From the NCBI GenBank assembly GCA_000724175.1, contig JPGV01000037.1:1-64000 (forward strand): DNA of 64,000 nucleotides. The letters are read 5' to 3'. Source of the DNA: [Candidatus Thermochlorobacteriaceae] bacterium GBChlB. Lineage in GTDB: Bacteria > Bacteroidota > Chlorobiia > Chlorobiales > Thermochlorobacteraceae. The stretch's first letter is position 1, and each line of letters starts with the position of its first letter. The position numbers and the translations under genes are program-made. Positions 1 through 64,000 of this stretch are shown here, piece by piece. Below the pieces are notes generated by a model. It was not told the DNA's origin, did not search any database, and saw only the letters and a list, made by a program, of their open reading frames with translations.

Positions 1-112
1 CGAGTCTTATTGCGGATTGATGGGTAAGCAGACACAAGATGTTTTTTCGTGTGGAGAGGCTCTTAGTGTTGGCCAAAATCCCACCACCCATGATTCGCGA
101 CCAAAATTTTTG

Positions 113-138
113 TATCTTTAACTGCAAACCGTTTGCAG
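113..138 (+). promoter_or_regulatory. Candidate -7 box and palindromic operator of the receptor operon
   Basis: TATCTTTA at 113-120 fits the TAnnTT core of Bacteroidota promoters; no good -33 TTTG is seen. Directly downstream, 122-138 is a perfect palindrome, CTGCAAAC-C-GTTTGCAG, with 8-base arms. It would lie at or just after the transcription start, 20 bases before the receptor's start codon, where a repressor or leader hairpin could act. Function is inferred from position only. Confidence 0.4.
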
Positions 139-158
139 CTAAAGAATCAACATTTCAG

Positions 159-2885
159 ATGACTTTTGCTATTCGGCTTATCCTCGTTGCTGTTTTGATG
201 TTGCAAACGGCTCGCACTGTGTTTGGGCAAGACCGACGGGCGATGCTTGTTGGCACTGTGCGCGCCGCAGAGGACTCTCTCGCGCTTTCAGAGGTCTTTG
301 TGCGTGTCATCGGCTCGAGTGCTTTTGCTATGACCGATGCCAAAGGCTTCTTTCGTTTGGAGAACCTTCCCCGAACACAGGTCACTGTCGTATTTGAGCG
401 CGGCGGCGTGGCTCGAAAAGTTGTTTCGCTCGAGCTGGCGGACGTTGAGACGCGCATTGAAGTGTTCTTGAACTATGCGTCGTTCAAGTCGTCGGAAGTG
501 GTGGTTACTGCCAAAGAAAATGCGCAGGGCGGCGAGCTTGGCACGGCGTCGCGCATTGAGCGCAGTGCTATTGAGCATGTCCAGGCATCGAGCCTTGCGG
601 ATGTGTTGCAACTCTTGCCCGGACAACTCGCGCAAAATCCGACGCTCTCTGGCGTGCGTCAAAGCCTGTTGCGTCAATCATCGCTCTCGACGAGTGCGTC
701 CAATCCGTCCGCTGCCGACCGTGCCAATGCGCTCGGCACGGCAATTGTGCTTGACGGCGTGCCGCTCTCGAACAATGCCAACTTGCAAACGAACCTGACG
801 ATTCTCAATTCGCCCGCAGGCACGCTGCCGCCATTTGCGTCCGCCGAAGGTCGCGGGTTAGACCTGCGGCAATTCTCCGCCGACATTATCGAGTCGATTG
901 AGGTCATTCGCGGCATTCCGTCGGCTCGGCACGGCGACCTGACCGTTGGCGCGATTCTCGTTCAAACACGTGCCTCTGCGTATAAGCCGCAGGCACGGCT
1001 ACGGCTCAACCCGCAAACCGTTGAAAGCACGCTCGGCGGCGGCTGGAACTTTTTTGACAAACGCACCGGCATTAACGCTGAATTGAGCTTTACACGGTCG
1101 CAAGATGACCCGCGCCGCACCGAAGAACTCTTCTCTCGCCTGATGGGAAACCTGACATGGTCGCAACAATGGGACGCTGCCGCTCGGCTGACCACAACAA
1201 CCCGTGCCTCATTCTACACAACGCTCGATGAACGCTTGCAATTCGCCAATGACCGACAGCAAATTGAACGCTCGGCGCAAGACCGCGGCATTCGGGCGAG
1301 CCTCTTTTCCGTCTTTCGCTTTGATGACGACGCCCGCACCAAATTGGAATGGACAGCGAGCTTGAACTATGCCGAACAACTTGGGCGCTTTCAAGAACTT
1401 ATCACGCGCGGCGACGGACGCTTTCCGCTCTCCGACGCAACAATAGACACGACCAAGCCCGGCGTCTTCGGCGACATTGAATACCTGAATCGAACCAGCG
1501 TGCAAGGCTTGCCGCTCAATGTGTATTCACGCTTGGAGGCGATTCACAAAACGTGGGTTGCAGGTTGGTCGCATCAATTTTTTTTCGGCGCGGAAGTTCG
1601 ATTTGACCAAAATCGGGGCGACGGGCGCACATTTGATGTGCTGAGACCACCGCGACAAAACTTTACAGTCGGCGAGCGTCCGCGTGCGTTCAGCGAGATT
1701 CCGGCGCTCGCACAAGTCAGCGCCTACCTCGAAGACCGCGTCGCTACTGACATTTTCGGCAGGGCATTTTTGGCGCAGATCGGCGTGCGGTTCGACAATA
1801 TCCAACCGACAGGACTTTTTTCGGGACGCTTCGGCGCCGCGCTCTCGCCCCGAGTGAACGCCACGCTGGAACTCCTAAACGGCGTGTGGCTGCGCGGCGG
1901 CTATGGCACGACGGTCAAATCGCCAACGCTGTCGCAGCTTTTTCCTGACCGCAAGTATTTTGACCTTGTCGGCTTCAATTACTTTGCGCCCAATCCTGCC
2001 GAACGCTTGGTCATGATTACCACGCGTGTGGTGGAGCCCAAAAATCCTAATGCGCGCTATTTCAGCGCGACGAAAGCCGAACTCGGCATTGATGTGTCGC
2101 TTGGCGGTGTTACTGCAAATGTGGTTGCTTTTCGTGAAGTAACCGACAACGCTTTCGGTATTAGTCGTCTGCCGGTCGTCTTGACGTTCCCGCGCTTTCG
2201 AGTAGTTTCAACGCCTGCTGGTCGCCCACCTGAAATCGCCGTCGCTGCAATCGACACCTTTATCGCCGCCTACGATGTTCCCGTCAACAGCCGCGACATT
2301 CACTCCGAAGGCATTGAACTGACGCTCGATTTGCCCGAATGGTCGCTTGTGCGCACGTCGCTCAACATCACGGGCGCGTATCTGCGCAGCCGCACGACCG
2401 ACGACGCGCTCTTCTTCAACACCGATGTCATTTTCGGAACCACGCCGCCGCAACGCGTCGATGTCTTTCAATCGGGCATCGGCAGAGAATCGCAACTGCT
2501 GACGACATCAGCTCGGTTTATCACGCGCATTCCGGAACTCTCAATGGTTATTTCGCTCTTGGCGCAAACCATTTGGATAGATGCCGACCGTCCATTCAAT
2601 CGCGGGACACAGCCCATTGGCAGTTTAGACCGACAAGGCAATCTCGCATTTCTACCCGAATTGCCTGCGCAGTCGCCGCAGGCAGGCTTGGAACAAACGC
2701 GACCAATGCTCTGGCTCTTCAACGCTCGATTAACAAAGGAGCTGCCATCGGGCATTCGATTTGCTTTTTTTGTCAATAACGTGCTTACCGAGCGTCCGCT
2801 TTTCTTCAATACGGAAACGCGAGCGGCAACGCAGCGCAATCCGACGCTTTTTTTCGGCGCGGAGGTATTCTACAGTTTTCAATAG
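159..2885 (+). CDS. TonB-dependent outer membrane receptor
   Basis: Outer-membrane beta-barrel of about 908 residues that should import a ligand using TonB energy. The start at 159 is preferred over an upstream in-frame ATG at 39 because it begins directly with a Sec signal peptide (MTFAIRLILVAVLML..., cleavage near VFG-Q). Order: signal peptide, carboxypeptidase-like regulatory domain (about 27-110), plug (about 115-270, with VLDGVPLS and IESIEVIRGIPSARHG), then a long barrel ending in an aromatic residue region (VFYSFQ). First gene of a five-gene operon with a DUF4876-like lipoprotein and an outer-membrane barrel. The ligand cannot be read from the sequence. No Shine-Dalgarno site is visible. 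Confidence 0.9.
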   Translation: MTFAIRLILVAVLMLQTARTVFGQDRRAMLVGTVRAAEDSLALSEVFVRVIGSSAFAMTDAKGFFRLENLPRTQVTVVFERGGVARKVVSLELADVETRIEVFLNYASFKSSEVVVTAKENAQGGELGTASRIERSAIEHVQASSLADVLQLLPGQLAQNPTLSGVRQSLLRQSSLSTSASNPSAADRANALGTAIVLDGVPLSNNANLQTNLTILNSPAGTLPPFASAEGRGLDLRQFSADIIESIEVIRGIPSARHGDLTVGAILVQTRASAYKPQARLRLNPQTVESTLGGGWNFFDKRTGINAELSFTRSQDDPRRTEELFSRLMGNLTWSQQWDAAARLTTTTRASFYTTLDERLQFANDRQQIERSAQDRGIRASLFSVFRFDDDARTKLEWTASLNYAEQLGRFQELITRGDGRFPLSDATIDTTKPGVFGDIEYLNRTSVQGLPLNVYSRLEAIHKTWVAGWSHQFFFGAEVRFDQNRGDGRTFDVLRPPRQNFTVGERPRAFSEIPALAQVSAYLEDRVATDIFGRAFLAQIGVRFDNIQPTGLFSGRFGAALSPRVNATLELLNGVWLRGGYGTTVKSPTLSQLFPDRKYFDLVGFNYFAPNPAERLVMITTRVVEPKNPNARYFSATKAELGIDVSLGGVTANVVAFREVTDNAFGISRLPVVLTFPRFRVVSTPAGRPPEIAVAAIDTFIAAYDVPVNSRDIHSEGIELTLDLPEWSLVRTSLNITGAYLRSRTTDDALFFNTDVIFGTTPPQRVDVFQSGIGRESQLLTTSARFITRIPELSMVISLLAQTIWIDADRPFNRGTQPIGSLDRQGNLAFLPELPAQSPQAGLEQTRPMLWLFNARLTKELPSGIRFAFFVNNVLTERPLFFNTETRAATQRNPTLFFGAEVFYSFQ

Positions 2886-2930
2886 TGTGATTTTTACACG
2901 TTCAGTTGTTTTCATCGCGCGTTTTGCACT

Positions 2931-2947
2931 GTTGCAAACGGCTCGCA
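2931..2947 (+). repeat. 17-base direct repeat of the receptor signal-peptide region
   Basis: The 17 bases GTTGCAAACGGCTCGCA at 2931-2947, in the gap before the next gene, also occur at 200-216 inside the receptor's signal-peptide codons. Both copies follow GTTTTG. The rest of 2886-3002 shows no clear promoter or terminator. Confidence 0.6.
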
Positions 2948-3002
2948 TCAACGAAGCAATGCGATTTTTTGTAGCTCACTTTTTTAACCAAACACTCTGT
3001 CT

Positions 3003-4235
3003 ATGAAATCCTTGAAAGTACTCTTGTTGCTCTCGCTTGTCTCTATTGCAGCAATGCAGTTCTCATCGTGCCAAAATTCGCCGACGGAAGCGCAAACATT
3101 TCCGCTTACCGTGCGCGTTCAATTTCCTGCAAACTATGCACAGTCGGCAGCCGCAGGTGCAACAGTTCGCGTGCGCAATGTCGAGAGCGGTACCCGAGAT
3201 TCAGCGACAACCAACACCAGCGGCGAAGCTCGATTCTCGCGCCTACTGCCCGGCACGTATGAAATCACTGCCACGCGCGCACTCTCGGCAACTGAAGCGC
3301 AGTCGCTTACCGGATTTTCCGTCGAGCAAAATCTGAACGCCGTGCGGACGGGTTTTGCGCTGCGCGGCACGGCGGATTCAGTTGTAACTCTTCAACTTGC
3401 TGGCTCGCCCGTCGGCAATTTGGTCATCAAGGAATGCTATTGGACAGGCGCAACCACACGAAACGGTGGCTTTTATTTCTCTGACCAATTCCACGAGATT
3501 TACAACAACTCGACCGACACGATTTTTGTCGACAGCCTTTGCATCGCCGATGTCTATGGCCCGTCGGGACAAATCAATCCGGGCACGCGCCCAACTGAAT
3601 TTCAAGACGACCGAAATAACGTGTATGTGAACAGCATCTGGATGATTCCGGGCACGGGACGCCAGCGCCCGCTTCTGCCGGGTCAAAGCATTATCATTGC
3701 GCAGGACGGCATCAATCATCGCGCCGATACGGCGTTTGTCGGCGTCGAGAACCGCACGGTTGACTTATCGCGCGCCGATTGGGAAACCTTCAATGAGCGC
3801 CCTGACAATCGCGACGCCGACGCACCCAATGTGCCGAACTTGACGCGCCTGTATTTCACGGGCGGATTTGATTGGCTCGTGCCGGTCTTCGGTCCGGGCA
3901 TTGTGATTTTCAGAGCATTCCCGAATATGCTCGCCGACAGCGTGCGCATTCCGGGCGCCGCGCCTACTTTTCCACCACGTATTCGCATTCCGAATACGCG
4001 CATCATCGATGCCTTTGAGGCTCTGCAAAATCCGCAAAGCGGCGGGTTCAAGCGCGTGCCAGCCGCGCTCGATGCGGGCTTTGTTTCCACCAGCGACACA
4101 TACAGCTCGAAGAGCGGACGCAGAAAATTTGCGCGGCGCGTCGGCACGCGAATTATTTTGCAGGACACCAACAACAGCGGCAACGACTTTGACATCATTA
4201 CACCAGCGACGCCAAAACAACTGCCGCAACAATGA
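3003..4235 (+). CDS. DUF4876-like lipoprotein
   Basis: Predicted lipoprotein of 410 residues. The signal sequence ends in a lipobox-like FSSC (Cys about residue 23), so the protein should be lipid-anchored in the envelope. After it comes an Ig/transthyretin-like domain (about 35-130: AGATVRVRNVES, TNTSGEARFSRLLPGTYEITATR), then a region with the FYFSDQFHEIYNNSTDTIFVDSL pattern that I associate with DUF4876 proteins, which are often encoded beside TonB receptors. It is the second gene of the receptor operon and its stop overlaps the next start as ATGA. A role as surface partner of the receptor is an inference. Confidence 0.7.
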   Translation: MKSLKVLLLLSLVSIAAMQFSSCQNSPTEAQTFPLTVRVQFPANYAQSAAAGATVRVRNVESGTRDSATTNTSGEARFSRLLPGTYEITATRALSATEAQSLTGFSVEQNLNAVRTGFALRGTADSVVTLQLAGSPVGNLVIKECYWTGATTRNGGFYFSDQFHEIYNNSTDTIFVDSLCIADVYGPSGQINPGTRPTEFQDDRNNVYVNSIWMIPGTGRQRPLLPGQSIIIAQDGINHRADTAFVGVENRTVDLSRADWETFNERPDNRDADAPNVPNLTRLYFTGGFDWLVPVFGPGIVIFRAFPNMLADSVRIPGAAPTFPPRIRIPNTRIIDAFEALQNPQSGGFKRVPAALDAGFVSTSDTYSSKSGRRKFARRVGTRIILQDTNNSGNDFDIITPATPKQLPQQ

Positions 4236-5782
4236 CACGCCATCGCGTTGCCCATCGACATTGGCCTATACTGCTCGTGCTGACGATAACTGCAGCAGAA
4301 ATTTTCGGACAGCCAGCTAGCGAGACTGCCTTGCCGTTCTCGCTTCAAAGCCAGTCATTGCTCGCCCCAAGTGCTTGGCGGGACGGACAGAACGCCGCCG
4401 CGCTTGGCATTGCCGATATTCCTGTGCAAGGTCATGTTGGGCTGATGTTGCGTCAAACAGATGGCGCACTGCGCCGACCGCAGGAAGCACAACGTGTTTC
4501 AGCGTTGAATTTTTTCAGCGAGGGAGCGCAACGGTTCGGCGAATGGACAACAATAGGCACGCTGCGCTATGAACGCCGCGCCGACATCGGGCTGCGGTGG
4601 TCGAATGTCAACGATGCATATTTCGGCACACCGTTTATTTGGGCAGATTCTGTTGGGGGCGATTGGCAAAAAGATGGCGTTGATATTTCGGCGGCAATAG
4701 GGTCGCCGGAATTTTTCAATGCCGTGAGCGCTGGCGTGCAAGTTCGCTACGATGTTGCCCAAGGCGCACGTCAAAGCGGTGCGCGCCCGCTCTTTCGCGC
4801 TCGCAACTTTCACCTCTCGCCTGCTGTCATGGTTCGGTTGGTTGATTCGCTGCGCGTCGGCGTGTCGGTTGGGTATCTCTCGCGCTTTGAAGAGGGCGAG
4901 TTCGGCGCTGTCGGCGTCGATTTTCCACAACTTATTTATCTACGCGGACTCGGCACGGCAAACACAACGACACTCAACAGCGCAGAACGCCGCATCGTTG
5001 GCGACGGCATCGAGTTCGGCGCACAGGCACAGGGCATCTTGTCTGATTGGACATGGTCGGCGGCGGCAGCCGTTCTGACACGGCAAGACAGCACACAAGA
5101 CTTAGCATTTGTTCCCGACCTGAATCGGACAGCGTTTCGCTTCGCCGGTCGATTCGATTATCGCACGCTCTCGCTCGCACTTGCCGTTCAGCGCGTCGAG
5201 ACCGAGTTCGGCATGGAAGTGCAACTTCACGGCACATTCATCGAGGGGCGCGGCACAGACCCGATTTTTCTTGCAGTCAATACCGTCGACCAAACACAAA
5301 CCGCATCGGCTTCGGTCGCTTGGTGGAGAGGCACATCGAGACTTTACGCGCCGCTCTTGCTCAATGTCGAGTCGAGCCTTGCTACCCTCTGGCGGCGCGA
5401 CATTCTTGCCGAAACCCAATGGCGACGCACGATGCTCTCGGCACAGGCAACACTTGGCACATCACAACGCTTCGGCGAACTGGTCGTTTTCATTGGTCGC
5501 CTGACGGGTGGCGGCGCGACAGCGCTTTCCAAAAGTTACGAGGCATTTCGTCCGCTCGACCTCACGCCGGTCTTGGTGCGTCCCGACTTTCTGGCGATGG
5601 CAGCGACTCGCTTCTGGCTTAGCGCAACGCTCTCGTTTGAAACGCCGATTGCCGCCTTTGGAAATTCCGTTGCACGGCTGGTTGTTCAAGGCGAATTGGT
5701 GCAATCCGCCGCACGGCTCGATGACGGCTCGGCGCTCAACGCTCGCAACCGTTTCAACGCAGGTATGGAACTCGTTTTTTAA
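4232..5782 (+). CDS. Outer-membrane beta-barrel protein, DUF6850-like
   Basis: Protein of 516 residues with a Sec signal peptide (cleavage near IFG-Q, about residue 27) and many alternating beta-strand segments typical of a barrel; it ends in a strand finishing GMELVF, as expected for insertion by Bam. The N-terminal part (SAWRDGQNAAALG, YFGTPFIWADSVGGDWQKDG) resembles the DUF6850 family of outer-membrane barrels, which I recall beside DUF4876 lipoproteins; this is from memory. It starts inside the lipoprotein's stop codon (ATGA), so the two are translationally coupled. Confidence 0.6.
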   Translation: MTRHRVAHRHWPILLVLTITAAEIFGQPASETALPFSLQSQSLLAPSAWRDGQNAAALGIADIPVQGHVGLMLRQTDGALRRPQEAQRVSALNFFSEGAQRFGEWTTIGTLRYERRADIGLRWSNVNDAYFGTPFIWADSVGGDWQKDGVDISAAIGSPEFFNAVSAGVQVRYDVAQGARQSGARPLFRARNFHLSPAVMVRLVDSLRVGVSVGYLSRFEEGEFGAVGVDFPQLIYLRGLGTANTTTLNSAERRIVGDGIEFGAQAQGILSDWTWSAAAAVLTRQDSTQDLAFVPDLNRTAFRFAGRFDYRTLSLALAVQRVETEFGMEVQLHGTFIEGRGTDPIFLAVNTVDQTQTASASVAWWRGTSRLYAPLLLNVESSLATLWRRDILAETQWRRTMLSAQATLGTSQRFGELVVFIGRLTGGGATALSKSYEAFRPLDLTPVLVRPDFLAMAATRFWLSATLSFETPIAAFGNSVARLVVQGELVQSAARLDDGSALNARNRFNAGMELVF

Positions 5783-5799
5783 CCGAGACTCAACGACTG

Positions 5800-6198
5800 A
5801 TGATGACCGCTCGATTTCAAATTTCACTGCTCTGGCTGGCACTGTTGCTGGGGCTTATTGCGCACAGCGTTCTCGGCATGATTCCCATCGTCTATAACGC
5901 GCCGTCACCAGCAACAGAGAGCGGGGGAAAAACGATGATGTTGCTCTGGCAACTCTCGATAGTCTTTGCGTCGCATCTTTTGCTTGCCACGCTCGCCGCA
6001 TTGGTCGATGCGCGATGGGCCTCTGTCGTCAATCTGGCGGCAAGCAGTCTCTTTCTGCTCTCCAACTTGGCTCACCCAGTTGCACATCTGTTCGCTTCGC
6101 CGATTGAGTGGCATCAAGTTTTTTTTCTGACCATGATTGCGGCGTTGAACGTCCAACTTGTTCGAACATCATTCACGCTTTTAAAGACAACTCAATGA
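5800..6198 (+). CDS. Small integral membrane protein of the receptor operon
   Basis: 132 residues with about four hydrophobic helices (roughly 7-28, 45-67, 73-93, 105-125). No family recognised. It begins 17 bases after the barrel gene and its stop overlaps the next start as ATGA. ATG codons at 5800 and 5803 are both possible. Location implies an inner-membrane component working with the receptor and lipoproteins, but no catalytic or transport motif is seen. Confidence 0.6.
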   Translation: MMTARFQISLLWLALLLGLIAHSVLGMIPIVYNAPSPATESGGKTMMLLWQLSIVFASHLLLATLAALVDARWASVVNLAASSLFLLSNLAHPVAHLFASPIEWHQVFFLTMIAALNVQLVRTSFTLLKTTQ

Positions 6199-7040
6199 AA
6201 TACATCTTTTGGTGTTGCTGCAGCGCGGCGATGCTTTTCGGCTGTAAAACGATAGACGCACCAACACGCCAAGTCGCACAGTGCTACGACACCTCAACAC
6301 TGACGCCCGAAGACAACCGCCTTGCCGATTCGTTGCTCGCGGTTGGGCTGGACAATGAAGCTCTCTACACGCTCTTTGCGCCGCTCAAACCCATCAGCAC
6401 GATTGCCCAATTCTCTATGACCGTTCCGCCCTCCGATTCCACTGGCAAACGCAATGTCGTCTCGCCTGATGCGCCCGACCTTGCACGTGTGCGTCAGTTT
6501 CAACGCATTGCCAATACGCTTCACAGTGAGCGCGTGATGCTGCTGCTCATCCCGTTTCGCCGCGTCGAGAAAGGCAAACGCTTTTTCCAACTCGTTGCCG
6601 TCGATAAACCGTTGCTTGCCCAATACATCGCCCGCGACCAAGCATTCTGGGGACAATGGGGGTTTGTTTCCGAATCCAATCTTGCGACGGTATTGACAGT
6701 AACCGAATTCGAGGAAAAGCTGGAGAGGTATCGCGGCTACGGCTATCTCTTCGGGTATCCCGAACACGCCATTACCTTTTTTGTGGAAGCGGCGCGAAGC
6801 CAAGACTCGACGGGCGTCTTTGTCAAGCGGGACTTTTTTCAGATTCCCGTTTATTCGGGCAAAGAAGGTCATTTCGTTTATGCCGTGCCGAAGGGCTACG
6901 CGCCCACAGAATCCGATTCAGTCATCTACCGCACTGCTGTCGATGCGTTGGAGCGCTACAAGCGCATCAGAACCAAATACCTCAATCCAGACGGGCGTTT
7001 GCGGGCGATTGACCTGTTGCGCGACGCCTGTAATCGCTAA
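6195..7040 (+). CDS. Lipoprotein, last gene of the receptor operon
   Basis: 281 residues beginning with a lipoprotein signal (MKYIFWCCCSAAMLFGC; lipobox LFGC, Cys about 17). The start at 6195 overlaps the preceding stop as ATGA, which selects it over an upstream in-frame ATG at 6108. The mature part has no domain I recognise; it is mixed alpha/beta with a conserved-looking GYGYLFGYPEHAITFFVEAA segment. Likely function is tied to the same uptake system, by position only. The 51-base gap to the convergent mutase gene shows no clear terminator. Confidence 0.6.
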   Translation: MKYIFWCCCSAAMLFGCKTIDAPTRQVAQCYDTSTLTPEDNRLADSLLAVGLDNEALYTLFAPLKPISTIAQFSMTVPPSDSTGKRNVVSPDAPDLARVRQFQRIANTLHSERVMLLLIPFRRVEKGKRFFQLVAVDKPLLAQYIARDQAFWGQWGFVSESNLATVLTVTEFEEKLERYRGYGYLFGYPEHAITFFVEAARSQDSTGVFVKRDFFQIPVYSGKEGHFVYAVPKGYAPTESDSVIYRTAVDALERYKRIRTKYLNPDGRLRAIDLLRDACNR

Positions 7041-7091
7041 CTTGCGGCTGCTTCGCTTACGCAATTAAAGCATCAAAAATAGCGTTAGGTT

Positions 7092-8771
7092 TTAGAACAC
7101 AGGAGTTTCCTCGTAGTTGCCGAACTCTTCGCGCAAGACACCGCAGATTTCGCCGAGCGTTACATAGTTGTGCGCCGCATGAATGAGCGGCGGCATGAGA
7201 TTCTTGCCGTCTTTCGCCGCCGAGCGAATTTCAGAGAGCGCCGCTTGCACGTCCGCTTCATTACGCGAGGCTTTCACGTCTCGCAGACGCGCGATTTGCT
7301 TATGCTCGACTTCGGGCGAGATTTTCAAAATCGGAATGTCTATTTTTTCATCAGGCTCTTGGAACTCATTTACACCTACGATAATGCGTTCTTTGCGGTC
7401 GACCTCCGACTGATACCGATACGCGGCATCAGCGATTTCCTTCTGCATGAAATTCTTTTCAATCGCAGCCACAACGCCGCCGAGCTGCTCGATTTTCTCG
7501 AAATACTTTTCCGCTTCTTCTTCCATTTTCATTGTGAGCGACTCGATGTAATAACTGCCGCCGAGCGGGTCGACCGTATTAACCACGCCTGTTTCGTATG
7601 CGATAATTTGCTGCGTGCGCAGCGCGATTTTCACAGCTTTGTCACTTGGCAATGCCAATGCCTCGTCCATTGAGTTGGTATGCAGCGATTGCGTGCCGCC
7701 CAAGACCGCCGCTAAGGCTTGCAACGCCACACGCACAATGTTGTTTTCTGGCTGCTGCACCGTGAGCGTGCATCCTGCCGTTTGGGTATGAAAGCGCAGT
7801 TGCCACGAGCGTTCCGACTTTGCACCGTATTTGTAGCGCAGGCGTTTCGCCCAAATTTTCCGCGCCGCGCGGAACTTGGCAATTTCCTCGAAGAAGTCGT
7901 TATGCGAATTAAAAAAGAAGGAAATTTTCGGCGCAATGTCATCGACATCAATGCCGGCTTCAATCGCGTGTTCGAGGTAGGCGAATCCGTCGGCGAGTGT
8001 AAAAGCGAGTTCCTGCACGGCGGTCGAGCCTGCTTCTCGAATGTGATAGCCGCTGACAGATACAGGATTGAACTTGGGCATTTCTTTGACAGAGTAGCCG
8101 AACATATCAGTAACGATGCGCATCGACGGGCGCGGCGGGTAGATGTATTCTTTTTGCGCAATGTATTCTTTCAAGATGTCATTCTGAATCGTGCCGCGTA
8201 TGTTCTTCAAGTTGCAGCCTTGTTTTTGCGCAACAGCAATGAAATACGCCATTGCCACCATCGCTGTCGAGTTAATCGTCATTGAGGTTGACACATCTTC
8301 CAACCGAATGCCATCGAAGACAACTTCCATATCGGCGAGCGACGAGACAGAGACGCCGCAGACGCCGACTTCGCCTTTGGCAAGTGGCTGGTCGCAATCC
8401 CACCCCATCAGCGCTGGCAAATCAAAGGCGACGGAAAGTCCTGTCTGTCCGCGTTCCAAGAGAAACTTGTAGCGTTGATTGGTTTCTTCGGGCGTGGCAA
8501 AGCCTGCAAAGAGCCGCATCGTCCACAGTTTGCCTCGATAGAGATTGTTGTGAATTGAGCGCGTGTAAGGAAATTCGCCGCTGTGTCCGATTTCCGTGTT
8601 GTAGTCGATGTGGGCGGTGTCGAGCGGTGTGTAGAGCGGCTTGATTTTTTCCCAACTGAGGTTTTCATACTTCGCAGGCTGTTCGGGCATGGCGCGATTT
8701 TTAGCGAGCCATTTTTGATAATCAGCTTCGAGCTTCTCGAAATCGGTTGCAGTTCTGAACTCAACGGACAT
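7092..8771 (-). CDS. B12-dependent acyl-CoA mutase, large subunit without cobalamin domain
   Basis: About 559 residues matching the substrate-binding TIM barrel of the methylmalonyl-CoA mutase family, with no C-terminal B12 domain, so a separate small cobalamin subunit must exist elsewhere. Conserved segments include FAGFATPEETNQRY, GLSVAFDLPALMG, TIQNDILKEY, HTQTAGCTLT and DPLGGSYYIE. At the positions of Tyr89 and Arg207 that bind methylmalonyl-CoA in the Propionibacterium enzyme, this protein appears to have His (TRSIHNNLYRG) and Gln (EYIAQKEYIYPP). A Gln there recalls isobutyryl-CoA-type mutases, so the substrate may be a neutral branched acyl-CoA. The ATG at 8771 is chosen over an upstream TTG at 8795. 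Confidence 0.9.
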   Translation of the reverse strand: MSVEFRTATDFEKLEADYQKWLAKNRAMPEQPAKYENLSWEKIKPLYTPLDTAHIDYNTEIGHSGEFPYTRSIHNNLYRGKLWTMRLFAGFATPEETNQRYKFLLERGQTGLSVAFDLPALMGWDCDQPLAKGEVGVCGVSVSSLADMEVVFDGIRLEDVSTSMTINSTAMVAMAYFIAVAQKQGCNLKNIRGTIQNDILKEYIAQKEYIYPPRPSMRIVTDMFGYSVKEMPKFNPVSVSGYHIREAGSTAVQELAFTLADGFAYLEHAIEAGIDVDDIAPKISFFFNSHNDFFEEIAKFRAARKIWAKRLRYKYGAKSERSWQLRFHTQTAGCTLTVQQPENNIVRVALQALAAVLGGTQSLHTNSMDEALALPSDKAVKIALRTQQIIAYETGVVNTVDPLGGSYYIESLTMKMEEEAEKYFEKIEQLGGVVAAIEKNFMQKEIADAAYRYQSEVDRKERIIVGVNEFQEPDEKIDIPILKISPEVEHKQIARLRDVKASRNEADVQAALSEIRSAAKDGKNLMPPLIHAAHNYVTLGEICGVLREEFGNYEETPVF

Positions 8772-8801
8772 AGTTAGGAAAGTTAAAGTTAGCAAGACAG
8801 G

Positions 8802-8833
8802 GAAAGTTACATCTGCTACACAGATTTTTTCAA
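8802..8833 (-). promoter_or_regulatory. Candidate promoter of the acyl-CoA mutase gene
   Basis: On the minus strand TAACTTTC (8809-8802) fits TAnnTTTG with one change, and a TTG lies about 21 bases upstream (8833-8831), two bases longer than the best spacing. It would give a leader of roughly 25 bases. Weak evidence. Confidence 0.35.
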
Positions 8834-8988
8834 GGAAAGTTTTTCGCCAAAGCCCTTGGCTATTCAGAATTATGTGCAGATGTTATATTCCGTGCAAACA
8901 CTCTCGCTGAGGCACTTTTCAATGACACTGTGTGAAATCAACAATCGCGGAGCCAACAGGTGCTTCATTTAGCAACATATTGCGGGAG

Positions 8989-9064
8989 CCGTTCCGAGCG
9001 ACGCGCAGAATCCATTGTAAAATAGGACTCTTCACCTTTGCTTCACGCCGTTCAGAATGATACA
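8989..9064. repeat. Degenerate MITE-like inverted repeat
   Basis: Two related arms point away from an 11-base centre (9014-9024). Read on the minus strand, 9013-8989 starts GGATTCTGCGCGTCGCTCGG; on the plus strand, 9025-9064 starts GGACTCTTCACC and ends in TTCAGAATGATAC. Such ends are like the short repeats of the GGATTCTTCGC...GAATGAC type seen dispersed in many genomes. A minus-strand open frame across it (8919-9137) reads HSERREAK and NEAPVGSAI, peptides typical of repeat-derived false ORFs. No transposase is present. Confidence 0.4.
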
Positions 9065-9097
9065 AACACAATTCCGATATACAGCCCTGAACTAAGA

Positions 9098-10981
9098 ATG
9101 GCAAAACAAAAATCCACACCGCCAAAAAACCAAACAAAACTTTCTACTGCGACAAAAACGTATCCGAAATGGTTTTACGTTGTGCTGGTCTTTATTCCGA
9201 TTGCCTTTTTCGCATTGCTGGAGCTTGGGCTTCGTGCGTTTAACTATGGCAACGCTTACGACGTCTTTGTGCCGTCTGCTTCAACTCCGTCGCGCCTCGT
9301 GCTCAATCCTGAATTGCCGTTCAAGTATTTTCGCGGAATGTCTGCACCGCCGACCGTTATTCCCGACGAGTTCGACCGTGTTAAATCGCCTGACGCACTG
9401 CGCGTATTTATTTTCGGTGAAAGCTCGACCGCAGGCTACCCGTATCCATACACGGTCTCGTTTCCTGCCTACTTGCGTCGCGCGTTGGAAAGCCTGTATC
9501 CGAATAAGAAAATCGAGGTTGTTAACTTCGGCATCGCCGCCGTTTGCACCTATACGATTAGGGACATCGCCGAAGCATCGGTTCATCACTCGCCCGACTT
9601 GGTGATATTCTACAACGGACATAACGAATACTATGGCGTGTTAGGTGTAGGTTCATCGGTGCGTTTCGGCAGTTCGCGCGTCGTTACAAATTTGCTCTTG
9701 ATGCTCCAATCATCGCGCTTGTTTCAGTTGATTCAAAACAGCATCGGCGGCATGGCAAAACTGGCAACTCCAGAAGAAGGTGCGACATTAATGTCGCGCG
9801 TTGTTGGCGAAAGTGCGATTGCCTATCAATCGGACGCATATCAGCGCGGACTTGACCAATACGACGCCAATATGCGCCAGATGCTTCAACTTTTTGGCGA
9901 GAAACGCATTCCTGTTGTTTTAGGAAAACTCGTCTCAAATTTAAAAGACCAAAAGCCGTTTGTCTCACTTACCGAAACGCCCAATGCTGACGCTGCATTT
10001 GAGTCGGCACGCGCCGCACTTGCGAAGAAAGATACGGTGGAATCCAAACGTCTTTTTCTCCTGGCGAAAGATTTAGATGGCTTGCGGTTTCGCGCTCCCG
10101 AAGCCATGAACGAGCGCATTGAGTCGCTCGCCAAAGAGTTTGGTGCGGCAATCGCGTCGCTCGATCAAATTTTTTCAATGCAATCGCCGCAGGGCATCGT
10201 CGGCGATAACTTGATGTGCGATCACCTTCACCCGACCGTCGCAGGCTATCAATTGATGGGAAAGTCCCTGTTGGAAACGGCGTTGTCGCATCGGCTTTTG
10301 CCCGCAGGCGCATGGTCAATCCCGCTTGATTCTTTGCATTGCTTGACACTTGCGTCGTTGCCGTATTCGCCGCTCGATGAACAGGTAGCGAGCATTCGCT
10401 TGGCTATTTTGAAAAACTCTTATCCGTTTGTGCCGAAAGGCCAGCCGAATTTTTTTTTGCGAAATTTCAAGCCAACGTCGTTTTTGGAGTCACTGGCGTT
10501 GAATGTCTTGCAGGAAAAAGTGATGTATGATGTAGCGCATTTGCAAGCGGCGGAGCGCAGTATGGCGCAAGGCGATACAGTGGCGTCTCGTCAAGAGTTG
10601 GAATCGCTCACTGCGAAGTTCCCGCTCAATGAACCTGTTTGGAGCAACGCCGCGCGCGTGTTGATGAAGCAGCAGCGTTACGACTTAGCGTTGAGATACT
10701 TTCTAAGAGCCGCCGCCTTGAAACCAACGGCGTATTCAACGAAGTGGATTGGTCAAATTCTGCTGACGCAAAACAACGCAAAAGATGCGGCCAGATATTT
10801 GGAGCAAAGTATCTCGCTCGGCAGCGCGAAGGACGCGCAGGTGTATTACAATCTCGCTGGCGCGTATTACAACCTCAACCAACTCGATAAGACGATGAAC
10901 GCGCTCAAAACATGCTTGGAACTCGCGCCGACTTATCCTAATGCGAAACGTTTTTACGAGCAACTGCGCGCCGAACAGTGA
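9098..10981 (+). CDS. Membrane-anchored SGNH-hydrolase protein with C-terminal TPR repeats
   Basis: About 627 residues. A basic N-terminus is followed by one membrane helix (about 27-47). The central part resembles SGNH/GDSL hydrolases: VFIFGESSTAGYPYP (Ser block, about 104-118), VVNFGIAAV, VIFYNGHNEYYG (Asn/His block) and CDHLHPTVAGY (Asp-His pair, about 374-377). The last 130 residues form TPR-like helices (FLRAAALKPTAYSTKWIGQIL, YYNLAGAYYNLNQLDKTMNAL). Likely a periplasm-facing esterase or acyl-transfer protein acting on an envelope polymer; substrate unknown. The ATG at 9098 is preferred over a TTG at 9038. The stop abuts the convergent ispG stop with no spacer. Confidence 0.75.
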   Translation: MAKQKSTPPKNQTKLSTATKTYPKWFYVVLVFIPIAFFALLELGLRAFNYGNAYDVFVPSASTPSRLVLNPELPFKYFRGMSAPPTVIPDEFDRVKSPDALRVFIFGESSTAGYPYPYTVSFPAYLRRALESLYPNKKIEVVNFGIAAVCTYTIRDIAEASVHHSPDLVIFYNGHNEYYGVLGVGSSVRFGSSRVVTNLLLMLQSSRLFQLIQNSIGGMAKLATPEEGATLMSRVVGESAIAYQSDAYQRGLDQYDANMRQMLQLFGEKRIPVVLGKLVSNLKDQKPFVSLTETPNADAAFESARAALAKKDTVESKRLFLLAKDLDGLRFRAPEAMNERIESLAKEFGAAIASLDQIFSMQSPQGIVGDNLMCDHLHPTVAGYQLMGKSLLETALSHRLLPAGAWSIPLDSLHCLTLASLPYSPLDEQVASIRLAILKNSYPFVPKGQPNFFLRNFKPTSFLESLALNVLQEKVMYDVAHLQAAERSMAQGDTVASRQELESLTAKFPLNEPVWSNAARVLMKQQRYDLALRYFLRAAALKPTAYSTKWIGQILLTQNNAKDAARYLEQSISLGSAKDAQVYYNLAGAYYNLNQLDKTMNALKTCLELAPTYPNAKRFYEQLRAEQ

Positions 10982-13078
10982 TTACACCGACGCGGTTTCT
11001 TGAGCAACATCATTTGGCTCTTTCCACTTGTTGTGGCGCTTTATCAACTCGACCAATCGGTCGACCGCTTCGGTTTCGGGAATGTGGCGCTCGACGACTT
11101 CTTTGCCAACATACAAACTTATCTCGCCAACGCCTGTGCCGACGTAGCCGAAGTCTGCATCTGCCATTTCGCCAGGACCGTTCACAATGCATCCCATAAT
11201 GCCGATTTTCAGCCCTTTCAGATGTGCGGTTCGCGCTTTGATTTTCGCCGTCGTCGTTTCCAAATCGAACAGCGTTCTGCCGCACGACGGACACGAAATA
11301 AATTCCGTCTTCGTCATTCGGTAACGTGTGGCTTGCAAAATGTTGTAGACCAAATTCAGTTCATCGCCGCGTGTGAGAGCCGAGGTCAAGGCAACCGCAT
11401 CGCCAATGCCGTCGCACAGCAGCGAGCCAAGCTGAATAGACGCCTCAACAAGTGCGGCAACATCCATCGTCGAGTTTGGAATTTTCATGTCGGACGGAGC
11501 TATGCTTGTGGCGTCATATCGAAGCACAATTGGATAACGCACATTGGCTTTCTCAAATGCAGCGCAAAGCCGTCGATACGAAAAAATCATCTCTGGCGCC
11601 TGAATCGAGAACATCGCGTTTTGCAGTCCGACGGCGTGGCACTTTTCAGCAATGCGCGTGAGGATTTCAGCAATTGCCACGTCGCTTGCGTTTTCTTTCA
11701 CAAATGAAAACTCAATTGCCGTTGTGCCAACAAGGTCTTTAAGCGAGTGTTTCTCGAGCGGTTCGCCTTCAACAATGTCGAGGCGAATTTTCTCGACGCG
11801 GTTCATCAACGCTTTTGCAACCGCCGTGTCGTTGGTTGAAACCGAGAGCACAGGCGACACAAATTTTTCATCAAGGGTTTTTCGAATTTTCTCAAATGCC
11901 TCCGCCGACTCGATGGAGAGGTTGGTGAACTCCGACTTTACGCCTTCGGCGAGAAATGGCTTGGCGGAATAGACGATTTCATTCACAACGCTTTGAACAT
12001 TGTCTAGTGGCTCTCGCACACTGAGTTCGACGCGCGGAACGGCGTCGCCGCCAATATCGAGTCCGCCAACGGAAATTTTCGTTGTCGCTCGCCGCTTGAA
12101 CTCAAACGGGTTATACGGTGGCTCTTCGACTCCGTCGCTTGTTGGTCGTATGAGCTGATTGATGGGTTGAAAAATGTTCTCGCCGCGCAGCTTGGTTCGA
12201 TTGTTGTATTTCCTGACGAGTTGGTAGCCGATTTCAACTTCGCGCACAGGGTCTTCGGTCAATGAGACGCGAATCGTGTCGCCAAGTCCGTCCTCCAACA
12301 GCGAGCCAATGCCGATGGCCGACTTCACGCGCCCTTCTTCACCGTCGCCTGCTTCGGTAACGCCCAAGTGCAAAGGATACGCATACTTCAATTCTTTATC
12401 GGCTTTCTCGACGAGCAATCGATAGGCCTGAATCATCACTTGTGGATTTGAGGACTTCATCGAGAAAATGAAATCGTAGTAACCATACTGTTCGCAGATG
12501 CGGGCGAACTCTAAGGCAGACTCGACCATGCCAAGCGGCGTGTCGCCGTAGCGGTTCATAATTCTGTCCGAGAGCGAGCCGTGATTTGTGCCGATGCGCA
12601 TGGAGCGACCGTATTCTTTGCATTTCAAGACGAGCGGTTTGAAGTCGTCGTGAATGCGTGCCAGTTCATCGTTGTACTCAGCGTCAGTGTATTCGCGCAC
12701 AGCGAATTTTTTACGGTCGGCGTAATTGCCCGGGTTGATGCGGACGTTCTCGACAAACTCAGCCGCTTTCATGGCGGCGTTGGGCGTAAAGTGAATATCT
12801 GCCACCAACGGCGTCTGAATCCCCATTTTCCGAAGCGTTGCGCTGATGTGCTTCAGGTTTTCGGCTTCCTTCATTGAAGGCGCGGTGATGCGGATGATCT
12901 CGCAGCCAGCTTCATACAGGCGGCGGCACTGTTCAACCGTTGCGGCGGTGTCCATCGTGTCGGTCGTTGTCATTGACTCAACGCGAATCGGATTCATTCC
13001 GCCCAGCTTGATGATGCCGAAGCCGACTTCAACGGTCTTGCGGCGCGAATATGTAAAAACGCTTCTGGTGTATGGCAT
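10982..13078 (-). CDS. ispG: 4-hydroxy-3-methylbut-2-enyl diphosphate synthase, three-domain form
   Basis: IspG/GcpE makes HMBPP from MEcPP in the MEP isoprenoid pathway with a [4Fe-4S] cluster. At 698 residues it is the long form with a central insert (about 270-560), as found in Bacteroidota/Chlorobiota, chlamydiae and plants; the usual bacterial enzyme is about 370 residues. The N-terminal barrel is clear (GGMNPIRVESMTTTDT, VADIHFTPNAAM, GTNHGSLSDRIMNRYGD). Cluster ligands are in CPSCGRT (Cys596, Cys599) and MGCIVNGPGE (Cys630, with Glu637). It lies 5 bases downstream of the methyltransferase gene, likely one transcript. Confidence 0.97.
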   Translation of the reverse strand: MPYTRSVFTYSRRKTVEVGFGIIKLGGMNPIRVESMTTTDTMDTAATVEQCRRLYEAGCEIIRITAPSMKEAENLKHISATLRKMGIQTPLVADIHFTPNAAMKAAEFVENVRINPGNYADRKKFAVREYTDAEYNDELARIHDDFKPLVLKCKEYGRSMRIGTNHGSLSDRIMNRYGDTPLGMVESALEFARICEQYGYYDFIFSMKSSNPQVMIQAYRLLVEKADKELKYAYPLHLGVTEAGDGEEGRVKSAIGIGSLLEDGLGDTIRVSLTEDPVREVEIGYQLVRKYNNRTKLRGENIFQPINQLIRPTSDGVEEPPYNPFEFKRRATTKISVGGLDIGGDAVPRVELSVREPLDNVQSVVNEIVYSAKPFLAEGVKSEFTNLSIESAEAFEKIRKTLDEKFVSPVLSVSTNDTAVAKALMNRVEKIRLDIVEGEPLEKHSLKDLVGTTAIEFSFVKENASDVAIAEILTRIAEKCHAVGLQNAMFSIQAPEMIFSYRRLCAAFEKANVRYPIVLRYDATSIAPSDMKIPNSTMDVAALVEASIQLGSLLCDGIGDAVALTSALTRGDELNLVYNILQATRYRMTKTEFISCPSCGRTLFDLETTTAKIKARTAHLKGLKIGIMGCIVNGPGEMADADFGYVGTGVGEISLYVGKEVVERHIPETEAVDRLVELIKRHNKWKEPNDVAQETASV

Positions 13079-13083
13079 AGTAA

Positions 13084-13941
13084 CTACTGTTTTTGTGCAA
13101 CAATGTTAATGGTCGTCGCAAATGACGGGAACCACGAATTAAACCTTTTAGCAAACCCTGACTCGCCTTCGCCGCGGTTATAGAGCAGAAGTTTGTAGCC
13201 TTTTTTCGCAAAATACTTTTTGAACGATTCGGGCTGGCACAAATGCACGACATCATCATCGCCTGATTCAAAATTAATCGTTCCATTTTTCATGCGCGGA
13301 TACACGAGAATCCACTTCGGCTCCGATGAGAACTTCGCTTCAAAATACCAGCCTAACGCGCGAAAAAAGCCGACAATACTTTCTATCAGCGTTTCATATT
13401 GCCAATATCGATGTCGATGTAGAGTCAAGTATTGCAACGCGCGAACTGGGTTGTTGATGCCGCTCCAATTTGGACACTTGATTATCAATACTCCTTTTGG
13501 CTTCAACACCCTGTCCATTTGATTCAAGACGTCTTCGATATCAACAATATGCTCGACGACACAGAGCGACGAGACCGAATCAAAGTAAGCATCGGGAAAC
13601 GGGATGTTCAACCCATCATACTTTATTAGCGATGCATTTTTTGCGGTCAGTTTTTCAAGATAGGCGCTGAGTTGTTCATCGGCAAAAAAATCGCAGCCGA
13701 TAACTTCTTTGTATCCTTTTTCGGCGATGCTTTGTGGGATTTGCCAATTGCCACACCCCAACTCCAAATGCTTGCCAGTCTTGTCAGTCGCAAATCGCTC
13801 AATGAACTCGGCGTAGGTTTGATAGTATCCAGCACGATGGTCGTAGAACCCATACTCTGCTGGTTTATTGGAATAAAATTCTGCCAGTTTGCGCGTGATG
13901 GTTTCTTTTTCGCTTTCAGAATACAGTCGTTTCGGACGCAC
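13084..13941 (-). CDS. Class I SAM-dependent methyltransferase
   Basis: 285 residues. The glycine-rich motif I is HLELGCGNW (about 58-66), followed by an acidic residue (GCDFF) and a motif IV-like segment SLCVVEHIVDIEDVL; post-motif GVLIIKCPNW is also present. The layout matches the Methyltransf_11/25 type used on small molecules or polysaccharide precursors. The target is not readable. It sits between the FtsB/DivIC-like gene and ispG in a minus-strand run with short gaps (16 and 5 bases). Confidence 0.8.
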   Translation of the reverse strand: MRPKRLYSESEKETITRKLAEFYSNKPAEYGFYDHRAGYYQTYAEFIERFATDKTGKHLELGCGNWQIPQSIAEKGYKEVIGCDFFADEQLSAYLEKLTAKNASLIKYDGLNIPFPDAYFDSVSSLCVVEHIVDIEDVLNQMDRVLKPKGVLIIKCPNWSGINNPVRALQYLTLHRHRYWQYETLIESIVGFFRALGWYFEAKFSSEPKWILVYPRMKNGTINFESGDDDVVHLCQPESFKKYFAKKGYKLLLYNRGEGESGFAKRFNSWFPSFATTINIVAQKQ

Positions 13942-13957
13942 GATGGTCGGATATGTT

Positions 13958-14368
13958 TTACTTTAGCTTGTAAATAATTTCGTCTTTGAGCGAGAGGTTG
14001 TATTTCTCGCGGGCGAGTTTTTCAATTGTCTCCAAACTTTTGGCGTTCTCAATTTCCGCTTCAAGTTTAACGGTGCGTTGTTGCTCCGTCAATAGTTCTC
14101 GCTCAAGTTTGTGATGAATGGACTCTTGCCTGATGCGTTGAATAACGCCGTAATCGCCGAACACAACATAGAAGAGCAGCACGGCGAACCCTGTTGCCAT
14201 CACAAGTTTCTGCGGGCTACGCCGCACATTGCGCGCAAATTTTTTGAACCGCGATGCCACACGGGCGCGACGCATAAAATCGCCGTTCACCCACCGCTCG
14301 TGCCGCTCACTATCGACCGCGTTAGCAACCCATGTTTGAATGGTTTTCAGCAAGTTCATTAGGTTCAT
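13958..14368 (-). CDS. FtsB/DivIC-like septum formation protein
   Basis: 136 residues in the divisome protein architecture: a basic cytoplasmic segment, one membrane helix (about 54-72), then a periplasmic coiled coil (QESIHHKLERELLTEQQRTVKLEAEIENA) ending in the typical SLETIEKLAREKYNL motif. Members of this family link FtsL and FtsQ at the division site. The N-terminal cytoplasmic part of about 50 residues is longer than in E. coli FtsB. ATG codons at 14368 and 14359 are both possible starts. Confidence 0.8.
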   Translation of the reverse strand: MNLMNLLKTIQTWVANAVDSERHERWVNGDFMRRARVASRFKKFARNVRRSPQKLVMATGFAVLLFYVVFGDYGVIQRIRQESIHHKLERELLTEQQRTVKLEAEIENAKSLETIEKLAREKYNLSLKDEIIYKLK

Positions 14369-14371
14369 CTT

Positions 14372-14947
14372 TCATGGTTGACCAAAGATACTTTTGACAG
14401 ACACAGAAAATTTCGGTAACCGCTCTGGCGATGCCGTATCCGTTCCCTCTAAAAATCGCGCCAGTTTGTAGCCGCGCGGCGACGGCTCGCGGTAAATTTC
14501 AAGCCGCTTATCCGTCAAGTTTACAATCCACGTCTCTGGAACATTAAATCGCGCATACAGCGACAGTTTGGTTGTTCGGTCATAATTGAGCGTTGTGTCC
14601 GAGACCTCAATCAGCCACAGCACATCTTTCGGCTCAGGATGCGCTTCGGCGTAATCATCGCCTCTGGGCTTGAGTATTAAAATGTCTGGCTCTGGCTGCG
14701 ACCGTTTCCCAAGTCGAATCGGGTGTTGCGTCGAGACCACCGCTTTATCTCCCACTGCCAATATCAGCAGTCGCGTCAGCCGCACAACAGAGGAACTATG
14801 CGGCGTTCCAACGGGACTCATTTCAAAAATCTCTCCTTCAATCAGTTCAACGCGGTCGTCTGCTCGCAAGATGCCAGCGTCGCTCATTTTGTAGTATTCT
14901 TCAATCGTGAAGCGGCGTGGTCTAATTCTTTGCGCGTTGTGAGTCAT
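14372..14947 (-). CDS. Uma2-family (DUF820) PD-(D/E)XK nuclease-like protein
   Basis: 191 residues with the family layout: RRFTIEEYYKMSDAGIL, RVELIEGEIFEMSPVG, then the nuclease-like core PEPDILILKPRGDDY ... VLWLIEVSDTTLNYDRTTKLSLYARFNVPETWIV. Asp in PEPD, Glu in IEVSD and Lys in TTKL fit a PD-(D/E)XK site. The family is expanded in cyanobacteria and some filamentous bacteria; its role is unsettled. Only one copy is in this window. It ends 3 bases before the DivIC-like gene but may be an independent insertion. Confidence 0.85.
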   Translation of the reverse strand: MTHNAQRIRPRRFTIEEYYKMSDAGILRADDRVELIEGEIFEMSPVGTPHSSSVVRLTRLLILAVGDKAVVSTQHPIRLGKRSQPEPDILILKPRGDDYAEAHPEPKDVLWLIEVSDTTLNYDRTTKLSLYARFNVPETWIVNLTDKRLEIYREPSPRGYKLARFLEGTDTASPERLPKFSVSVKSIFGQP

Positions 14948-15011
14948 TGTCGCTGAAAGTTTGTCGAGTGAATTTACGAAATCTCGGCGAGGAATGTTGA
15001 GTCAGGAGAAC

Positions 15012-15629
15012 TTACTTTTCGCCTAATGCCGCAAGTTTGAAACTCTTTCGATGCACAGCGGAACGACCGTACTTACGAATCGCCTCGATGTGTGCAGGAA
15101 CGGGATAGCCGAAATGCGAGTCGAATCCATACTGCGGAAATTCAGTATGAAGTTCTTTCATCAACTTGTCTCGATGCACTTTGGCGACGATTGAGGCAGC
15201 TGCAATGGAAAAAACCTTAGTGTCGCCTTTCACAATAGTTTGATACGAAATCGGCAGTGCGGGCTTGAATCGATGGCCGTCGATAAGCAAGAGTTGCGGC
15301 GTCGGCGACAGCTGTTCAATCGCTTGGTTCATCGCTAAAAACGTGGCTTGAAGAATGTTCACGCGGTCGATTATTTCAGGCTCAACACTGCCGACGCCGA
15401 CGGCCAACGCCGTTTGCCGAATCTCTTGGTCGAGCACTTCGCGCAGGGCGCTATCAAGTCGCTTGGAGTCGCTCACAAACCGCAGGTTGCCGCGCGGCGC
15501 AAAATTCTTTTCAAACATTACTGCCGCAGCAACGACCGCGCCCGCAAGCGGACCACGCCCGACTTCATCGACACCACAGATAAACTCTGTCGTTTTCCAA
15601 AGTTCCCGTTCAAATGCCGTCGTCATCAA
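15012..15629 (-). CDS. rnhB: Ribonuclease HII
   Basis: 205 residues. RNase HII removes ribonucleotides from DNA-RNA hybrids and single misincorporated ribonucleotides. The signature FICGVDEVGRGPLAGAVV gives the catalytic Asp-Glu pair (Asp21, Glu22); the further acidic residue is in LLIDGHRF, and KVFSIAAASIVAKVHRD is the usual conserved helix. Length is normal. Adjacent intergenic DNA upstream (15630-15744) carries an odd pair of inverted repeats. Confidence 0.96.
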   Translation of the reverse strand: MMTTAFERELWKTTEFICGVDEVGRGPLAGAVVAAAVMFEKNFAPRGNLRFVSDSKRLDSALREVLDQEIRQTALAVGVGSVEPEIIDRVNILQATFLAMNQAIEQLSPTPQLLLIDGHRFKPALPISYQTIVKGDTKVFSIAAASIVAKVHRDKLMKELHTEFPQYGFDSHFGYPVPAHIEAIRKYGRSAVHRKSFKLAALGEK

Positions 15630-15671
15630 TGCACAACACTTACATGCTTGAATTTGTTTGTCATCATCGTT

Positions 15672-15734
15672 CCACTATTGTCGCGCTTCATTGGCTTTTG
15701 AATTTATCAGATACCAAACATAGTGGAGCGCGAC
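15672..15734. repeat. Interleaved inverted repeats between der and rnhB
   Basis: CCACTAT (15672-15678) and its complement ATAGTGG (15720-15726), and GTCGCGCT (15680-15687) and its complement AGCGCGAC (15727-15734), occur in the same order on both sides. The two pairs cannot form one nested hairpin; only one stem can form at a time. The 115-base gap holds no gene. The region should include the rnhB promoter. Confidence 0.45.
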
Positions 15735-15744
15735 CGTCAAATGG

Positions 15745-17079
15745 CTACTTTAATCGGAACTGCAGTTCAATCGGGGTGCCGTGAAAGCCGAATTTTTCTC
15801 GGATGAGTTTCTCGACGAATTTTTTATACGGCTCTTCGACGAGCTTGGCATTGCTCGCAAAAAAGCCAAAGAGCGGCGGTTCGGTGGCAAGTTGCGTAAT
15901 GTATTTCACTTTGATTTCCTTGCCCGATTTTGACCACGGCGGCGTGCGCTGAATTTCTGGCAGCAAGACGCGGTTGAGTTCGCTTGTATCAATGCGTCGA
16001 CGGCGCGACTCCCAGACGTCTTTCGCCATATCAACGGCTTTGAAGACGCGCTGTTTCGTCAGGGCAGAAATGAACACAACCGGAATGTAAGACAGGTTTT
16101 TCAATTTCGCGTTCAGCGCCTTTGTGTAAGCGTCGGCAGTGTTCGCGTCCTTCTCGACCATGTCCCATTTGTTAACCGCAATCACCGCGCCGCATTTGCG
16201 CTCTGTCGCCATATTGATAATCTTCAAATCCTGTTTCTCTAATCCTTGTTCGGCATCGAGCAAAATCAACGCGACGTCGGCGCGCTCAATGGCTTTTTCG
16301 GTGCGCACGTTGCTGAAAAACTCCGCGTTCTCTTCGACCCGCGCACGGCGGCGAAGTCCCGCAGTGTCAATCAAAATAAAGTCCTGCCCGTCGCGTCGAA
16401 ATTCTGTATCGACTGAATCGCGCGTCGTGCCAGCAATGTCCGTAACGATTTGTCGCTCCGTGCCTAAGATAGCATTGACGAAACTCGATTTGCCGACATT
16501 CGGTCTGCCAATCACGGCGATTTTAACCTTGTCTTTATGCTCATCGACGCTTTCGATATCGGGAAATGCGGCGACGACATCGTCCAAGAGTTCAGCAACG
16601 CCCATGCCCTGCTGCGCCGAGACAAAATACGGGTTGCCGAGTCCCAAGCGACGGAACGCTTCGGCGTCGCTGCGCTGCGAGTCGCCATCGACTTTATTGA
16701 CGACGAAGAACACTTTTTTCTCATTGAGCCGCTTACGGAGCAGGTCGGCAACTTCGGCGTCTGCACCTGTAATGCCTGACTTTAAATCGACGACGAAGGC
16801 AATCACATCGGCTTCGCTCATTGCAATCAAGGCTTGTTCGCGCACAGCGGCGGCGATTTTTTTGGGCTCGTTGCCTGCCGTTTCATCTGCCCGAGTATAT
16901 CCGCCCGTATCGACCAGCAAGAACGACTTCCCGCACCATTCGCCCTCGAGCGTATTACGGTCGCGCGTTACGCCGGGCATATCGTCAACGATGGCGTGGC
17001 GCTTGCCGACGATACGATTGAACAGCGTTGATTTGCCGACATTCGGTCGACCAACGATTGCGACGACAGGCTTCATCAC
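15745..17079 (-). CDS. der: Ribosome assembly GTPase Der (EngA)
   Basis: 444 residues with two tandem GTPase domains, unique to Der: first P-loop GRPNVGKSTLFNR (about 10-22) with DTGGY and NKVD; second P-loop GRPNVGKSSFVNA (about 191-203) with DTAGLRRR and NKWD. The C-terminal KH-like domain follows (PPWSKSGKEIKVKYITQ, PLFGFFASN, FGFHGTPIELQFR). Der acts in 50S subunit maturation. Two adjacent ATGs make the start 17079 or 17076. The gene begins right after the sbcC stop (17080), so the two are probably co-transcribed. Confidence 0.97.
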   Translation of the reverse strand: MMKPVVAIVGRPNVGKSTLFNRIVGKRHAIVDDMPGVTRDRNTLEGEWCGKSFLLVDTGGYTRADETAGNEPKKIAAAVREQALIAMSEADVIAFVVDLKSGITGADAEVADLLRKRLNEKKVFFVVNKVDGDSQRSDAEAFRRLGLGNPYFVSAQQGMGVAELLDDVVAAFPDIESVDEHKDKVKIAVIGRPNVGKSSFVNAILGTERQIVTDIAGTTRDSVDTEFRRDGQDFILIDTAGLRRRARVEENAEFFSNVRTEKAIERADVALILLDAEQGLEKQDLKIINMATERKCGAVIAVNKWDMVEKDANTADAYTKALNAKLKNLSYIPVVFISALTKQRVFKAVDMAKDVWESRRRRIDTSELNRVLLPEIQRTPPWSKSGKEIKVKYITQLATEPPLFGFFASNAKLVEEPYKKFVEKLIREKFGFHGTPIELQFRLK

Positions 17080-19710
17080 TTAATCTGTAACGGTTGCTGA
17101 CGAGACAGTGAAGCGTGACCCGCGACCTGCTTCTTTGCTGACGAAAATTTTGGTCTCGAAATACTCGCGCAATTTTTCGAGATGCGTGATGAGAATGATT
17201 TTGTCAAACTCGTTGCTCACGCGCATCACGGCGTCAATCATGGCTTCCAACCCTTCGGCGTCTTGTGTGCCGAAACCCTCATCAATGACAAGAAATTTAA
17301 CACCCGCATTGCGTTGTCCTGCCAGCAATTTTGAGAGCGCAACACGAAGCGCGAAATCAATTCGGAATTTTTCGCCGCCCGAAAACGTCTCGTAAGGACG
17401 CACATTGCCGTAATCGTCGGAAATTTTTATCTCCAACGCCTCGACGACTTTTTGATTTCTTTGTTCTCTCTGTGTCTCGATTCTCAGTGCAGCAATGTTG
17501 CTTGTCAGTTTGGACAGTATGTCATTTGCGGCGCGCTCCAACTCCGGCACAGCGTTTTCAATCAGCATACTCTGAATGCCGCTAATGCCAAAGGCGTCGG
17601 CGAGCTTCCGATAGATGTCTTCGTCATCACGGTCGGTTTTCATGCGCACTTTGAGCACTGAAGCATCGTCGCGCTTTTTTTTCAAATCGTCAAGCCGAGT
17701 CTGCAAGGCTTTCAACTTGCCGCCCGCGTCACGCAAGTTCGCAGAAAGCACGTCCAACTCCGACACTGTCTTGCGCCGAGTGGTTTCAATCGTCTGCATT
17801 TGCGCGACGGCTTGGGTGAGCGCCGCAATCTGCGACTCCACTTGCGCGAGCCGTTGATGCTGCGCCGCCACATTGGTCGAGAGCGCTTGAAGTTCTACGT
17901 CGAGCCGTGCTGCGTTTTGCGTGGCGTTCTCGACCTCGGCGCTTTCACGCTCAATGCCCGTAAGTTCTTTCAGCCGTGCTTGCACTTGGCGATGCTGCGA
18001 TGCGTCGTATCCTAACGCCGTTATTTCGGCGCAGATGCTGTTTAACTGCGCGATCTCCTGTTCAATAAAATCGCCTCGCTGAAGCGCGAGTTCAATGTCC
18101 TCGATGGTCGTTTGCCGAATGCGCTTTTCTTCAAGTCGCTTTGCCGCCTCGCGCTCGCGCTCTGCAATGGTATCCAACTGCTGAACTGTCCTCGCCAGAT
18201 TCTTCTCGCACTGCGTCAAGGCGTCTCGACTTTTCTCTGCATCCTTCTGCTCGTCTTTTATTGCTTGAAGTTTGGTTGCAATCTCATCAAGTTGCGCCTC
18301 CGCGTTTTTCAACTGAGCTTCATAATCGCGATAAACTTTTCCCAGTTCTTCTCGAACTTTCTTGCGATGTTCGTCGGTCAGTGGCGATTGGCATAACGGA
18401 CAAACGGCATCTTTTAGGTCTCGAATCGTGCATCCCTTCCTTTTAAGCTCCTCCATTTGGGATTTATACGCGGCTGATTCGCTTTTGAGCGCAGCAACTC
18501 GCGCGTCAGCGGCGGAGCGTTCTTCTTGGAGTTCCGTTGCCCGTTTCGTCCGTGCTACGAGCGCAAGTCTCTCATTTTCAAGCGCGGCTCTGTCGCGCAC
18601 CAACTCCGCTTTTTTTTGCGCCAATTCATCAAATGCAGCCAGTTCCTTTACAAGCTCTCGCAGCGCGTTTTTCTCAAACGCTAATGTTTGCTCCTTTGCT
18701 GTTTTCTTTTCCCGAATTGCGCTTTCAAGTTTTAGTTGCGATTCCCTCAATCGTTGCGCTATAGCGCTTTTTTCGCTGAGTTCCGATGCGGTTTGTTGAA
18801 GCTGGTCGAACTCTGCTTTTCGCGCCTCAATATCGGCTTTTCTTGAAAGCAGTGCGTCGAGCTGTTGGCGTTCTCGTTGCTTGGCGGAAAGTTGTTTGTC
18901 AAGTTGGCGTAGCGCGTCGCGTAATGCGCTGGCTTCGCGCGTTGCAGCGTCAAGTTCAGCTTTTTGTCCCACCGCTTTGTTTAATGCGGCATCGAGTTCG
19001 GTAAGCGCTGCTTTAAGCGTCAACTCGCTTGATTCCAGCGTTTGGATTTCTGCCGTCGTCTCAGCGATGTCTTGCTCGACCGCCGGCATTTGTTTGATTT
19101 CTTCCGTGAGCAGTTCCAGACGCGCGACGTCTTGCTTCAATTTGTTCTCGAGCAGCCTCGCTTTTTCTCGCGCACGTTCCGACAGCGTTTGATAACGGTC
19201 GATGTGCAAAATCTCCGTGAGAATTTTCTTGCGCTCTGTCGCACTTTTACGCGTGAACTCGTTGGATTTTCCCTGCACGATAAACGACGAACTAATAAAC
19301 GTGTCGTAATCAATACCGAGCGTTTGATTGATGCGGCGTTGCGCCTCGCGCACGCCCGACTGCACAACGCGAAATGTGTTCGTTGCGCTGTCGCGCACGT
19401 GAAATTCCAGCGCGTCAGTGCTGACCCGACCACCTCTATTGCGCTTGGCAATGCGAATGATTTGATAATCAACCTCATCGAGTGTAAACTCAAACTCGAC
19501 GCGCATTTCCGATTCGCCTTCGCGCAGCAATCGCTCGTTGCCAACTCGGCCTTCCCCCCAGATGCACCAAGGTATTGCTTCAATCAAACTTGATTTTCCA
19601 GCGCCGTTTTCGCCTGTCAAACACGCCACGTGGAATAGGCTAAAATCAAGCTCTTGTTTATCGTCGGGATAACTGAGAAAATTTTGTAATCGAAGTTTCT
19701 TCGGCGTCAC
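17080..19710 (-). CDS. sbcC: SbcC/Rad50-type SMC-family ATPase
   Basis: 876 residues. Walker A GENGAGKSS (about 33-41), Q-loop SFIVQGKSNEFTRKS, long coiled coils, a central zinc hook CPLC (about 437-440), then signature SGGEKFRIDFALRVALSKL and Walker B KFLVIDEGFGTQD. This is the Rad50/SbcC architecture for tethering and processing DNA ends with an SbcD/Mre11 nuclease. No sbcD lies next to it; a gene of unknown function sits 6 bases upstream instead. It is somewhat shorter than E. coli SbcC (about 1050 residues). Expected in the cytoplasm on damaged or replicating DNA. Confidence 0.93.
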   Translation of the reverse strand: MTPKKLRLQNFLSYPDDKQELDFSLFHVACLTGENGAGKSSLIEAIPWCIWGEGRVGNERLLREGESEMRVEFEFTLDEVDYQIIRIAKRNRGGRVSTDALEFHVRDSATNTFRVVQSGVREAQRRINQTLGIDYDTFISSSFIVQGKSNEFTRKSATERKKILTEILHIDRYQTLSERAREKARLLENKLKQDVARLELLTEEIKQMPAVEQDIAETTAEIQTLESSELTLKAALTELDAALNKAVGQKAELDAATREASALRDALRQLDKQLSAKQRERQQLDALLSRKADIEARKAEFDQLQQTASELSEKSAIAQRLRESQLKLESAIREKKTAKEQTLAFEKNALRELVKELAAFDELAQKKAELVRDRAALENERLALVARTKRATELQEERSAADARVAALKSESAAYKSQMEELKRKGCTIRDLKDAVCPLCQSPLTDEHRKKVREELGKVYRDYEAQLKNAEAQLDEIATKLQAIKDEQKDAEKSRDALTQCEKNLARTVQQLDTIAEREREAAKRLEEKRIRQTTIEDIELALQRGDFIEQEIAQLNSICAEITALGYDASQHRQVQARLKELTGIERESAEVENATQNAARLDVELQALSTNVAAQHQRLAQVESQIAALTQAVAQMQTIETTRRKTVSELDVLSANLRDAGGKLKALQTRLDDLKKKRDDASVLKVRMKTDRDDEDIYRKLADAFGISGIQSMLIENAVPELERAANDILSKLTSNIAALRIETQREQRNQKVVEALEIKISDDYGNVRPYETFSGGEKFRIDFALRVALSKLLAGQRNAGVKFLVIDEGFGTQDAEGLEAMIDAVMRVSNEFDKIILITHLEKLREYFETKIFVSKEAGRGSRFTVSSATVTD

Positions 19711-19716
19711 GGCTAC

Positions 19717-21129
19717 TTAGGGTTTTCGGTGGAAACGAGCGAACACAATATCGGTAAACTGCACAGCCTCCAGCGAGTATTCATCGACTTTATACTGCGT
19801 AAAAATCTCTTCGTCAATGTAGAGCGACGACTCGCGCCATGTCTTTTTTTGATTGAGGTCGGCAATTGCCGCGTCATAATTCTGTTCGTTGCCTTTGAAC
19901 AACCGCCGAATCATTTTCTTTCTTGTCTCGTCATCAATCAACACGCGCAGATCTTCCAACTCGCCGTCGCTGCTGAGTTGAGGCGGTGGCGGCAAATACT
20001 GCGTCAATGGTGGCGGCTCTTCGCGTCGTTTCGGCGCAATCGGCGGTAACTTCGACGGCGCTGTTGTCGGCATCGCCAAGGGCTTTTCATCTCCCGTGTG
20101 TTCGCTCGGCTTCAACCCATCTGCATTTTCGGTTGTCTCAAAGACAAACGATTTAATTTGCGACGTATCTGGAGCAGCATTTTGTGCAACAGTTTCTTCG
20201 TCGCTTGAAACGGCTTTCGTGCTATTGCGCGAGCCATCAGGCGGAACTGGGTCGGCTTCGAGCGCACCTGTTGCAGACGCGGCAGCAAGCTGCGCCTCAA
20301 CTTCTCGCAATAGCGCAGTTTCAAACGATGCGTTGGACGGCTTAGGCGCGACAGGAAGCGGTGTCAATTGACGCAGCAACATATCACTCTCGCCGCGCAC
20401 AGCTTTGTCTATGTCCGAAATGCTCAACGCGCCTGCGCCCTTCGCCCAAAGTTCCGAGAGCCGCACGGCAAGCGGTTGCAATCCCTTGTCATTTGCAAAC
20501 GACATCAATACGTCAATTGAAATTTCTTTTTCGCCGCCGAGCGCGTAGAAGCGATACATCGGCTGAAACAGTTGCATCATGTCATCGTGCGCATAACTTG
20601 CCGAGAGCCGCCGGTCAATTTCGCCGATGAGCCGTTGCGCTCTCTCGCGCGTTAGCGACGGCGGTTGCTTCTTGATGAGATATTGCAAAAATACATCGAC
20701 GAGGTAGCGATACTCCGTGATGCTCTCCAACTTTTTTACAATCACATCGGAAGGTTGCTCATCACTTTCTCCAAACACAATCGCGGTGATGGTCTGGTGC
20801 GGCATCACCAGAAGGTCGTGCGTCAGCCTCACGCTTGGCTGCAAAATTGTGTTGAGGTGTGCGTCCGTCAGCAGGGCGGTTTGTGCAAGCGCATCGGCAA
20901 AAGAGTGTTTCAGCGAGAGGGGAACATGGTCGAGCTGAAACATCGGCGCGCTGAACCGCAGCACTGTGTCTCGAGCGACATCGTTGAGCACGGCAAGCGC
21001 GAACAATTTAATTTGCGTTGGAATGGCTGACGATTCAAGTGCGGCATAATCGACGGTTGTCTTGGCTGCATTGAGCTGTGCAAGCAACGCATCGGTAATG
21101 TTTTTCACAAGCGCGGTCGGCGTTGTCAT
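19717..21129 (-). CDS. Unknown protein encoded directly upstream of sbcC
   Basis: About 470 residues with the ATG at 21129; a longer frame opens at 21240 but overlaps the divergent pfkA leader. Three parts can be seen: an all-helical N-terminal region (about 1-255), a low-complexity acidic/proline-rich linker (about 265-385, including REEPPPLTQYLPPPPQ), and a conserved-looking C-terminal region (DDETRKKMIRRLFKGNEQNYDAAIADLNQKKTW...). No nuclease motif such as the DxH of SbcD is present. It ends 6 bases before sbcC, so co-expression with the ATPase is likely. Function unknown. Confidence 0.7.
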   Translation of the reverse strand: MTTPTALVKNITDALLAQLNAAKTTVDYAALESSAIPTQIKLFALAVLNDVARDTVLRFSAPMFQLDHVPLSLKHSFADALAQTALLTDAHLNTILQPSVRLTHDLLVMPHQTITAIVFGESDEQPSDVIVKKLESITEYRYLVDVFLQYLIKKQPPSLTRERAQRLIGEIDRRLSASYAHDDMMQLFQPMYRFYALGGEKEISIDVLMSFANDKGLQPLAVRLSELWAKGAGALSISDIDKAVRGESDMLLRQLTPLPVAPKPSNASFETALLREVEAQLAAASATGALEADPVPPDGSRNSTKAVSSDEETVAQNAAPDTSQIKSFVFETTENADGLKPSEHTGDEKPLAMPTTAPSKLPPIAPKRREEPPPLTQYLPPPPQLSSDGELEDLRVLIDDETRKKMIRRLFKGNEQNYDAAIADLNQKKTWRESSLYIDEEIFTQYKVDEYSLEAVQFTDIVFARFHRKP

Positions 21130-21260
21130 CGGTAGTTCTCGGCGTTTCAAGATATTAAACAAACTGTGTGGCAAAAATAGCGTTTCGCGCTCGTAAAAAA
21201 GCGGCGCTGTCGCCGTATCTTTAAACCAATTTGAAACCATTATTGAAAAGGAGTAACGAT

Positions 21261-22445
21261 ATGCCTTCTAAATCCGCACCTGTTGCAGGCCAGTCCGCCC
21301 TCGCGGCTCTAAAAAAATCATCGTCAAAAACATCGCTGAATGGAAAGCCAACGCAAGTTAAAACCGTCGGCGTGCTGACAAGCGGCGGCGACTGCTCAGG
21401 GTTGAACGCCACATTGCGTGGCGTTGTCAAAACGCTCATCAACGATTACGGCGTCAAGGTTATTGGCTACCGCGACGGCTTTCGCGGCATGATTGAAAAC
21501 GATTATCAACAACTTACGCTCACACATGTGTCTGGCATTCTCTCCATCGGCGGCACAATTCTCGGCACATCAAACAAAGCCAATCCGTTTCGGCAGTATC
21601 AACCGAAGACAGGCGAGTTCAAAGATGTCTCCAAAAAAGTCGTTGCTGACGCCAAAAAACTCGGCATTGACGCGCTGATTGCCATCGGCGGCGACGGCAC
21701 GATGTCTATGGCAGCGCGATTTACCGAAATGGGACTCCCCACCGTCGGCATTCCCAAAACGATTGACAACGACCTGATGGCGACCGACCTCACCTTCGGC
21801 TTCTACACTGCCGTTGAAATCGTTAAAGAATCGATTGACCGCATCAACACGACGGCAATGTCGCATCATCGCGTTATGGTGATTGAAGTGATGGGACGTT
21901 ATGCTGGCTGGATTGCGCTTTACGGCGGCGTTGCAGGCGGCGCTGATGTGATTCTCATTCCTGAAATTCCTTACAGCATTGATGCCGTCGCAGAAGCATG
22001 TGCGCGACGCAACAAAGAGGGCAAAGGATTTACAATCATCGTTATCGCCGAAGGTGCAAAGCCGATTGGTGGCGACATTACCGTGCAGAAAATTGTCAAA
22101 GACAGTTTCGACCAAGTGCGGCTTGGCGGCGTCGGAATGCAACTGCAAGCTGAGCTGGAAAAAAAATTGGGACGCATTGAGGTGCGCGTTACAGTCTTAG
22201 GACACTTGCAGCGCGGCGGCACGCCGACAGCCTTTGACCGTATTCTCTCTACGCGGTTCGGCGCTTATGCGGCAGGCATGGTCATGCGCGGCGAATTTGC
22301 CATGATGGCGGCGCTGCGCGGCAGCGAAATCGTCTCCGTCCCAATTAGCGATGTGGCTGGAAAAAACAAATTCGTCTCGCCCGACCACGAGCTTATCCGC
22401 GCTGCCAAATCGCTCGGCACGTCGTTTGGAGAACCGAAAAGATAA
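21261..22445 (+). CDS. pfkA: 6-phosphofructokinase, ATP-type residues in a mixed-substrate group scaffold
   Basis: 394 residues; phosphorylates fructose 6-phosphate in glycolysis. ATG at 21261 has a strong AAAGGAG 9 bases upstream, deciding the start against an in-frame codon at 21231. Motifs: VLTSGGDCSGLNATLRG, IGGDGTMSMAARF, GIPKTIDNDLMATD, HLQRGGTPTAFDR. Gly in GGDGT is the ATP-type residue (PPi enzymes have Asp), while Lys in PKTIDND is the residue of PPi or mixed-substrate group III enzymes (E. coli PfkA has Gly). So ATP use is expected, with probably little classical allostery; this is inferred from family knowledge. A N-terminal tail of about 30 residues precedes the domain. Confidence 0.93.
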   Translation: MPSKSAPVAGQSALAALKKSSSKTSLNGKPTQVKTVGVLTSGGDCSGLNATLRGVVKTLINDYGVKVIGYRDGFRGMIENDYQQLTLTHVSGILSIGGTILGTSNKANPFRQYQPKTGEFKDVSKKVVADAKKLGIDALIAIGGDGTMSMAARFTEMGLPTVGIPKTIDNDLMATDLTFGFYTAVEIVKESIDRINTTAMSHHRVMVIEVMGRYAGWIALYGGVAGGADVILIPEIPYSIDAVAEACARRNKEGKGFTIIVIAEGAKPIGGDITVQKIVKDSFDQVRLGGVGMQLQAELEKKLGRIEVRVTVLGHLQRGGTPTAFDRILSTRFGAYAAGMVMRGEFAMMAALRGSEIVSVPISDVAGKNKFVSPDHELIRAAKSLGTSFGEPKR

Positions 22446-22478
22446 CTCACCCCGAAACCACGTCATCCCGTTGATTTC

Positions 22479-22506
22479 AAAAAGGCTTGCTTTTGCGAGC
22501 CTTTTT
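22479..22506 (+). terminator. Rho-independent terminator of pfkA
   Basis: Stem AAAAAGGCTTGC (22479-22490) / GCGAGCCTTTTT (22495-22506) with one wobble pair, a TTTT loop and a terminal T run. It separates pfkA from the carbonic anhydrase gene. Confidence 0.85.
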
Positions 22507-22531
22507 CAATTTTGATTTTTTTTCACGAAAA

Positions 22532-22610
22532 TTTGATTATTCATATTTTTTTTAATAAAATTGCATCATAATGTTAAGAAAAATCTTAATAATCAATTAA
22601 AACTAATCAA
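22532..22610 (+). promoter_or_regulatory. AT-rich promoter/operator region of the carbon cassette
   Basis: Very AT-rich compared with its surroundings. TTTG (22532-22535), 20 bases, then TAAAATTG (22556-22563) fits the Bacteroidota promoter with one mismatch. Downstream are an inverted repeat TTAAGA-AAAA-TCTTAA (22574-22589) and a direct repeat TAATCAA (22590-22596 and 22604-22610, 14 bases apart), just before the start at 22616. These could be regulator sites; that is inference. Confidence 0.45.
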
Positions 22611-22615
22611 AATAT

Positions 22616-23275
22616 ATGAAGAACGCGATTTTTAGAACGCTTTTCGCTCTGGTCGTTGCAACGTCAGCATCGGCGCAATCTTCCCTTGATTCAGCATTGA
22701 TGCGTTTGAAAGAGGGGAACAAGCGCTTTGTCGAGGGCAAGTCAATTCACCCACGACAAGACATCAGTCGTATCAAAGAGACGGCGAAAGGGCAGAAGCC
22801 ATTTGCGATTATCATTGGCTGTTCCGACTCTCGCGTCCCGAATGAAATTATCTTTGACCAAGGGCTGGGCGACCTCTTCATCGTTCGCACGGCAGGACAA
22901 GTCTCGACCTACGCATCGTGGGGCAGCGTCGAGTTTGCGGAAGAAGTTTTGGGCGCGAAATTGATTGTTGTGCTTGGACATACGGCGTGTGGTGCAGTAG
23001 CGGCGGCGGTCAATGTGCCGAAAGTTCCGGGACACATCGTTACGCTCATCAATGCCATCAAGCCTGCTGCCGAGCGCGTCAAAGGGATGGCGGGCGACGC
23101 CGTCGAGAACGCTGTCAAAGAAAACGTCCGAATGCAGGTCGAGCAACTTCGCGCGCTTGAGCCAGTTTTAGCAGAGCGCGCACGCAAGGGCGAGGTCAGA
23201 ATCGTCGGTGCTGTCTATAATCTTGCCACAGGTGCTGTCGAGTGGCTACCTGAGACCGATACCGCTAAAAAGTAG
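22616..23275 (+). CDS. Secreted beta-class carbonic anhydrase
   Basis: 219 residues; converts CO2 and bicarbonate. A clear Sec signal peptide (MKNAIFRTLFALVVATSASA, cleavage after residue 20) places it in the periplasm, unlike most cytoplasmic beta enzymes. Zinc site: Cys69 in CSDSR (with Asp71-Arg73 dyad), His122 and Cys125 in GHTACGA. VPNEIIFDQGLGDLFIVRTAG and SVEFAEEVLGAKLIVVLGHT are standard. Followed by sbtA and sbtB, so its job is probably to supply bicarbonate at the cell surface for the transporter. Confidence 0.95.
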   Translation: MKNAIFRTLFALVVATSASAQSSLDSALMRLKEGNKRFVEGKSIHPRQDISRIKETAKGQKPFAIIIGCSDSRVPNEIIFDQGLGDLFIVRTAGQVSTYASWGSVEFAEEVLGAKLIVVLGHTACGAVAAAVNVPKVPGHIVTLINAIKPAAERVKGMAGDAVENAVKENVRMQVEQLRALEPVLAERARKGEVRIVGAVYNLATGAVEWLPETDTAKK

Positions 23276-23296
23276 CCAAACGGTTTTCTTTATCCG

Positions 23297-23328
23297 CGAT
23301 TGCATTGAGATAAATTCTCGTGCAATCG
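23297..23328 (+). promoter_or_regulatory. 32-base interrupted palindrome between carbonic anhydrase and sbtA
   Basis: CGATTGCA (23297-23304) pairs with TGCAATCG (23321-23328), and inside it GAGA (23307-23310) pairs with TCTC (23316-23319) around a 5-base centre. No T run follows, so it is not a simple terminator. It could be an operator for sbtA or an RNA hairpin that stabilises or divides the transcript. The start of sbtA lies 71 bases further on. Confidence 0.5.
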
Positions 23329-23399
23329 TGGCTTCAACAACAGCAGTTGCGGGCTTTATCGCTAACTTTCACAGATTGGCGTTTTCTAAAAACAACATC

Positions 23400-24449
23400 A
23401 TGGAACACTTACAGGATTTTTTCGTCGCATTTCTTTCTCCGATGGTGCTGGCGTTCATTTTAGGCGTCATTGCGACGTCGGTCAAGAGTGACCTGAAATT
23501 TCCCGAAGAACTTTACACCGCGCTCACGATTTATTTGCTTGTCGCTATTGGCTTGAAAGGCGGATATAAACTATCTATTACCTCTGTGGCCGATTTTTGG
23601 AAACCAAGCGTTGCAGCGATTCTTATTGGCGTCGCCATTCCAATTTGGTCGTTCTGGATTTTGCGTAAGGGCGGCAAGTTCGACGTGGTAAACGCGGCGG
23701 CGATTGCAGCACATTACGGCTCAGTTTCCGCTGTTACTTTTGCCGAAGCACAAGCCTTTCATGACAATTTAAAGGCAGACCTGCTGACGACGACACCGTC
23801 GCTCACCGATGCGCAGCTCGCGTCGTTGGGCGCGACTTACGAAGGCTTTATGCCAAGTTTGCTCACCATTATGGAAGTACCGGGCATCTTGGTTGCGTTG
23901 CTCATTGCACGCACCAGCAAAGAAGCAAATATTTTGGAATCGACACGCGGCTCAACATCTGAAGTCTTGCGCGAGTTGCTGGCGGGCAAAAGCACAATGT
24001 TGCTTGTGGGGTGCCTTGTAATCGGAGTGTTAGCAGGCAAGCGCGGCTGGGAACAAGTCTCGCCGTTTTTCGACACGCCATTTCGCGGCATCTTAACGCT
24101 CTTTTTGTTGGAAGCGGGATTGGTAACGGGACGGCGGCTTGGCGATTTAAAGAAGGTCGGTGCGTTCTTAATCGTATTCGGAATCGTGATGCCGGTCCTG
24201 CACGCCACACTTGGCATTGCGCTTGGCAAATTTGCAGGGCTGTCTCTTGGCGGCGCAACGATTCTTGGCGTCTTGGCAGCGAGCGCGTCTTACATTGCTG
24301 CGCCAGCAGCTGTGCGTGTGGCTCTGCCCGAATCAAGCCCGACCTATTACCTAACGGCGTCGCTGGCAATTACCTTTCCCTTCAATATCATTATTGGCTT
24401 GCCGCTTTACCATTACATCGCAATGTTCATCTTTGGAGGCTCATTATGA
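23400..24449 (+). CDS. sbtA: Sodium-dependent bicarbonate transporter, SbtA family
   Basis: 349 residues, inner membrane, about ten helices in two inverted halves. Family features: DFFVAFLSPMVLAFILGV, KFPEELYTALTIYLLVAIGLKGGYKL, AAHYGSVSAVTFAEA, YEGFMPSLLTIMEVPGILVALL and ASASYIAAPAAVRVALPES...YYLTASLAITFPFN. The ATG at 23400 gives the usual SbtA N-terminus; in-frame codons upstream to 23208 lie inside the carbonic anhydrase gene. The stop overlaps sbtB as ATGA. SbtA imports HCO3- with Na+; here it may feed carboxylases rather than Rubisco, which is inferred. Confidence 0.95.
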   Translation: MEHLQDFFVAFLSPMVLAFILGVIATSVKSDLKFPEELYTALTIYLLVAIGLKGGYKLSITSVADFWKPSVAAILIGVAIPIWSFWILRKGGKFDVVNAAAIAAHYGSVSAVTFAEAQAFHDNLKADLLTTTPSLTDAQLASLGATYEGFMPSLLTIMEVPGILVALLIARTSKEANILESTRGSTSEVLRELLAGKSTMLLVGCLVIGVLAGKRGWEQVSPFFDTPFRGILTLFLLEAGLVTGRRLGDLKKVGAFLIVFGIVMPVLHATLGIALGKFAGLSLGGATILGVLAASASYIAAPAAVRVALPESSPTYYLTASLAITFPFNIIIGLPLYHYIAMFIFGGSL

Positions 24450-24748
24450 AAACCACAACGCTCAAATTAGTAACCATCATTGCCGAAGACGACATTGAGG
24501 CGCGGCTTGTGCGCGACTTGAAAGAACTCGGCGTTAAGGGCTACACCATTGTGAACGTCCGCGGCGAGGGCTTGCACGGCGCACGCGACAACGCTTGGGA
24601 AGGCGAGAACATTCGCCTCGAGACGCTCGTCAGTTCCGAACTAGCGGATAAGCTGTTCGAGTTTTTGCACAGCACATATTTCCCGCGATACTTGATGGTG
24701 GTTTATATGGAAAATGTCGAGGTCATTCGCGCAGAAAAATTTTTGTAA
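24446..24748 (+). CDS. sbtB: SbtB-like PII-family regulator of SbtA
   Basis: 100 residues with the ferredoxin-like PII fold (TLKLVTIIAEDDIEARLVRDLKELGVKGYTIVNVRGEG). The loop region GLHGARDNAWEGENIRLETLV matches SbtB T-loop spacing. In cyanobacteria SbtB binds adenyl nucleotides and gates SbtA. The C-terminus ends at VEVIRAEKFL with no Cys-containing redox R-loop extension, which some cyanobacterial SbtB proteins have. Good Shine-Dalgarno GGAGG at 24435-24439; start overlaps the sbtA stop (ATGA), so the pair is coupled. Confidence 0.9.
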   Translation: MKTTTLKLVTIIAEDDIEARLVRDLKELGVKGYTIVNVRGEGLHGARDNAWEGENIRLETLVSSELADKLFEFLHSTYFPRYLMVVYMENVEVIRAEKFL

Positions 24749-24771
24749 GGCGCGGGCAATGTGTAATTTTC

Positions 24772-24790
24772 GGTTTGCTACTGACAAACC
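24772..24790 (+). promoter_or_regulatory. Hairpin or operator ahead of the HTH regulator
   Basis: GGTTTG (24772-24777) and CAAACC (24785-24790) form a perfect 6-base inverted repeat around 7 bases, 8 bases before the regulator's ATG. Could be an operator or a structure that limits translation. Confidence 0.35.
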
Positions 24791-24798
24791 AAGCCGAT

Positions 24799-25425
24799 AT
24801 GACCGACATCTATATGCTCCGCGAGTTGGAGCAAATCCGCGCCATTGCCGACCCGCTTCGCATTCGCATTCTTGATGTGCTGTGCCACAACAGTATGACA
24901 ACCAAACAAGTTGCCGAGTTTCTGGGCGAAAATGTCAACAAGCTCTATCACCATGTCGATACGCTCGAGGCAGCAGGGCTCATCAAGTTGGTTGATACGC
25001 GCAAAAATCGCGGCACGCTCGAGAAGTACTTCCAAGCCGTTGCCAAGCACTTCACGCTTTCGCCGACGCTCTTTGAAGTTCGACTGGTTGAGTCGGAGCA
25101 ACGCTCCGAACTCACCTTCTCCGCCGCGTTGCAAGCCACACTGACGGAAATCAAACAAAGCCTGGCAAAGCGGCTTATTAAGCCAAGCGAAACACAGCGC
25201 TTCTTTACGCGCCTTCATGTGCGTATGACCAAAGCCAAGGCGGCGGAACTCGAGGAGAAGTTTCAATCGTGGCTGAAAGAATGCGAAGCAGCAGATTCGG
25301 ACGAGGGCGACGTCGTCTATGGCTTAACGGCAACGCTTTATCCTGTCGAGGCAAAACCTGCTGCCGAAGAAAGTCCGACGAAGAAACATCGTTTGCTCAA
25401 GCGGGCATTGCGTAGAAAAGAATGA
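24799..25425 (+). CDS. ArsR-type winged-helix transcription regulator
   Basis: 208 residues. Winged helix-turn-helix at the N-terminus (IADPLRIRILDVLCHNSMTTKQVAEFLGENVNKLYHHVDTLEAAGLIKLVDT...), of the HTH_20/ArsR kind, then a helical C-terminal region and a basic tail (KKHRLLKRALRRKE). No metal-binding Cys cluster typical of ArsR metal sensors. ATG at 24799 is chosen over a TTG at 24775. It follows sbtB by 50 bases in the same direction, so it may control the carbon cassette; the ligand is unknown. Confidence 0.8.
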   Translation: MTDIYMLRELEQIRAIADPLRIRILDVLCHNSMTTKQVAEFLGENVNKLYHHVDTLEAAGLIKLVDTRKNRGTLEKYFQAVAKHFTLSPTLFEVRLVESEQRSELTFSAALQATLTEIKQSLAKRLIKPSETQRFFTRLHVRMTKAKAAELEEKFQSWLKECEAADSDEGDVVYGLTATLYPVEAKPAAEESPTKKHRLLKRALRRKE

Positions 25426-25491
25426 TGCTTGGCTGCCGCTGCCTAACTCTTCATACAGGTGAGTTTTGCACGTCGTCGAGCATGTAGTACG

Positions 25492-25522
25492 ATTGGAACA
25501 ATCAACGATTTTTGTAACTTTG
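25492..25522 (+). promoter_or_regulatory. Promoter of tRNA-Gln
   Basis: ATTG (25492-25495), 19 bases, then TAACTTTG (25515-25522): a near-perfect match to the Bacteroidota TTTG-N19-TAnnTTTG promoter. It ends 18 bases before the mature tRNA. The rest of 25426-25491 shows nothing clear. Confidence 0.7.
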
Positions 25523-25540
25523 TGTTTACGCACCGCTAAT

Positions 25541-25612
25541 TGAGGAGTCGCCAAGTGGTAAGGCACCTGACTCTGAATCAGGCATTCGCAGGTTCGATCC
25601 CTGCCTCCTCAG
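25541..25612 (+). tRNA. tRNA-Gln (CTG anticodon)
   Basis: Complete cloverleaf: acceptor TGAGGAG/CTCCTCA, D-arm with AAGTGGTAAGGC, anticodon stem CCTGA/TCAGG with loop CTCTGAA giving anticodon CTG, T-arm GCAGGTTCGATCCCTGC, discriminator G. CCA is not encoded. The anticodon reads CAG codons. Confidence 0.95.
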
Positions 25613-25668
25613 CGCAGTTTCGTCGGAGCAATGTGCATCCGACCAACCGTCATCAACAGTTTCTCATC

Positions 25669-26019
25669 ATGAATACAGTGGTTTTAGCTTACGGTGCGAT
25701 TCTCATCATTTTGGGCGTCGTTGGATACTTTCAATCGGGCAGCGCGACATCGTTCATCGGCAGCGCGGCAGGCGCGGTAGCACTTGTCGGCGGGTATCTT
25801 GCCGCCACACAAGGCTGGGGCAAGTGGCTTGCTTTTGGCGCAGCGATGCTGGTTGTCGTTGGCGTTGGTATGCGGTTGCCAGGAGCGATTCAAAAACTTG
25901 GGTCAGGCGAAGCAACGCTTGAAGAATACTGGGTTCGATTCACGATGGTCGGCCTGTCGCTGGCATTTGCCATTTACGCTGCCATCGGTATGAAATCGCC
26001 AGAGAGCGCAGCGTCGTAA
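25669..26019 (+). CDS. TMEM14/UPF0136-like small membrane protein
   Basis: 116 residues with four membrane helices (about 4-20, 26-46, 50-70, 90-108). The arrangement VGYFQSGSATSFIGSAAGAVALVGGYLAA and KWLAFGAAMLVVVGVGMRL resembles the TMEM14 (Tmemb_14) family. ATG at 25669 is chosen because the longer frame would start inside the tRNA. No known reaction. It ends against the convergent CAP-domain gene with no spacer. Confidence 0.65.
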   Translation: MNTVVLAYGAILIILGVVGYFQSGSATSFIGSAAGAVALVGGYLAATQGWGKWLAFGAAMLVVVGVGMRLPGAIQKLGSGEATLEEYWVRFTMVGLSLAFAIYAAIGMKSPESAAS

Positions 26020-26625
26020 CTACGGCTCAAGCAGAGCGCCAAAATTCTGCGTGGCTTTCAACCGATAACTTTTTTCGGTATAAACAACGGCGACGCCAAC
26101 GCCCATGTCGGTCGCATCTGTTTGTAAAATATTCGCTCGATGTCCCGTCGAATTCATCCAGCCGTCCACAATTCCTTTTGCCACGTCGTCATAACGCTGC
26201 GGCGGCAACGCCCGACTCGATGACCCCGACGACGCGCTGATGTTTTCTGAGCACGCCCGCCAGCGATACCCCTGCTGTTCAATTCGCATCGACACAGTTT
26301 TGTTTTTCTCTGTCGGCGAGTCATGCGAAAAATAATCGAGCGTTATCATTTCAATGGAATGCCGTCGTGCCGATTTGTGCAGCCGAGCATCGTATTTGAA
26401 CGGCGCGAGTCCGTGCTTCCTGCGCTCGTCGTTAGTCAGGCGAAATATGTGGTATTCCAACACGTTCGGGTCAAAGGTTTTGAAGGTGAAGGTCTCGACA
26501 AGCGTTGGCGTCTCGCGAAAGCCCATGTCTGCGCCTGAAACTGTCTCTGTGGATTGGGCAAGCGTGCTTCCGGCACAACAAGAGAGCGCAATAGTCCAAA
26601 CAATGTTTTTTACGCTTCGGGGCAT
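26020..26625 (-). CDS. Secreted CAP (SCP/PR-1)-domain protein
   Basis: 201 residues with a Sec signal peptide (cleavage near TLA-Q, about residue 23). The CAP core follows: LTNDERRKHGLAPFKYDARLHKSARRHSIEM, DYFSHDSPTEK, ACSENISA, GIVDGWMNSTGHRANIL, DMGVGVAV; His in YFSHDS and STGHRANI and Glu in SENIS form the usual cavity. Such bacterial proteins are secreted and their roles vary. The start overlaps the tpiA stop by one base, so the two genes are coupled. Confidence 0.9.
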   Translation of the reverse strand: MPRSVKNIVWTIALSCCAGSTLAQSTETVSGADMGFRETPTLVETFTFKTFDPNVLEYHIFRLTNDERRKHGLAPFKYDARLHKSARRHSIEMITLDYFSHDSPTEKNKTVSMRIEQQGYRWRACSENISASSGSSSRALPPQRYDDVAKGIVDGWMNSTGHRANILQTDATDMGVGVAVVYTEKSYRLKATQNFGALLEP

Positions 26626-27383
26626 TACGAAAAGCTATGAACGATTTGGACAAACTCGTCGGCTTTCAGGCTCGCGCCGCCGATAAGTCCGCCGTCGATG
26701 TTGGGCATAGCGAACAGTTCTTTGGCGTTAGACGCTTTGACGCTGCCGCCGTATTGAATCGTTATGTCGTTTGCAAGTTCGTCGGTGTGCAGTGAAGCAA
26801 TAAAGAACCGTATCAGGCGGTGAACTTCTTCGGCTTGGTCGGGCGTGGCGGTTTGGCCTGTGCCGATTGCCCAGACGGGTTCGTAGGCAATAGTGATGCG
26901 TTTCATATCGTCGATCGATAGGTCAGCGGTGCAGTGCGAGACCTGCGAGACGATGACTTTTTTTGTCTCATCGTTTTCGCGTTGCTCGAGCGTTTCGCCG
27001 ACGCACAAAATCACCTCCAAGCCTTCGGCTAAGGCTTTCTTCACTTTTTTATTGATGAGTTCATCGGTTTCACCGAAGTATTGTCGCCGCTCCGAGTGCC
27101 CGAGAATGACGTAGTGGCAGCCAGCGTGTTTGAGCATTCTTGCCGAGACTTCGCCAGTAAAGGCGCCATCGTTCTCGAAGTGGCAATTTTGCGCTGCAAG
27201 TTTTATCGGCGTGTTTCTCAAGACTTCGGCGAGCGGCTCGATGGCCAAAAACGTAGGCGCAAGCGCGACGTCGCAGGAGGGCATGGCGTCGGAGAGCCGT
27301 TTGGCCACGTCAGCGGCGAGCGCAACGGATTCCGAAATGGTCTTGTTCATTTTCCAATTGCCCGCGACAAATTTCTTTCTCAT
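26625..27383 (-). CDS. tpiA: Triosephosphate isomerase
   Basis: 252 residues; interconverts DHAP and glyceraldehyde 3-phosphate. All active-site segments are present: GNWKMNK (Asn/Lys, about 8-14), [11 protein letters not shown] (His about 95-97), [11 protein letters not shown] (catalytic Glu about 167 with the flexible loop), and [11 protein letters not shown] / GGLIGGASL phosphate-binding turns. ATG at 27383 gives the canonical N-terminus [13 protein letters not shown]; a longer upstream frame is not conserved. No Shine-Dalgarno site. Confidence 0.98.
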
Positions 27384-27487
27384 AGAGATGTTGGTTTTTG
27401 GTTTAACGCCGCGTTTTACAGAGATGCGGCGACAGCAAGTCATGTTCAAAAGAGAGCGAAAAGAACGGGCAGCAGAAAATCGACGCG

Positions 27488-27706
27488 TCAGTATTCCGTC
27501 ACGCGCTCGGCGAAAACGCGTTTAATCTCGGCGCGTTTTAGTTTATGTTCTTTCTGGCGTGTGTCTTTGAGTATGAGTTCGTCAGCGGTGAGCGACGTGA
27601 CGTAGCCATGCCAGATACGTCCATCGCTCATTTCGATATTGACTTCTTCGCCGACAATTTCCGGCTTCAAGTCGCTGGCTTTGATGATAATTTGGCGTTT
27701 GCCCAT
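27488..27706 (-). CDS. Small Sm-like (LSM/Hfq-fold) protein, tentative
   Basis: 72 residues, basic. The segment [47 protein letters not shown] has the strand-turn pattern of the Sm1 motif (hydrophobic strand, DGR turn, G in HGYV, then EL-LKD). The fold call is pattern-based; no Hfq Sm2 motif (YKHA-like) is visible. ATG at 27706 is chosen over 27751. It lies 16 bases after greA on the same strand, suggesting a role in transcription or RNA binding, unproven. Confidence 0.6.
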
Positions 27707-27722
27707 TGTGTTCAAGGTGGTT

Positions 27723-28199
27723 TTATTTGACTTTGATTTCCAGCACTTCAAACCGTTTCAAGCCGCCGGGCGTTCTTACTTCCACTTTATCTCCGACCGC
27801 TTTGCCCAGCAATGCGCTGCCGATTGGCGACTTGACTGAAATTTTGCCTTGCTCAATATCGGCTTCTTCCGACGAGACGAGCGTGTATTCGATTTTTTGG
27901 CTGTTGTCCAAATTTTTCAGCACCGCCGTCGTGAGGATATAGACCTTATCGGTCTTGATTTGTTTCTCGTCTAAAATGCTTGCCGTAGCCAGCATGCGCT
28001 CCAGATTGGAAATGCGCATCTCAATTTGGTTTTGTTCTTCTTTGGCGGCATCGTATTCCGCGTTTTCTGAAAGGTCGCCATGTGAGCGTGCTTCAGCGAT
28101 TTTCTCCAATACCTTATGGCGTTCTTCGCCTTTGAGTTGGTCTAACTCTTCTTTGAGGCGCTTGTAGCCGCTCATTGTCAGATACACTGCGTCTGCCAT
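27723..28199 (-). CDS. greA: Transcription elongation factor GreA
   Basis: 158 residues, normal length. N-terminal coiled coil ([66 protein letters not shown]) with the two conserved acidic residues at its tip (DLSENAEYD), which trigger transcript cleavage by RNA polymerase; C-terminal FKBP-like domain with [23 protein letters not shown]. Start ATG at 28199. A leader hairpin precedes it. Confidence 0.97.
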
Positions 28200-28219
28200 A
28201 GTCGTAAGCATTTAAGTTG

Positions 28220-28247
28220 AACCCGTTCTTTGGTAGGGAAACGGGTT
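28220..28247 (-). promoter_or_regulatory. Leader hairpin of greA
   Basis: On the minus strand AACCCGTT and AACGGGTT form a perfect 8-base stem around a 12-base loop, about 20 bases before the greA start. No T run follows on the coding side. It may affect translation or be part of an autoregulatory leader. Confidence 0.45.
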
Positions 28248-28254
28248 GGAAAAT

Positions 28255-28291
28255 AGAAAAATAAAAGTCAGCCCAACGCGTGGACTGACTT
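28255..28291 (-). terminator. Terminator after the DUF169 gene
   Basis: On the minus strand AAGTCAGTCCA / TGGGCTGACTT (28291-28265) forms an 11-base stem with one wobble pair around a 5-base loop, followed by a T-rich tract (TTTTATTTTT). Confidence 0.8.
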
Positions 28292-28335
28292 AATCAATGG
28301 CGAATTTACAATGTGTTTTGCTCTCGACCAAGACC

Positions 28336-29133
28336 CTATGCGCGCGCTTGCTCGGCAGCTTTCGGCGCGGCATAGGCGTTCTGTTCAAAATACGACGGGC
28401 GAATTTGCTTGCGCATTTTTGCGGGCGTAATCTTAAAACTATCCGCTACATCGAAGAGGTGTTTGATGTGGTCGCGTGGCACAATCGCGAAGAGTTCGGA
28501 TGTGCTGATGTGGTTGTGCATTCTGCCGCCGCCATCGCCAATGACGAAGGTGCTGTTGTTTTCCAAAAATGGAATGTTGAAAATCGACGCGCAGGCGCTC
28601 ATGCCAAGTTCGCCAATCGGAAACTTCCCGATTCGAGTCGATGCTGCACCTGCTAAAATCATCGCATACTGTGGCTCGCAAATCACGACAACACTGTGAA
28701 TGAGGCTTTCGTCGTCTACCATAGAGACTGGCGCGGCGGCGATGGCTTTAAATTCGCCTTTCGGCAAATTGACCGTGTTGTGCTTGTTAGATTTCGCCGC
28801 TTCTTTCGTGTAGAACTGCTGCACGTCGGTCATGTAAATTCCGTCGACGATGTATTCGCTCGCGTTTTCCAACATTCCCAAATGATACAGCCCGACCAAA
28901 CAATCGTGATGATTGGCGTCGATATACACCTTCTTGCCCGTATCTGCATGGTGAATAAGCGCGCATGGCACATCGAGCATCGGCTCGTAGCCTTCGGGAA
29001 TTTCATTGCGGCAATAGGTAACCGCAACGGCGTTGTGTTTGAGTTTAAACTGCGACATCACCGATTGAAGTTTGGCAATGTCAATCGCTTCGCCCGTCTC
29101 GCTGACGGCGTTGAAAGAATTTTGAATGTGCAT
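28336..29133 (-). CDS. DUF169 (COG2043) family protein
   Basis: 265 residues, soluble, no signal peptide. The layout (KLKHNAVAVTYCRNEIPEGYEPMLDVPCALIHHADTGKKVYID..., later IFNIPFLENNSTFVIGDGGGRMHNHISTSELFAIVP) fits the DUF169 family. Function is not established; family members are often found in anaerobes and near metal or redox genes. AAGGAG lies 7 bases before the ATG. Single-gene unit between two candidate terminators. Confidence 0.7.
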   Translation of the reverse strand: MHIQNSFNAVSETGEAIDIAKLQSVMSQFKLKHNAVAVTYCRNEIPEGYEPMLDVPCALIHHADTGKKVYIDANHHDCLVGLYHLGMLENASEYIVDGIYMTDVQQFYTKEAAKSNKHNTVNLPKGEFKAIAAAPVSMVDDESLIHSVVVICEPQYAMILAGAASTRIGKFPIGELGMSACASIFNIPFLENNSTFVIGDGGGRMHNHISTSELFAIVPRDHIKHLFDVADSFKITPAKMRKQIRPSYFEQNAYAAPKAAEQARA

Positions 29134-29161
29134 TGTTGATTCTCCTTTTACTTCCTTGGTT

Positions 29162-29189
29162 AAAAGACTGCTCGGAACTTACGTCTTTT
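29162..29189 (-). terminator. Hairpin between the PepSY-like and DUF169 genes
   Basis: AAAAGAC (29162-29168) and GTCTTTT (29183-29189) form a perfect 7-base inverted repeat with a 14-base loop and a short T run on either strand. It lies in the 85-base gap upstream of the PepSY-like gene's stop side. A weak terminator is plausible. Confidence 0.35.
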
Positions 29190-29218
29190 CAGCGAGCTTA
29201 GCAAAGCAGGGCAGGTGG

Positions 29219-30100
29219 TCAGTTTTCAAGGAAGGGATACTCGAGCGCGATTTCTTCACCAGTTATGGCATCGATAAAGATGCGGGCTATCGGCTTGGTG
29301 TATTTAATATCGATTTCTACATCATACGCCAGCCGCACCTCCGAGACGCGCAGGCGTCGCTCGACAATGTCGCCGTTTTTATCTCGGATGTCGTCAAACG
29401 TTTTTTTCTCATACACGCACACTTTTGCTGGTTTGATGACATCAATGCGGTCAATGACATAGCGCACCTGTTTTTCATCAACGGCAAATTCCAATTTTTT
29501 TCCGATGAGGTTTTTGTAGATTTTATCGAGCGGATAAGTTTCATCGTTAGGTAAATTCGTCAGCCGGCGCGTCGCAGTGCAGACCAACACAGCGATTGCG
29601 CCTTGTTTATCAATGACGAACTCCAACATGCCGCGCGTCTTTCCCGCCGAGCGGTACTTGCCATACACAGCGCGTTCAAACATCACGTCATAGACGCCTT
29701 CCTGTTCGCTCATCGAGAGCAAAGCGATTTCTTTCGAGGTAGTGTGAAAGAGGTCTTGATTGTCATCAATGAACTGTCGCAGCGCGAGCAAGACCGCCGC
29801 CGCCGTATCTTGATTAGAAATGAACTGCGCCACGGGCAGTTTTATCGGCGTCGCTGCATAGGTCAGTTGCCCAATCGTGCAGCCGACCGAATCCAGCACT
29901 TGGTTCAAATAATTAAACCCATATTTTTTTTTGAACACCTCGAAGCGTCGGGCGAACTGACGGAACGGCTCTTTCTCGAAAGTCAGTTTGGCAGGATAGC
30001 CTTTCGGCATCGCAGGCTTGGCGGGACGCGGCTGCGCATAGAGCGCGGCAGACGCGCAGAGCAGTAGAAGACAGACAAATCGTGATAGAGCGTATTTCAA
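29219..30100 (-). CDS. Secreted PepSY/FTP-like protein
   Basis: 293 residues with a Sec signal peptide (cleavage near LYA-Q, about residue 22). The body has an FTP-like helix-strand region and a C-terminal PepSY-like segment (EVRLAYDVEIDIKYTKPIARIFIDAITGEEIALEYP), the pattern of protease propeptides. No protease domain is attached, so it may be a free inhibitor or an orphan. Distance to purQ is 23 bases on the same strand, so it could be the last gene of the pur run. Confidence 0.6.
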   Translation of the reverse strand: MKYALSRFVCLLLLCASAALYAQPRPAKPAMPKGYPAKLTFEKEPFRQFARRFEVFKKKYGFNYLNQVLDSVGCTIGQLTYAATPIKLPVAQFISNQDTAAAVLLALRQFIDDNQDLFHTTSKEIALLSMSEQEGVYDVMFERAVYGKYRSAGKTRGMLEFVIDKQGAIAVLVCTATRRLTNLPNDETYPLDKIYKNLIGKKLEFAVDEKQVRYVIDRIDVIKPAKVCVYEKKTFDDIRDKNGDIVERRLRVSEVRLAYDVEIDIKYTKPIARIFIDAITGEEIALEYPFLEN

Positions 30101-30123
30101 GGTAAACTCAGTTGGTTATCTCG

Positions 30124-30834
30124 TCAATGCGTTTGAAGCATAAAGCTACGCACAAGCGATAAAAAGAGTTTCTTGCCGTCGCAAGACCCCAGTAGGGCTT
30201 CGGCGGCGCGTTCTGGGTGCGGCATTAACCCCATGACATTTTTCGACTTATTACAAATGCCAGCGATGTTTTCCAACGAGCCGTTTGGATTTGAGTCGGG
30301 CGTTTCATTGCCGTGCGCGTCGCAGTATGTAAAAACGATTTGACCGTTGTCTTTCAGGCGAGTGAGCGTATCGGGGTCGGCGACGAAGTTGCCCTCGCCG
30401 TGGGCAATTGGAATACGCACCACTGCGTTTTTTTCATACTCGCTGGTAAAAATGGTCTCGTTGTTTTTGACTTTCAGCGTTACAAATTTGCAGATAAATT
30501 TTCGATTAGCGTTTCGCATCAAGGCGCCGTCCAACAGTCCTGCCTCGCATAGAATTTGAAAGCCGTTGCAAATGCCCAGCACTGGTCGACCGTCGTTGGC
30601 GAACTTGGTTACTTCGCGCATCACGGGCGAGAATCGGGCAATTGCGCCCGTGCGCAGATAATCGCCGTAGGAAAATCCGCCGGGCAAAATAATCATATCG
30701 CTCTGGCGTAAGTCTGTCTCCTTGTGCCAAATCAAATGAGCTTCGGCGTTGGGCAGCGCGTTGCAGACGGCTTCGGCGTCGTGGTCGCAGTTTGAGCCCG
30801 GAAAGACAATAATCCCGAATCGCAGTTTAGACAT
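30124..30834 (-). CDS. purQ: Phosphoribosylformylglycinamidine synthase, glutaminase subunit
   Basis: 236 residues; provides ammonia from glutamine to PurL in the fourth step of purine synthesis. Class I amidotransferase motifs: [16 protein letters not shown] (oxyanion region), Cys89 in LGICNGFQ, His206 and Glu208 in MPHPERAAE. The small-PurL type complex also needs PurS, encoded at 31819-32070 but separated from purQ by a methyltransferase gene. purL is not in the window. Confidence 0.97.
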
Positions 30835-30838
30835 AGCG

Positions 30839-31807
30839 TTATTTTATTGACATGCGTTGACGAGACAGCCGTCGAGATTTTTTTTGTGCGCCGAGCGAAT
30901 TGCGTTCCCAAAACACGCCATCTGAAAAGCCTTGTATGGACTTGTCCGTTTCGGCTAAGGCAAGGCGCTTTTCCGCCAGTAAACAGTGCTGTTCGTCGAT
31001 GTCAATGCCGACGAAGCGGCGACCTAATTTTTTCGCGACGACCGACGTCGTGCCTGAACCAAGAAACGGGTCGAGCACCACGTCGTGTTCATTGGAACTC
31101 GCCAATATAAGTTTCGCGAGGAGTTTTTCGGGCTTTTGCGTTGGGTGGCGGGTGTTTTCGGGCATTGACCAAAACGGCACGCTGATGTCTGTCCAGATGT
31201 TCGACGGATGCGTGTCTCGGAAATTTCCCTCGTCGGATTCCATCCAATCTTTCGGCGCACCGTGCCGACGATACGGTGCAAGGACACGGCGGCGCAGTTT
31301 GACAGCGTTGATGTTGAACGTGTAGTTATCGGAGACAGTGGCGAACCAGATGTCTTCGGCGCAGTTTTTCCAATTTTGTTTGGCGCCTCTGCCCTTTTCT
31401 CGCTCCCATGTCAGCCGATTGCGAACCATGAATCGCCGCTCCAATGCGCGCTGAATTGCCGACGCCGAGCGCCAATCGCCGCATACATAAATTGATGCGT
31501 TTGGTTTTAAGAGCCGTTCCAACGCCGACAGCCACGAGTCGAGCAGCGCTTCGTATGCCTCGTTGGACATCGCTTTGAATGCCGTCGCGCCAAATTGTTT
31601 CGTTAGGTTATACGGCGGGTCTAAAACGAGCAGGTCGGCAAAGGCATTGGGCAGGAAAGCGCACGCCGAAAAAAACTCTTGATAAATCGTTTTGTTAAGC
31701 ACATCGGGGAGCATCGCAGGCGAGTGAAGCGTGAGCAGATTTGCCCGATACAAGCGGTCGCGTGATGTCAGCGTCAAGGTTCGATTGCGCGGCGCGCGAG
31801 CAGTCAT
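30839..31807 (-). CDS. Solitary site-specific DNA methyltransferase (DPPY type)
   Basis: 322 residues. DPPY (63-66, [11 protein letters not shown]) comes first and the SAM-binding motif [26 protein letters not shown] follows near the C-terminus, the beta-group order; DPPY suggests N6-adenine methylation (N4-cytosine enzymes usually have SPPY). No restriction endonuclease gene lies nearby. It starts 11 bases after purS and ends 4 bases before purQ, so it interrupts a normally adjacent pair in one operon. The tail is basic ([14 protein letters not shown]). The recognition site cannot be read. Confidence 0.88.
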
Positions 31808-31818
31808 AACGATTCGGC

Positions 31819-32070
31819 TCAGATTTCTTCAAGGTCAATGTGATAATCTTCCATCACCGGATTGGAGAGCAATTTTTTGCAGGCGTCCTCGACAGCGGCG
31901 CGGGCTTTTTCCGCAGACGATTCCGCCACATCAAGTTCCATATACTTGCCGATGCGAACCGACTCAATGGACTCATACCCTAGATTTTCTAAGGCGTGAT
32001 GCACCGCTTTGCCCTGAACATCAAGAATTGACTTTCGCAGTGTTACACGAACTTTAGCTTTGAACGGCAT
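31819..32070 (-). CDS. purS: Phosphoribosylformylglycinamidine synthase subunit PurS
   Basis: 83 residues, normal for PurS. Characteristic segments: FKAKVRVTLRKSILDVQGKAVHHALENLGYESIESVRIGKYMELDV and the C-terminal NPVMEDYHID. PurS bridges PurQ and small PurL. First of the purS-methyltransferase-purQ run. Confidence 0.95.
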   Translation of the reverse strand: MPFKAKVRVTLRKSILDVQGKAVHHALENLGYESIESVRIGKYMELDVAESSAEKARAAVEDACKKLLSNPVMEDYHIDLEEI

Positions 32071-32087
32071 AGCAAGAGTTGAGAAAA

Positions 32088-32525
32088 TTACTTGTGCTTA
32101 CATTGTCCGGAGACCTCGTGAAAGCGGTCGTGCAGCGCGGTGAGTGCTTTTTTAACGGTAGCGTCTTTGGCTTTTTTGTCAATGAGCTTCGAGAGTGCGG
32201 CGGATTCCTTTGCCAGTTTTTTCAGATTTTCTTTGGCGTTGGGCGGCAGCGTCATATCGGCGGGAACAGCGGACGACGCCCAGCGGGCTGCTTTGTCGGC
32301 CATTTCTTTGGCGCGCGCGCGAATTGGCTTGAAGTCGCCGTCTTCCATTGGGTGAAATGTCTCCGCCATGACTTCGTGGAAATCGTCCATTTCTTTCCAT
32401 GTGGTGGCGGCGCGAAGCGAATCCAGAGAGGGTGCGCACATGCAGAGTTGAGGCGCAGGTTCCGTGTAGGCAACGGGCATGTTGCCAAAGCAGAGCAAAA
32501 ACACAAGCAGCGACATAGTGAACAT
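32088..32525 (-). CDS. Secreted histidine-containing helical protein
   Basis: 145 residues with a signal peptide (cleavage about 20-22), then CMCAP and an all-helical body with regularly placed His: MDDFHEVMAETFHPMEDGDF and a C-terminal LHDRFHEVSGQCKHK. The layout suggests a four-helix bundle that could bind a metal, but there is no CXXCH heme motif. No named family recognised with confidence. Its start overlaps the pssA stop by one base. Confidence 0.6.
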   Translation of the reverse strand: MFTMSLLVFLLCFGNMPVAYTEPAPQLCMCAPSLDSLRAATTWKEMDDFHEVMAETFHPMEDGDFKPIRARAKEMADKAARWASSAVPADMTLPPNAKENLKKLAKESAALSKLIDKKAKDATVKKALTALHDRFHEVSGQCKHK

Positions 32526-33382
32526 TATTTTGAATTGATGCCGTCGCTCGTTGTAGCAAGTGGCGACGACGAGGTTTCTTCGAAGAAAAATTCATAGATG
32601 GATTGCGCAATGCCGTAGATGATATACGCTATCATGGCGAAAAAAAAACCTTTCGCCTGAAACACGCCGATGGCGACGAAGGCAATCAGGTAGCAAGACA
32701 GTTTGACCGGTTGTTTTGCAAATTCCGCCTGCGTAGGCTTTGGCAGTCGGTCGTAGCGCACAGAACTAATCATCAAGAGCGTTAGCGTAACCGTTAGGGC
32801 GATGAGCAAATACAACTGCGTTTCTTTTGGAAACACGGTGTCGCTCGATGTCCAGATGGCGAAGGCGGCGATGGTCATTGCTTGCGACGGCGTTGGTAGT
32901 CCCGAAAAATGTGATTTGGAAGCAGCCGTTGTTTGCAAATTATATCGCGCCAAGCGCAAGCCACTTCCGACCATTAAGGCAGAACTGAGCGCAAGCCCAG
33001 CGATGCCAAACGTTTCCAGACCAAGTTTGTAAGCCAGAAACGACGGCGCGGCGCCAAACGAGACAAGGTCGGACAGTGAGTCGAGTTCAATGCCAAAATC
33101 GGACGAAGAGTTGGTCAGCCGCGCCACAAAGCCGTCGATGGTGTCTAAGATAGCCGCGAGGATAATCAGCCAGCCAGCGGCGACAAAGTTTTGTTCGCTC
33201 GCCATGACAATCGAGGCGTAGCCACAGACCATGTTCATCACCGTGAAGGTCGACGGGACAGCGGAACGCGAGACGCGCGGCATATCAACGCGCTTCATTC
33301 GGAAGCGGCGTTTCGGAATGCGCTCTCGATGTGCGCCCTTTGAAATGCTCGGCGGATTGATTGGCGTGTTCGCGTCTTTCAT
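32525..33382 (-). CDS. pssA: CDP-diacylglycerol-serine O-phosphatidyltransferase
   Basis: 285 residues, inner membrane; makes phosphatidylserine from CDP-DAG and serine, the route to phosphatidylethanolamine. The CDP-alcohol phosphotransferase motif D-G-x2-A-R-x8-G-x3-D-x3-D is intact (Asp83, Gly84, Ala87, Arg88, Gly97, Asp101, Asp105: IDGFVARLTNSSSDFGIELD). Seven or so membrane helices. The ATG at 33382 is preferred; one at 33298 (MKRVDMPR) is also possible because the first 28 residues look non-conserved. No psd gene is in the window. Confidence 0.93.
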   Translation of the reverse strand: MKDANTPINPPSISKGAHRERIPKRRFRMKRVDMPRVSRSAVPSTFTVMNMVCGYASIVMASEQNFVAAGWLIILAAILDTIDGFVARLTNSSSDFGIELDSLSDLVSFGAAPSFLAYKLGLETFGIAGLALSSALMVGSGLRLARYNLQTTAASKSHFSGLPTPSQAMTIAAFAIWTSSDTVFPKETQLYLLIALTVTLTLLMISSVRYDRLPKPTQAEFAKQPVKLSCYLIAFVAIGVFQAKGFFFAMIAYIIYGIAQSIYEFFFEETSSSPLATTSDGINSK

Positions 33383-33464
33383 GCAGAGAATATTAAGAAA
33401 CAAACATAGTGACAAAACGGTTCTAAACAAACGGTGGCGGCGACGCCGTTTGCGGCATGGGCCG

Positions 33465-33938
33465 TTACGCCAAGACTTTCTCGACTTCGCGTTTCAGGCG
33501 CTCGGAGTCAGGCGCCACACCGCTCTCGAATCGGGCGACGATATTGCCGCTGCGGTCGACGAGAAACTTCTCGAAGTTCCACTTCACATCGCCGGCGGGC
33601 ATGGCGTTAGTGGTAAGCCACTTATACAGCGGATGTTGCGCCGCCCCTTTGACATCGATTTTCGACATCATATCGAACTTGACCCCGTAATTCGACGTGC
33701 AAAAGCTCAAAATCTCTTCTTCTGTGCCGGGTTCTTGTCCGCCGAATTGATTACACGGAAATCCGACGACTTTCAAACCCTTTGGCTCGTAGGTTTCGTG
33801 GAGTTTTTCCAGACCAGCATATTGCGGTGTGTATCCGCACTTAGACGCGACGTTCACAATCAACAGTGCGTTGCCTTTGTAGTCGGAAAATTTTTTCGGT
33901 TCACCTGTGATGGTTTTGAAGTCAAAATCGATGTTCAT
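33465..33938 (-). CDS. Glutathione/thioredoxin peroxidase (GPx family)
   Basis: 157 residues, cytoplasmic. Peroxidatic Cys34 in VNVASKCGYTPQY, Gln68 in FGGQEPG and Trp120 in WNFEKFLVD complete the catalytic site. It is a Cys rather than selenocysteine enzyme; in bacteria such enzymes usually take electrons from thioredoxin. Single gene; the 231-base gap 33939-34169 upstream holds its promoter but I see no clear element beyond AT-rich stretches. Confidence 0.95.
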   Translation of the reverse strand: MNIDFDFKTITGEPKKFSDYKGNALLIVNVASKCGYTPQYAGLEKLHETYEPKGLKVVGFPCNQFGGQEPGTEEEILSFCTSNYGVKFDMMSKIDVKGAAQHPLYKWLTTNAMPAGDVKWNFEKFLVDRSGNIVARFESGVAPDSERLKREVEKVLA

Positions 33939-34169
33939 TGGTAGAATGCAATTGGTTCATGATTGTAGTTTGGTCACGCAAGTTAACACTTTCAGTTGCA
34001 GTTGCCGAAACTGGCATGGCGTGCGCCCTCGTCGCCCGTCTTTTTTTCATGGAAGCCCTGTATGGGTTCAGACCTTTTGAAATGAACGGGAAGTTTTTAA
34101 ATTGACGGTGTAATTCCTACAAACCTAACGGCGTTTTCTACTTACATCATTTGTTCGCAGGAGGTTGTT

Positions 34170-34577
34170 ATGACGGGCAAAATCGACAAGCGCAACGAAA
34201 AGCTGCTGCACAACATTAAGTTAGACAATTTCGAGTTTCTTGAAATTCCCGAACTCTACATTTACTCCGGCGAACTGACGAAAAAAGAAATTCTCTATTT
34301 GCGCCAGCGTTTAGAAGAAATGAAGCGCGTGCGTGAGAATTGCGACCTTGATTCGCAGTTTCGGATGCGTCAGGCGGTCGAGCGCGATATTGTGCATTCT
34401 TTCGGCGAGATGCGATACCGCCGTCTGCAACTTCGAATGCAGATGAACCTCAAAGAATACTGCGAACGATTTATTGAAAGCACGGACATTGACGCTGCGC
34501 CGAAGGACTTTTCCATTCGCAAAGTGCTGCGTCAGGTGCAACAGGTCTTGACAGCTTGGATAAGCAAGTTAGGTTGA
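34170..34577 (+). CDS. Hypothetical protein ahead of a glycosyltransferase gene
   Basis: 135 residues, no signal or membrane segment, mostly helical and charged (YLRQRLEEMKRVRENCDLDSQFRMRQAVERDIVHSFGEMRYRRLQLRMQMNLKEY). One of the few genes here with a strong Shine-Dalgarno (AGGAGG at 34160-34165). No family recognised. It precedes the glycosyltransferase by 4 bases and is likely co-transcribed. Confidence 0.65.
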   Translation: MTGKIDKRNEKLLHNIKLDNFEFLEIPELYIYSGELTKKEILYLRQRLEEMKRVRENCDLDSQFRMRQAVERDIVHSFGEMRYRRLQLRMQMNLKEYCERFIESTDIDAAPKDFSIRKVLRQVQQVLTAWISKLG

Positions 34578-34581
34578 TGCG

Positions 34582-35718
34582 ATGCGACAGAAAATCGCCT
34601 TTGTGTGCAATACAGCATGGGGGCTTTACAACTTTCGTCGTGGCATTATTTGTTCATTGCTTCAACAAGGTGTCGATGTTGTTGTCATTGCGCCTCGCGA
34701 TAAATACAGCGAGAAATTGGGTCGACTTGGCTGTCGTTTCAAAGAGGTTCAACTACAGAGCAGAGGCATGAACCCTATTCAAGACCTCAACTTTTTTCTT
34801 GAACTTTACGCCCTCTACACAACCGAAAAACCCCATCTTATTTTTCACTACACTATCAAACCAAACATTTATGGCAGTTTTGCGGCGCGCTTGCTTGCCA
34901 TTCCTTCAGTTGCAGTGGTTACGGGTGCTGGGCAAGCGTTTGACAGACAAAATGTGCTTAATCGTTTGGTGAGCATGTTATATCGTATTGGACTTGCAAA
35001 AGCAGTTGCCGTCTGGTTTCTCAACGATGATGATAAGCGTTTATTTATTTCCAATGGGATTACGACAGAGGCGCAATGTTCTGTCATCAGAAGCGAAGGC
35101 ATTGATACCACTGTGTTTTCACCTGAGCGATTCTCGCGGTCGTCCTCGATGGCCGTCTCGTTTTTGATGCATGGGCGGCTGTTATGGGAAAAAGGGGTTG
35201 GAGAGTATGTAGATGCTGCGCGTGCCTTGCGAGAGCGAGGCATGGATGCGAAGTTTTATCTGTTGGGCTTTTTGGATAGTCAAAACACCTCCTCTGTCTC
35301 TGAGTTGCAGGTGAGGACATGGGAGCGCGAGGGTGTCATATCATATTTGGGCGTGTCCGACAATGTTGGGGAGCAGATTTCACAAGCAGATGTGGTGGTC
35401 TTGCCTTCCTACTACAGAGAAGGCGTACCGCGCGCGTTGCTGGAAGCGGCAGCGTTAGAGAAGCCCGTCATCACTACCAACTGGGCTGGCTGCAAAGACG
35501 TTGTCGATGACAGCGTGACCGGATTGCTCTGTCAGCCAAAAAATGCGTCCGATTTGGCGGATAAAATGTATCGTTTGGCAACGATGAGCGCCACCGCGCG
35601 GCTCGAAATGGGAAAAGCAGGGCGGCAAAAAGTGCTGCGTGAGTTTAACGAAGACAGCGTGATAGAATCGTATTTGAACTTGATTAAGCGCGTGCGTCAG
35701 CGACGGCTTTTTCAATGA
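34582..35718 (+). CDS. Glycosyltransferase family 4, UDP-sugar type
   Basis: 378 residues, GT-B fold. N-terminal IAFVCNTAWGLYNFRRGIICSLLQQGVDVVVIAP and PHLIFHYTIKPNIYGSFAARLL are typical of family 4 enzymes that extend lipid-linked surface glycans (PglA/WbnH-like). C-terminal donor site: PSYYREGVPRALLEAAALEKPVITTNWAGC with the EX7E-type motif. Acts at the cytoplasmic membrane in polysaccharide assembly. Its last 35 bases overlap the end of the convergent glycosyltransferase gene. Confidence 0.88.
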   Translation: MRQKIAFVCNTAWGLYNFRRGIICSLLQQGVDVVVIAPRDKYSEKLGRLGCRFKEVQLQSRGMNPIQDLNFFLELYALYTTEKPHLIFHYTIKPNIYGSFAARLLAIPSVAVVTGAGQAFDRQNVLNRLVSMLYRIGLAKAVAVWFLNDDDKRLFISNGITTEAQCSVIRSEGIDTTVFSPERFSRSSSMAVSFLMHGRLLWEKGVGEYVDAARALRERGMDAKFYLLGFLDSQNTSSVSELQVRTWEREGVISYLGVSDNVGEQISQADVVVLPSYYREGVPRALLEAAALEKPVITTNWAGCKDVVDDSVTGLLCQPKNASDLADKMYRLATMSATARLEMGKAGRQKVLREFNEDSVIESYLNLIKRVRQRRLFQ

Positions 35719-36811
35719 CCGCGATGGTCTGTTCCGCCGCCGCTGTCCATGAAAACGCTTTTGCGCGCTCACGTCCCTTTTTGATGTAGGTTTCCCGCAT
35801 CGCTGGGTCTTTCCACATCTGTTTCAACTGCAAGGCAAGTTCGTCGGTCGAATTAAACAGCAATCCTGCATCGGCAAGAATTTCCGGATGCGCGGTTCGA
35901 TTCGATGCAATGATGGGAGTGCCTGCTGCCATGGCTTCCACGAGCGGCAAGCCAAATCCTTCGTATAGACTTGGGAAGATCAGCCCGCAAGAGGCTTGGT
36001 AGAGCGCTGGTAAGTCCTCAGTATCGACATAGCCGATAAACTGAACCTGCGGTGCAAGTCCAAGCCGTTCAATACTTATTTTCAGTTCTTGTGCTGCATT
36101 TCCAGTTCCGCCAGCAACTACCAGATTCGGATACACGCCGTCTCTGCCGAGCAAATGCAGTGCGTCAATCGCCTGAGAGAGATTTTTTCGAACCTCAATT
36201 GTTCCCACCGAGAGAAAAAATTCGTCGTGCGCAATGGCATAGCGTTGTCGCAGTCTTGACATGCGGTCTTTTTCAAGCGGCGCGCCAAAGTGGTCGTCTG
36301 CCGCTTCATAGATGACACTAATCCGCTCAGGGGCGATGGCATGAAAACGCAATATGTCTCGTTTGGTAAATTCAGAGACGGCGATGATTTGAGCCGCGCG
36401 GTTGAGCGACGCATTCATGAGCGCGTTGCGATACCATCGGCGCGACAGGGCGATTGTCTCAGGAACGGCTTTGTGAAACATGTCGTGAACGGTAACGACC
36501 GTTGGCAGCGTTGTGCCAATCGGCATAATAAAGAACGGGCAAAAGAGTGCATCATACGCTTCGCGCTGTAGCCGCCATAGAAACGATGTTTGCTCCCATA
36601 GCACACGATGCGGTTGATGTAGGAACGGGGTTTTTATGATGCGCACATGCGGCGCACAAAGCGACTCGGCGCACTGATAGCTCGCATCCATAAATACTGT
36701 GAATTGATGTGATGCCGACAGCTCAGCAATGGCTTTCAGCAATCGGTGGGTATAAAATCCTGTGCCAGTGTTGTGGTTCTTCAGCAGAAGCGCGTCGACG
36801 GCAATGTGCAT
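35684..36811 (-). CDS. Glycosyltransferase family 4, mannosyltransferase-like
   Basis: 375 residues, GT-B fold. GTGFYTHRLLKAI near the N-terminus, TVVTVHDMFHKAVPETIALSRRWYRNALMNASLNRAAQIIAVSEFTKRDI in the middle and PSLYEGFGLPLVEAMAAGTPIIASNRTAHPEIL (EX7E) at the donor site match the WbaZ/mannosyltransferase branch. The ATG at 36811 leaves 14 bases after the methyltransferase; a codon at 36850 would overlap it. Last gene of the PorU-like/polysaccharide operon. Confidence 0.88.
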   Translation of the reverse strand: MHIAVDALLLKNHNTGTGFYTHRLLKAIAELSASHQFTVFMDASYQCAESLCAPHVRIIKTPFLHQPHRVLWEQTSFLWRLQREAYDALFCPFFIMPIGTTLPTVVTVHDMFHKAVPETIALSRRWYRNALMNASLNRAAQIIAVSEFTKRDILRFHAIAPERISVIYEAADDHFGAPLEKDRMSRLRQRYAIAHDEFFLSVGTIEVRKNLSQAIDALHLLGRDGVYPNLVVAGGTGNAAQELKISIERLGLAPQVQFIGYVDTEDLPALYQASCGLIFPSLYEGFGLPLVEAMAAGTPIIASNRTAHPEILADAGLLFNSTDELALQLKQMWKDPAMRETYIKKGRERAKAFSWTAAAEQTIAVIEKAVADARA

Positions 36812-36825
36812 AGCAGGGAAGAGCG

Positions 36826-37554
36826 TTATGGTTGAACTCTGCATATCCAATATACCGTCGAGTTCAGCCAGTGCCGAGAGAGCGGAAACGGAGAGAACGT
36901 GGTTCTCTCGATAGAAAACACTTGACGGATACGTCGTTCAAGGGTGCGAAAATCAAACCCCTTATGTCCGCGATAGTCAACATTGGGTCGGCGATGCGAG
37001 GAATCGAAGCTGGACACATTCCAGAACAGTGCAGCCTGCATCAACTCGCGGAATGTGTAGCGTTCATACTCATACTGAGGGTTTTTAGCGTGAGCCAACC
37101 CGCGCCCAATCTGCTTGAGCAGCAACGACCAGCCGACTTCAATCGGAACGGACAATAAAATCACGGCGTCGTGGCGACAAAGAGAGCGAATGTCTTCCAG
37201 TGTTTGATCAATATGAGCCACGTGTTCTAATGTCTCTGTGCAAACGGCCAAGTCGCATTTTCCGCGTAGCGTATCGGGAACGGCGTGTGGGTGCATAAAT
37301 GCAAATCCGCTCACGCCTTCAAACTCGCGCCGACACCGTTCCAAATCGCTCTCCACAATATCAACACCAACGCCCGCCGTTGCCAGCCCTTGTTGATATG
37401 CCAACTTCAGAAACCATCCGTCGGCGCAGCCGTAATCCAGCACAAAATCATACTGTTTGCCCGAGATGAGGTCAAGCGTTGTCTGAAATCGAGTTGCGTG
37501 TGCGAAGCGCGTCATAAAGCTGCCCCCGCGCATTAGCCGTTGCGTATAGGTCAT
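36826..37554 (-). CDS. Class I SAM-dependent methyltransferase of the polysaccharide operon
   Basis: 242 residues. Motif I FVLDYGCADGWFLKLAYQQG (about 37-56), acidic residue in GVGVDIVESDL, motif IV-like CDLAVCTETLEHVAHIDQTLEDI. The type is common among enzymes acting on sugars or lipid-linked glycans. It starts 6 bases after the PorU-like gene and is followed by a glycosyltransferase, so a glycan target is likely but not shown. Confidence 0.8.
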   Translation of the reverse strand: MTYTQRLMRGGSFMTRFAHATRFQTTLDLISGKQYDFVLDYGCADGWFLKLAYQQGLATAGVGVDIVESDLERCRREFEGVSGFAFMHPHAVPDTLRGKCDLAVCTETLEHVAHIDQTLEDIRSLCRHDAVILLSVPIEVGWSLLLKQIGRGLAHAKNPQYEYERYTFRELMQAALFWNVSSFDSSHRRPNVDYRGHKGFDFRTLERRIRQVFSIERTTFSPFPLSRHWLNSTVYWICRVQP

Positions 37555-37560
37555 GGCGCG

Positions 37561-40500
37561 TTACCGAATGATTGCCAAACGTTCTGTTTTCGTGTAGGTT
37601 TTCGTCGGTGTGCGGACAACGACGCGGTAAATATACACGCCGTTAGCGAGTTGGTCGCCGTCGGCGTCGCGCCCGTCCCATTCAATTTGGTTGCGCCCCA
37701 ACTGTAACGATGGCAGTGCGTTCAACTCCCGAACCATGCGTCCTGCCACTGTGTAGATGAGAATGCGAAAATCGGTTGGTCGGTCAGAGACATCGCCGCT
37801 TCCTGTGAGTGTGAAGGCAAATATGGTCTTGTCGCTGAAAGGATTTGGATAGTTGAAGAGGCTTTCGACGCCGAACTGTGCATTGACAGTGAATTTCAAC
37901 CGCGCGCTGGCACTGTCGGCGATGTTCCCGCTTGCGTCTCGAACTGCAACAAAGAGGTCGTAGTCGCCATCAGCAAGCTGAGGCGTAAATATCACCGTGG
38001 CTGTTCGATTTGTCGATGTGGCTGGCGTGAATGAGAGCCGTTGGCGGTCGCTGTAAAAAATTGGACGATTATTGAGCGTTAGTCGCACCAATGACGTATC
38101 GGCAATTGGCAGAGCGCTGTTGTCTGAAACGGCAATCAAGATGCGCGGCGTGGCGCCTATCAGGTCGCCATTTTGAATGCGTTTCCCATCGACTTCTATC
38201 GTCAGCGTTGGGCGTATGGTATCGGCTCTGATGAAGACCGACGCCGTAGTTGTGTTATTCAATTTTGTGAGTTCCGCCGTGCGATTCTCTGGGTCGAGTT
38301 CTGCGAGTATCGTATGCGCGCCAGCGCGTAACGCCCGCAGTCCTGTCGTGAGTCGACGCTGGGCATTGGGCGCAAGCGTATCAATCCGCAGGGTTTCCGT
38401 CATTACCGCAGCTCCCGTCGCGGTTTGACGCAGCGCGATGCGAAGCGATATGGAGTCTAATCGACTGAACCCGATGTTGCGAACAGTCAGCCCCACTTGA
38501 ACCATCTCACCTTGCTCGACCGTATCGCGTTCTGGCGCGATGAGACGGTGCGACAAGGCGGCATCGCCCGCAGGCGTAAATTCTACCGAAATACGTTGTA
38601 GTGACGGCGCCACGCGCTGCACAGGGTCGCGTTGTAGTTCAGCCCGAAGGCGCAGCTGAGGATATACTCGAGCATCTATGTTTGAGAGGTTCGCATTGGC
38701 GGTTGTTGCCGTCAGCAGCGAATCTTGCCGACCATCGAGCCGAATGCCTTGTGCGGTTACTGCAATTCGACTTTGCCGACTCGGCAGCGTTTGCTGCCAC
38801 GAGAGCGATTGCCACGATGCCGCCATGCCAATCGCCTCGCTTGTTGCGACGCCTACCTGACGCGGAATGGTCAAAAAGGTATCAATCCGCGTTGGACGTT
38901 CCGCCGCATCGCACCCAACGTGAGGCTCACAGCGTTTTCCCCAATCTTCAAAATAGATTTGCCTGTTTTTTGAACCGACAAATACCCAAGACTCTCTGAA
39001 TGTCAGCCGCTCGAAGTGCCGACTGCCGAGCTGACGAAAGCGCTGAATCAGCGGCGAGTTCGCTCCGAAATACGGCACGATATCTACCACAGCGTCTGAC
39101 AAGGCCACCAAGACAATCTGATTATCTTTTAAGCTGTCAAGCAACATTGTTAGGCGTTCTGCCACCAAATTATCTATCGGTGTTGGATTGGGTTCAAACG
39201 GGCGAACCAAGTCAAAGTTGTAGACTGGACTGACACTGACGCTCTGCGACGTATCGAGAATCATTATGTTCAACCCGCGCGTGCCGGGTCGGTTTAGCTC
39301 GAAGTTTCTGATGTTGCCGACAGAAATCTCGTAAAACGGTATGCCTCCCCAAAACGATGCGTTATTGCCTAATGACCGCAGGCGTATCTGTAAGCGGGTG
39401 GTGTCGTTTGTAAGGGCGTTGTCGGCTACCCTCAAGCCGCTCAACCGAAAGTTCTGAAACTGCGCCGCGCCTTGCTGCGACCAAACAACCGCTTGGGGTG
39501 AGACTGAGGCGTCGTATCGCACTGAAAATACGCTCCATGTTTGCTCGATAGCGCCGCCGACTTGCCTCGCGCGCCAAAAATAGTCGATGTTCTCCATCGG
39601 CGTAAATGAGGGCTGCCAAGTTGTTTCTGTTTCGCCTTCATCGACGATGCCGCTCGAGCGTTTCATCGGGCTGTTGAACAGCCGCGAGGTATCCAGCTCA
39701 AACTCGTAGCGGCGAGGCTGTGCTGGACGCTGCGACGAATGCAAAATGGTAAATCCTCTCTGAGACGGATGCACGCACGAGAAATTAAGCGGCTTGACCG
39801 CAGAGACATTTGTCGACGAGATCACGACGCGCACCAAGGCAGTGTTGTTCTCTTTTGAGACTTCGCTGATGCGGTTGCGTTCATCGAGCCTTACTTCCAA
39901 CTCGTGTTGTCCGGGCTTATTGGAAAAATCAAGCTGAACTATCAGCGAGTCTCGTAAGGCAACAGGTGCAATGAGCGTGTCTTTCAACAGTATTGTGTTG
40001 GCGTCTCCCGCCCAGCGGTCGCGGATGGTTACTTGCACGTTTTCTTGGGTAGCTAAGCCAAAGTTTCGGACGACAACGGCTACTGGCTCTGGCGCTGCAT
40101 CGGAAGGCGGTTCATTGATAAATCGGACATCGCTCGATACAATCGACAGGTCTGGCTGTTGAGCCAACATGAGTTCGGCGGCTGGGTCGCCCAAAATGTT
40201 GTATTGATCGATGATGCCGCTCACTTCAGGGTTCCAAAATCGAAATTGGTTTCTGAACTCTGTCTCGGCGTAAAGCCAAATATCGCCAAAGGTGCGGAGG
40301 CGGTTTTGAATGGCGCGCATGGCCGCGCGGTTCAGCGCATCGTCGTATCCGATAAATCCCCAGCCTGCGGTGCCGATGAAGCCCAAGGCACCTGCGTTTT
40401 GTGCGATGACAAACTGTTCGCCAAAGGCTTTTCCAAATGGCTCTGCAAAGCGCCCAGTGTGGCATGTCCAACTCAACACCAACGGATAACGATTGCGGTT

Positions 40501-43071
40501 CTGCAGCGTTCTTGGGTCGCTGAGCGTCAAATCCCATGTTTGAGAACCAGCGTGTCCGACATAATTAACTAAGGTTGCGCCCGATGCAATCCGCGCGCGC
40601 ATTAAATCGGCGAGTTGGGAGCTGACAAATGGACTGGCATCATCGCGGTAGAGCGTGTCGGCTGTGCCGGCGATTGGGCGCGGCAATACAAACGAGGTGA
40701 TAATGGAATTGGAGTTCAAGCGGAATAGTTGCTGCTCAAATGCACCGATGCCGCCGTTGACAAAAATAAAGTGTTTATGCCACGCTTCTGCTTGCAGCGG
40801 TCGCGGCGTTGTCGTGAGTTTATCAAGATACGCATTGGCTTCTGTCGGTGTTTGTGCCGGGATTCTGCCAATGGCAATTCTCGGAATGTTGATATAGGGC
40901 GCGCTGGGGTCGTTATTGAAACTTGTGAACCAAATATCGCTAACAGGGTTTCCATACACAGGCACAAGCGGCGGGCGGGCGGCACTTGCTCTCAAATGGT
41001 GCTTCGCGTCCCAGTTCGCACTGCCGAGCAACACGACATACCGCGAACGCGGTGGCCTCCAATTTTCAAATGCAAACTGTAGAAACTGCTTAATGGCGAG
41101 CGGCGTAAAAAACCCAAAACTAAACTCGGCGTAGATGTCCTCGGTCGTTGCCACAAAGGTGCGGAACTGACCGCCTGCTGGCGACTGACGAAACGCCGCT
41201 AAGCGATTTGCCGCTGCAAGCAATGACGGATGTGTGATGATGATATACTCGGCGCTGTTCGCCGTGTTGCGCAGAAAGGCATTACGGTGCGCACGAATTG
41301 TGGGCTTGTATATCGCCGTTGGAGATGCGCAAAGATAGCGCTTGCCAGCCTCTGCGCTGAACCTGAGCGTTCTGCCTGACACCACGCCGCCAGTTAAGCG
41401 AACCGTATCGGTCATATTGTATAGCACTGCGCTGGGTGCACCGTCCAATTCCGTAACGACGATGTTCGAGGGCGCGCTGCCGTCGGCGCGACAGACTAAC
41501 TGTCTGCTCGTTAGAGACGGATATGAAAAATCGCGCGGATAGTCTACTTCACACCAATCAATGCCGACAATATCGACAGCAGTGGGCGCACTGCGTTGCA
41601 AACGACATAGCACCGCGTTAGCGCCATTTCGCACAGCAGAGGCGCTCAGTTGTGCCGTGATTAGCGTGTCGCCCAGCCCATTGAATCTGACGGAGCCTAC
41701 CGCCGCGCCATTGAACCACAACGACACAGTGTGGGAAGTGTTCGTAAATCCAGTGAGCTTGACGCGCAGTGTCGCTGTGCCGCCTTGCTGCACGCCGTCC
41801 AATGAAAACAAGAGACTCGCCGTATCTTCCGAAGTAGCATTGTTCACTTGCAACTGTTTCCAGAACCAGCCTTCTGCGGGCGTGCGCTCTGTTACGGTGT
41901 AATACCCCACGTTGTAGATGGTATCTTGCTCGATGTGCTGCATATGCTGAAATGAGAGATACTGTCCTGTGCCAACAGGCGCAGCCGATGCCGTGCGCAC
42001 GCGCCGTCCCAGAGCGCCGCCCCATGTCAGCCAATACACACACGTGTCGGAATAGTAATCGCGATACTCCTGCACCGTGCGTATTTGCCGACCAGTGAAG
42101 GGGTCAATGACAGTTTCGGGCGAGCCACGATGAAATGCACCAATAAACTCGATTTCGTCGTCGGCGTCCATGCGTCCGTCAGCGTCTCCGCTTAGCGCAA
42201 TTGGTATCTCGTTGCCTTTGAACAACAGCCTGAGTGTTCTTGGGTCGACCCCGTTTAAACTGACGCCCGCGGCTTCAATGTCCCGTCCAGTGACTCGATG
42301 CACGCCATCGTTGGCAGTGTAAATTTTCACATACGGTTGCGTTGGCTGATACCAATCCGCTAAGGGATGTTGAGACAATTGCAAACTCACTGTCGGAGCA
42401 GGGGTCGATGAGACAACGCGCCATTTTTTTGCGTCTTCATAGTTGACCAAGCGTTGCTGTAAAAAATGCTCTTCTGCATGGGTCAGTGGCGTTGGCGCGT
42501 TCCAAGACGGGCGCTGAGCTAGCTGCACGGTATAGGCTACCTTTACATATCGGTGCCAAACGACTTGTTCCTTCGCTGGCACGGCTTGAACTAATGCGAC
42601 CTGAACTTGAGCCACATACTGATTCCCGACATAGAAATACCTCACAACGCTGGCCACTTCAGCCGGGTATAGGTCCGCAGACTGATAAAATGGATTTTGG
42701 GCGTAGCGCTGATGGAATTGTTCTCGGCTTAAGCTATCGGAAAACGGAGAGACCACTGTCCGGTTCAACGTCTCATTTGCAAGGCTGCGTGTTGACAACA
42801 ACACGCGCGCGTCCGCTGGCAGCCCAATGTAGAAATACTTCACAGGCATTTGCGGATAAACCACATTGCCGTTGATTTTTTCAGGCAAATACACTCCGTC
42901 GGCGAAGGACAAGCGCACCCACTTTTTCTCGAACGCCTCGAGCGGCGTTTGCTGCAAATCATAGCCGTGAACATACGCCACGCTGCTTGGCTGATTGTCC
43001 GGTTGTGCATACATGGGCTTTACGCAACCAAGCAGCATCGTCAGCATTGCAAGGCACGCTCGATACGTCAC
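37561..43071 (-). CDS. PorU-like C25 (gingipain-family) protease with type IX sorting domain
   Basis: 1836 residues from a GTG at 43071 that overlaps the previous stop (GTGA) and begins a signal peptide (MTYRACLAMLTML...). Domains: PorU-type N-terminus; C25 peptidase (about 606-966) with catalytic His840 in YVGHAGSQ and Cys870 in SWTCHTGRF; CARDB-like domain (about 986-1081); an ILEI/PANDER-like domain (about 1241-1371: RGLNIMILDTS, LVALSDAV, QLGSRHFERLTFRESWVFVGSKN); second CARDB-like domain (about 1516-1616); C-terminal sorting domain (about 1734-1836: NYPNPFSDKT, GRMVREL, NGVYIYRV). PorU cleaves sorting signals and attaches cargo to lipopolysaccharide. It is longer than Porphyromonas PorU (about 1150). 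It may instead be a secreted C25 protease. Confidence 0.85.
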   Translation of the reverse strand: MTYRACLAMLTMLLGCVKPMYAQPDNQPSSVAYVHGYDLQQTPLEAFEKKWVRLSFADGVYLPEKINGNVVYPQMPVKYFYIGLPADARVLLSTRSLANETLNRTVVSPFSDSLSREQFHQRYAQNPFYQSADLYPAEVASVVRYFYVGNQYVAQVQVALVQAVPAKEQVVWHRYVKVAYTVQLAQRPSWNAPTPLTHAEEHFLQQRLVNYEDAKKWRVVSSTPAPTVSLQLSQHPLADWYQPTQPYVKIYTANDGVHRVTGRDIEAAGVSLNGVDPRTLRLLFKGNEIPIALSGDADGRMDADDEIEFIGAFHRGSPETVIDPFTGRQIRTVQEYRDYYSDTCVYWLTWGGALGRRVRTASAAPVGTGQYLSFQHMQHIEQDTIYNVGYYTVTERTPAEGWFWKQLQVNNATSEDTASLLFSLDGVQQGGTATLRVKLTGFTNTSHTVSLWFNGAAVGSVRFNGLGDTLITAQLSASAVRNGANAVLCRLQRSAPTAVDIVGIDWCEVDYPRDFSYPSLTSRQLVCRADGSAPSNIVVTELDGAPSAVLYNMTDTVRLTGGVVSGRTLRFSAEAGKRYLCASPTAIYKPTIRAHRNAFLRNTANSAEYIIITHPSLLAAANRLAAFRQSPAGGQFRTFVATTEDIYAEFSFGFFTPLAIKQFLQFAFENWRPPRSRYVVLLGSANWDAKHHLRASAARPPLVPVYGNPVSDIWFTSFNNDPSAPYINIPRIAIGRIPAQTPTEANAYLDKLTTTPRPLQAEAWHKHFIFVNGGIGAFEQQLFRLNSNSIITSFVLPRPIAGTADTLYRDDASPFVSSQLADLMRARIASGATLVNYVGHAGSQTWDLTLSDPRTLQNRNRYPLVLSWTCHTGRFAEPFGKAFGEQFVIAQNAGALGFIGTAGWGFIGYDDALNRAAMRAIQNRLRTFGDIWLYAETEFRNQFRFWNPEVSGIIDQYNILGDPAAELMLAQQPDLSIVSSDVRFINEPPSDAAPEPVAVVVRNFGLATQENVQVTIRDRWAGDANTILLKDTLIAPVALRDSLIVQLDFSNKPGQHELEVRLDERNRISEVSKENNTALVRVVISSTNVSAVKPLNFSCVHPSQRGFTILHSSQRPAQPRRYEFELDTSRLFNSPMKRSSGIVDEGETETTWQPSFTPMENIDYFWRARQVGGAIEQTWSVFSVRYDASVSPQAVVWSQQGAAQFQNFRLSGLRVADNALTNDTTRLQIRLRSLGNNASFWGGIPFYEISVGNIRNFELNRPGTRGLNIMILDTSQSVSVSPVYNFDLVRPFEPNPTPIDNLVAERLTMLLDSLKDNQIVLVALSDAVVDIVPYFGANSPLIQRFRQLGSRHFERLTFRESWVFVGSKNRQIYFEDWGKRCEPHVGCDAAERPTRIDTFLTIPRQVGVATSEAIGMAASWQSLSWQQTLPSRQSRIAVTAQGIRLDGRQDSLLTATTANANLSNIDARVYPQLRLRAELQRDPVQRVAPSLQRISVEFTPAGDAALSHRLIAPERDTVEQGEMVQVGLTVRNIGFSRLDSISLRIALRQTATGAAVMTETLRIDTLAPNAQRRLTTGLRALRAGAHTILAELDPENRTAELTKLNNTTTASVFIRADTIRPTLTIEVDGKRIQNGDLIGATPRILIAVSDNSALPIADTSLVRLTLNNRPIFYSDRQRLSFTPATSTNRTATVIFTPQLADGDYDLFVAVRDASGNIADSASARLKFTVNAQFGVESLFNYPNPFSDKTIFAFTLTGSGDVSDRPTDFRILIYTVAGRMVRELNALPSLQLGRNQIEWDGRDADGDQLANGVYIYRVVVRTPTKTYTKTERLAIIR

Positions 43072-44513
43072 TTGGCACTGTATGACCTTAGAGAACCAAC
43101 CCGATTGATAAACCATATATTGTAAAGAATAGAGAAAATCGCGCCTGTTGTTACCGGTTCGCAAATGCCTGCCTGAAACAGCCCCAGAGGGAGTAAACAG
43201 GTATTTGCATAGAACGCCAACTTTGCTGGCTTGCTCAGGATGTCGGAAAAGTATGATTGGAGAGCGCGAACCAGAACGCCCACAAATAAGCAATACGCAA
43301 TGACTCCCGCAACCCCAAAATTGAGGTATGCTTCGCCGAACAGCGAAATTTCAAAGTAAATTGAATTCGCGGCATATTGCGGATGAAATGTTTGCGTGTA
43401 GACAGTGCTACTTAGCCACGGCTTTTCTGGCAAGATGGCACGCGGTATCGGCGACAGCAAGAGCGCCAAAAACGGCTGACCATAACTGTAGTCGATCCCC
43501 GATTCGCCTGTCGACAGCACTTCTATAATTTCAAGGTATCGTCGGAAGCTGTCGAACCGCGCAAACAAATTTGCCAGAAAAAACAGCACCCCGTCCGTGT
43601 TGAGCAGTGTGGCTGCATCCCATCCTGCCTCAACCGTAGAGGCTTGGAGTGCCTCGCGGAACAGTCCTAAAAATACCACCAATGCACTGCCGCCTGCTGC
43701 CGCTGCTGCCACATACCCGATTGAAATTTTGCCCTGTTTAAGATACCACGCGATGCCTGCCACAATCATGAGCGCCAGAAACGGACCGCGCGCGCCGAAG
43801 GTCAGCTGAACAAGGCAATACACCAGCAGATATGCTAAGAAGAACTGTTTATCGCCTTGTTCTAATTCATTCCCCGAATCAAACCATGCACATACCCATA
43901 AGCCGATTGGCACAGAGAGCGTCAGATTGACAAACAGGGTCAAATACGACAACCCTTGTGCCGTCGATTTTGCCCGAAACTCAACCATGTTCAGAAAAGC
44001 ATCGACTGGACTTGCATATCCCAGCACGAGCAACAGTAAGCCGTAACTGCCTAACCCGATAATCAAATTCGTCTGCGTTTGCCGCCGCAAGACGGCGACG
44101 CTCAATGGCTCATCGAGCCTCATTGCTGGCACAGAGGACATTGACTGACCAATCACCCAGCCAAGGTTCAGTTGAAATCCCGTGAAGAAGGCTGTAACAC
44201 CGGCAAGAAAAAACCAGACCCCTCGCGAAAACGTGTCGTCGGAAATCGGGCGTATATCATCGAGTTTAATCCCTAAGAACAACGGGAGCGCGGACAGCGG
44301 AAGATAGACCGTAACCGCAAGCAACGCGATTCCGAGCGGGGAGACCATCAAAGAGCGTTGAGCGGACAACGCATCGCCCAGTTGAAACAGGTGCAAGTAG
44401 CTTGCCACAATCATATAGAGCAACGACATGAGCATCAGGTAAGCATTGCCCACTATGGCAGCAACGACGATGCCCGTCAGAAATACCAGCAGATAGATGT
44501 GTTTAAGCCTCAT
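43068..44513 (-). CDS. O-antigen-polymerase-like membrane protein
   Basis: 481 residues with about twelve membrane helices and a large loop before the last ones (IPRAILPEKPWLSSTVYTQTFHPQYAANSIYFEISLFGEAYLNFG), and FGARGPFLALMI; this is the arrangement of Wzy/EpsG/oligosaccharide polymerases. Its start overlaps the upstream glycosyltransferase stop (ATGA) and its stop overlaps the PorU-like start (GTGA), so all three are tightly coupled. Sequence conservation in this class is low, so the polymerase call is moderate. Confidence 0.7.
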   Translation of the reverse strand: MRLKHIYLLVFLTGIVVAAIVGNAYLMLMSLLYMIVASYLHLFQLGDALSAQRSLMVSPLGIALLAVTVYLPLSALPLFLGIKLDDIRPISDDTFSRGVWFFLAGVTAFFTGFQLNLGWVIGQSMSSVPAMRLDEPLSVAVLRRQTQTNLIIGLGSYGLLLLVLGYASPVDAFLNMVEFRAKSTAQGLSYLTLFVNLTLSVPIGLWVCAWFDSGNELEQGDKQFFLAYLLVYCLVQLTFGARGPFLALMIVAGIAWYLKQGKISIGYVAAAAAGGSALVVFLGLFREALQASTVEAGWDAATLLNTDGVLFFLANLFARFDSFRRYLEIIEVLSTGESGIDYSYGQPFLALLLSPIPRAILPEKPWLSSTVYTQTFHPQYAANSIYFEISLFGEAYLNFGVAGVIAYCLFVGVLVRALQSYFSDILSKPAKLAFYANTCLLPLGLFQAGICEPVTTGAIFSILYNIWFINRVGSLRSYSAK

Positions 44514-45703
44514 GCTTTTTGCGGGTTTAACGACCTCTGCTGCAGAGATAACAACAGCTTTGCTTGTGCATACACTTGCTCCACTGAGACGCCATTAATA
44601 CACTCCATCGTTTTGCACCCGTTGGTTCTGTAACATGGCGCGCACCATACCGGATGTGTCAATGCCACGCCATTGCCATGCATCGGTTTCCACCAGTGCG
44701 GATTTTGAATGCCGGTATAGAGCGTTACGCTTGGCGTGCCAACAGCGTCGGCAATGTGTGTGCTGACGGAATCGACGCCGATAAGCAGCTCTGCATGTTC
44801 TATCACGCCGATGAACTCGCGCCAGCTTAGTTGGTTGCATAGATTAACGCTTCCGGGAAGGTCTTTTGTTACCGATTGAATTTTCTTTTCATCGGCGCTG
44901 CCCGAGCCAGTGAAGACAACCGTATAGCCATCGCCAATGAGCCTTGCAGCAAGTTGCTTCCAGCTGTCGAGCAACCAGTTTTTTTTATGATGTCCTGCGC
45001 CGATGTGTAGCACAATGCAGTGCTCGATTGCCCTGCCGCGCGGCGGGCTCTCGCCGTGCAGAATGACCTGTCGTTTTTCAACATGCTCGGCTGTAAAATT
45101 TGGCAAGCACTTCAGCAGCTGGAAGTGATACTCCAAGACGTGCGCGTCGCGCATTGCCCAATCCATCGGGTGCGTGTATAAGTTGCCGAAACCGCCGCTC
45201 GTATAGCCAATTCTAACCGGGATGCGGGCTTGATGCAGCCATAGCGCCACATTCGGGAAAAACGGATACACATCGATTGCCGCGTCATACCCGATGGCGC
45301 GCATCTCCGCCAGTGCTGCACAAGCCGTAGATTGATAACGACGATATTTTTCAAGCAACGACATCTTTGCGCGGTTTTGCTTCCAATGATCAATGATGTG
45401 AACAAAGGATACAAGCGGATTCGCTTTGACAATGTGAGCCGCCCAACTCCCGACCACGCATCCAATCTCCATGTCAGGATTATAGGCTTTTAACGATGTA
45501 AACAGACCTGTCATTATCAGCACATCGCCCAAGTGCGCGGAGTTCGCCAGCAATAGGCGCTTTGGTGTTGGGATTTCTGTCGCGGCTCGACGAGGGAATC
45601 GCATGCTCACATAGGCATCTGCGGCATACAAAGCACCACGCAACAGCGGATTTGCTGCCAGATATTTTCCGTTGAGCGGCGACGGATTCGGTGTTGCCGA
45701 CAT
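44510..45703 (-). CDS. Glycosyltransferase family 9 (heptosyltransferase-like)
   Basis: 397 residues. N-terminal domain PKRLLLANSAHLGDVLIMTGLFTSLKAYNPDMEIGCVVG; C-terminal donor domain with VLHIGAGHHKKNW, VVFTGSGSADEKK, LLIGVDSVSTHIADAVGTPSVTLYTG, and a Cys-rich tail CAPCYRTNGCKTMECINGVSVEQV that is typical of this family in Bacteroidota. Acts in the LPS core or O-chain. First gene of the minus-strand operon leading to the PorU-like protease. Confidence 0.9.
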   Translation of the reverse strand: MSATPNPSPLNGKYLAANPLLRGALYAADAYVSMRFPRRAATEIPTPKRLLLANSAHLGDVLIMTGLFTSLKAYNPDMEIGCVVGSWAAHIVKANPLVSFVHIIDHWKQNRAKMSLLEKYRRYQSTACAALAEMRAIGYDAAIDVYPFFPNVALWLHQARIPVRIGYTSGGFGNLYTHPMDWAMRDAHVLEYHFQLLKCLPNFTAEHVEKRQVILHGESPPRGRAIEHCIVLHIGAGHHKKNWLLDSWKQLAARLIGDGYTVVFTGSGSADEKKIQSVTKDLPGSVNLCNQLSWREFIGVIEHAELLIGVDSVSTHIADAVGTPSVTLYTGIQNPHWWKPMHGNGVALTHPVWCAPCYRTNGCKTMECINGVSVEQVYAQAKLLLSLQQRSLNPQKA

Positions 45704-45905
45704 GGTTACAGCGACTTCAATTCAGTAGGATTTGCGCAGCGAAATTAAATCTTCAGCAGATATTTCAAGAACAGGAAAAGACCATCATGCGCCCCACGTA
45801 CAAGCAATCAGAGCGCCCGCGTATCGATTAGCAGCGGTTATCGCTGCGCTGAGCGATTGAACTCACCTGGTCTGTCGTCGCTCGTAACGCTTACGCCGCC
45901 GCGCT
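45704..45905. other. Intergenic region with a short hairpin
   Basis: 202 bases between the transporter end and the GT9 start. GCAGCG (45831-45836) and CGCTGC (45842-45847) form a perfect 6-base stem without a T run. Upstream of the operon a promoter is expected but I see no good match. Confidence 0.4.
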
Positions 45906-47555
45906 TTACCGAGATAAGAACATCACTAAGACTTGCGCCAAGATGATTTTCGTAATCGTTACAAGCGGGAAGACGGTCGTATAGCCGTTGTTGGGCATAT
46001 CGTTACCGGTTTGTTCGTTAGCAAATGCAAGCGCAGCCGGTTGTGTCTGAATGCCAGATAAGACGCCGATGAGCCGCCCCATCGGAATGTGTAAGAGCTT
46101 GTAGCCAATAGCGAGAATGCCAAATGCGGAGAAGGCGGTCGTCATTGCGCCCGATAAGAAAATGAACAAACTGCTCGGCTCCGAAAGCTGCGAGGCAAAC
46201 GCATAGCCGGAGCGCGTGCCGACGCCTGCCAGAAACATCACCAGCCCGATTTGTCGCAACGTTAGGTTGGCGCTGTATGGAATGTTCCAAACGATGTTGC
46301 CCGACCGTCCTAACGCGCCAAGCACCAACCCCACAATCAACGGTCCGCCCGCGAAGCCCAACTTAAACGAGCCGCCGCCCGGAAGCGGCACAGGAATGAG
46401 TCCTAATGCCAACCCCAGCGCAATCCCAACGCCGAGCGAAATGACATCGACCTCGCTGAGCGCTTTGTAAGAATCGCCGAAGAATTTGCTCACTTCTTCC
46501 ATTCGGTCTTTCGGCGCCACGACGCGCACACGGTCGCCAAGCAACAGTTTCGTGTTGCTGTCGGGAATGAAATCGTGGTCGCCTCGCCGCACTCTGGCAA
46601 TACGCGCTTCGAAGTTGGCACGCAGTTGCAGCTCAGAAAGCGGCTTGCCAATGATTTGAGCATTGGAGACGAACACTCGCCGAAAGTCAAGATTGCTTCG
46701 GTCGTCCTCCAACGGGCGTGGGGCGATTTCTCCCAGAAAGGCAGCGGCTTTATGCGCGTCATCATGCTCGCCAATGAGGTTTATCAAATCGCCCGTTTGC
46801 AGTGTAATGCCATCGTGCGCCAGCGACAGAGCATCCTGATGTTTCCAGCGTATGAAGCGCACATTGAGCGCGTGTTTTCGTCGCAGGTCGCCCAGCGGCA
46901 GCTCAAGCGCATCGGGGTTAGTTATTTTGACCGTTAGCGTAACAAGTTTTTCATCGCCGCCTTGACTAAGTTGAGTGGCCTCGAGCTTATAATCAATCTT
47001 CCAGGCGCGTTGCATCACGTAAATGGCGCCGATGACTGCAATCACCCCCATTGGATAACACAGCGAGTAGGCAATGACGGGTTCAGAGAGCAGCGTGGCG
47101 TGAAGATGTTGCGGCGCAGTGTCTTTGAGATATTGAATGACATTGGCAAGTGCGGGCGTGTTGGTCATGCTGCCCGTAAAGACGCCTGCCGTTTGCGCCG
47201 CCGAAAGCGAAAACAACGAACTTATCACCGCCGCCACGAGCGCCACGGCGACGAGCATCGAGACGGCAAAGATGTTTTCACGTAAGCCGTCTTGTTTGAG
47301 CGACGACAGAAAATTCGGTCCCGCTGTCAGACCAATCGTATAAACAAACAACACCAGCCCGAACAGATGACAAAATTCCGGCAGTTTAATGTCCTTATCC
47401 AGCGACCCAACGGCGAGTCCCATAAACAGCACCGCCGCCACGCCAAGGCTAAATCCCTTGATGTTCACTCGACCGATGAAATAGCCGCCGCCAGCGACGA
47501 CAAACAGCAACAGCACCGTGTTTTCGGAGAGCAGATGAACAACTGCATCTTTCAT
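45906..47555 (-). CDS. AspT/YidE/YbjL-family transporter with TrkA-C domains
   Basis: 549 residues. Two membrane halves with the duplicated AspT-type signature (FVYTIGLTAGPNFLSSLKQDGLR; GSMTNTPALANVI, and in the second half MFLAGVGTRSGYAFASQL; GIQTQPAALAFANEQTGNDMPNNGYTTVFPL) flank two TrkA-C (RCK_C) domains (about 195-275 and 285-365). This is the aspartate:alanine-exchanger superfamily; E. coli YidE and YbjL are similar. Substrate unknown; the RCK_C domains suggest ligand gating. Confidence 0.88.
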   Translation of the reverse strand: MKDAVVHLLSENTVLLLFVVAGGGYFIGRVNIKGFSLGVAAVLFMGLAVGSLDKDIKLPEFCHLFGLVLFVYTIGLTAGPNFLSSLKQDGLRENIFAVSMLVAVALVAAVISSLFSLSAAQTAGVFTGSMTNTPALANVIQYLKDTAPQHLHATLLSEPVIAYSLCYPMGVIAVIGAIYVMQRAWKIDYKLEATQLSQGGDEKLVTLTVKITNPDALELPLGDLRRKHALNVRFIRWKHQDALSLAHDGITLQTGDLINLIGEHDDAHKAAAFLGEIAPRPLEDDRSNLDFRRVFVSNAQIIGKPLSELQLRANFEARIARVRRGDHDFIPDSNTKLLLGDRVRVVAPKDRMEEVSKFFGDSYKALSEVDVISLGVGIALGLALGLIPVPLPGGGSFKLGFAGGPLIVGLVLGALGRSGNIVWNIPYSANLTLRQIGLVMFLAGVGTRSGYAFASQLSEPSSLFIFLSGAMTTAFSAFGILAIGYKLLHIPMGRLIGVLSGIQTQPAALAFANEQTGNDMPNNGYTTVFPLVTITKIILAQVLVMFLSR

Positions 47556-47596
47556 AAGCGTTGGGTAATGTTACGGTTGAAGAACGGCTCACAAAG

Positions 47597-48466
47597 TTAG
47601 GCAATTTTATTTCGAATCACGCCCAAGCGTTCAATGCGCATCTCGACTGTATCGCCAACGTTGAGGTATGGAAATTGGTCGTTGTCAAGTTCGAACAAGC
47701 ACCCTGTGCCAACCGTGCCGCTTCCAATCACATCGCCCGCATAGAGCCAAGCATTTTTCGATGCGCGTTCAATCATTTCAGCGAATGAAAAATGAATCGA
47801 CTTGAAATTGCCGCCGCCCAGCCGTTTGCCGTTGACGAACACGTCCATTTCCAAGTTCAGGCGGTCATTGGCGAACACATCGGCAAGTTCGTCGTGCGTT
47901 ACAAGTTCGCCGCCCAGCGTTGTCGCAAAGTCTTTGGCTTTCGCCGGACCTAAGCCAACTTTTACCTCGCACATCTGAATATCGCGCGCCGACCAATCGT
48001 TCATAATACAGTAGCCAGCAATGTGGTGCAGCGCGTTCTTGCGCGAAATATCAATCCCGTCTTTGCCAATGACGCAAGCAAGCTCCAATTCGTAATCGAG
48101 CATTGCCGTGTCGCTTGGTTTCTTGACCTCTCCAAACGGCGGGACAATTGCGTGATGATTCGAAAAATAAAACACAGGAAAGTCATACCATTCAGGCGGC
48201 ACATCGAGACCGCGCTTTCGCCGTGCATTTTGGACATGCGCTTCAAAGGCATAAAAATCGCGCAACGACTTCGGGCGCGGCACACAGGCAAGCAGCTCGA
48301 CCTCGTTCAGCGCATACGATTCCGATTTCGTCTCAATTTTTGAAAAATGATTTTGGCAGGTTTCAAGCAGCGTGATGATAGAGTGGAACTGGGTCGGATA
48401 CACCCGCCCGCCCTCGATAACGCCTGCATGCTCTTTGTGATGATGTCGAAAACTGCACAGCCTCAT
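47597..48466 (-). CDS. Fumarylacetoacetate hydrolase-family protein
   Basis: 289 residues. Metal site in DTAMLDYELELACVIGKDG (Asp/Glu/Glu), active-site helix GYCIMNDWSARDIQ, and GGGNFKSIHFSFAEMI, GDVIGSGTVGTGCLFE. In the same neighbourhood as HPPD, it could be the last enzyme of tyrosine degradation (fumarylacetoacetate to fumarate and acetoacetate). Homogentisate dioxygenase is not in the window, and the family also includes other C-C hydrolases. A terminator separates it from tlpA. Confidence 0.85.
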   Translation of the reverse strand: MRLCSFRHHHKEHAGVIEGGRVYPTQFHSIITLLETCQNHFSKIETKSESYALNEVELLACVPRPKSLRDFYAFEAHVQNARRKRGLDVPPEWYDFPVFYFSNHHAIVPPFGEVKKPSDTAMLDYELELACVIGKDGIDISRKNALHHIAGYCIMNDWSARDIQMCEVKVGLGPAKAKDFATTLGGELVTHDELADVFANDRLNLEMDVFVNGKRLGGGNFKSIHFSFAEMIERASKNAWLYAGDVIGSGTVGTGCLFELDNDQFPYLNVGDTVEMRIERLGVIRNKIA

Positions 48467-48497
48467 AAAATCAGGTGTTCACGGGTGGTTTTAACAT

Positions 48498-48533
48498 AAA
48501 AAAAGCGTCCTGATGGTCTCGTCAAGACGCTTT
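48498..48533 (-). terminator. Terminator of the tlpA transcript
   Basis: On the minus strand AAAGCGTC / GACGCTTT (48533-48526 and 48509-48502) forms an 8-base stem with a 16-base loop, followed by a T run. It ends the unit that includes tlpA. Confidence 0.8.
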
Positions 48534-48555
48534 GGATTGCAGCTGTATCAACTGC

Positions 48556-49113
48556 TTAGAGTTTCGCCGTCGCTTTTTTAATCGCGGCTTCGAAGGCCGC
48601 TTTGTCTCTCATGCCGACGAAGACATCGAGAATGTCGCCCGCGCTGTTAATGACAAACGTCGTTGGCACAGCGCCGCGCATTTTTTCAGGAACAAATGCG
48701 GTGTATTTGCCAAAGGTCTCTTCGCCGTCCATCAAAACGGGATAGTTCATGCCAGTTTTGGTCATAAAGTCTTTGACGGCATCAACGCCTTTGCGCTCAT
48801 TGATGGTTATGCCCAAAAAGGTAAATTTCTCGCCGCCGTATTGTTTTTGCAGGTCAATCATGTCGGGAATTTCAGCGCGGCAGGGCGGACACCATGTCCC
48901 CCAAAAATTCAGAATCACTGCCTTGCCTCTGAAGTCCGAGAGTTTCACATCTTTGCCATCGACAGACTTGAGCGTAAAGTCGGGTGCTTTGTTGGTTGCC
49001 ACGGCGATTTCCGTTGTCGCTTCGGTTGCATTGCTCGGCAGATACGTGGCGGCGATTCCCGTTGCCAACATCACGACAAAGAAGCCAATCATCAAAATGC
49101 GGGTCAGTCTCAT
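48556..49113 (-). CDS. TlpA-family thiol-disulfide oxidoreductase
   Basis: 185 residues. An N-terminal membrane anchor (about 5-25) exports a thioredoxin-fold domain with the redox motif WCPPC (Cys75, Cys78; NFWGTWCPPCRAEIPDMI) and cis-Pro in AVPTTFVINSAG. Such proteins reduce periplasmic disulfides, for example in cytochrome c maturation. ATG at 49113 is chosen. It is transcribed from its own promoter at 49173-49203, part of which is inside the hppD-derived repeat. Confidence 0.92.
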   Translation of the reverse strand: MRLTRILMIGFFVVMLATGIAATYLPSNATEATTEIAVATNKAPDFTLKSVDGKDVKLSDFRGKAVILNFWGTWCPPCRAEIPDMIDLQKQYGGEKFTFLGITINERKGVDAVKDFMTKTGMNYPVLMDGEETFGKYTAFVPEKMRGAVPTTFVINSAGDILDVFVGMRDKAAFEAAIKKATAKL

Positions 49114-49172
49114 CTGAAAAATAGTTGGTGTTTGAAAAAATTTCGTTTTGCATTCTACGATGTGCGCCAGCG

Positions 49173-49203
49173 CAAAGTTATCACGACTGGCCGACACTAC
49201 AAA
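49173..49203 (-). promoter_or_regulatory. tlpA promoter, overlapping the 43-base repeat
   Basis: On the minus strand TTTG (49203-49200), exactly 19 bases, then TAACTTTG (49180-49173): a perfect Bacteroidota consensus. The TTTG box lies inside the 43-base repeat. The other repeat copy is followed by different DNA with no TAnnTTTG, so only this copy makes a promoter. Confidence 0.75.
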
Positions 49204-49409
49204 TTTCCGCGCAAGGCTTGGTCGCGTTCAATCGCTTGAACAAGTGAAAACTCCTCCGCGCTGAACTTTTCGCGCGAGACAGCTTTGACACCCATTGCTA
49301 CACAGCACTTTCGCATATCTTCGGCGAGGCGATGAACATCGTAGTCGAATTTTTCAGCATACTCTGCGCTCCGCTTTTTGAGATCACCTACAATCATATC
49401 TGTCCACAT
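49197..49409 (-). CDS. Small partner protein of the VapC-like toxin; C-terminus copied from HPPD
   Basis: 70 residues from ATG 49409, chosen because AAGGAGGA lies 4 bases upstream inside the toxin's last codons; an earlier ATG at 49424 lacks this. The first 45 residues (MWTDMIVGDLKKRSAEYAEKFDYDVHRLAEDMRK) resemble the short WTDPIVEEVR-type proteins encoded with this PIN family and probably act as antitoxin. The last 13 residues, QAIERDQALRGNL, are identical to the HPPD C-terminus because both come from a 43-base repeat. The stop is TAG here, TAA in hppD. Confidence 0.75.
   Translation of the reverse strand: MWTDMIVGDLKKRSAEYAEKFDYDVHRLAEDMRKCCVAMGVKAVSREKFSAEEFSLVQAIERDQALRGNL
49198..49240. 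repeat. 43-base direct repeat, tlpA-proximal copy
   Basis: Identical over 43 bases to 49931-49973. It encodes the end of the small partner protein and contains the -33 box of the tlpA promoter. Sequences diverge immediately on both sides. Confidence 0.97.
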
Positions 49410-49410
49410 T

Positions 49411-49890
49411 TTATCCTCCTTCAAGTTCTTCTGGCGTGCAAATAACAGGACAACTATACCCTGCCGATGTTAAAAATTTTTCAATCTTTGGTCGCGTTAT
49501 CGCATTTGCAATATGCTTGCAATTCCAAGTGAGCAAGTAATCCATTTCTTGAACAACGGCGGTCGCAATATGAATTGCATCGGTCACAGCCTGACGAGGC
49601 AGGTAGTTTGCTTCAAGCAGGCGCATTGCTAATGTTTCAGCACGCGCGTCTGAAAACAATACCGAAATTCCCTGAATTTTATTCAGCCGTTCAGCCGATA
49701 ATACTGAGTCGCCCAAACTGATTTCAGCAATCACCGTATCAGACACGAAGAGTTGATAATTCGACCGTTTGGTCTCCCACCATTCCGCCGTGTATTGTTG
49801 CTTTGCTGCCGTGATAAGGTCGCGGCTTGGTTTAGACGCCAAGTATCCAATGATGCTTGACTCGATATACACTGCGGGCTTCACTGACAC
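49411..49890 (-). CDS. VapC-like PIN-domain toxin
   Basis: 159 residues. PIN features: KPAVYIESSIIGYLASKPSRD at the N-terminus (first acidic residue is Glu), VSDTVIAEISLGD, LPRQAVTDAIHIATAVVQEMDYLLTWNCKHIANAITR. The family is usually a type II toxin ribonuclease. GTG codons at 49890 or 49884 are the possible starts; the latter has AGCAGG at suitable distance. It precedes its partner by one base. The 39 bases between it and hppD show no promoter, so it may be read from the hppD transcript. Confidence 0.85.
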   Translation of the reverse strand: MSVKPAVYIESSIIGYLASKPSRDLITAAKQQYTAEWWETKRSNYQLFVSDTVIAEISLGDSVLSAERLNKIQGISVLFSDARAETLAMRLLEANYLPRQAVTDAIHIATAVVQEMDYLLTWNCKHIANAITRPKIEKFLTSAGYSCPVICTPEELEGG

Positions 49891-49929
49891 CTGCTTGACT
49901 GACGTGTTTGGCGTATGCCCTCTTGCCGC

Positions 49930-51036
49930 TTACAAATTTCCGCGCAAGGCTTGGTCGCGTTCAATCGCTTGAAAGAGCGCTTTGAAATTGCCTTTGCCGA
50001 AACTCTTTGAGCCGCGCCGCTGAATCACCTCGTAGAACAAGGTAGGGCGGTCTTCAACGGGCTTCGTGAAAATTTGCAGCATATAGCCGTGTTCGTCTTT
50101 ATCGACCAAGATGTTTTCTTTTTTCAGTTCCTCCATCGGCTCGCGCAGTTCAGGCACGCGCTCCGTGAGCGTGTCATAATAAGCCTCTGGCACGCTGATA
50201 AACTCCGCGCCGCGCGCGCGCAAGTCGCCGACAGTTTTGATGATGTCATCGGTCAGCAGCGCAATGTGTTGCACACCCGCGCCCTCGTAGAATTGAATAT
50301 ACTCTTCAATTTGTGATTTCTTTTTGCCGTGCGCAGGTTCGTTTATCGGCATCTTGATGCGCTCGGTCGGGTTCGACATAACTTTGGAACGCAGCGCCGA
50401 ATACTCGGTTGAAATATCCTTGTCGTCAAAATTTTGGAATTGGTGGAAGCCGAACACCGTTTCGTAAAATTTCACCCACAGTTCCATTTCATTCCAACCG
50501 ACATTGCCAACGATGTGGTCAATCGCCCGTAAGCCTAAATTATACGAGGCTTTTCCGTTGGTCGAGGCTTTCTCGACAAAGCCGGGCAGAAATATGCCGT
50601 TGTAATTTTTTCGCTCAACGAAGGAGTGAATCGTATCGCCGTAAGTTCGAATGCCCGCTTTGACGACAACGCCATGCTCGTCGCGCAGTTCAATGGGTTC
50701 GTAAGCGCTCGTGGCACCGCGCTCAATCGCCGTTTGGTATGCCGCGCGTGCGTCGTCGGTTTCAAACGCAACATCTTTAACGCCGTCGCCGTGCTTTTGA
50801 ATATGTGCAGCAATCTCGCTCGATGAAGAAAGCGGCGAAGTTAAGATGAAACAAATTTTGCCCTGTTGGACAAGGTAACTGGCACAATCGCGCTTGCCCG
50901 TTTCAGGACCTTGATACGCTTTGATGTCAAACCCCAAAACAGCGCGGTAGTAGTGTGCTGCTTGTTTAGCGTTGCCGACATAAAACTCGACATAATCAAA
51001 ATCGCGGACGGGTAAAGCCTTTGACGTGATGCTCAT
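49930..51036 (-). CDS. hppD: 4-hydroxyphenylpyruvate dioxygenase
   Basis: 368 residues; converts 4-hydroxyphenylpyruvate and O2 to homogentisate in tyrosine breakdown (or toward tocopherol/plastoquinone-type quinones). Two vicinal-oxygen-chelate halves; Fe(II) ligands are His about 174 (RAIDHIVGN), His about 256 (GVQHIALLTDD) and Glu about 335 (LFYEVIQRRG). The C-terminus FGKGNFKALFQAIERDQALRGNL is the normal family ending, so the 43-base repeat is native here. The enzyme needs oxygen, which argues for an aerobic organism. Own promoter at 51078-51108. Confidence 0.97.
   Translation of the reverse strand: MSITSKALPVRDFDYVEFYVGNAKQAAHYYRAVLGFDIKAYQGPETGKRDCASYLVQQGKICFILTSPLSSSSEIAAHIQKHGDGVKDVAFETDDARAAYQTAIERGATSAYEPIELRDEHGVVVKAGIRTYGDTIHSFVERKNYNGIFLPGFVEKASTNGKASYNLGLRAIDHIVGNVGWNEMELWVKFYETVFGFHQFQNFDDKDISTEYSALRSKVMSNPTERIKMPINEPAHGKKKSQIEEYIQFYEGAGVQHIALLTDDIIKTVGDLRARGAEFISVPEAYYDTLTERVPELREPMEELKKENILVDKDEHGYMLQIFTKPVEDRPTLFYEVIQRRGSKSFGKGNFKALFQAIERDQALRGNL
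49931..49973. repeat. 43-base direct repeat, hppD copy
   Basis: Second copy of 49198-49240, forming the last codons of hppD. The distance between copies is 733 bases and holds only the toxin and its partner. Confidence 0.97.
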
Positions 51037-51077
51037 AATGGTTCTCGATGCGTTGAACGAACTGACTGTGTGGCGCG

Positions 51078-51108
51078 TGAAATTAGGAAAAGTTGCGCAA
51101 CGAACAAA
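51078..51108 (-). promoter_or_regulatory. hppD promoter
   Basis: On the minus strand TTTG (51108-51105), exactly 19 bases, then TAATTTCA (51085-51078), a good match to TTTG-N19-TAnnTTTG. The start codon is 42 bases downstream. Confidence 0.6.
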
Positions 51109-51114
51109 CGCCGG

Positions 51115-51675
51115 CTACGGCGCATAGGTGAAGTTCGTTTCAAGTTCACGCAAACGTTTGCCGTTTTTGTCTTTTTCAGAAAGCAGGAACGGCACACCAA
51201 TGTCGTGCCAAACAATGCCCACATCGGCGTCATTGTAGACCAGACATCGGTCGTGCTGCGGTGAATAGACGTGCGTTACTTTGTAGGTAAATTCCGCCTC
51301 GTCGGAGAGTGTCAGAAACCCGTGAGCGAACCCAGCGGGAATCCAAAGCATCTTTTTGTTTTGGGCAGAGAGAACTTCGCTGTGCCACTTGCCAAAGGTC
51401 GGCGACCCTATGCGAATATCGACGCACACATCCAGCACCTCGCCGTAAGCCACGCGTACCAATTTGCCTTGCGCGGCTGGTTCTATTTGGTAGTGCAACC
51501 CACGCAGCACCCCTTTGACAGAACGGCTGACATTGTCTTGCACAAACGCGGCCTCGATGCCAAGTTTTTGAAACACATGGATGTTGTAGCTCTCGTAAAA
51601 AAAGCCGCGCTCGTCCGAAAAAACTTTTGGGTCGAGTAACAGCAAGCCCCGAAGCGGCGTTGGCGTAGCGGTCAT
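51115..51675 (-). CDS. rfbC: dTDP-4-dehydrorhamnose 3,5-epimerase
   Basis: 186 residues, cupin-like; third step of dTDP-rhamnose synthesis for surface polysaccharide. Motifs: FYESYNIHVFQKLGIEAAFVQDNVSRSVKGVLRGLHYQ (catalytic His), KLVRVAYGEVLDVCVDIR, WIPAGFAHGFLTLSDEAEFTYKVT (catalytic Tyr region). Other rfb genes are not in the window. It overlaps the response-regulator stop by one base. Confidence 0.95.
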   Translation of the reverse strand: MTATPTPLRGLLLLDPKVFSDERGFFYESYNIHVFQKLGIEAAFVQDNVSRSVKGVLRGLHYQIEPAAQGKLVRVAYGEVLDVCVDIRIGSPTFGKWHSEVLSAQNKKMLWIPAGFAHGFLTLSDEAEFTYKVTHVYSPQHDRCLVYNDADVGIVWHDIGVPFLLSEKDKNGKRLRELETNFTYAP

Positions 51676-52061
51676 CAGGAAAGCGCTTGTTTTTTGAGGT
51701 AGAGTTTGATGGCAGTATCAATGGTTCGCAGCAGCCGGTCGAAGTCGAGCGGCTTTGTAAAGAATTGATAAAATAAGCGTTCTTTCAAAAGCGGCTGAAC
51801 GCGGTCGAAATCGACATAGCCCGACATCAACATGATGAAAATGTCTTTGTCAAACTCTCTGATGCGGCGCGAGACTGCTTCGCCGTTCATTTCAGGCATG
51901 ACGTAATCGACCACACAGACTTCAACGACGCCTTTATTTTGCTCAATGAATTTCAGCGCCTCCATCGGATTATTGAACGCGGCGACTTCTAATCCTGAGT
52001 CGCTGATGATTTCTTTAAGTGCGATGAGTGAGTCATCGCTGTCGTCAATAACTACTACCAT
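51675..52061 (-). CDS. Single-domain response regulator (CheY-like)
   Basis: 128 residues, receiver domain only. Acidic pocket DD (6-7), phospho-acceptor Asp52 (CVVDYVMPEMNG), Ser80 (IMLMSGYVD) and Lys103 (FFTKPLD) are all present. No output domain, so it works through protein contact, perhaps with a histidine kinase relay. No kinase gene is nearby. It lies between hemE and rfbC; the reason for the grouping is not clear. Confidence 0.93.
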   Translation of the reverse strand: MVVVIDDSDDSLIALKEIISDSGLEVAAFNNPMEALKFIEQNKGVVEVCVVDYVMPEMNGEAVSRRIREFDKDIFIMLMSGYVDFDRVQPLLKERLFYQFFTKPLDFDRLLRTIDTAIKLYLKKQALS

Positions 52062-52086
52062 AGTCGGTTTTGTGTTTGTTGCTGCC

Positions 52087-53172
52087 TCAATTCATGCTTG
52101 GTGCCGTTTGCATGTTTTGATGATACTTTGCGCTTTCGATTTTGACAAAGTCAATCAAGGCTTTTAGGTGCGATGGCTCAATGTCGGGCAGAATGCCGTG
52201 GCCTAAGTTAAACACGTGTCCCGATGTATCTGTATGCTCACCGAATTTTTTTAGAATGAACGCCGCGTGTTCTCTAATGCGCTCGGGCGATGCGTATAAA
52301 ATTGTGGGGTCTAAGTTTCCCTGCAAGGTTACACGGTCGCCCAGTTCCCACCGTGCTTTGGCAAGGTCAATTGTCCAATCCAGCCCGACGGCGTCGCAGC
52401 CCGTTTCGGCAATGTCGCGCAAGAGCGTATTCGCGCCTTTGGCAAAGATAATCACCGGCACTTTTGGATGTTTGAGTTTCACGGTTTGAACTGTCTCGTG
52501 AATGTATTGCAGTGAGAATTCTTTGTAAGCGTCTTCGGAGAGCAAGCTCGCCCATGTGTCAAAAATTTGCACGGCGTCTGCGCCAGCCTCGATTTGGAGC
52601 AGTAGATAGTTCGTCAGCACGCGGTTGAGTTTTCGGAGCAAGTCGTGTGCATCTTTCGGTCGCGAAAAAATCATCTTTTTGGCGTGCTTGAAATCTTTGC
52701 TGCCTTTGCCCTCGACCGCGTAGGCGAAGAGCGTCCATGCTGCGCCTGAAAATCCAATGAGTGGCGCGCGCTCGCGCAGTTCCCGCTTTGTTAGGCGAAT
52801 GGCGTTCTCGACGAAGCGCAATGCTTGAGAAACATCAGGTTCAATCAATCGGTCAATATCGGCGCGCGAGCGAATCGGAGACGGAAATCTCGGTCCAGCC
52901 GATTCAATCATCTCGAGCGGCATCCCCATCGCTTCTGGCACGACGAGAATGTCGGAAAAAATAATTGCCGCATCGACTTCCATAATATCAACAGGCTGAA
53001 GTGTTACTTCGGCGGCGAGTTCGGGCGTTTTGCACAGCGTTAAAAAATCGGTTTTACTGCGCACCGCTCGATATTCGGGCAGGTATCGCCCAGCTTGACG
53101 CATAATCCAAATCGGCGTGCGGTGGCACGGCTCGCGTCGCAGCGCACGCAATACCAAGTCGTTACGAAGCAT
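52087..53172 (-). CDS. hemE: Uroporphyrinogen decarboxylase
   Basis: 361 residues; makes coproporphyrinogen III for heme and (bacterio)chlorophyll. Signature PIWIMRQAGRYLPEYRAVR near the N-terminus, IIFSDILVVPEAMGMPLEM (catalytic Asp), IGFSGAAWTLFAYAVEG and NLGHGILPDIEPSHLKALIDFVK. Normal length. The upstream leader carries a 14-base tandem repeat. On the same strand as the F0 genes, 147 bases further downstream. Confidence 0.97.
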   Translation of the reverse strand: MLRNDLVLRALRREPCHRTPIWIMRQAGRYLPEYRAVRSKTDFLTLCKTPELAAEVTLQPVDIMEVDAAIIFSDILVVPEAMGMPLEMIESAGPRFPSPIRSRADIDRLIEPDVSQALRFVENAIRLTKRELRERAPLIGFSGAAWTLFAYAVEGKGSKDFKHAKKMIFSRPKDAHDLLRKLNRVLTNYLLLQIEAGADAVQIFDTWASLLSEDAYKEFSLQYIHETVQTVKLKHPKVPVIIFAKGANTLLRDIAETGCDAVGLDWTIDLAKARWELGDRVTLQGNLDPTILYASPERIREHAAFILKKFGEHTDTSGHVFNLGHGILPDIEPSHLKALIDFVKIESAKYHQNMQTAPSMN

Positions 53173-53225
53173 TTTGTGTTGAAAAAAATTTAGTCGTTAG
53201 TTACAAGACTTAGAGAATCTTAGCT

Positions 53226-53253
53226 GTTAACTTACAAAAGTTAACTTACAAAA
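53226..53253. repeat. 14-base tandem repeat in the hemE leader
   Basis: GTTAACTTACAAAA occurs twice head to tail (53226-53239, 53240-53253), in an AT-rich 147-base gap between atpH and hemE. Related strings (GTACAAAAAGTTACAAAC) follow. TCGTTAGTTACAA at 53194-53206 recurs at 58127-58139 just before the Crp/Fnr gene. Read on the coding strand these resemble TTTGTAA-type promoter pieces, but no well-spaced pair is seen. Confidence 0.7.
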
Positions 53254-53319
53254 AGGGAAATGGATTTTCTGTACAAAAAGTTACAAACGCGGGCGACGGG
53301 AGTTCCGTTTAGGCAGATA

Positions 53320-53862
53320 TTAATTTAAGGCGCCAGTTTTGAAGCGCTCGCGCAGTTGGGCGAGTTTTTGCTTGATGCTGCCGTCAATGACTGTATCGCC
53401 GATGCGCGCCGTAAAGCCGCCAATCAGGTCTTGCTGTACCGACATGTTCAGGCGCACTTTTTTGCCCGTCATTGCTTCCAATTTTTTCGCCAAGTCCAGC
53501 TGCTCTGCTCCATCCATTGCAACCGCGCTGCGCACATTGACATCAATAATACCGTCGCGCTTATCGAGCAACCGATTGAACTCTGTAATCACATCGGGAA
53601 TAAATTCGCCGCGCCCTTTACGGACGAGCAATTCCAACATCTGCATGGTTTTCGGCGAGATTTTTCCCTCAAAAATTTGCCGAAGCACTGCCGCTTTATC
53701 GGCTGACTTCACCACAGGACTGCGTAGCATCGATTGCAGTTGGCGCGATTCTGACAGCGTTGCGCTGATGGTTTCAAAATCGGCACGAATCATATTCTCG
53801 GTGGCTGCGTCCGCCGCTTGCAAGAGCGAGAGCGCGTAGCGTTGTCCCACTAAAGATTTCAT
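53320..53862 (-). CDS. atpH: ATP synthase F1 delta subunit
   Basis: 180 residues (OSCP/delta); joins F1 to the b-subunit stalk. N-terminal helical domain (VGQRYALSLLQAADA) and C-terminal domain with VNVRSAVAMD, KLEAMTGKKVRLNMSVQQDLIGGFTARIGDTVIDGSIKQKLAQLRERF, the family signature. Last F0/stalk gene; its start overlaps atpF by 4 bases. atpA, atpG, atpD and atpC are absent here. Confidence 0.96.
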   Translation of the reverse strand: MKSLVGQRYALSLLQAADAATENMIRADFETISATLSESRQLQSMLRSPVVKSADKAAVLRQIFEGKISPKTMQMLELLVRKGRGEFIPDVITEFNRLLDKRDGIIDVNVRSAVAMDGAEQLDLAKKLEAMTGKKVRLNMSVQQDLIGGFTARIGDTVIDGSIKQKLAQLRERFKTGALN

Positions 53863-54404
53863 TTCTCGACAGCTTCGGGTTGAATGGACGGCATATCGCT
53901 TAGCACGCTGGCAATGATGTTCTTGTGTGTTTCGGCGTTGAGATTGTGCCGAATAATCATTTCCGCGCCTTTGACGGCAAGGTCGGCAACTTCATCGCGC
54001 AGTGCAATGAGCGCGCGCTGTTTTTCAACGGTGATTTCTGCTTTTGCATCGTCGATCATTTTACGCGATTCTGCTTTGGCTTTTTCAGTGATGTCGGCGC
54101 GCAGTTTTTCGGCGGCAACCTTGCTCTCCTGAATAATACGGTCAGCTTCGCGTTCTGCTTTGGCGAGCATGGCTTTGTTTTCGGCGAGAATTTTCTCTGC
54201 TTCAGCTTTGGCTTGCTCGGCGCGGTCAATCGCCTCTTGAATGCTCTTTTCGCGCTCGTTCAAGGCGCCGACAATCGGCTTCCACGCCGTTGCCCGCAGC
54301 ACGAACAAGAGAATGAGGAACGTCAAAAACGTCCAAAAAATCAGCCCCGGATTTGGGCTGAGCAATCCGCCTTCAAGAACGAGAAGGGCAAATAGAGTTG
54401 TCAT
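53859..54404 (-). CDS. atpF: ATP synthase F0 subunit b
   Basis: 181 residues. One N-terminal membrane helix (about 14-34: GLIFWTFLTFLILLFVLRATAWKP) followed by a long charged helix (EREKSIQEAIDRAEQAKAEAEKILAENKAMLAKAEREADRII...), the peripheral stalk. Separated from atpE by a terminator-like hairpin, and overlapping atpH. Confidence 0.96.
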   Translation of the reverse strand: MTTLFALLVLEGGLLSPNPGLIFWTFLTFLILLFVLRATAWKPIVGALNEREKSIQEAIDRAEQAKAEAEKILAENKAMLAKAEREADRIIQESKVAAEKLRADITEKAKAESRKMIDDAKAEITVEKQRALIALRDEVADLAVKGAEMIIRHNLNAETHKNIIASVLSDMPSIQPEAVEK

Positions 54405-54424
54405 TGTTGATGCAATGCGAGGTT

Positions 54425-54500
54425 AAAAAATCTGCTGCGGTCAAAGAGACCGCAGTCGGTCTAAGCCATTGGGCGAATGAACGGCTCACCCGCCCATTGG
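54425..54500 (-). terminator. Terminator/attenuator-like hairpins between atpE and atpF
   Basis: On the minus strand CTGCGGTC / GACCGCAG (54455-54448 and 54442-54435) forms a perfect 8-base stem around 5 bases, followed 4 bases later by TTTTTT (54430-54425). Just before it, 54466-54500 holds a second, imperfect hairpin (CCATTGGGCG / CGCCCATTGG). Partial termination here would give more c-subunit mRNA than atpF-atpH mRNA. Confidence 0.7.
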
Positions 54501-54513
54501 TTGAGAGACACGA

Positions 54514-54768
54514 TTACTTCGTTGCCAAAATTAAGCAGACGGCGAGACCGATAATCGCCGCGCCTTCGACGAGACCCGCGGCAATGATTGCCAGACCGCG
54601 AATGTCGTTGGCAGCTTGCGGATTGCGGGCGATGCCCTCAACGGCAGAGCCGACCGCGTTCCCAATACCGATTCCTGCGCCGATCGCAGCGATTCCCGCG
54701 CCGATTCCTGCGCCCAAAAATGCCAACGACTTGGCGTTAGCAGCAGCGACTTGCAATGCGTCGTTCAT
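54514..54768 (-). CDS. atpE: ATP synthase F0 subunit c
   Basis: 84 residues with two membrane helices; forms the rotor ring. Polar loop ARNPQ (R-[NQ]-P type) and the ion-binding Glu in helix 2 (IIAAGLVEGAAIIGLAV). The residues after Glu (Gly-Ala) are not the Ser/Thr of Na+-binding rings, so protons are expected. ATG at 54768 gives the normal start (MNDALQVAAA); a longer frame upstream is ignored. Confidence 0.96.
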   Translation of the reverse strand: MNDALQVAAANAKSLAFLGAGIGAGIAAIGAGIGIGNAVGSAVEGIARNPQAANDIRGLAIIAAGLVEGAAIIGLAVCLILATK

Positions 54769-54835
54769 TGATGTGTAAAGATTTGATGTTGTTAAAAGTA
54801 AAAACACTTAAATGTGCTGACTGACTCGGGTCGCC

Positions 54836-55792
54836 TCAGTGCGCATGTTCTTCGCCGTGTCCGTGTTCCATCGCGATACCAATAAAAACGCTGGACAGCA
54901 CGGTAAAGAGATACGCTTGCATAAACGCCACGAAGAGTTCCAAGCCGTAAATCGCCAGCGTTAGGGCTACCGAAATCGGCGCAATCACAAAACTCTTGAA
55001 AATAAATATCAAACTGATGAGAACGATAATGACGATGTGTCCGGCGGTCATATTGGCGAAGAGACGCATCGTCAGCGCAAAGGGCTTGACGAACAAACTG
55101 ACAATCTCGACGGGAATCATAATGAGCCAGAGCGCAGGTGGCGCACCACCGGTCAGATGCGCGAGCCAACCGCCGATGCCGTTTTCACGAATACCCGCAT
55201 ACTGCGTAATCACAAAGGTAAAGAGCGCGAGCGTGAGCGTTACGGCGATGTTGCTCGTTGCGGTCGCTGCAAACGGAATCAAACCCAAGAGATTGCAAAA
55301 CAAAATGAAGAAAAACGCTGTGAGCAAATACGGCAAGAATCGCTCATAGTGATGCCCGAGATTCGGCTTGGCGATGTCGTCGCGAATAAACATTATGACG
55401 GCTTCAATCATATTGGCGACGCCTTTGGGCGCTTTGCCTTTGGATTTTTGGTAAGAGCTTGCGACGCTCAACATTACAATGAGCAGCACGGCGCAGGCAA
55501 TCCACATCATAACTACATGGCGCGTGGGCGATAGGTCAATCGTCAAGCCGCCGATTTGCACAGGTGGAAATTTCGGCAAGTGAATTTCTCCGAAGGGTTC
55601 AAAGTCGAGCGTATGCGCATCGAGAATGTGGTGCATCACGTCCATGTCTTCGCTTGCGCCGCCATCGGGCTTGGATTCCGCCGCCAAAAGCGGCATAGAG
55701 AGCGCAGTTGTAACAAACACCATTAGGGCAAAACGGCACACGGAAAAGTTCATACGGTGAATCATTGGAAAGCGATGGGTTACAAAATTCAT
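54836..55792 (-). CDS. atpB: ATP synthase F0 subunit a
   Basis: 318 residues. A signal-like hydrophobic segment and a periplasmic stretch of about 50 residues precede the usual subunit, as in other Bacteroidota/Chlorobiota. The essential Arg is in KPFALTMRLFANMTAGH, and the last helices end in GLELFVAFMQAYLFTVLSSVFIG. The C-terminus is His-rich (MEHGHGEEHAH). The start overlaps the upstream stop (TGATG), supporting this start over internal ATGs. Confidence 0.95.
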   Translation of the reverse strand: MNFVTHRFPMIHRMNFSVCRFALMVFVTTALSMPLLAAESKPDGGASEDMDVMHHILDAHTLDFEPFGEIHLPKFPPVQIGGLTIDLSPTRHVVMMWIACAVLLIVMLSVASSYQKSKGKAPKGVANMIEAVIMFIRDDIAKPNLGHHYERFLPYLLTAFFFILFCNLLGLIPFAATATSNIAVTLTLALFTFVITQYAGIRENGIGGWLAHLTGGAPPALWLIMIPVEIVSLFVKPFALTMRLFANMTAGHIVIIVLISLIFIFKSFVIAPISVALTLAIYGLELFVAFMQAYLFTVLSSVFIGIAMEHGHGEEHAH

Positions 55793-56220
55793 CAGGATTG
55801 CGTCAATTTTTCGAGCTTGTTTTCAAACTTCATTTTGCGTCGCCCGGCAGAGACTTCAAGCGGCAGATAAAACAAATAACACCCTAACAGCGCCCAAACG
55901 AATTCTTCTTGCACAACGAGGCGATTCATCAGCAGACCCGCGATAATACACAGCACGATGAGAAACCGCGCTGCCTGACCCAGCAAGACGACCCGAAAAA
56001 ACTCTTTTCCGTTTTGATGAAAGGCAACTTCAACAAGAGCGTATCCGACAAGTGTGTTCAGCGCGATGCAGAGCCAAGCGTAGAAAACCGAGTGCGACGT
56101 GAAGCCAAAAAAATCAATTGCCGCCCACAAAAGGACTGTAAAGATAATCATCTTCGACAGAAATTCAAACGCTGGTTTGAGCGAGAACGGGAGTTTCTTG
56201 AGCAAGAGCAGCAGGTTCAT
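55792..56220 (-). CDS. Membrane protein of the F0 operon, AtpI-like
   Basis: 142 residues with four membrane helices (about 22-40, 44-66, 78-98, 104-120). Position between the AtpZ-like gene and atpB, overlapping both, is that of AtpI, which helps c-ring or Mg2+ handling. Sequence similarity to AtpI cannot be judged by eye. A basic N-terminus and charged C-terminus lie in the cytoplasm. Confidence 0.6.
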   Translation of the reverse strand: MNLLLLLKKLPFSLKPAFEFLSKMIIFTVLLWAAIDFFGFTSHSVFYAWLCIALNTLVGYALVEVAFHQNGKEFFRVVLLGQAARFLIVLCIIAGLLMNRLVVQEEFVWALLGCYLFYLPLEVSAGRRKMKFENKLEKLTQS

Positions 56221-56492
56221 TTGGGGGGCGTTGGCGTATCAGTTTGGGAAGACCTCTGCGGCGGCGATAGAAAGCGCATCAAGACGACGAACATAGCCGT
56301 TACCGCCGCCAGCGCGCCAATGACGACGAACAACGGCGACGTGCTGAACGCATCGTCCAGTTTGTACCCACCAAAAACAAACAGGAGAAACGCAACGGCA
56401 ATTTGAATGCCAACCGTGCTGTAGCTCGATGACCGCCGATACTCGGCGCCGGCGTCGCGCGTCGTTTTGCGAAAATCGTCGAAGAGGCTCAT
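56217..56492 (-). CDS. AtpZ/AtpI-family F0 accessory protein
   Basis: 91 residues with two membrane helices (about 26-42 and 51-70) after a charged N-terminus (LFDDFRKTTRDAGAEYRRSSSYSTVGIQIAVAFLLFVFGGYKLDDAF), the ATPase_gene1 pattern. Such proteins precede atpB in many operons. Start overlaps the bactofilin stop by 4 bases and its stop overlaps the next gene by 4 bases. Confidence 0.8.
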   Translation of the reverse strand: MSLFDDFRKTTRDAGAEYRRSSSYSTVGIQIAVAFLLFVFGGYKLDDAFSTSPLFVVIGALAAVTAMFVVLMRFLSPPQRSSQTDTPTPPK

Positions 56493-56971
56493 CTTGGGTA
56501 GTCGTCTGTGCCGACGCCGTTGGAGACGGCGCTCGTGGCAAGGCTGTTAAAGTCCCGCGCCGATGCACTCATATCCATCGTAATCTTGCCGTTAATCGTT
56601 GCACCGGATTCCATCGTGATGTCTTTCGCCTTGACGTCGCCAGAGACCGATGCCGACGCATCGAGAATTAACTTCACCGCAACCTCGATGTTGCCTTTGA
56701 GGGAGCCTGACACGCGCAGCGTTGATGCCGTTACATTGCCCTCGACGATGCCGCCTTTGCCAACGGCGACATTGCTTGTCGAGACAATGTTGCCAACGAT
56801 TTTTCCGTCGACGCGCAGATTGGTCGGCGTTTCAATGTCGCCGCGAAACACAGTGCCGCCAGCAAGAATGGTTACTTTGTTGTCGCTGTAGTTGCCGCTG
56901 TTTCCGCTTGTGCTTGCAGGCGCAGCCATATCGTTGAGGGAATCTGTTTTTTTGCTTCCAAACATCGCCAT
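56489..56971 (-). CDS. Bactofilin (polymer-forming cytoskeletal protein)
   Basis: 160 residues. The central beta-helix repeat is clear (ILAGGTVFRGDIETPTNLRVDGKIVGNI, VAVGKGGIVEGNVTASTLRVSGSLKGNI, VKLILDASASVSGDVKAKDITMESGATINGKITM) between short disordered tails. Bactofilins polymerise without nucleotides and position cell-wall enzymes. It is the first gene of the F0 cluster and its start is preceded by a 10-base tandem repeat. An M23 peptidase gene lies 95 bases upstream. Confidence 0.95.
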   Translation of the reverse strand: MAMFGSKKTDSLNDMAAPASTSGNSGNYSDNKVTILAGGTVFRGDIETPTNLRVDGKIVGNIVSTSNVAVGKGGIVEGNVTASTLRVSGSLKGNIEVAVKLILDASASVSGDVKAKDITMESGATINGKITMDMSASARDFNSLATSAVSNGVGTDDYPR

Positions 56972-56975
56972 TGTG

Positions 56976-56995
56976 TTTGATGAGTTTTGATGAGT
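56976..56995. repeat. 10-base tandem repeat in the bactofilin leader
   Basis: TTTGATGAGT occurs twice in tandem (56976-56985 and 56986-56995), ending 5 bases before the start codon. It covers the place of a ribosome-binding site, so a change in copy number could change expression. Confidence 0.7.
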
Positions 56996-57066
56996 TAAAA
57001 TTGATAAGCCTTTATGAATGTAAATTGTGTCATGGTTTTTACGAACAGTTCAGCACATTCTTTCGG

Positions 57067-57885
57067 TTACTCGGCGATGTAAAGCGCGGGATTTTGCGGC
57101 ACACCGTCTTTCCAAATTTCCAGATGCAGATGCGGCGCGGAGCTTTCACGTCCCGTGCTTCCTGCCAGTGCAACGGGCTGTCCGCGCCTGACGACTTCAC
57201 CTTCGCGCACCAAGAGTCGATTGCAATGTTTGTAGAAGCTCACCAGCAAGCCGTGTGAAATAATCAACGTGTATCCGTAATCGGTCGTCCAATCGGCGAA
57301 GAGCACGGTGCCGTCGGCGAAAGCGCTCACTGGTTCGTTGAGCGCGGTGGCAATGTCAAGACCATAATGGCTCTTCGACGGGCGAAACTCCTGCGAGAGC
57401 GTGCCTTGAACGACAATGCCGAGCGGATTTTCGGACGGCGTCGGCGCAGACGCAGCGTAGAGCTCCGCTGAGGCAATGGAACGAAAGCCGTTGTTGCGTG
57501 CCGGCGAGGCGACCAGCTTTGAGCGGGCATCAAGATTGCCAGTCGAATCACGCGGCGCAACGCTGAGCATTGTCTTCAACTTTCTGCTGAAGATGTCAAA
57601 TTGAACAAGGCGTCCGCTCAAACTATCGAGCCGCGCTTGATTGGCAAGGAGTTGTTGCTCGTAGCGTTTGGCATCGCCGTAGCCCGGAATAAGTTGGCGA
57701 AGCGGCGTGAGCGCGATAATGAGCGCAGCAAGGACAGCCACCGTGCCGCAGAGCGCAGAGACGGCAGCAATCACTTTGCCCAGCGTGATGTCCGAAAATG
57801 TCCGCGCCGCCGTGCCATCACTCGGAATGACCGCGATTTCGTAGAAGACGACTTCTTTTTTTTTGTTCGACTTTTTGTCCAACAT
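57067..57885 (-). CDS. Membrane-anchored M23 peptidase
   Basis: 272 residues. Short basic N-terminus, one membrane helix (about 37-59), a coiled-coil stretch (YEQQLLANQARLDSLSGRLVQFDIFSRKLKTM), then the LytM domain with zinc ligands in SHYGLDIAT (His, Asp) and HLHLE (His). Cuts peptidoglycan cross-bridges in the periplasm. ATG at 57885 is chosen; the frame extends to 57969. Neighbouring bactofilin suggests a shape-determining pair as in the Helicobacter CcmA-Csd system. Confidence 0.92.
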   Translation of the reverse strand: MLDKKSNKKKEVVFYEIAVIPSDGTAARTFSDITLGKVIAAVSALCGTVAVLAALIIALTPLRQLIPGYGDAKRYEQQLLANQARLDSLSGRLVQFDIFSRKLKTMLSVAPRDSTGNLDARSKLVASPARNNGFRSIASAELYAASAPTPSENPLGIVVQGTLSQEFRPSKSHYGLDIATALNEPVSAFADGTVLFADWTTDYGYTLIISHGLLVSFYKHCNRLLVREGEVVRRGQPVALAGSTGRESSAPHLHLEIWKDGVPQNPALYIAE

Positions 57886-57917
57886 TGATGGCGTGACTTG
57901 GGCTAACATTCTAGACG

Positions 57918-57949
57918 GGAAGATACGGCGCAAATGAACGAGAATCAAC
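57918..57949 (-). promoter_or_regulatory. Candidate promoter of the M23 peptidase gene
   Basis: On the minus strand GTTG (57949-57946), 20 bases, then TATCTTCC (57925-57918), a fair match to the Bacteroidota pattern. Confidence 0.4.
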
Positions 57950-58048
57950 ACCTTTCCCTGCCCACTCATCGCAACACGTCATCTCTTTTAGTTCAACTGG
58001 ACTTGGTTTCTACGCGAATGAACTTGCGTAACTCCGCGCCTTCGCATG

Positions 58049-58099
58049 GTTAGCACCAAAAAAGATGCTTTTGGCTAACGACAAAAAAGCGTGTATATT
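58049..58099 (+). promoter_or_regulatory. Promoter and overlapping inverted repeat of the Crp/Fnr gene
   Basis: TTGGCT (58071-58076), 17 bases, TATATT (58094-58099) fits a sigma-70 promoter; TTTG at 58070-58073 with TATATTCC 20 bases on also fits the Bacteroidota form. GTTAGC (58049-58054) and GCTAAC (58074-58079) form an inverted repeat that overlaps the upstream box, a plausible site for autoregulation. Confidence 0.55.
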
Positions 58100-58141
58100 C
58101 CGCTTAGCCTGTAAAAAGTTTCTTAATCGTTAGTTACAACG

Positions 58142-58840
58142 ATGGTAGAGCAAAAAGACCTTGTTAGACAACTCGAAGAGGTGAGCATATTTGAATCGCT
58201 CAATGAGAAGGAATTGTCCGATATTATTTCCCGCAGTCAAGTTGTTTCTTACAAAAAGGACGACGTGATTATCTTTGAGAGTGAAGAAGGCAATTCGGTC
58301 TATATCATTCTGGAGGGCATGGTTAAAATTTCTCGCCAGAACGAGGAATACAAAGAAGTTATTTTAGCGATTTTAGGCGAAAAAGAATTTTTCGGCGAGA
58401 TGTCAGTTCTGGATGGCGCCTTGCGTTCTGCCGATGTGGCTGCGCTCTCGCGGGTGCATCTTTTGAAAATCGACGGCAAAGTTTTTTTGGAATTTTTAGA
58501 AAAGCAACCGAAACTGTCCATCGCGTTGCTTAAAGAGTTCGTCAGCCGCTTGCGCAAGACCGACCATCAAATTAAAAGCATTTCATTGGAAGATGCGGTT
58601 GGAAAGGTTGCCTCGGTCGTTATCCGCCTTGCCAACGATGTCGGTCGCCTGAAACGCGGCAGAGTTGAAATTGAAAATTTCGCCAGCCAACAGGAGATTG
58701 CAAACTACGCGGCCACGTCGCGTGAGACCATTTCGCGTGTCTTGACGATGTTCGAGCGCGAAGGCTTGATTGAACGCGATATGAACAAAATCATCATCAA
58801 CAATTTCGAAGTCTTCAAACAAAAGTTTGGTTCTTCGTAA
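58142..58840 (+). CDS. Crp/Fnr-family transcription regulator
   Basis: 232 residues. Cyclic-nucleotide-type beta-roll (about 15-130) with [23 protein letters not shown], which keeps the Glu and Arg-Ser of CRP phosphate-binding cassettes, then a dimer helix and winged HTH ([30 protein letters not shown]). There are no cysteines, so it is not an FNR iron-sulfur sensor. cAMP-type binding is possible but unproven. Directly upstream of glgP, which it may regulate. Confidence 0.92.
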
Positions 58841-58903
58841 TCGCTGGTGCCGCCAGTTGCTCTTCCGCCTTCCCTAACGAGTTCTTTTCGCATGTTCTCT
58901 GCA

Positions 58904-58926
58904 CCCAGCTTTCAACGAGTGCTGGG
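58904..58926 (+). promoter_or_regulatory. Hairpin between the Crp/Fnr gene and glgP
   Basis: CCCAGC (58904-58909) and GCTGGG (58921-58926) form a perfect 6-base stem with an 11-base loop and no T run. Lies in the 134-base leader of glgP. Confidence 0.35.
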
Positions 58927-58974
58927 CTCAACGAATCCAATTTATCAAACCCTTTTCGGAAAGGAGAAGTATCT

Positions 58975-61500
58975 ATGTCAATTAAGAATCCAATTGCATC
59001 GCCAACACGCGATTTTATTGCTCAGCCCGGGTTCCAGGGCAGCGACTTACAAACGCTCAAAACGCTGTTTGCCCAACATCTTAAATACTCCTTTGCCAAA
59101 GACGAATACACGGCAACGCTTCGCGACAGCTACAACAGCCTTGCGCTCACCGTGCGCGACGCGCTTATCGACCGCTGGATTGAAACCCAACAAACTTACT
59201 ACCGACAGGATACCAAGCGCGTTTATTACCTCTCCATGGAATTTCTCATCGGCAGAACGCTGGGCAACGCCGCGCTCAACTTAGGACTCGATGACGAAGT
59301 GCATCGCTTGATGCAAGACATGGGCTACGACATGGAAGAAGTGCAGGAAATTGAACCCGACGCGGGTTTGGGCAACGGCGGCTTAGGTCGGCTCGCAGCA
59401 TGCTTCTTGGACTCTATGGCGACGCTTGGCATTCCGGGTTACGGTTACGGCATTCGATACGAGTTTGGCATCTTCGCGCAAAAAATTCGAAACGGCTTTC
59501 AAATCGAGACGCCCGACAACTGGCTTCGCTACGGCAATCCGTGGGAAGTGGCGCGCCCCGAATACCTCTATAAAATCAAGTTTTATGGCAGGGTGCATCA
59601 ATACATCGACCATCACGGCAACCTGAGAAACGATTGGGTCGATGCGCACGAAGTTATGGCAATGGCTTACGACACGCCGATTCCGGGCTACGGCAATAAC
59701 ACCGTGAATACGATGCGGCTGTGGTCGGCAAAAGCTACACGCGAATTTAGCTTCGAGTGCTTCAACGAGGGCGACTACGACAAAGCCGTCGCCGAAAAAG
59801 CTGACTCGGAGACTATTTCAAAAGTTCTTTATCCGAACGATAACACGCCCGAAGGGAAGGAACTGCGTCTGAAACAAGAATACTTTTTCGTTTCCGCCAC
59901 GCTGCAAGACATCATTCGTCGCTACAAAAAAACGCACACCACGTTTGATTTCTTTGCCGATAAGGTCGCCATTCAACTCAACGACACACACCCGGCTGTT
60001 GGCATTGCCGAACTGATGCACCTTCTGGTCGACATCGAGCATCTCGGCTGGGAAAAAGCATGGGAGATTACCACGAAAGTGTTTGCCTATACGAACCACA
60101 CTGTTCTGCCTGAGGCGTTAGAGCGCTGGAGCGTCTCACTGTTTGAGCGTCTCTTGCCGCGACATCTACAAATCATCTATGAAATCAATCGTCGATTTTT
60201 GGACAGCGTGAAAGCCGCCTTTCCCAACGATAATGCCAAACTTGCACGGCTCTCGCTGATTGAGGAAGGAGATGACCGCAAAGTGCGCATGGCGAACCTC
60301 GCTATCGTTGGCAGCCACTCGGTCAATGGCGTCGCTGCGCTGCACACCGACATCATCAAGCAGACGCTGTTCAAGGATTTCTACGACCTCATGCCCGAGA
60401 AATTTAACAACAAGACCAACGGCGTTACGCAGCGCCGATGGCTACGCTTGTGCAATCCCGAACTCTCAAAACTCATCTCATCTAAAATCGGCGACGGGTG
60501 GGTTACAGATCTTTACGAACTGAAAAAATTAGAGCGTTATGCCGAAGACGAGGCATTTCATCACGAGTGGCAAACCGTGAAACGACATAACAAAGAGCGT
60601 TTGGCAGAGTATATCAAATCGCACTACAAGCTCGCCGTCAACCCAAATGCGATGTTCGATTGCCAAATCAAGCGCTTGCACGAATACAAGCGCCAGTTGC
60701 TCAATGCGCTGCACGCCGTCAGGCTCTACAACTGGATTAAGGCGCATCCTTACGAGAGCGTTACGCCGCGCGTCATTTTGTTCGGCGGAAAAGCGGCGCC
60801 CGGCTATGCCAAAGCTAAACTCATCATCAAGCTCATCAACTCCATCGCTGACGTCGTCAATCACGACCGCGACGTGGCAGATAAGCTCAAAGTGTTGTTC
60901 TTGGAAAACTATTCCGTCTCGCTTTCAGAGAAAATCATGCCTGCCGCCGATTTGTCGGAACAAATTTCAACAGCGGGCTACGAAGCCAGCGGCACGGGCA
61001 ATATGAAGTTCGCGATGAACGGTGCATTAACGATTGGCACAATGGACGGCGCGAACGTCGAGATGCGCGAAGAAATCGGTGACGACAATATCTTCATTTT
61101 CGGATTGCTCGCCGATGAGGTCATCGCTCTCAGGCATCATTATCAGCCTTGGGAATACTACAACGCCAACGCGGAGTTGAAGCAAGCCGTTGATATGATT
61201 GCCCATGGATACTTTTCGCCGTCGCAGCCCGACCTGTTCCGACCAATTACCAACTCGCTCTTGCAAGGCGACACGTATATGCTCATGGCGGATTTTGAGA
61301 GCTACGTGCGCTGCCAAGAGCGTGTCAGTGCGATGTATCAAAATCCATTTGAATGGACAAAACGCTCGATTTTGAATGTGGCGCGCATGGGGAAATTTTC
61401 CAGCGACCGCACCATCAAGGAATACGCCGATGAGATTTGGCGCGTCAAGCCAATTGAGGTCAGCGCGCCTGCCGACAATGGTAAAACCGTTGGGGCATAA
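58975..61500 (+). CDS. glgP: Glycogen phosphorylase
   Basis: 841 residues; releases glucose 1-phosphate from glycogen. AAGGAG (58961-58966) sets the start at 58975. Motifs: [79 protein letters not shown], and the pyridoxal-phosphate site [14 protein letters not shown] (Lys about 678). Full length for the E. coli MalP/GlgP type. No other glycogen genes are in the window. Confidence 0.97.
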
Positions 61501-61506
61501 CGGGAC

Positions 61507-61547
61507 AACCGTCGTTTGTCGACTGCCAACGCGAGACAGCGACGGTT
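61507..61547 (+). promoter_or_regulatory. Inverted repeat after glgP
   Basis: AACCGTCG (61507-61514) and CGACGGTT (61540-61547) are perfect 8-base complements separated by 25 bases, beginning 6 bases after the glgP stop and ending 24 bases before the next start. No T run. Confidence 0.4.
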
Positions 61548-61571
61548 CATTACAACTTACATCATTTTGCT

Positions 61572-61997
61572 ATGTCCGATACGCGAATTACACCGCAAGA
61601 CCGCGCTATGGAGATTCTCTCCAAGCACTTGGACGAGTCTGCGTTCGCCGAACTTTCCGCAATTTCCGCTGAAACCGAGGCCTTGTTCCGCGAACACGCG
61701 CAGCCGACGCTCACTACCGTCTCGGCTATCGTGAGCGCTTTTTTCAGAGCGCGCGGCGAGAGCGACGAGTTCATCGCCGATTGGCTGGCGCAAGCAGAAC
61801 GACACGGACAAAGTTACGGACTTCCCCCTGATGCCATTCCCGCCACGATGATGGCAGACTTCGGCATGTTTCGCTATGTCGAGTTTCTCAAAATACATGG
61901 GCTTTCCGACGATGAGATTTTCCAAGTCTTTTCGGGCGCAGTTGAGGAAAAATTCGAACTGCGCGTCAACGGCATCGCGATTCCACCGAAGAATTAA
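61572..61997 (+). CDS. Hypothetical helical protein after glgP
   Basis: 141 residues, acidic, apparently all-helical (AMEILSKHLDESAFAELSAISAETEALFREHAQPTLTTVSAIVSAFFRARGESDEFIADWLAQAERHG). No signal, membrane helix or recognised domain. It lies 27 bases before the thioesterase gene on the same strand. Confidence 0.6.
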   Translation: MSDTRITPQDRAMEILSKHLDESAFAELSAISAETEALFREHAQPTLTTVSAIVSAFFRARGESDEFIADWLAQAERHGQSYGLPPDAIPATMMADFGMFRYVEFLKIHGLSDDEIFQVFSGAVEEKFELRVNGIAIPPKN

Positions 61998-62024
61998 ACC
62001 CACTCTGTCTCTTTCTTCCAAAGA

Positions 62025-62471
62025 ATGACATCTACGCTGCAATATCTGCAATCGCGCGTCGGCGAACAGTTCGGCGAGTCGCACCCGTCGCCCGTTGGAC
62101 GCTGGCTCAACGGTACGCTGCGCGAGGTTCGGGAAGGCGAGTTTGTTGCCGATTTTTTGGTGCGTCCCGATATGACCAACCCTGTCGGCATTCTGCACGG
62201 CGGCGTTCTGACGACCATCATGGACGAAGCCATGGGCATTGCGATTTACACGCTTGATGACGCCAACTTTTTCGCCACTATCAACCTTGCCGTCGATTTT
62301 CTGCGCAGCGCACGGACAGGCGAGATTGTAACAGCGCGGGCAAGCGTTGTGCGACGCGGCAAGCGCATCATCAACGCCGAATGCCGTGTGTTCAATCAGT
62401 CCGGAGACCTCATCGCTAAAGGCTCCTGCAACTGCGCTGCAACAGACACGCAAAAGACGTCGACTGTTTGA
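62025..62471 (+). CDS. PaaI/YbgC-type hotdog thioesterase
   Basis: 148 residues, hotdog fold. DMTNPVGILHGGVLTTIMDEAMGIAI contains the HGG and acidic residue pattern of PaaI-type acyl-CoA thioesterases; NLAVDFLRSARTGEIVTARASVVRRGKRIINAECRVFNQSGDLIAKGSCNC completes the domain. Hydrolyses an acyl-CoA; substrate unknown. Confidence 0.9.
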   Translation: MTSTLQYLQSRVGEQFGESHPSPVGRWLNGTLREVREGEFVADFLVRPDMTNPVGILHGGVLTTIMDEAMGIAIYTLDDANFFATINLAVDFLRSARTGEIVTARASVVRRGKRIINAECRVFNQSGDLIAKGSCNCAATDTQKTSTV

Positions 62472-62515
62472 CGCCGTCCCCCATCGCCGCCAAGTTTCTC
62501 TGGAACGGAACCGCG

Positions 62516-62546
62516 TTTGTCCTATGGGCACTCCGTTGTATATTTC
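62516..62546 (+). promoter_or_regulatory. gyrB promoter
   Basis: TTTG (62516-62519), exactly 19 bases, then TATATTTC (62539-62546), a strong Bacteroidota-type promoter 44 bases before the gyrB start. Confidence 0.7.
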
Positions 62547-62566
62547 TAATCTCGATAGCAACCTAA

Positions 62567-64000
<1,434 letters not shown>

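Follow-up and report, generated by a model that had tools for sequence, protein, structure and literature searches.

The window, a stretch of 64,000 nucleotides from Candidatus Thermochlorobacteriaceae bacterium GBChlB (contig JPGV01000037.1), carries on its minus strand a tight operon of five genes that encode a GT9 glycosyltransferase, a Wzy-like polymerase, a C25 protein, a methyltransferase and a GT4 glycosyltransferase. The features of the locus are as follows.

44510-45703, minus strand: GT9 glycosyltransferase, heptosyltransferase-like, first gene of the operon (PF01075, E 4e-27)
43068-44513, minus strand: Wzy-like polysaccharide polymerase (PF14296 O-ag_pol_Wzy, E 2.5e-5, just below the cut-off; 8 predicted transmembrane segments)
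37561-43071, minus strand: PorU2 sortase-like C25 protein, 1,836 aa, GTG start (NF052324 and tree)
43006-43071, minus strand: predicted signal peptide of PorU2, residues 1-22, VTYRACLAMLTMLLGCVKPMYA (read by eye)
40171-41247, minus strand: C25 catalytic domain, residues 609-967 (PF01364)
40552-40554 and 40462-40464, minus strand: codons of His840 and Cys870, the C25 dyad
38965-39279, minus strand: FAM3/ILEI/POMGnT1-stem domain, residues 1265-1369, carbohydrate-binding type (PF15711, E 1.4e-10)
37561-37857, minus strand: C-terminal domain of type IX secretion system (T9SS) signal type, YNYPNPF ... KLAIIR (PF13860)
36826-37554, minus strand: SAM methyltransferase (PF13489, E 1.1e-15)
35684-36811, minus strand: GT4 glycosyltransferase, ATG at 36811 (PF00534, E 1.3e-34)
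34582-35718, plus strand: convergent GT4 glycosyltransferase at the end of the operon (PF00534, E 1e-25)

The GT9 and polymerase genes share an ATGA overlap at 44510-44513, and the polymerase and PorU2 genes a GTGA overlap, the PorU2 GTG lying at 43071; the methyltransferase starts 6 bases past the end of PorU2, and the GT4 gene, read from its ATG, 14 bases past the methyltransferase. The initial annotation had described this operon with its two overlaps and two short gaps, and all of it was confirmed in the sequence. The convergent GT4 is kept beside PorU2 in another genus of the family (locus L049, 47% identity). Bordering the operon together with the convergent GT4 is a gene for a 135-aa protein (34170-34577) that has no Pfam or NCBIfam match; its identity to the L049 counterpart, which is also PorU2-adjacent, is 72%, far above that of the surrounding genes.

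Three C25 proteins are encoded in this genome of 3.05 Mb (51 contigs, completeness rated at 100%); one of them, the canonical PorU, lies at C20:226263-230369 and scores 946.9 bits with the PorU model NF033707. The window protein reaches 326.7 bits with that model, under its cut-off of 420. With the PorU2 model NF052324 it scores 451.8 bits as a whole protein, two over the cut-off of 450, and 437.8 bits, below the cut-off, as a single stretch in the genome search. In a tree of 95 C25 cores, built with a quick method without bootstraps, the PorU2 proteins split from PorU and a secA-linked type with an SH-aLRT of 99, and the window protein falls in a clade of its family (support 100) inside PorU2; the tree is midpoint-rooted and does not give the direction of evolution. 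A PDB profile search places PorU (6za2, 8.9e-64) far ahead of a gingipain (4ief, 3.1e-19). On model scores and tree, the window protein is of the PorU2 type and is not the genome's own PorU. The initial annotation had taken it for that PorU, a reading to which the C25 domain with intact dyad, the C-terminal signal domain (CTD) and the linked glycan genes would lend themselves; the 947-bit PorU elsewhere and the score under the PorU cut-off (326.7 against 420) refute the identity and leave it next to no probability. The annotation had also named what would overturn its proposal: a separate canonical porU, which is present, and a grouping with secreted C25 proteases, which was not found, the PorU2 clade standing beside PorU and the secA-linked type and 6za2 far outscoring the gingipain.

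Linkage to glycan genes was surveyed in a scan of 395 genomes, in which two kinds of PorU2 were split by score before their neighborhoods were read: set 1, at 555-1057 bits, and the window-like set 2, at 355-443 bits. Glycosyltransferases were called with iterated profiles built from genes of the window and its relatives, and a locus was counted as linked when a glycosyltransferase or polymerase lay within three genes. Linkage was found in 37/40 set-2 loci and, for the window's family, in 4/7, which gives 41/47 in all, versus 2/19 canonical PorU loci from the same genome set (Fisher p = 5e-9, with loci treated as independent); it was seen in 1/20 set-1 loci. When each taxonomic family is counted once, so that close relatives do not inflate the figure, linkage holds in 14/16. 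As an independent check with Pfam, the gene directly upstream of the 40 set-2 PorU2 genes encodes a WecG/TagA/CpsF (GT26) protein in 18 cases, a GT4 in 10, a GT2 in 2 and Polysacc_synt_2 in 3, and the flanks of canonical PorU hold PorV in 17/38 and a glycosyltransferase in 2/38. We considered whether the linkage merely reflects genomes rich in glycosyltransferases and rejected this, because canonical PorU in the same genome set is linked in only those 2/19 loci.

The GT26 and PorU2 genes overlap by 4 bases in L120, L123, L127, L129 and L135. Among the named organisms with PorU2 relatives are Ignavibacteria, Melioribacteraceae and Rhodothermales such as Roseithermus. Within the window's family, further genera (L048, L049, L050) show this order of Wzy/ligase, PorU2 and GT4; the kind of polymerase differs, being PF14296-like here and Wzy_C in L048 and L050, and its position before PorU2 is kept. 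The recurrence in related genomes that the initial annotation suggested looking for is therefore present, both in other genera of the family and across the phylum, and marks the arrangement as more than a chance one. No linkage was seen in genus g3 of the family (L045 and L047; the contig of L046 is too short to tell). PorU2 tandem pairs occur in L098 and L120 (genomes G172 and G257), and at L049:7549-13531 PorU2 and the adjoining polymerase each fall into two frames, a split that assembly errors or frameshifts probably explain.

The window protein begins with a predicted signal peptide in which a lipobox-like LLGC precedes CVKPMYA, and the N-terminus may be lipidated or cut before QPDN. His840 and Cys870 align with the dyad of PorU 6za2 and are invariant in 25/25 PorU2 proteins. 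There is a weak match to the C25 propeptide, and the C-terminus, which aligns to that of 6za2, scores 20.9 bits with TIGR04183, just under the cut-off of 23. A PorU2 profile matches 6za2 in two stretches, the pre-core with the C25 core and then the C-terminal Ig/CTD; between them lie some 600 residues without counterpart in the 6za2 match, and this insert holds CARDB and FAM3 domains.

The profile of the FAM3 domain also matches the POMGnT1 stem (E 6.7e-18), and Foldseek with a model of the domain (pLDDT 76) returned only FAM3, POMGnT1 and TMEM2 among the first 21 PDB matches; the whole C-terminal half as query gave only multi-Ig matches, with a TM score of at most 0.17. Pfam alone detects the domain in 20/25 PorU2 proteins, and not in the four canonical PorU and two set-1 proteins searched. 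With a locally built profile it was found in 48/48 window-type PorU2 (f1 and set 2) and 15/20 set-1 PorU2, and in 0/20 canonical PorU and 0/8 secA-linked proteins; as Pfam did not detect it in the two set-1 proteins, its presence in set 1 is based on the local profile. Both the POMGnT1 stem and FAM3C bind sugars, and in POMGnT1 the contacts are made by R129, D179 and R207 (PMC9802357). R1265, D1326 and R1359 of the window protein correspond to these residues, the columns having been matched by hand from the profile alignment and the spacing of known residue numbers; the hand-matched Arg-Asp-Arg triad is shared by the window protein and five more of the 25 aligned proteins and varies in the others. 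Because of this variation across the PorU2 clade, the triad was not accepted as proof that sugar is bound. We infer that the FAM3 domain binds the local glycan.

The T9SS context for PorU2 is present in this genome, with SprA/Sov (1388 bits, full, contig 16), PorV (286 bits) and 45 type A CTD matches; porV, sov and CTD-bearing cargo, which the initial annotation proposed to seek, were all found, and PorZ (408 bits) as well. Since the genome holds canonical PorU and PorZ, PorU2 is not needed here for ordinary cargo. A second SprA-like frame (contig 5 of G000, 511-5235, 1,747 aa, 1159 bits) may be a truncation, a duplication or an assembly effect. Canonical PorU and PorU2 coexist in 25/30 PorU2 genomes tested, and PorZ was found in 8/8 PorU-bearing genomes tested. 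A different picture is given by one family, f34, with six genomes that are 98-99% complete and have 59-68% GC in the loci read: PorU2 is the only C25 protein in each of the six, canonical PorU (NF033707) was not found in the five tested and no PorZ exceeded the cut-off in the six, yet SprA, PorV and 16-58 CTD matches are retained. In P. gingivalis, PorZ delivers A-LPS to PorU (PMC8545088), so a family that lacks both PorU and PorZ but retains PorU2 fits the expectation for a PorU2 that does both jobs. This is one family, and the absence could also fit a loss of anchoring.

We therefore favor the reading that PorU2 works as a T9SS sortase, attaches cargo to a locally made glycan and carries its own sugar-binding module, and give it a probability of roughly 0.58 on what the sequences offer. 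PorU removes the CTD and attaches the C-terminus so formed to A-LPS (PMC7468200, PMC8545088); by likeness we infer that PorU2 cleaves CTDs and that its acceptor is the local glycan. PorU2 would most likely be exported by Sec and then by the T9SS, and act at the cell surface. In some or all cargo, Cys870, with His840 as its partner, would attack the peptide bond that precedes the C-terminal signal domain, and the thioester would be passed to the glycan, whose polymerization and decoration are presumably encoded by the neighbors of PorU2. The inserted FAM3/POMGnT1-stem domain would hold that glycan, a job done for PorU by the separate PorZ. In the genome of the window, PorU and PorU2 may serve two acceptors or two classes of cargo. 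The proposal of the initial annotation that a sortase and its glycan acceptor are made together is strengthened by the phylum-wide linkage and the domain of carbohydrate-binding type, but the sortase is not the PorU. A stronger form, in which one protein fuses the PorU transpeptidase with a glycan-binding module, is dedicated to the glycan of its own locus and has replaced the PorU/PorZ pair in at least one family, is put forward tentatively, at somewhat less than even odds; if such replacement is true, T9SS glycan anchoring takes many forms beyond the A-LPS of P. gingivalis.

A narrower role is conceivable, in which PorU2 processes or couples one or a few proteins associated with capsule or exopolysaccharide, perhaps encoded next door, and canonical PorU handles all ordinary cargo. 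This would suit the genomes in which the two coexist (25/30) and the secreted-looking proteins encoded after PorU2 at a number of loci (clusters 6 and 15); however, in f34, where PorU2 is the sole C25 protein, 16-58 CTD matches are kept, and we regard the narrower role as unlikely. Less probable again is that PorU2 is no sortase and is itself T9SS cargo, a C25 protease in secreted or latent form that resides in polysaccharide loci by chance. The CTD-like end and the weak propeptide match could be read in this way, but PorU itself has a CTD-like domain, PorU is matched far better than gingipains (8.9e-64 versus 3e-19), and the order of the genes and their overlaps with glycan genes are conserved in many families.

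The linkage could also be passive, glycan loci being often exchanged and rebuilt, with no function joint with PorU2. The neighboring genes do vary widely in kind, and the PorU2 genes of set 1 and g3 have left glycan loci. The arrangement is nevertheless kept in 14/16 families, often as a 4-base overlap with GT26, and canonical PorU in the same genome set is not so placed, which makes passive linkage very improbable. The sortase that couples cargo to the local glycan remains our preferred account of PorU2.

PorU2 is already a named NCBI family (NF052324, "putative type IX secretion system sortase PorU2"); the window protein matches the full 879-position model, falls in the same clade and shares the FAM3 domain that is detectable in most members. 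It differs from the core members of the family in score (350-456 bits for the window type versus 555-1057) and in setting, since the core members, our set 1 (L088-L107), mostly follow a PorV-like gene (12 loci) without glycosyltransferase neighbors, a pairing unlike the glycan loci of the window type. With P. gingivalis PorU (6za2, NF033707), PorU2 shares the C25 core with its His/Cys dyad, the preceding beta domains and the C-terminal Ig/CTD; unlike PorU, it has about 600 extra residues (CARDB, FAM3), a separate gene and clade, and glycan rather than PorV genes as neighbors. PorZ (NF052228) resembles the FAM3 domain of PorU2 in the proposed role of holding the acceptor glycan, but is a separate protein of beta-propellers, an unrelated fold, present in this genome and missing in f34.

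The nearest idea in print is the pairing of exosortase with exopolysaccharide genes (PMC1569441), which has been mentioned beside the Wbp/Vim pathway (PMC7468200). Exosortase/EpsH with PEP-CTERM is, like the proposed PorU2, a transpeptidase for C-terminal sorting whose gene lies with those for exopolysaccharide; it is an unrelated inner-membrane protein, whereas PorU2 is a C25 cysteine peptidase homolog that carries T9SS signals and presumably resides on the outer surface. The PorU2/glycan pairing would be the T9SS counterpart of the exosortase arrangement, built from an unrelated enzyme. A literature search that reached a minority of subscription papers found no paper under the name PorU2 and, among the titles and abstracts listed, no description of its glycan linkage, its FAM3 domain or the absence of PorU and PorZ. 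What is known of the partner to which T9SS cargo is attached comes, to our knowledge, largely from the oral Bacteroidota. A sortase gene beside the enzymes of a specific glycan would point to the acceptor, so that the sugar anchor can be sought, and f34, which seemingly runs on PorU2 alone, offers a clean test of PorU2 as a sortase.

The third C25 protein of this genome (1,832 aa, L013:6708-12206, contig 9 of G000) has relatives in L051-L057. Its gene lies between secA and a gene for a PorV/Q-like outer-membrane protein, with further genes to purL, a synteny common to three families of the order. These secA-linked proteins form their own clade beside PorU and may represent another sortase served by a shuttle of its own.
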